A DNA stretch of 13,430 nt from an uncultured Porphyromonadaceae bacterium (GTDB lineage: Bacteria; Bacteroidota; Bacteroidia; Bacteroidales; Muribaculaceae), in NCBI GenBank assembly GCA_947175455.1, contig CAMWMW010000004.1:1-13430 (forward strand), in the 5' to 3' direction. The stretch's first letter is position 1. Every line of letters begins with the position of its first letter. The notes beneath the pieces are model-generated. The model worked only from the letters and a program-made list of their open reading frames with translations. It was not told the DNA's origin and did not search any database. The position numbers and the translations under genes were made by a program. This document shows positions 1 through 13,430 of the stretch, in pieces.

Positions 1-5
1 AGGGT

Positions 6-15
6 GGGGGGGGGG
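6..15. repeat. Run of ten G at the window edge
   Basis: Ten consecutive G residues follow GGGT at the extreme start of the window, downstream of the first minus-strand gene. It may be a contig-edge artefact or a slippage-prone tract. No gene overlaps it within the window. Confidence 0.5.
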
Positions 16-40
16 AGGAATCTCGTCGAACAGTGATTAC

Positions 41-466
41 TTATGCTATATTGAGATATTTCTCAATCTTGTATCTCGTATCTGATATGTCGTGGAATCT
101 CTGGAATGGATATCCATATTCCACCATTTCCTTCTTGCTAATCTGAATTTCGATTCCGACCTTTTCAAGAAGAGTAAGCTCCTTGTCTGAGAGGTAGGCT
201 ATTGTCAATGGAAGATTGCCTCCATTAATCACTTCAGATGACAGCTTGTTTCTTATTTCGATGAGAGAATCTTTGAGCTTGCGCTTTTCTTCTTTTGATT
301 TTGCCCATTCCTTGGCTTTACTAACTCTGCTTGCATTCATCTTGCACCACATCTTGCAGAATTCATCTTTGTCAAGGTCTGATTCCATGTAGACGATATG
401 GATTGCATCAAATTCTTTGGAGGTTACTTCAACTCCTGTTCTTTCTTTAAATTCTGATTGTAACAT
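41..466 (-). CDS. Hypothetical protein, 141 aa, leader-motif regulated
   Basis: I do not recognise this family. The product is a soluble protein of 141 residues with a charged, probably helical middle segment rich in Lys and Glu (about residues 45-75) and two Cys close together (FCKMWCKM). No membrane segment or signal peptide is seen. The reading frame extends upstream to 538, but I place the start at the ATG at 464-466. The longer version would be translated across a Bacteroidetes promoter (496-527) and the shared ACTAAAAGTAA leader (472-482), which ends five bases before this ATG. It is a single-gene unit on the minus strand, separated from the upstream unit by a candidate small RNA. It shares promoter architecture with the ArdC, 2854 and 10522 units, so it is probably co-regulated with them. 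The function is unknown. Confidence 0.8.
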   Translation of the reverse strand: MLQSEFKERTGVEVTSKEFDAIHIVYMESDLDKDEFCKMWCKMNASRVSKAKEWAKSKEEKRKLKDSLIEIRNKLSSEVINGGNLPLTIAYLSDKELTLLEKVGIEIQISKKEMVEYGYPFQRFHDISDTRYKIEKYLNIA

Positions 467-471
467 CTTGA

Positions 472-482
472 TTACTTTTAGT
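472..482 (-). promoter_or_regulatory. Shared leader motif ACTAAAAGTAA (copy 1)
   Basis: An exact copy of the 11-nt element found before eight genes in this window, here 5 nt before the ATG at 466. It is A-rich, as expected for a Bacteroidetes translation-initiation region without a Shine-Dalgarno sequence. It is perfectly complementary to the predicted 5' end of the small RNA at about 591-660. Confidence 0.75.
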
Positions 483-495
483 TTATTTGGATATG

Positions 496-527
496 TAAAG
501 GTAGTGAGATTTTTTGAATTGACCAAA
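496..527 (-). promoter_or_regulatory. Bacteroidetes-type promoter for the 466 gene
   Basis: On the minus strand a -33 box TTTGG (523-527) is followed, after 19 bases, by the -7 box TACCTTTA (496-503). This fits the TTTG/TAnnTTTG consensus of the Bacteroidetes primary sigma factor, with A for the final G. Downstream comes CATATCCAAA and then the shared leader. The same arrangement recurs at 2892-2923, 4897-4928 and 10555-10586. Unlike those three, no GTTTAAC pair is seen upstream. Confidence 0.75.
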
Positions 528-590
528 TAAAATTGCATTTATTTTGCTATTAATCAGTATTTTATAATCACACTTCTACACAAATCTTAT

Positions 591-623
591 AAAAAAAAAG
601 ACGCGACCCTCACGGGCAGCGCC
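591..623 (-). terminator. Intrinsic terminator with GTGA loop and nine U
   Basis: The stem arms are around 600-609 and 614-623, with the loop on the minus strand reading GTGA. There is one mismatch and two G-U pairs. A run of nine T follows on the minus strand. It ends the candidate small RNA and could also stop read-through from the MutS-domain gene ending at 769. Confidence 0.8.
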
Positions 624-660
624 ATCCAATACGCCTGATTTCTCAGGCACACTAAAAGTA
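591..660 (-). ncRNA. Candidate small RNA, antisense to the shared leader
   Basis: Reading the minus strand, a -7 box TATCTTTG (666-673) is followed by about 70 nt with two compact hairpins and nine U. Hairpin 1 (633-648) is GCCTGA-GAAA-TCAGGC, a perfect 6-bp stem with a GNRA tetraloop. Hairpin 2 (600-623) has a GTGA (GNRA) loop, a CCC/GGG inner stem, one U-C mismatch and a GC-rich outer stem, and runs straight into the U-tract (591-599), so it acts as an intrinsic terminator. The RNA should start within about 655-661, so its unpaired 5' end would read (U)UACUUUUAGUGU. That is the exact antisense of the ACACTAAAAGTAA leader placed before eight genes here. I see no convincing coding frame in it. 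Its role as a trans-acting regulator is an inference. Alternatives are a terminator plus an inverted fragment of a leader, or a member of a known Bacteroidales small RNA family that I cannot identify. Confidence 0.6.
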
Positions 661-665
661 ATATG

Positions 666-697
666 CAAAGATACTACTTTTATGCGACTTATGAAAA
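666..697 (-). promoter_or_regulatory. Promoter of the candidate small RNA
   Basis: On the minus strand, TATCTTTGC (665-673) matches the Bacteroidetes -7 consensus TAnnTTTG exactly. The -33 position, 19 bases upstream (693-697), reads TTTTC, only a partial match to TTTG. The box is strong and the -33 element weak. Confidence 0.6.
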
Positions 698-768
698 TTT
701 TTCGACCAGATTAATGATATTTAATCATTTCTTGACTGCTCTCTATAATATTCGTATCTTGTCATGTC

Positions 769-1278
769 TCAGTCAAATAATGATGGTGGATTCATTTCAT
801 AACAATCTTCAAACGCTCTTCTTGGAGAGACTCCAATGCTTACAGCAAGATTCTTTAATTCTTGCGTTTTAAGGCGTATTTCCTCAAAGATGGATAGTTT
901 GTTAAGAATCTCGTTAAAGGCTGTGAGAATCGGGAAAAAAGGGGTTAAATCCGGCATTTCATGCTTTGGTATACCTCGTTTTTCAAGTTTCTTTGTAAGC
1001 CGAGGGTCTTCAAGTTGCTCACATATCGCTACGCGCTTTCCGGCTCTTACCAATCTTGGCAGATACGTGTCGAGCGCATAATGAGGAAATCCGGCAAGTT
1101 CAATATACTTATCGTTGCCAGTTGCTCGTCTGGTTAAAGTTATGCCAAGGACAGAAGATGCCACCACTGCATCTTCATTGAGACATTCATAGAAATCTCC
1201 TAATCTGAACAGAAGCACCGCATCCGGGTGCTTCCTCTTCATTTCTGAGTATTGCTTTATGAGTGGTATCTGTGCCAT
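769..1278 (-). CDS. Stand-alone MutS domain I (mismatch-recognition) protein
   Basis: The 169-residue product matches only the N-terminal DNA-binding domain I of MutS. Roughly residues 1-95 contain the family signatures [12 protein letters not shown], a TLTRR segment, [12 protein letters not shown] and [10 protein letters not shown]. The mismatch-contacting Phe-X-Glu motif is kept (F29-Y30-E31, equivalent to Phe36 and Glu38 of E. coli MutS). The connector, lever, clamp and ATPase domains are absent, as full MutS is over 800 residues. The C-terminal 70 residues are unlike MutS and end in PSLFD, which loosely resembles a sliding-clamp-binding tail. Short MutS-domain proteins occur in Bacteroidales mobile elements, but their job is unknown to me. 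Binding distorted DNA or interfering with host mismatch repair are possibilities. The ATG lies 2 nt after the stop of the preceding gene (TAATCATG), so it is translationally linked to it. It is last in the unit that starts at 2854. Confidence 0.85.
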
Positions 1279-1280
1279 GA

Positions 1281-1631
1281 TTATGCTATTTGATAGTAGT
1301 TTTCTATTAGCTGTTTGAGGTCATTGTGCCATCCATCAAAGTCGTTCACACTCTCGCGGATAGTAAAAGCGTTTATGTATCTCTCATCTTGACGGAGGGT
1401 GTCAATTTTCTCGTCTATGCCAAACGACTCATGCCATTTCTTCAACTCATCTATTGTGAACGGCATAAGCACGATTATCATATCTACACCGCCATCAGTC
1501 CAATTCTCAATCTCAGCGCATATTTTTCCGTCCTGTTCAAATAAATACACTGCACGATTATTCTCTTCAAGATAATTAAGGAGGACTTTCTGCTCATCCG
1601 TAAGTCTGTTGTAATAATCAGTCTGTGTCAT
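1281..1631 (-). CDS. Hypothetical protein, 116 aa, acidic
   Basis: I do not recognise a named domain. The product is a small soluble acidic protein with several Trp and Tyr residues and a conserved-looking core [15 protein letters not shown] followed by [12 protein letters not shown]. It has no signal peptide or membrane helix. The stop of the upstream radC-like gene and this ATG are 2 nt apart (TAATCATG), and the same spacing joins it to the MutS-domain gene behind it, so the three are probably made together. A mobile-element accessory role is inferred from context alone. Confidence 0.75.
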
Positions 1632-1633
1632 GA

Positions 1634-2089
1634 TTATAATCTTCCTTCGTCATTATAACTGTAATATCCGTAAGCTGATATTATCAAGTGGTCAAGAACT
1701 CTTATATTGAGGATTTCTCCGGCAGACTTTGCTTTCCTGGTAATTATATCATCTTCAGGACTTGGGATGAGATTGCCACTTGGATGATTATGACACATGA
1801 TGATGGAATGAGCATTAAACAAGAGAGCTCCGGCAAATATCATTTTATTATCGACTACGGTAGCTGAAGTCCCACCTTCTGAAATTGTCTGGAATCCGAG
1901 AATCCTGTTAGCCCTATTAAGGTAGACAACTCTAAAGCTTTCTCTATATTCAATCTCTCCTTCTTGGTACGTCGACCTAATGAAATCTGCTGTTTCTTTT
2001 GAACTGGTAGCTTTCTTGTATTCAGCAGCGTGGTCTGATACGTATGACAACCGGATCTGCGGAATCTTATATTCTTTACTTGAAATCAT
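1634..2089 (-). CDS. radC: RadC-like JAB/JAMM-domain protein
   Basis: This is a 151-residue protein of the RadC/JAB (MPN) family and covers just the metalloprotease-like domain. Visible metal-site residues are Glu50 (YRESFRVVYL), His100 and His102 (CHNHPSGN), Ser110 and Asp113 (PSPEDD), the complete E...HxH...SxxD JAMM set. Chromosomal RadC proteins are about 220 residues and carry an N-terminal helix-hairpin-helix region. That part is missing here, as in the short RadC proteins of phages and conjugative elements. The biological role of such proteins is unsettled, with DNA repair and anti-restriction proposed. The frame opens upstream at a TTG (2122), but that codon lies in the loop of a hairpin (2110-2132), so I chose the ATG at 2089. 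Its neighbours are an acidic unknown protein upstream and an unknown gene plus the MutS domain downstream, all from the promoter at 2892-2923. Confidence 0.85.
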   Translation of the reverse strand: MISSKEYKIPQIRLSYVSDHAAEYKKATSSKETADFIRSTYQEGEIEYRESFRVVYLNRANRILGFQTISEGGTSATVVDNKMIFAGALLFNAHSIIMCHNHPSGNLIPSPEDDIITRKAKSAGEILNIRVLDHLIISAYGYYSYNDEGRL

Positions 2090-2109
2090 ATTGCATTTTG
2101 AGATTGAGG

Positions 2110-2132
2110 GGAGGGAGCGCAATGCTCCCTCC
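2110..2132 (-). promoter_or_regulatory. Intergenic hairpin before the radC-like gene
   Basis: A perfect 9-bp GC-rich stem, GGAGGGAGC / GCTCCCTCC, with a 5-nt loop lies between the stop at 2144 and the ATG at 2089. No U-run follows on either strand, so it is not a typical intrinsic terminator. It could protect or set the processing of the mRNA, or tune expression of the three downstream genes. Confidence 0.6.
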
Positions 2133-2143
2133 TGATTGGTCAG

Positions 2144-2854
2144 TCATTTATCGGATTTTTTGAAATTGAGAACATAGTCTGTGAGCTTGGTGTCACTTGC
2201 CGGTACTCTGTGATACTGTCTTGCAATCGCTTCCGGGAGATTCATTAAGCATTTAGCCGCAAGTTCAAGCTGCTCCTTATATGACCGTTTCATTCTTATG
2301 ATTACAGCGTAACATCTATGATAGAGAGCCACATCATCAAGCGTCATGGCATTGCTCGCAACTATCAATCCTTCACTGACACCCTTGTTATTCATTCTTA
2401 TCATTCTCGCAGTGTCTCCGACTGACAGTCCGTAGAAGTTCTCGCGATGTCCGAACCACTCAACCGAGTCTCCTGTATTGCGATACAGCATGTATTCAAC
2501 TTCTTCAATTTGGGAATCATCAGTCGGCTTCTCTTCATTTGACTCGTCTTGTTCTTCAGCAGCAATCGCATCTGCAATAGCATCCATTTCTTCAATATTT
2601 GCTATCTCTTCAGGAATGCTTCCGTCCTCTTCGGTCTCATTTTCAATCTCAGGAAGATACTTTTCCTCTTCCTCTGCCACTTCATCAACAGGGATGATAT
2701 TTGCATTTTTGTAGTAGGTGACGAGACAGTTCCAACTTTTTACTCCAAGTTCTTTGATGTATTCGGATCTGAGTTCTCTCGTCTTTTCGAGTGCTACTTC
2801 AAATGTGTTGGATGCGAAGATTGACTTTACGGCGTTTTTGATTTCTGATTTCAT
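2144..2854 (-). CDS. Hypothetical protein, 236 aa, with acidic low-complexity middle
   Basis: The family is not recognised. Three parts are visible: an N-terminal basic/helical region (residues 1-50), a strongly acidic low-complexity stretch (about residues 57-115, mostly Glu, Asp, Ala and Ile), and a C-terminal folded-looking region (about 120-236) with SVEWFGHRENFYGL and a helical RMKRSYKEQLELAAKCLMNL segment. There is no signal peptide or membrane span. The ATG follows the shared leader ACTAAAAGTAA (2862-2872) by 7 nt and a strong promoter at 2892-2923. It heads a four-gene unit with the radC-like gene, an unknown gene and the MutS domain. The acidic segment could mimic DNA, as some anti-restriction proteins do, but this is speculation from composition only. 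Confidence 0.8.
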   Translation of the reverse strand: MKSEIKNAVKSIFASNTFEVALEKTRELRSEYIKELGVKSWNCLVTYYKNANIIPVDEVAEEEEKYLPEIENETEEDGSIPEEIANIEEMDAIADAIAAEEQDESNEEKPTDDSQIEEVEYMLYRNTGDSVEWFGHRENFYGLSVGDTARMIRMNNKGVSEGLIVASNAMTLDDVALYHRCYAVIIRMKRSYKEQLELAAKCLMNLPEAIARQYHRVPASDTKLTDYVLNFKKSDK

Positions 2855-2861
2855 ATCTTTC

Positions 2862-2872
2862 TTACTTTTAGT
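2862..2872 (-). promoter_or_regulatory. Shared leader motif ACTAAAAGTAA (copy 2)
   Basis: An exact copy 7 nt before the ATG at 2854, extended to ACACTAAAAGTAAG. Thirteen bases (ACACTAAAAGTAA) are complementary to the predicted 5' end of the candidate small RNA. Confidence 0.75.
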
Positions 2873-2891
2873 GTTTGTTATTTTGGATATG

Positions 2892-2923
2892 CAAAAGTAG
2901 TAATTATATTTGAGTTTACCAAA
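2892..2923 (-). promoter_or_regulatory. Bacteroidetes-type promoter for the 2854 operon
   Basis: The -33 box TTTGG (2919-2923), 19 bases, then the -7 box TACTTTTG (2892-2899) are a full match to TAnnTTTG. Downstream is CATATCCAAAA, then the shared leader. A pair of GATTAAC/GTTTAAC sites lies 23 bp upstream of the -33 box. Confidence 0.8.
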
Positions 2924-2945
2924 TTTAATTACCTAATAATCAAAT

Positions 2946-2962
2946 GATTAACGTTGTTTAAC
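2946..2962. repeat. Tandem GATTAAC / GTTTAAC sites upstream of promoter
   Basis: Plus-strand GATTAAC (2946-2952) and GTTTAAC (2956-2962) have a 10-bp period, about one helical turn. The same pairing occurs at 4952-4968 and 10620-10636, always upstream of a leader-motif promoter. This is a possible regulator-binding site. Confidence 0.45.
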
Positions 2963-2964
2963 TG

Positions 2965-3888
2965 TTATAATCCGAAAATCATGTCAATTGCCTTCTCTGC
3001 CTTTCCAGCAGCCGCTATAAATGCCTTCGGATCACTTGATAGAAACCTTGCCCATGACTTGAGATAGGCAGCACTGTTCTCTTCCGTTTCTTTGCATTCT
3101 ATTCCAAGCTTTGACATACATGCGGCTGCTCCAATTTCTGCGACAAGCTCTTCTCGCGAATACTTCTCATTTGCTTTGTGTACCCCTCCCTTCAGACGGT
3201 TCAATCTTGACGGATGCCCGGTGGAATGAGTCAGTTCATGAAACAATGTGGAGTAAAATTCTGAAATTTCTGAGAACTGCTCTCTGAGTGGCACTGTTAC
3301 GGAATCTGATGCAGGACGATAGAATGCAGAATTACTTTTCTGTATTATCAGAGTCACACCGCTTCGTTGACAATACTGAGATGCTGTATTTTCCGCGTTT
3401 TCTATCGGATTGATGGTTGATATTAATTCCGGTTCTTTAGGCTGATATTTGGCTTTTATTCCCTCTGTATCGTCGATATGGAACACCCTATAATATTTAA
3501 GTACTGGGTTCTTCCATGCCACCCATTGGGTTTCCTTTTCATCATCCTGACTGTCTTCCTCTCCTTCAGGAGCCTTGACCGGTTTCAGTCCCCCGCATTG
3601 CCAAAACACTACAACATCTGATTTCGCACCTTTCTTGACACTGCCCCCCTCTTTCTTAATCTGGTTGAAAGTAAGATACTCCCCTGACCGGAATCCGAGA
3701 AGTATCTGATTCAGCAATGAGTATGGCTTACCATTGGTATGACTCACTGCCACATCTTCCACACAATGTGACCATGGTTTTCTCCAAGGATTTATGCCCT
3801 GCTCCATGATGGAGATGAGCTTGTTTGTTACTTGCTCGCAGATGCTTTGTTCTACCTGTGCAGCAGTTTTCTTTTCTTTCGTCTTCAT
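2965..3888 (-). CDS. ardC: ArdC-like antirestriction protein (ssDNA-binding plus zincin)
   Basis: The 307-residue product has the two-part ArdC layout. The N-terminal ArdC-like single-strand-DNA-binding domain (about residues 10-140) includes GINPWRKPW, a typical YSLLNQILL segment, FNQIKKEGG and VVVFWQ. The C-terminal zincin-like metallopeptidase domain (about 170-300) has HELTH at 217-221 (HExxH) followed by STGH and, 25-30 residues later, EELVAEIGAA supplying the likely third ligand. ArdC proteins are carried by conjugative plasmids and phages and are reported to protect incoming DNA from restriction. The frame opens upstream at a TTG (3918). I chose the ATG at 3888 because the longer form would translate the shared leader (3888-3898), whose last A is the first base of this ATG. 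It is the last gene of the unit starting at 4867, downstream of two DUF-type genes. Confidence 0.88.
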   Translation of the reverse strand: MKTKEKKTAAQVEQSICEQVTNKLISIMEQGINPWRKPWSHCVEDVAVSHTNGKPYSLLNQILLGFRSGEYLTFNQIKKEGGSVKKGAKSDVVVFWQCGGLKPVKAPEGEEDSQDDEKETQWVAWKNPVLKYYRVFHIDDTEGIKAKYQPKEPELISTINPIENAENTASQYCQRSGVTLIIQKSNSAFYRPASDSVTVPLREQFSEISEFYSTLFHELTHSTGHPSRLNRLKGGVHKANEKYSREELVAEIGAAACMSKLGIECKETEENSAAYLKSWARFLSSDPKAFIAAAGKAEKAIDMIFGL

Positions 3889-3898
3889 TACTTTTAGT
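3888..3898 (-). promoter_or_regulatory. Shared leader motif ACTAAAAGTAA (copy 3, ArdC)
   Basis: An exact copy, extended to ACACTAAAAGTAAT, that abuts the ArdC start: its final A is the A of ATG. It is internal to an operon, with no promoter boxes next to it, so the element appears to act at the RNA level. Fourteen bases match the small RNA antisense. Confidence 0.7.
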
Positions 3899-3910
3899 GT
3901 TACCTGATGA

Positions 3911-4306
3911 CTAACCAATTTCTTGCTCTCTGATCGTTATTGAAGCTTGGGTCATTATCCTGTACTCCGGACTGTCTCCATCATCCATTACCGGATGAAA
4001 CTCATCATTCTTGATGTTGCCACCAATTACCAACGTTGACCAGAGGAATGCCTCCCTGTGTTCAGGATTCCTCAGATTGTATATCATTTCAATCTTATAG
4101 TGAGAAACTTTCCCATTCCTTTTACGTATGGTCTCAACATATTCAATACCACAGTGTGTCTCAGACCTTGCAATCATCGTCTGCTCTTCGATTATCATGT
4201 CAAGCTGCCTTTCAGCATCTTCTCTTGACATGCAGACAATAGCGTAAGTCTCAATCTTTGACTCTGTCGGATCATAGCCGTAGCCCTGTATTACATATAT
4301 CTTCAT
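3911..4306 (-). CDS. Hypothetical protein, 131 aa
   Basis: I do not recognise the family. The protein opens MKIYVIQGYGYDPTESKIET, has a segment SREDAERQLDMIIEEQ likely to be helical, and a C-terminal half with scattered charged residues. The layout suggests a small alpha/beta protein. No membrane or export signal is seen. Its ATG overlaps the TGA stop of the DUF3846 gene (ATGA), so it is translationally coupled to it and lacks its own copy of the shared leader. ArdC follows 22 nt downstream. The role is unknown. Confidence 0.75.
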   Translation of the reverse strand: MKIYVIQGYGYDPTESKIETYAIVCMSREDAERQLDMIIEEQTMIARSETHCGIEYVETIRKRNGKVSHYKIEMIYNLRNPEHREAFLWSTLVIGGNIKNDEFHPVMDDGDSPEYRIMTQASITIREQEIG

Positions 4307-4578
4307 ATCTCGTGCTCCTTACATATTACGACATCTCCAACAATATAATCAGTCAAATGAATCGCTCCTCTTGACAAGGCTATGAATGATGCGGTTTGAT
4401 TTGCGGGATAACCTTTCAGTTTTCCTTCCTCATCAAGTATCATGACCTCTCCATTATCCAGATAGATTATCTGGATATAGCCGCCTACCAATTTCTGAGC
4501 TTCTTCAAGCTCAAACTTCTTTCCATTTCCAGGAGTGATTGTCTTTTTAACTCCGTTTACTTTAATTAATGTTGCCAT
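4303..4578 (-). CDS. DUF3846-domain protein, 91 aa
   Basis: The small soluble protein matches the DUF3846 pattern: a short N-terminal strand (MATLIKVNG), then ELEEAQKLVGGYIQIIYLDN, a strand-turn DEEGKLKGYPAN, and a C-terminal DYIVGDVVICKEHE strand pair that resembles the usual IVGTVVI ending. Proteins of this family are common in phages and mobile elements and have no established biochemical function. The frame extends to 4605, but the first nine codons would be the shared leader itself, so the ATG at 4578 is preferred. The stop of the upstream gene (4592-4594) lies inside the leader copy at 4586-4596. The gene is second in the ArdC unit and overlaps the next gene by ATGA. Confidence 0.82.
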   Translation of the reverse strand: MATLIKVNGVKKTITPGNGKKFELEEAQKLVGGYIQIIYLDNGEVMILDEEGKLKGYPANQTASFIALSRGAIHLTDYIVGDVVICKEHEI

Positions 4579-4585
4579 ATTGTTA

Positions 4586-4596
4586 TTACTTTTAGT
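4586..4596 (-). promoter_or_regulatory. Shared leader motif ACTAAAAGTAA (copy 4)
   Basis: An exact copy, extended to ACACTAAAAGTAAT, 7 nt before the ATG at 4578. The stop codon of the upstream gene (TAA, 4592-4594) is inside the motif, so a bound antisense RNA would also cover the termination site of that gene. Confidence 0.7.
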
Positions 4597-4867
4597 GTTC
4601 GTCAATGTCGAATTTAACTCCGATTTTCATGTCGTCGCTGAAGTATCGTAGTATATTCTCGCTCTTTGTCTGATACTCTCCGAATGGACTATAAACCTCA
4701 AGTTCGTCAAATGAAATCCATTCGTCATTGGAGTAGTCTATGCCATCGAGCAGGAGTTCAAATACATCGTTTGCATACTTGAGGTCAGAGAAGTATCTTT
4801 TGCTTTCATTTTCTCCCGTCTTCAGCCATTTGCTGATATTGTGGGTTATTCTGTAAACTTTGTTCAT
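4592..4867 (-). CDS. Hypothetical protein, 91 aa
   Basis: The family is not recognised. This small soluble protein begins MNKVYRITHNISKWLKTGEN and has an acidic middle and end (for example YSNDEWISFDELEVYSPFGE). The frame runs up to 4927, but the extra 20 codons would translate a promoter and the leader, so I place the start at 4867, 5 nt after the shared leader (4873-4883). It is the first gene of the unit that goes on to DUF3846, an unknown protein and ArdC. Its stop codon is embedded in the next gene's leader. The promoter at 4897-4928 faces away from the plus-strand toxin operon, with about 75 bp between the two -33 boxes. Confidence 0.78.
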   Translation of the reverse strand: MNKVYRITHNISKWLKTGENESKRYFSDLKYANDVFELLLDGIDYSNDEWISFDELEVYSPFGEYQTKSENILRYFSDDMKIGVKFDIDEH

Positions 4868-4872
4868 CACTT

Positions 4873-4883
4873 TTACTTTTAGT
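4873..4883 (-). promoter_or_regulatory. Shared leader motif ACTAAAAGTAA (copy 5)
   Basis: An exact copy, preceded by AA (AAACTAAAAGTAA), 5 nt before the ATG at 4867 and downstream of a full promoter. Confidence 0.72.
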
Positions 4884-4896
4884 TTGATTGGATGTG

Positions 4897-4928
4897 TAAA
4901 ATTAATATTAGTTTTACTTTTATCCAAA
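4897..4928 (-). promoter_or_regulatory. Bacteroidetes-type promoter for the ArdC operon
   Basis: The -33 box TTTGG (4924-4928), 19 bases, then TAATTTTA (4897-4904), are followed by CACATCCAA and the shared leader. A GTTTAAC pair lies 24 bp upstream of the -33 box. Confidence 0.72.
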
Positions 4929-4951
4929 TATTAAATATCTGCAATCCAGTA

Positions 4952-4968
4952 GTTTAACTTTGTTTAAC
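4952..4968. repeat. Tandem GTTTAAC sites in the divergent intergenic region
   Basis: Two exact GTTTAAC copies (4952-4958 and 4962-4968) lie 10 bp apart. Each is a GTT-n-AAC palindrome. They sit between the minus-strand ArdC promoter and the plus-strand promoter of the MuF-ART gene, so a bound regulator could affect both. Confidence 0.5.
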
Positions 4969-5004
4969 TTTATAACTTTCACTATCATGCATCACTAATA
5001 TGTA

Positions 5005-5034
5005 TTTGTATTCCAAATACTTTTGCTAACTTTG
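5005..5034 (+). promoter_or_regulatory. Promoter for the 63-aa gene and MuF-ART toxin
   Basis: TTTG (5005-5008), 18 bases, then TAACTTTG (5027-5034) followed by C, match the Bacteroidetes consensus well. The predicted RNA start is near 5040, 20-odd bases before the ATG at 5062. The downstream leader lacks the ACTAAAAGTAA motif, so this unit is outside the shared regulon. Confidence 0.7.
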
Positions 5035-5061
5035 CATTACATTGACTTACAATCTCAGCAG

Positions 5062-5253
5062 ATGTCACTAATAGAAATCAAAATCACAGACAAGGGGAAT
5101 CATTGGCATAAGGAGATCCGAATTTTAGGATTTTCCATATGTCATCGCCATGACTATTCAGAAACCCCTGAAAACCGACGCACAATCGGCTTCAATTGTG
5201 GGCAATACTGTCCAGGAGAGGTCAATGATTATGATTGCTTGCCAGAAGAATAG
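5062..5253 (+). CDS. Small Cys/His-bearing protein, 63 aa, upstream of MuF-ART
   Basis: I do not recognise the family. The protein has HWHKEIRILGFSICHRHDY and then FNCGQYCPGE and YDCLPEE, so four Cys and four His are spread over about 45 residues. That could bind a metal, but the spacing matches no finger I can name. The frame opens at a TTG at 5023, upstream of the predicted RNA start, so I chose the ATG at 5062. It is first in the plus-strand unit and ends (TAG, 5251-5253) five bases before the MuF-ART ATG, so the two should be co-translated. It could be a chaperone, regulator or head-completion partner of the toxin. None of these is shown by the sequence. Confidence 0.65.
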   Translation: MSLIEIKITDKGNHWHKEIRILGFSICHRHDYSETPENRRTIGFNCGQYCPGEVNDYDCLPEE

Positions 5254-5258
5254 ATACC

Positions 5259-7844
5259 ATGCCGAAACCTAAGATTCCCAACCAACGTAAAGTCAACATT
5301 GAGCATAAAAAGCGCATCGAACGCTATGCCATACTGATTCAACAGGTCTATGACAAGATGGCTCAGGAGGCGGCAAGACTTGCCGTCATTGCAGGAGCCG
5401 ACACTTCAAGACCTTTTTCATTTGCTGACTATCCATTGACTAAAGAGGCTGTAAAACGGTTGCAAACACAACTCATGAAAGATGTTGGGGCAATAATAAT
5501 GTACGGTACTTCCGAGGAATGGAAGGAATCGAATCTTGTGCAAGACCTGGTGGCAAAGAAAGTGCTTACCGCTTATACAGGAACCTCAAAACTGGGAGAG
5601 GAGTATTCGCGATATTTCGAGACCAATCCAGATAGCCTCAAGGCATTCCAACAACGGAAAGAGAATGAAATGAATCTTTCTTCAAGAGTTTGGAATCTTT
5701 CGGAACAATATAAGCCGGAACTGGAGGAGGCTATTACCGCTGCCATTGCTCCGGGGACATCTGCCATGTCTTTGGCGGCTCAGGTAAAGAAATATCTTAA
5801 GGAACCTGACAAACGTTTTCGCAGAATCAAGGAAAAGATGGAGGATGGCACAATCAAATGGCACCTGTCAAAGAACGCAAAGGCTTACCATCCAGGTCAA
5901 GGCGTATATCGTTCGTCTGCCCGCAATGCACAGCGTCTCGCACGTACTGAAATCAATATGGCATACCGCACTGCCGAACAGGAACGATGGAAACAGTTCG
6001 ACTTCGTGGTCGGCTATGAAGTAAAGACAACTCAGAACGGTCACCATGTGGAGGACATGTGCGACATGCTTGCCGGCAAATATCCTAAAACGTTTCAGTT
6101 CACAGGATGGCACCCGCAATGTATGTGTTACTGCATACCGATTCTCAAAACAGAGGAAGAGTTCTGGGCAGATGATGATGTCAAGAGCGTAAATGAAGTG
6201 GCTGATGTTCCGCAGAATTTCAAAGAGTGGATAAGAGATAATGGAGACCGTATAAATGCCGCTGAAAAGCGCGGAAACCTGCCTTATTTCATCCGAGACA
6301 ACAAGGATGATGTGGAGAATGTTTTGTACCCGGAATTGCGTAAGAAAACACCTATAGAGATTGCATCAGAACGTCATGCAGCACGCAGCGCAGCTGACAT
6401 CAAGGATATTAAAGATCGTTGGAATGCAAAACTACAGAGGGATGCCAATATAAAAATGGTCGCAAACAATGTGCTTAAAGTGGCTCAGCAATGGAGCGAA
6501 ATAGACTATTCACAATTGGAGCAGATGATTGCAGATAATAATATTACTGCACTTACCGAAGAGTCAAGGAAAGTAGCCCAGGCAGTCAAGGCGATGCGCA
6601 ACGAGGAAAAGGCACTTTCTGATTTGATTCCGGATGTCCACACTTGGCATGATCAGTTCTCAATTGAAGAACTGAAGGCTGTTAAAGAAGCTGTCTCAAA
6701 TACAATATCCAAACTTGACCAATCTACATTTGAATCATTCAAGTCCAATCTTGCTTTTGAGGCAGACTGGGTGATTGAAAACTCTTCTTATGCCACAAAG
6801 TTTGTTGCAGAAGCAGCTTACAAGAACCAGATAAAGATTGTCAACGAGAAGATTTATTGGAGGGATATTAAATCATCTTCTGAGAATTATATATCCAAAC
6901 TTGAATCTGTAAATCCAAAACTCGCAAAGAAACTATCAAAAGATTTTGATGTAGCTGTTGCAAACGGAAATAAAAAGGGAGCAGAAGCCTATATTTACAA
7001 CCTCAGCAAATGGGATAAAATCATAAATCTGCATTCTTCCTTGTCAAATGGAGGAATTGATATTGCCGACTTCGAAAAATTCATCAAAGAAGGCATGCTG
7101 AATAAGGCTTGGACTGAATACAACAAGCTGAAAACTTCACAGCTTGGGAATAACAATTTGGAGGAATACTGCGCAAAGCAATATACAACCAAATTCAATG
7201 TTCATGATCAAGACTCATACACAAAAACAATGAAAACCCTAATAGGTGACTGCCATGACGCTTGGATAAATGCTCCGGAAGAGGAACGTAGAGCCATTAT
7301 TAAATATACTGGGTCATATTCAAAAGAAATGATAGTCGACAGAGCCTCTGGGAAATCAAACGAACTTGTAACACATCTTGACTCATTGCTTGATAAAATT
7401 AAATTGTCTGAAGACATGGTTTTACGCAGTGGTCAGGATTTCTGCGTTCCAAGAATAATATTTGGCGATGATTTCGCCAACTTACTCGAAAGCGAAGACT
7501 TGGACTCCCTGAATAAAAAATTCTCCGGTCACAAAGGATTCAATGGAGGATATATGTCCACATCATACAACGAACACGGAGGATTTAGAGATAAGGATAT
7601 TGAATTTCATATATTCGCACCTAAAGTTACACATGGAATGATTGCAAATCAGATATCTTCATGCGCTGAAGACAGAGGTATTGACTGGGATGCTGTATCA
7701 TTCAGAAGCGATTGGAGAGAACGCGGAGAGTCTGAATTTTTACTTCATGGAGGATATATTTATAAATTTATCAAGGCAGAGAAAGATACTCGGATGAGTG
7801 ATACGGGCATAAGATTATACATACAAATATTAGGTAGAAAATAA
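5259..7844 (+). CDS. MuF-type phage minor head protein with C-terminal ADP-ribosyltransferase domain
   Basis: This is an 861-residue polymorphic-toxin-like head protein. The N-terminal part (about residues 80-300) is a phage Mu gpF/SPP1 gp7 minor-head domain: RLARTEINMAYRTAEQERW, a VGYEVKTTQNG strand, and the closing FTGWHPQCMCYC, where MuF proteins usually end in HPxCxC. A long, mostly helical charged linker follows (about 300-640). The C-terminal 210 residues are an ADP-ribosyltransferase of the R-S-E class: HLDSLLDKIKLSEDMVLRSG with the NAD-binding Arg (R723), GYMSTSY with the STS motif (767-769), and RGESEFLLHGG with the E-x-E catalytic pair (E824, E826). The E-x-E motif is typical of Arg-modifying enzymes. 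MuF-toxin fusions are known in temperate phages and are thought to enter the host with the DNA, much as T4 Alt does. The frame begins at a TTG (5235), but the ATG at 5259 avoids overlap with the upstream gene. The stop codon abuts the convergent small gene. Confidence 0.9.
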   Translation: MPKPKIPNQRKVNIEHKKRIERYAILIQQVYDKMAQEAARLAVIAGADTSRPFSFADYPLTKEAVKRLQTQLMKDVGAIIMYGTSEEWKESNLVQDLVAKKVLTAYTGTSKLGEEYSRYFETNPDSLKAFQQRKENEMNLSSRVWNLSEQYKPELEEAITAAIAPGTSAMSLAAQVKKYLKEPDKRFRRIKEKMEDGTIKWHLSKNAKAYHPGQGVYRSSARNAQRLARTEINMAYRTAEQERWKQFDFVVGYEVKTTQNGHHVEDMCDMLAGKYPKTFQFTGWHPQCMCYCIPILKTEEEFWADDDVKSVNEVADVPQNFKEWIRDNGDRINAAEKRGNLPYFIRDNKDDVENVLYPELRKKTPIEIASERHAARSAADIKDIKDRWNAKLQRDANIKMVANNVLKVAQQWSEIDYSQLEQMIADNNITALTEESRKVAQAVKAMRNEEKALSDLIPDVHTWHDQFSIEELKAVKEAVSNTISKLDQSTFESFKSNLAFEADWVIENSSYATKFVAEAAYKNQIKIVNEKIYWRDIKSSSENYISKLESVNPKLAKKLSKDFDVAVANGNKKGAEAYIYNLSKWDKIINLHSSLSNGGIDIADFEKFIKEGMLNKAWTEYNKLKTSQLGNNNLEEYCAKQYTTKFNVHDQDSYTKTMKTLIGDCHDAWINAPEEERRAIIKYTGSYSKEMIVDRASGKSNELVTHLDSLLDKIKLSEDMVLRSGQDFCVPRIIFGDDFANLLESEDLDSLNKKFSGHKGFNGGYMSTSYNEHGGFRDKDIEFHIFAPKVTHGMIANQISSCAEDRGIDWDAVSFRSDWRERGESEFLLHGGYIYKFIKAEKDTRMSDTGIRLYIQILGRK

Positions 7845-8150
7845 TCATCCTAAAAAAGGCATATTGTCGTATTCCTGTATCTTTTCAAGTGTTTTGGCTG
7901 ATATAGGGATTCCTATTGCCCAATCGTCGTGATACATTGATAAGCCATTCTTGACAAATCTGTTTATCGTTTCAATAATCTTAATATCATCTCTGGTATT
8001 GTCAGAAACACACTCCCTTATGGCTGCCCGTTCGTTCAACCATAAGATGTATTTATACTCATCTTCTTTTGTGTTTCGTGAGTAAGGAAATTCTTCTTCC
8101 CCTCGAAATACCTTACACCACTTCAAATACTCATTATTAATCATGTCCAT
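7845..8150 (-). CDS. Hypothetical protein, about 101 aa, between ARH and the ART toxin
   Basis: I do not recognise the family. The product is soluble and acidic, with aromatic-rich stretches (EYLKWCKVFRGEEEFPYS, YKYILWLNERAA) and a C-terminal MYHDDWAIGIPISAKTLEKI. Possible starts are ATGs at 8171, 8150 and 8144. I list 8150, which has an A-rich upstream sequence. The ATG at 8144 is equally plausible because it nearly overlaps the ARH stop (8137-8139). All choices overlap the 3' end of the ARH gene, so the two are translationally coupled. Its stop codon (7845-7847) directly abuts the stop of the MuF-ART gene on the other strand. Position suggests a role in controlling the ART, for example as a second immunity factor, but nothing in the sequence proves it. 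Confidence 0.7.
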   Translation of the reverse strand: MDMINNEYLKWCKVFRGEEEFPYSRNTKEDEYKYILWLNERAAIRECVSDNTRDDIKIIETINRFVKNGLSMYHDDWAIGIPISAKTLEKIQEYDNMPFLG

Positions 8151-8901
8151 ATCTTTTTTCAAATTTATCAACTACTGTAATCATTTCTTCAGGCAAATAA
8201 CTCATAGCCTTAACCATAATTTCTTTTGGAACTCCAAACAATGGTTCTGCAATTGAACCGACTATGGCTCCGAGAGTATCAGAGTCTCCTCCATGTGAGA
8301 TTGCTTTTCTAATGGCATCCTCAAATGAGGTGGATTTAAGAATAATCTGAAAGGCAAGAGGTACAGTTCCTATACAGGTTTCATCAAACTTACCTTTTGG
8401 GTAATCCTGTGTCATAAATCCATAATAAAACGAATTGCCAATATGCTCTATATCTTTGGAATCGCGATTGAATCTTAAGGATGATATTGCCAACGCTACC
8501 GACTGCGCACCTTTGATTCCCTCGGCATGATTATGAGTGGTCGATGCCATCTCTCCGGCTTCTTTTATCACATCATGATACACATCAAACGCCCAGCCAA
8601 CCGGACTTGCACGCATGGCTGATCCGTTACCATAGCTATTATATGGATGAGGATCGTCTGAGAATATCCATTGCTGAAACGAGCATCCGTATGCTCCCAT
8701 GGGATTCGGATATTTTCGGCACCATTCCAACAATGAATCCTTATAAGACTTTCCTTTAAGGATGGCATCAGCAATGGCTATAGTGCAAATGGTATCATCT
8801 GTAAAACTTCCATTTTCTGAAAACAGAGGAAAGTTATAGTCAAATGTATTATTGAACTCGTAAACAGACCCAACTATATCACCAATAATTGCTCCAATCA
8901 T
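8137..8901 (-). CDS. ADP-ribosylglycohydrolase (ARH/DraG family)
   Basis: The 254-residue enzyme has the complete ADP-ribosylglycohydrolase pattern. N-terminal MIGAIIGDIVGS is followed by the first metal-binding motif TDDT (34-37), then GNGSAMRASPVGW (91-103), HNHAEGIKGAQSVALAI (123-139) and the second metal site GGDSDTLGAIVGSIAEP (204-220). These acidic residues normally hold two Mg2+ (or Mn2+) ions and cleave ADP-ribose from modified protein side chains, typically Arg. Length and motifs suggest an intact, active, cytosolic enzyme. It lies tail to tail with an ART of the Arg-modifying type and is coupled to the small gene at 7845. An ARH acting as antidote to an ART effector is known from the Tre1/Tri1 type VI pair of Serratia. 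I infer a similar pairing here. It has its own promoter and would be expressed independently of the toxin. Confidence 0.92.
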   Translation of the reverse strand: MIGAIIGDIVGSVYEFNNTFDYNFPLFSENGSFTDDTICTIAIADAILKGKSYKDSLLEWCRKYPNPMGAYGCSFQQWIFSDDPHPYNSYGNGSAMRASPVGWAFDVYHDVIKEAGEMASTTHNHAEGIKGAQSVALAISSLRFNRDSKDIEHIGNSFYYGFMTQDYPKGKFDETCIGTVPLAFQIILKSTSFEDAIRKAISHGGDSDTLGAIVGSIAEPLFGVPKEIMVKAMSYLPEEMITVVDKFEKRYGHD

Positions 8902-8928
8902 ATCTTTTTATATTTATTACGAATTTAG

Positions 8929-8936
8929 CAAATTTA
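8929..8936 (-). promoter_or_regulatory. Candidate -7 box for the ARH operon
   Basis: TAAATTTG followed by C on the minus strand matches TAnnTTTG, 27 bp before the ATG at 8901. The expected -33 position (about 8956-8960) reads GTGTG, a poor match. The hairpin at 8952-8992 overlaps this upstream region, so DNA binding or read-through control there may matter. An A-rich ATAAAAAGAT precedes the ATG. Confidence 0.45.
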
Positions 8937-8951
8937 TTCTATTTAACCAAC

Positions 8952-8992
8952 TTCCCACACTTGGGAATATAGATGTTATCCCAAGTGCGGAA
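8952..8992. repeat. Long inverted repeat between the 10522 operon and the ARH gene
   Basis: The arms at 8952-8966 and 8979-8992 pair over nine consecutive bases (CACTTGGGA with TCCCAAGTG), then one mismatch, two G-C pairs and two A-T pairs around a single bulged C, with a 12-nt loop. No U-run follows on either strand. It could end the upstream minus-strand operon imperfectly or be an operator for the ARH promoter beside it. The rest of the 8993-9077 gap shows nothing I can name. Confidence 0.6.
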
Positions 8993-9077
8993 ACTCTTGT
9001 AGAAGCCTTGTATGGCTCTTAAATCCAGTTTATATGTATTGATTTGATGAGGGATCCGAGAAACGTGGTTTCATATC

Positions 9078-9491
9078 TCAAACTACATAATCCTTTTCTT
9101 CCCACATTACAAAATCTTCTTCGCTGACCTCTGACGGCTCATAGATAAACTCATTCGTCCAATATGTATCATGCCAATTGGTGGCGCAATCCATACCGTT
9201 ATCTCCATAGCTGTTCTCAATCTTGAAATCAAGCCCTTTCAGCCATTTGGCAAATTCTTTAGAATAATCTGCGGATGGTCCATCCGAGTATGAGGATGTG
9301 CAATGCACTATTCTGAATCCTTTGGCATATCCAATTACATATCCACCTCGATTGTAGATACTGATTGTTTGCTCTTCGATCCCTACTCCATGTCCGATTT
9401 TCTCAGCTATGAAGTTGACAATATCCATTATCTCCTCCGGGATATGGGTATTCTCTTCCCACTCTCTGAATTTGCTATGTCTGAATTTCAT
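9078..9491 (-). CDS. Hypothetical protein, 137 aa
   Basis: The family is not recognised. The protein is soluble and acidic, rich in aromatic residues. It has MDIVNFIAEKIGHGVGIEEQ, a glycine turn NRGGYVIGYAKGFRIVHC, and a Trp-rich C-terminal region (for example TNWHDTYWTNEF). No export signal is seen. The ATG begins one base after the stop of the upstream gene, so it is coupled to it and has no copy of the shared leader. It is the last of four genes from the promoter at 10555-10586. It may be one of the small accessory proteins of the element, with function unknown. Confidence 0.75.
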   Translation of the reverse strand: MKFRHSKFREWEENTHIPEEIMDIVNFIAEKIGHGVGIEEQTISIYNRGGYVIGYAKGFRIVHCTSSYSDGPSADYSKEFAKWLKGLDFKIENSYGDNGMDCATNWHDTYWTNEFIYEPSEVSEEDFVMWEEKDYVV

Positions 9492-9492
9492 G

Positions 9493-9729
9493 TCAAGCCC
9501 TGTTATAATGTGCTAACGCATTATTTACTATCTCTTTTCTTGTGTCATAGTCAAGCATGGAATAAAACAATGCCGGGGCACCATCCGATCCGCATTCTTC
9601 ACATGCCTTGATCCACTTTGACCAGATATGGATTCCAAGCATTTCTCCGAATATGCGAACACAAATAGAATTATTCCACTGATTCCACATGTAATAGAGA
9701 TAACAATCAAGTTCTGATCCCTTATTCAT
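9493..9729 (-). CDS. Hypothetical protein, 78 aa
   Basis: I do not recognise it. It is a small protein rich in Trp, Tyr and Cys (LDCYLYYMWNQWNN, WIKACEECGS) with a C-terminal helix (DYDTRKEIVNNALAHY). The two nearest Cys form CEEC, which could bind metal or be redox active, but one pair alone is weak evidence. The shared leader (9737-9747) lies 7 nt before the ATG. It is third in the operon starting at 10522, with its successor one base away. Confidence 0.7.
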   Translation of the reverse strand: MNKGSELDCYLYYMWNQWNNSICVRIFGEMLGIHIWSKWIKACEECGSDGAPALFYSMLDYDTRKEIVNNALAHYNRA

Positions 9730-9736
9730 AGCTTTA

Positions 9737-9747
9737 TTACTTTTAGT
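9737..9747 (-). promoter_or_regulatory. Shared leader motif ACTAAAAGTAA (copy 6)
   Basis: An exact core copy, here preceded by CA rather than AC, 7 nt before the ATG at 9729 and 3 nt after the stop codon of the upstream gene. It is internal to the operon with no promoter boxes. Confidence 0.7.
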
Positions 9748-9750
9748 TGG

Positions 9751-10239
9751 TTACAACGTTTTCATATAATCAGGAAGAGCGTCAATGATGGCAGCACATT
9801 CCTGCTGTGAAATTTCATTTATCGAGAAGAGCTGCTCAAACTCATCAACGAGTTTACAATGCCCGAGTTTACCATTTCTCCCAACTTCAGTTATCTTGAC
9901 TTGAGTCGCAAATTCATCATCACAATGATAGAGAACTGTGACAGGTGTAATCAGCTTGATATACTCGTTGCAATCAAGCTTGCGAATAATACGTCTGAGA
10001 TTATTTCTTGGCGTCGATATATTGTTTCGTGGTCTTTCAGTTCCAAGAAGCTCTCCATTCTCTCCAATCCAAAGCATAGTGCCATCACCATTCCACGTAA
10101 AATCAAATGCCTTGTTGATCGGATTGTATTTGCCAAGAAGTACCGTCCCTTCTTTGAGTCCTCTGATTTCCGCAAGGCACCACTTGCCAAATTCTGTGTA
10201 GACTTTTACCTTCGCACGAGCTTTAACAGTCTTTATCAT
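9751..10239 (-). CDS. Hypothetical protein, 162 aa
   Basis: The family is not recognised. It has a basic N-terminus (MIKTVKARAKVKVYTEFGKW), a beta-rich middle (for example FDFTWNGDGTMLWIGENGEL), an Arg/Asn-rich patch (TERPRNNISTPRNNLRRIIR), and a C-terminal segment QQECAAIIDALPDYMKTL. It is soluble, with no signal peptide. The basic patch could contact nucleic acid, but I cannot assign a fold. The shared leader (10245-10255) stands 5 nt before the ATG. It is second in the unit with the 86-aa and 78-aa proteins. Confidence 0.75.
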   Translation of the reverse strand: MIKTVKARAKVKVYTEFGKWCLAEIRGLKEGTVLLGKYNPINKAFDFTWNGDGTMLWIGENGELLGTERPRNNISTPRNNLRRIIRKLDCNEYIKLITPVTVLYHCDDEFATQVKITEVGRNGKLGHCKLVDEFEQLFSINEISQQECAAIIDALPDYMKTL

Positions 10240-10244
10240 GATTC

Positions 10245-10255
10245 TTACTTTTAGT
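10245..10255 (-). promoter_or_regulatory. Shared leader motif ACTAAAAGTAA (copy 7)
   Basis: An exact copy, extended to ACACTAAAAGTAAG, 5 nt before the ATG at 10239. It is intra-operonic, directly after the stop of the 86-aa gene. Confidence 0.7.
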
Positions 10256-10261
10256 GTTAAA

Positions 10262-10522
10262 TCAATAGGTTGTCACTCTCACGCCTCTTCCGGAACGCGT
10301 TACTATCACTCCGACAAATTCGGCATTCTCGAAATCTTCATTGTCAGTCTCCCATGCTGTATATGAAAGACGGTCAATGTTTCTGTTGTTTTTCATCAAC
10401 TCACTTCCGAGTCCTTTGATGAATAGTACAACCTGTCTTTTAGTCATTGGTTCTGTTGTCATGAGATAACCTCCACATATGTTTTCAGAATCTTTGATTT
10501 CTATGTCAAACTTGGTCTTCAT
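10262..10522 (-). CDS. Hypothetical protein, 86 aa
   Basis: The family is not recognised. This small soluble protein has an N-terminal strand (MKTKFDIEIKDSE), a central helix (TKRQVVLFIKGLGSELMKNN), and C-terminal strands ending VTRSGRGVRVTTY, an arrangement that fits a small alpha/beta fold. It heads the four-gene unit driven by the promoter at 10555-10586. The shared leader is only 2 nt before its ATG, so a bound antisense RNA would cover the start codon region directly. The function is unknown. Confidence 0.75.
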   Translation of the reverse strand: MKTKFDIEIKDSENICGGYLMTTEPMTKRQVVLFIKGLGSELMKNNRNIDRLSYTAWETDNEDFENAEFVGVIVTRSGRGVRVTTY

Positions 10523-10524
10523 AC

Positions 10525-10535
10525 TTACTTTTAGT
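10525..10535 (-). promoter_or_regulatory. Shared leader motif ACTAAAAGTAA (copy 8)
   Basis: An exact copy, extended to ACACTAAAAGTAAG, 2 nt before the ATG at 10522 and downstream of a complete promoter. Confidence 0.75.
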
Positions 10536-10554
10536 GTTTATAATTTTGGATGTG

Positions 10555-10586
10555 TAAAATTAGTAATAATATTTGAGTTTGCCAAA
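10555..10586 (-). promoter_or_regulatory. Bacteroidetes-type promoter for the 10522 operon
   Basis: The -33 box TTTGG (10582-10586), 19 bases, then TAATTTTA (10555-10562), are followed by CACATCCAAAA and the shared leader. The -33 box coincides with the end of the U-tract of the portal terminator just upstream. Confidence 0.75.
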
Positions 10587-10623
10587 TAAAAACATCAGAT
10601 AATCAGTTGACTATCTGATGTTT
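10587..10623 (-). terminator. Intrinsic terminator of the portal gene
   Basis: A perfect 12-bp stem (AAACATCAGATA, 10612-10623, with TATCTGATGTTT, 10590-10601) has a 10-nt loop and is followed on the minus strand by TTATTT. It lies 21 bp beyond the portal stop codon and immediately before the next operon's promoter. Confidence 0.85.
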
Positions 10624-10636
10624 AACTTTGATTAAC
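10620..10636. repeat. Tandem GTTTAAC / GATTAAC sites
   Basis: GTTTAAC (10620-10626) and GATTAAC (10630-10636) again have a 10-bp period. They are 34 bp from the -33 box of the 10522 promoter, about one helical turn further than in the other two cases. The extra distance is taken up by the portal terminator. Confidence 0.45.
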
Positions 10637-10644
10637 TTTTATAT

Positions 10645-12048
10645 TTAATTTGCACTGCCAAATACGTCTGCGACAGCATTTTGCGTTTCTTCGACTTGTT
10701 CTTTCCTTATCATGTTAAGTGTTTCCTGAGGATCGTTCGACTGTCCGTATCTCTTGATTGATTCCAGATGACTTTCTATCGGTTTACCTCCATTGGCAGC
10801 CATACGTTTTGTGATTTCGGCAGTCTCGTTTCTTTGAATGAATGGAGTAATAATATGCTCAACCTCCACCTCGTCAATCTCATTTTCCCATGCAGTGTTC
10901 ATCATCTTTAAAAATGACTTAATAACAGAATCCTCTCGTTCAAAAAACTCAATCCAGTCTCCACTTTCATCGCCCACTTTAAGATGAGCATCTGTTAAAA
11001 GTGTTTCTCTTGCGTCATATCCGATATTGCCAAGACGAGACATATTGCTGAAAGAAATGTCCGGCATTTGTGTCAAACTCCAGAACAATTCTTTAGATTC
11101 CTGAACATTGTATTTAAGAGCTTCTATTGCTTGGTTCCATGAGACATATCCTACATCACCTCCTGAGTTCATTCTGAACATTCGCTGATCTTCGTTTTTC
11201 ATTTCTCGGTCTCCTAAGATCTCGCCAATTATTTTTAAAATGGGAGCGGAATTATACGCTATTACATTACTGTTGCGGGATAAGGTATATTCAATTTCTT
11301 CCCTAATGTAAGACACTTCTTCATAAATGGCTTCCGGTCGTGAAAGATAAATGACAGGTATTTTCATAATAATAACTTCTTCAGGATCTGCGGCAAGGCG
11401 CCAGCCACCATCATCTATCCACTTATAATGAGTGTCACTCGTATATGTTTCAAAATAAGTCTTTGTCTCGTTATTAACAGTGATGGAGTATTTGAAAGAA
11501 AAAGCCAACATGTCTCCATATTCATCAAAATAAGGATATAGCTCATAACCATCCATAGGTGAGAATGTCTTACACTTCAATTTATATTGGCTTTCAAAGC
11601 CGTACAACTTGTTCGGCTTTTTAACTGCGTACCAAAGTGTTGCGATTTCGCATGCTGCATAAAATGCCTTACTTCGTTTAAGGTTGTGTGTCTTTAATCG
11701 AGAGTACTTATATATAGCCTCAATTGCTCTTGCAATTGTTTGTCTTACAGCATTATTGTCGGTGTTGTGGTATACTCGTTTTACTGGTATTGAGAACATG
11801 AATTCCGACATTCTTCTGACAAGCAACCTCTCCATCCCAATAGAATATCTGCTTGATTTTTCAACAGAACCGTCTTTGCGTATTTTGTCCCTAAGGTTTA
11901 CTGTATCAAATAGAATCTTATGTTCTTTATAGTTGTACAATTTTCTTAGATGGCACCAAGAAGGTACATGTACGTTCTTTTGCATCAAAGAGGTGATGAT
12001 GGAATGGTCAGTACAAGAAAAGTCGATATAGTCGCTTATTTCGCTCAT
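10645..12048 (-). CDS. Phage portal protein, SPP1 gp6-like
   Basis: The 467-residue protein fits the SPP1-type portal family, which forms the dodecameric ring at the head vertex through which DNA is packaged and ejected. Supporting features are the N-terminal KSSRYSIGMERLLVRRMSEF segment, the central beta-rich domain (DGYELYPYFDEYGDMLAFSF), a long stem/crown region with LTQMPDISFSNMSR and YDARETLLTDAHLKVGDE, and an acidic helical C-terminus (SNDPQETLNMIRKEQ). Length is normal for the family (about 450-500). In most phages portal and MuF genes lie next to each other in one operon. Here they are 2.8 kb apart on opposite strands, with the ARH and an unrelated operon between. The gene has its own promoter (12066-12096) and terminator (10587-10623), so it is transcribed alone. 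No terminase or capsid gene is in the window. Confidence 0.82.
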   Translation of the reverse strand: MSEISDYIDFSCTDHSIITSLMQKNVHVPSWCHLRKLYNYKEHKILFDTVNLRDKIRKDGSVEKSSRYSIGMERLLVRRMSEFMFSIPVKRVYHNTDNNAVRQTIARAIEAIYKYSRLKTHNLKRSKAFYAACEIATLWYAVKKPNKLYGFESQYKLKCKTFSPMDGYELYPYFDEYGDMLAFSFKYSITVNNETKTYFETYTSDTHYKWIDDGGWRLAADPEEVIIMKIPVIYLSRPEAIYEEVSYIREEIEYTLSRNSNVIAYNSAPILKIIGEILGDREMKNEDQRMFRMNSGGDVGYVSWNQAIEALKYNVQESKELFWSLTQMPDISFSNMSRLGNIGYDARETLLTDAHLKVGDESGDWIEFFEREDSVIKSFLKMMNTAWENEIDEVEVEHIITPFIQRNETAEITKRMAANGGKPIESHLESIKRYGQSNDPQETLNMIRKEQVEETQNAVADVFGSAN

Positions 12049-12065
12049 AAATTACAAATTTACTA

Positions 12066-12096
12066 CAAAACTATATAAATATATTTATATTTCAAA
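12066..12096 (-). promoter_or_regulatory. Promoter of the portal gene
   Basis: TTTG (12093-12096), exactly 19 bases, then TAGTTTTG (12066-12073), are a full match to the Bacteroidetes consensus. A second -7-like TAAATTTG lies a few bases further on. The leader is about 15 nt, AT-rich, and without the ACTAAAAGTAA element. Confidence 0.7.
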
Positions 12097-12116
12097 TATA
12101 TAGATAAGAAAAAAAA

Positions 12117-12302
12117 CTATATGACCTCAATTCTATTCAACGATTTACACTCTTGTGTTACAGTATCGTAATCAACGGGACGCTCTAACCCGATTATCCC
12201 GCTAAGGCACCATTTCCCGCAAAGTTCCTCAATTATCCACTTTGCAACTCCTGCGTTGTAGGCATCACGTGCAAATGCTCTCTTTGGAGAATGGCGATTC
12301 AT
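12117..12302 (-). CDS. Hypothetical protein, 61 aa
   Basis: The family is not recognised. It is a small, basic-to-neutral protein with an N-terminal helix (RDAYNAGVAKWIIEEL), a CGKWCL segment with two Cys, and an acidic tail. It is the last gene of the tiny-gene operon, 24 nt after the preceding stop. A run of eight T follows the stop codon but without a convincing hairpin. It may be a phage-type small protein, but the role is unknown. Confidence 0.6.
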   Translation of the reverse strand: MNRHSPKRAFARDAYNAGVAKWIIEELCGKWCLSGIIGLERPVDYDTVTQECKSLNRIEVI

Positions 12303-12326
12303 TGTAGTTGTATGTCTCTTTGCTTG

Positions 12327-12512
12327 TCATTGTTTACTCTTTCGTTTTTCGTAATACGACTTCCTTTTCTCTTTGTGCCGTTTGTTGTTGTGATGCTTCC
12401 GCTTGTGTCGGTTGAGCTGACGTGAGAAGTATTCCTGCGAACATCCGTCAACTCCGCAATCCAAAAGCAGTTCTTCAACACTCGGCAATTCGTATCGTCC
12501 GTGATGTTTCAT
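12327..12512 (-). CDS. Hypothetical basic His/Lys-rich protein, 61 aa
   Basis: The N-terminal third is ordinary (YELPSVEELLLDCGVDGCSQ). The C-terminal half is extremely basic, with Lys, Arg and His making up most of the last 30 residues (NRHKRKHHNNKRHKEKRK). It could bind nucleic acid, but composition alone cannot show that. Its ATG overlaps the stop of the upstream gene (ATGA), and a GGAGG-like sequence sits close before it, an unusual Shine-Dalgarno-type start in this window. It is fourth in the tiny-gene operon. Confidence 0.65.
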   Translation of the reverse strand: MKHHGRYELPSVEELLLDCGVDGCSQEYFSRQLNRHKRKHHNNKRHKEKRKSYYEKRKSKQ

Positions 12513-12871
12513 TCCTCCCCGAAAAGCTCTTTGCCGAAGATGTATTTCAGCGCGAGGATTAACCCCATATTTATACCTTTCTTATACTCATTATCAAGTT
12601 CTGAGATTTGGTTATGGCTCATCGCATTAAGACAGATTTTGAGCTTGTCGTTAGCATCTATATATAGCTTTATCATCTTCTCCCTTTCCTCGTCCGTGAG
12701 CCTCTGCGAGAGGGGCTTAGTGAAGAACCATTCAAGTACAGATTTTGCGTCATCTGTATAAATAGGCAGGTCACTATTGCGTTGTTCGTCATATACGCCA
12801 CCGCAATAATCTCCTATCGGGCACATAGCTTCGGCATATTGCTTTGATAATTCTTCGATTGTCTTGCTCAT
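12509..12871 (-). CDS. Hypothetical protein, 120 aa
   Basis: The family is not recognised. The largely helical soluble protein begins MSKTIEELSKQYAEAMCPIG, has WFFTKPLSQRLTDEEREKMI in the middle, and ends in GINMGLILALKYIFGKELFG, a moderately hydrophobic helix that is too polar to be a clear membrane span. It overlaps both neighbours by ATGA, so its translation is coupled to theirs. The layout resembles phage early or accessory genes. No function can be assigned. Confidence 0.72.
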   Translation of the reverse strand: MSKTIEELSKQYAEAMCPIGDYCGGVYDEQRNSDLPIYTDDAKSVLEWFFTKPLSQRLTDEEREKMIKLYIDANDKLKICLNAMSHNQISELDNEYKKGINMGLILALKYIFGKELFGEE

Positions 12872-13128
12872 AGTTCTTCGATTTGTTTTGTTAGACTGTC
12901 GCGCTGCTTAATAAGCGCGTCGATGATAACATTCTTTGTCGCATAGCTGAACTCCTTTTGGGCAACCTGTCTGACAAAACTGAATACTTTCAGAAATTTG
13001 CATTTAACTTCTATCTTCACACCGAAGCGATTGCTATTATGATGGTCTGCCAAGAAGTTAATCAAGTTCTGTATGTCATCGCGCTCATCTTTAAGCTGAT
13101 TGGCTTTACTTAGTTGATGTTCTGTCAT
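12868..13128 (-). CDS. Hypothetical coiled-coil protein, 86 aa
   Basis: The family is not recognised. Charged amphipathic helices lie at both ends (LSKANQLKDERDDIQNLINF and ALIKQRDSLTKQIEEL), with a short basic region between (FGVKIEVKCKFLKVF). This suggests a small dimeric coiled-coil protein. Overlaps of ATGA type join it to the zinc-ribbon gene before it and the 120-aa gene after it. Confidence 0.7.
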   Translation of the reverse strand: MTEHQLSKANQLKDERDDIQNLINFLADHHNSNRFGVKIEVKCKFLKVFSFVRQVAQKEFSYATKNVIIDALIKQRDSLTKQIEEL

Positions 13129-13418
13129 ATCTTCTCAAATTTCAGTCCGAAGCACCATTTTAGCATGAGCGCCTTGAACCGGGAAATAGGTTTATAAACT
13201 GCGAGAGAGTAGCCCGTGGGTTCGTGTCTGAGGTAGCCGATAGGTTGCGGCACTATGATACGAGCCTCTGTCGGTTCTTTTGTAAATGTGCCGTCGGGAT
13301 TACGGAAGCCATACTCTCCTGTCACGTTATTAATCGTGTAGCCGCTGAGGATGGCTCCACATCGGTAACAACTTCTCTTCAATGGAGCGTTACTTGCTCC
13401 GCATTTAATACATTCCAT
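13125..13418 (-). CDS. Zinc-ribbon-type small protein, 97 aa
   Basis: The N-terminal 22 residues hold two CxxC knuckles (C3-I-K-C6 and C17-Y-R-C20), a classic zinc-ribbon layout in which four Cys bind one zinc ion. The rest (for example GEYGFRNPDGTFTKEPTEAR, and a C-terminal MLKWCFGLKFEKI) is not a domain I know. The ATG at 13418 is preceded by AAGGAG about 7 nt upstream, a true Shine-Dalgarno sequence, which is uncommon in Bacteroidales and may mark this operon as expressed differently from the leader-motif genes. It is the first gene seen of the tiny-gene operon. Its promoter lies beyond the window. Confidence 0.72.
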   Translation of the reverse strand: MECIKCGASNAPLKRSCYRCGAILSGYTINNVTGEYGFRNPDGTFTKEPTEARIIVPQPIGYLRHEPTGYSLAVYKPISRFKALMLKWCFGLKFEKI

Positions 13419-13430
13419 ATCACTCTCCTT

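Follow-up and report, generated by a model that had tools for sequence, protein, structure and literature searches.

A candidate trans-acting antisense RNA of a temperate Bacteroidota phage, predicted to pair with the mRNA of a LuxR-type regulator and with a leader shared by early phage genes

The stretch of DNA analysed here, the window, is 13,430 nucleotides long and constitutes a whole contig (G000:C4) of a 2.0-Mb, 67%-complete MAG. It consists of phage DNA, with genes for a portal protein (phrog_64) and a MuF-type head protein with a match to an ADP-ribosyltransferase family, and also harbours ArdC-like, RadC-like and MutS-domain-I genes. The MuF-type head protein gene (5259-7844, plus strand), for which the best PHROG is named Bxa ADP-ribosyl transferase, adjoins an ADP-ribosylglycohydrolase gene (8137-8901, minus strand), a pair that might possibly constitute a virion-carried modifier together with its eraser; a homologue of the eraser with 64% identity is found in phage Versailles. 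The 169-aa gene at 769-1278 (minus strand) comprises MutS domain I only, and in a related phage, G694, the matches to this gene and to the gene at 2144-2854 lie within one 339-aa ORF. Another relative is present on contig G228:C37 (34,795 bases), and the ArdC gene has a counterpart of 93% identity on CAMWID010000037.1, a contig of an uncultured 'Porphyromonadaceae' MAG. The window starts with a break at a G/C homopolymer (1-15); contig C121, a continuation of the prophage, stops in this same tract immediately before a leader gene, and its other flank is unlike that of the window. C121 is 94% identical to G228:C37 over 6.1 kb, adjoining the region common to the window.

On the minus strand, a small antisense RNA of approximately 70 nt is predicted at 591-661, with its 5' end at 659-661. 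Its putative promoter combines a weak -33 element, TTTT (694-697), with a -7 box, TATCTTTG (666-673), 20 nt downstream, to be compared with the consensus TTTG/TAnnTTTG for Bacteroidota-type promoters (PMC7366714). Across the four phages found to carry the RNA, TAnnTTTG is always present, and the promoter reads TTTG-N20-TAnnTTTG in G694 and G811 and TTTT-N20 in the window. The transcript would begin with a 5' tail antisense to a shared leader (the seed, 649-662), followed by hairpin 1, GCCTGA-GAAA-TCAGGC (633-648), a second pairing segment, TTGGATGGCGCT (618-629), which extends from the linker into the stem of a terminator hairpin with a GUGA loop (600-623), and a tract of nine U read from the sequence (591-599), all on the minus strand. 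Both loops, GAAA and GUGA, are of the GNRA type. All elements postulated in the initial annotation, a minus-strand -7 box followed by a predicted RNA of about 70 nt with two GNRA hairpins and nine U, are present in sequence and fold. The folding energy of -30.7 kcal/mol (z -4.96) was equalled or surpassed by none of 200 shuffled sequences. Part of the tail of the window copy is predicted to pair with the linker by G-U-rich pairs, which counts against a free seed; in G228, G694 and G811 the tail is predicted to be unpaired. A search of the window against 4227 Rfam families, including c4, gave no match at E ≤ 1. An imperfect inverted repeat, possibly a regulator site, surrounds the -7 box of the RNA (654-680); it is longer in G694, and none is visible in G811.

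The leader, ACTAAAAGTAA, occurs in eight exact minus-strand copies, each situated 0-7 nt upstream of an ATG, with the copy of the ArdC-like gene overlapping its own ATG by one base. These copies precede the genes at 41-466 (phrog_15742; leader at 472-482), 2144-2854 (2862-2872), 2965-3888 (ArdC-like; 3888-3898), 4303-4578 (DUF3846; 4586-4596), 4592-4867 (4873-4883), 9493-9729 (9737-9747), 9751-10239 (10245-10255) and 10262-10522 (10525-10535), and one additional exact copy lies on the plus strand at 651-661. All nine matches with at most one mismatch are these nine exact copies, versus 0.23 expected, and none of 200 shuffled sequences reached nine. The full 14-mer ACACTAAAAGTAAT is found three times (plus strand, 649-662; minus strand, 3887-3900 and 4585-4598; expected 0.00), so that only two of the eight targets possess all 14 bases. 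The proposal that the 5' tail is the exact antisense of a leader before eight start codons is thereby confirmed; of the 11-14 contiguous bases of complementarity suggested per target the lower end holds and the upper end moves to 15, as the eight leader genes show 11, 12, 13, 13, 13, 13, 14 and 15 contiguous Watson-Crick pairs with the first 18 nt of the RNA. For 14 other starts in the window, one of them truncated upstream by the end of the contig, the corresponding values are 3-6.

Throughout the whole genomes, ACACTAAAAGTA-N0-9-ATG was matched nine times in G000, eight times in G228 and three times in G694. All 20 matches, two of which are the RNA's own complement, are confined to seven contigs with the phage or its continuation (C4, C54 and C121; C37 and C78; C43 and C48), with none elsewhere in the three MAGs and none for the reversed control in each genome. 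As judged from sequence, the leader is private to the phage element. With four leader genes on C54 and one on C121, the window phage reaches about 13. Promoters of leader genes (window 472-530, 2862-2925, 4873-4925 and 10525-10590) exhibit the frame TTTGG ... TA-N-TTT-T/C-A/G ... CATATCCAAA or CACATCCAAA. The extended frame (TTTGG ... ATCCAAA) is present also on C54 and C78 and may be the operator of a phage repressor. It is absent before the RNA, which is therefore probably under separate control.

The RNA has been recognized in four phages, namely the window, G228 (96% identity), G694 (79%) and, reached via its regulator, the 62-kb viral contig IMGVR_UViG_3300014964_000001 (G811), where an RNA of like build resides at a different place; among 111 genomes of the genus, three, counting that of the window, carry it. 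Compensatory changes preserve both hairpins. Hairpin 1 is formed by GCCTGA/TCAGGC in the window and G228, TCCTGA/TCAGGA in G694 and GAGCTG/CAGCTC in G811, and the terminator stem differs at several positions and still pairs, with the exception of one T-C mismatch in the window and G228. In the four phages, the RNA strand folds with -27 to -31 kcal/mol and its complement with -15 to -20 kcal/mol.

Searches with a covariance model gave a match in 69 of 111 genomes of the genus (E ≤ 0.5) and in 123 of 277 genomes of the family (E ≤ 0.05), with only the three known RNAs above 75 bits and the next best matches at 35.6 and 38.7 bits, respectively. Among 19 weak matches listed, the 16 that showed the match itself resemble ordinary terminator hairpins. 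Exact-pattern scans of viral contigs retrieved one match for promoter plus seed (a start-codon leader in an unrelated contig), 16 for the -7 remnant plus hairpin 1 (none RNA-like), eight for the seed plus CTGA (all one and the same coding stretch) and 22 for the seed plus the second site, of which the single real one was the already known G811. BLAST of the RNA region against phage records delivered three short promoter-like matches only. With the weak matches set aside and the pattern scans yielding no new member, the RNA family comprises four members. On G694:C43, around 5700-5775 (plus strand), the stop codon of the portal gene is overlapped by a second copy of the anti-leader sequence, CTTTTAGTGTT, with a terminator downstream (27.5 bits); this copy may represent a 3'-end RNA with the same seed, or chance.

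The initial annotation had suggested searching related elements for covariation between the 5' end of the RNA and the leader, with a changed leader beside an unchanged RNA as the contrary outcome; in G811 the tail follows the leader. Here, leader-like sites before genes read CCTAAAAGC, CCTAAAAGC and ACTAAAAGC instead of ACTAAAAGT (one of the three is separated from its ATG by 12 nt, and two sites are counted under a stricter rule), and the RNA tail has become GCTTTTAGG. From the window to G811, two double compensatory changes are seen in the seed, the leader changing from AAAAGT to AAAAGC with the RNA changing from ACTTTT to GCTTTT, and the leader changing from ACTAAAA to CCTAAAA with the RNA changing from TTTTAGT to TTTTAGG. 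AAAAGC is found in all three G811 sites and CCT in two of them, and through the loss of outer seed pairs 12 pairs at the regulator are reduced to 10. As leader and RNA tail change together, pairing with the shared leader is supported, and the pairing of the RNA with its targets is very probably real. On the other hand, the regulon is labile. RadC possesses the leader in G694 and lacks it in the window, a DUF3846 homologue in G694 is without leader, and at 1e-6 G811 contains no homologue of any of the eight window genes with a leader. Prophages with other regulator homologues, on 11 contigs and in phage Versailles, contain few [AC]CTAAAAG[CT] sites just before a start (none in 10 of the 11 contigs, one in G127:C67, and one in Versailles versus eight target sites in the window); the leader regulon is not common to them. 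Of the earlier account of one antisense RNA acting on a whole regulon, the pairing with the shared leader is supported, but the account is incomplete, because membership of the regulon is labile and a regulator on another contig has a second pairing site.

This regulator belongs to an early module on C54, C78 and C48, which encodes a DnaB-like helicase, a Sak4-like protein, a small repressor-like HTH protein and a LuxR-type regulator with a GerE domain (phrog_10300), and which on C78 additionally includes an S24 repressor and an integrase. We infer that G000:C54 is part of the prophage of the window; G811 is the only phage with portal (62% identity) and regulator module (regulator 70%) together on one contig. 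The LuxR-type regulator on G000:C54 is the most extensive predicted target of the RNA. Its leader is present twice in the window phage, G228 and G694, and just upstream of the leader the site AGCGTCATCCAA can pair with the second segment of the RNA. Of the 12 pairs, two have undergone double compensatory changes and one has turned from G-U into G-C between the window and G811 (target AACGCTATCCAA, RNA TTGGATAGCGTT). The second site of G694 (target GCAACACTTTTTTCCTTCTGA, RNA TCAGGAGGAATAAAGTGTTGC) is unrelated and comprises 21 bases, with 19 standard pairs, one G-U pair and one mismatch. The orientation of the sites permits simultaneous pairing, with the tail on the leader, hairpin 1 at the junction and the second site upstream. 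The G694 RNA resembles a diverged inverted copy of approximately 43 nt of the regulator's 5' region, which might hint at how such RNAs arise.

The second site was first spotted by eye in the window phage and G694, and G811, found via regulator and seed, is its least biased test. By gapped duplex energies, binding no weaker than that of the regulator is attained by 644, 128, 0 and 78 of 2000 random segments (window, G228, G694 and G811, the order used throughout), so that the regulator stands out in G694 alone; this poor discrimination arises because long loops let random segments score well, and an ungapped helix score was chosen after this had been seen. The G694 RNA scores 42.5 on its own target versus 13, 16 and 18 on those of the other three phages, the G811 RNA 33.5 versus 20.5, 21.5 and 17, and the window RNA 28.5 on its own site and on the identical one of G228, 27.5 on that of G811 and 16 on that of G694. 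When starts were ranked (at most two ATGs per ORF of at least 45 aa, excluding, in the window and G228, the complement of the RNA itself), the regulator came first in all four phages among 149, 286, 384 and 360 starts, with scores of 28.5, 31.0, 39.5 and 33.5 versus 28.0, 27.5, 29.5 and 28.5 for the next start; as the margin in the window is small, the window phage alone would not convince. The own value was reached by 18, 8, 2 and 1 of 3000 random 55-mers, a pool that can include the regulator site itself, and by 8, 5, 0 and 1 of 2000 shuffled 3' parts of the RNA.

Could the RNA be an antisense RNA of the regulator alone, with the other leader genes matching via a common translation signal and the seed by itself having little effect? 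The restriction of the second site to the regulator, its first rank in four of four phages, the doubling of its leader and the coming and going of other regulon members between relatives would be in line with such a restricted role, which we nevertheless consider unlikely, since seven other genes in the window have at least the 12 contiguous pairs of the regulator's seed site, and since the leader change in G811 affects all three leader-like sites and not that of the regulator alone. That the RNA activates or mainly stabilises the leader mRNAs is highly improbable. Seed pairing at a 5' end can protect an mRNA; the paired stretch, however, ends 0-9 nt from the start codon, so that the bound RNA should hinder the ribosome, and A residues near the start favour translation in Bacteroidota (PMC7366714).

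Two further readings question the RNA or the leader itself. The plus-strand copy at 649-662 is directly followed by an ATG and might be seen as the ordinary leader of a plus-strand ORF (663-872, 69 aa), rendering the minus-strand RNA illusory. This is hardly conceivable, as G694 has no start codon at this place and the best start rule finds no ORF, promoter and U-tract face the minus strand, in four of four phages folding is far more favourable for the RNA strand than for the complement, with covarying stems, and in G811 an RNA of the same build sits elsewhere. Equally, the chance is very remote that the leader motif serves a phage regulator as a DNA half-site, with the copy at the RNA promoter as an operator. 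The inverted repeat around the -7 box, AAAAGTAgTAT...ATAtTACTTTT, with its extension in G694, would agree with a half-site, but no such repeat is seen in G811 and its upstream arm in the window resembles promoter-like stretches in many genomes of the family; besides, the copies at genes are single, keep a fixed place relative to start codons and are present inside operons, and the second site would be left unexplained.

We therefore prefer, with a probability of roughly 0.68, the reading that a trans-acting antisense RNA of a temperate Bacteroidota phage represses a LuxR-type regulator and a leader-sharing early regulon in the service of lysogeny or immunity. That the RNA and its structure are conserved, and that both pairing sites covary with their targets, is shown by comparison between the phages. 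The RNA, of about 70 nt, would be transcribed from its own promoter to its own terminator, and its 5' tail would pair with the private leader, which lies in the initiation region of some dozen phage genes. The second segment would pair with the regulator mRNA just upstream of the regulator's leader, such that two sites of this mRNA would be bound, with hairpin 1 located at their junction. In place of Shine-Dalgarno sequences, initiation regions in Bacteroidota show an enrichment of A at -3, -6 and -11 to -15 (PMC7366714). Since the leader places ACTAAAAGTAA in this A-rich region, the RNA would cover the stretch used by ribosomes that do not rely on Shine-Dalgarno pairing, and we propose that translation of the regulator would consequently be lowered strongly and that of the leader regulon to some degree; pairing probably turns the target genes down. 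As its promoter seems separately controlled, the RNA would be made apart from early transcription and block translation of the regulator and early genes. The regulator presumably promotes lytic growth, and the nature of the targets, the regulator (phrog_10300), the Sak4-like protein and others, suggests a role in lysogeny or immunity, in which the prophage is likely kept silent and the same genes of an incoming relative are silenced.

Among phage RNAs, the c4 antisense RNA pairs at two places and is processed from the same transcript as its target. The c4 RNA of P1/P7 pairs around the ribosome binding site of a regulator mRNA and underlies heteroimmunity (PMC12197685). Like c4, the window RNA shows complementarity to the mRNA of a phage regulator within its initiation region, at two sites and in four phages. 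Unlike c4, it is without a match to an Rfam covariance model, has a promoter and a terminator of its own, is encoded at a distance from its target (approximately 29 kb in G811, thus not on the same transcript), has a LuxR-type target and carries a seed that also matches a multi-gene leader. The sar and OOP RNAs have one target each and are encoded opposite to it. Both P22 sar and lambda OOP are small phage antisense RNAs directed at the mRNA of a developmental regulator, with sar blocking translation initiation of ant (PMC12197685). The window RNA, in contrast, would act in trans on several targets, and features of a trans-acting bacterial sRNA are recognized at the sequence level: promoter, seed, intrinsic terminator, targets elsewhere and covariation of seed and target. 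In Salmonella and E. coli, many mRNAs are silenced by GcvB, which covers a stretch of the initiation region that enhances translation (PMC3879156), as the window RNA would do; GcvB, however, is host-encoded, functions in a Shine-Dalgarno host and is unrelated in sequence, with no Rfam match in the window. GibS and other sRNAs of Bacteroides thetaiotaomicron are intergenic with promoter, terminator and two seed regions (PMC7366714). The window RNA resembles GibS as a Bacteroidota RNA with promoter, terminator and two pairing regions, predicted here, whereas GibS is chromosomal with a metabolic role. The CI RNA of satellite phage P4 is a small RNA that serves as phage immunity factor and acts on transcription of its own operon's leader, unlike the window RNA, which is predicted to cover translation starts. 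By analogy, the window RNA would work like P1 c4 and P22 sar and, regulon-wide, like GcvB, a likeness of presumed action that does not in itself imply family membership.

More speculatively, and with considerable doubt, the system might be viewed as a translation code that the phage family keeps private in a host making no use of Shine-Dalgarno pairing, with the leader marking the early genes and the RNA as the key, such that co-drift of both would render phage types heteroimmune by base pairing. The many leader mRNAs may even soak up the RNA and release the regulator, bound at both sites, only past a threshold of early transcription, which would amount to an RNA-titration switch between lysogeny and lysis.

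No description of a phage-encoded regulatory RNA of Bacteroidota was found in the open-licence PubMed Central literature, and the main text of a 2025 review of phage sRNAs holds no word beginning with 'bacteroid' (PMC12197685). The control of translation starts is poorly known in Bacteroidota, and the mechanism lends itself to direct testing with the matched and mismatched RNA-leader pairs that occur naturally. If the proposal is true, one phage RNA would control a whole regulon via a leader kept to the phage itself, and phage types could be kept apart by base pairing and not by repressor proteins.
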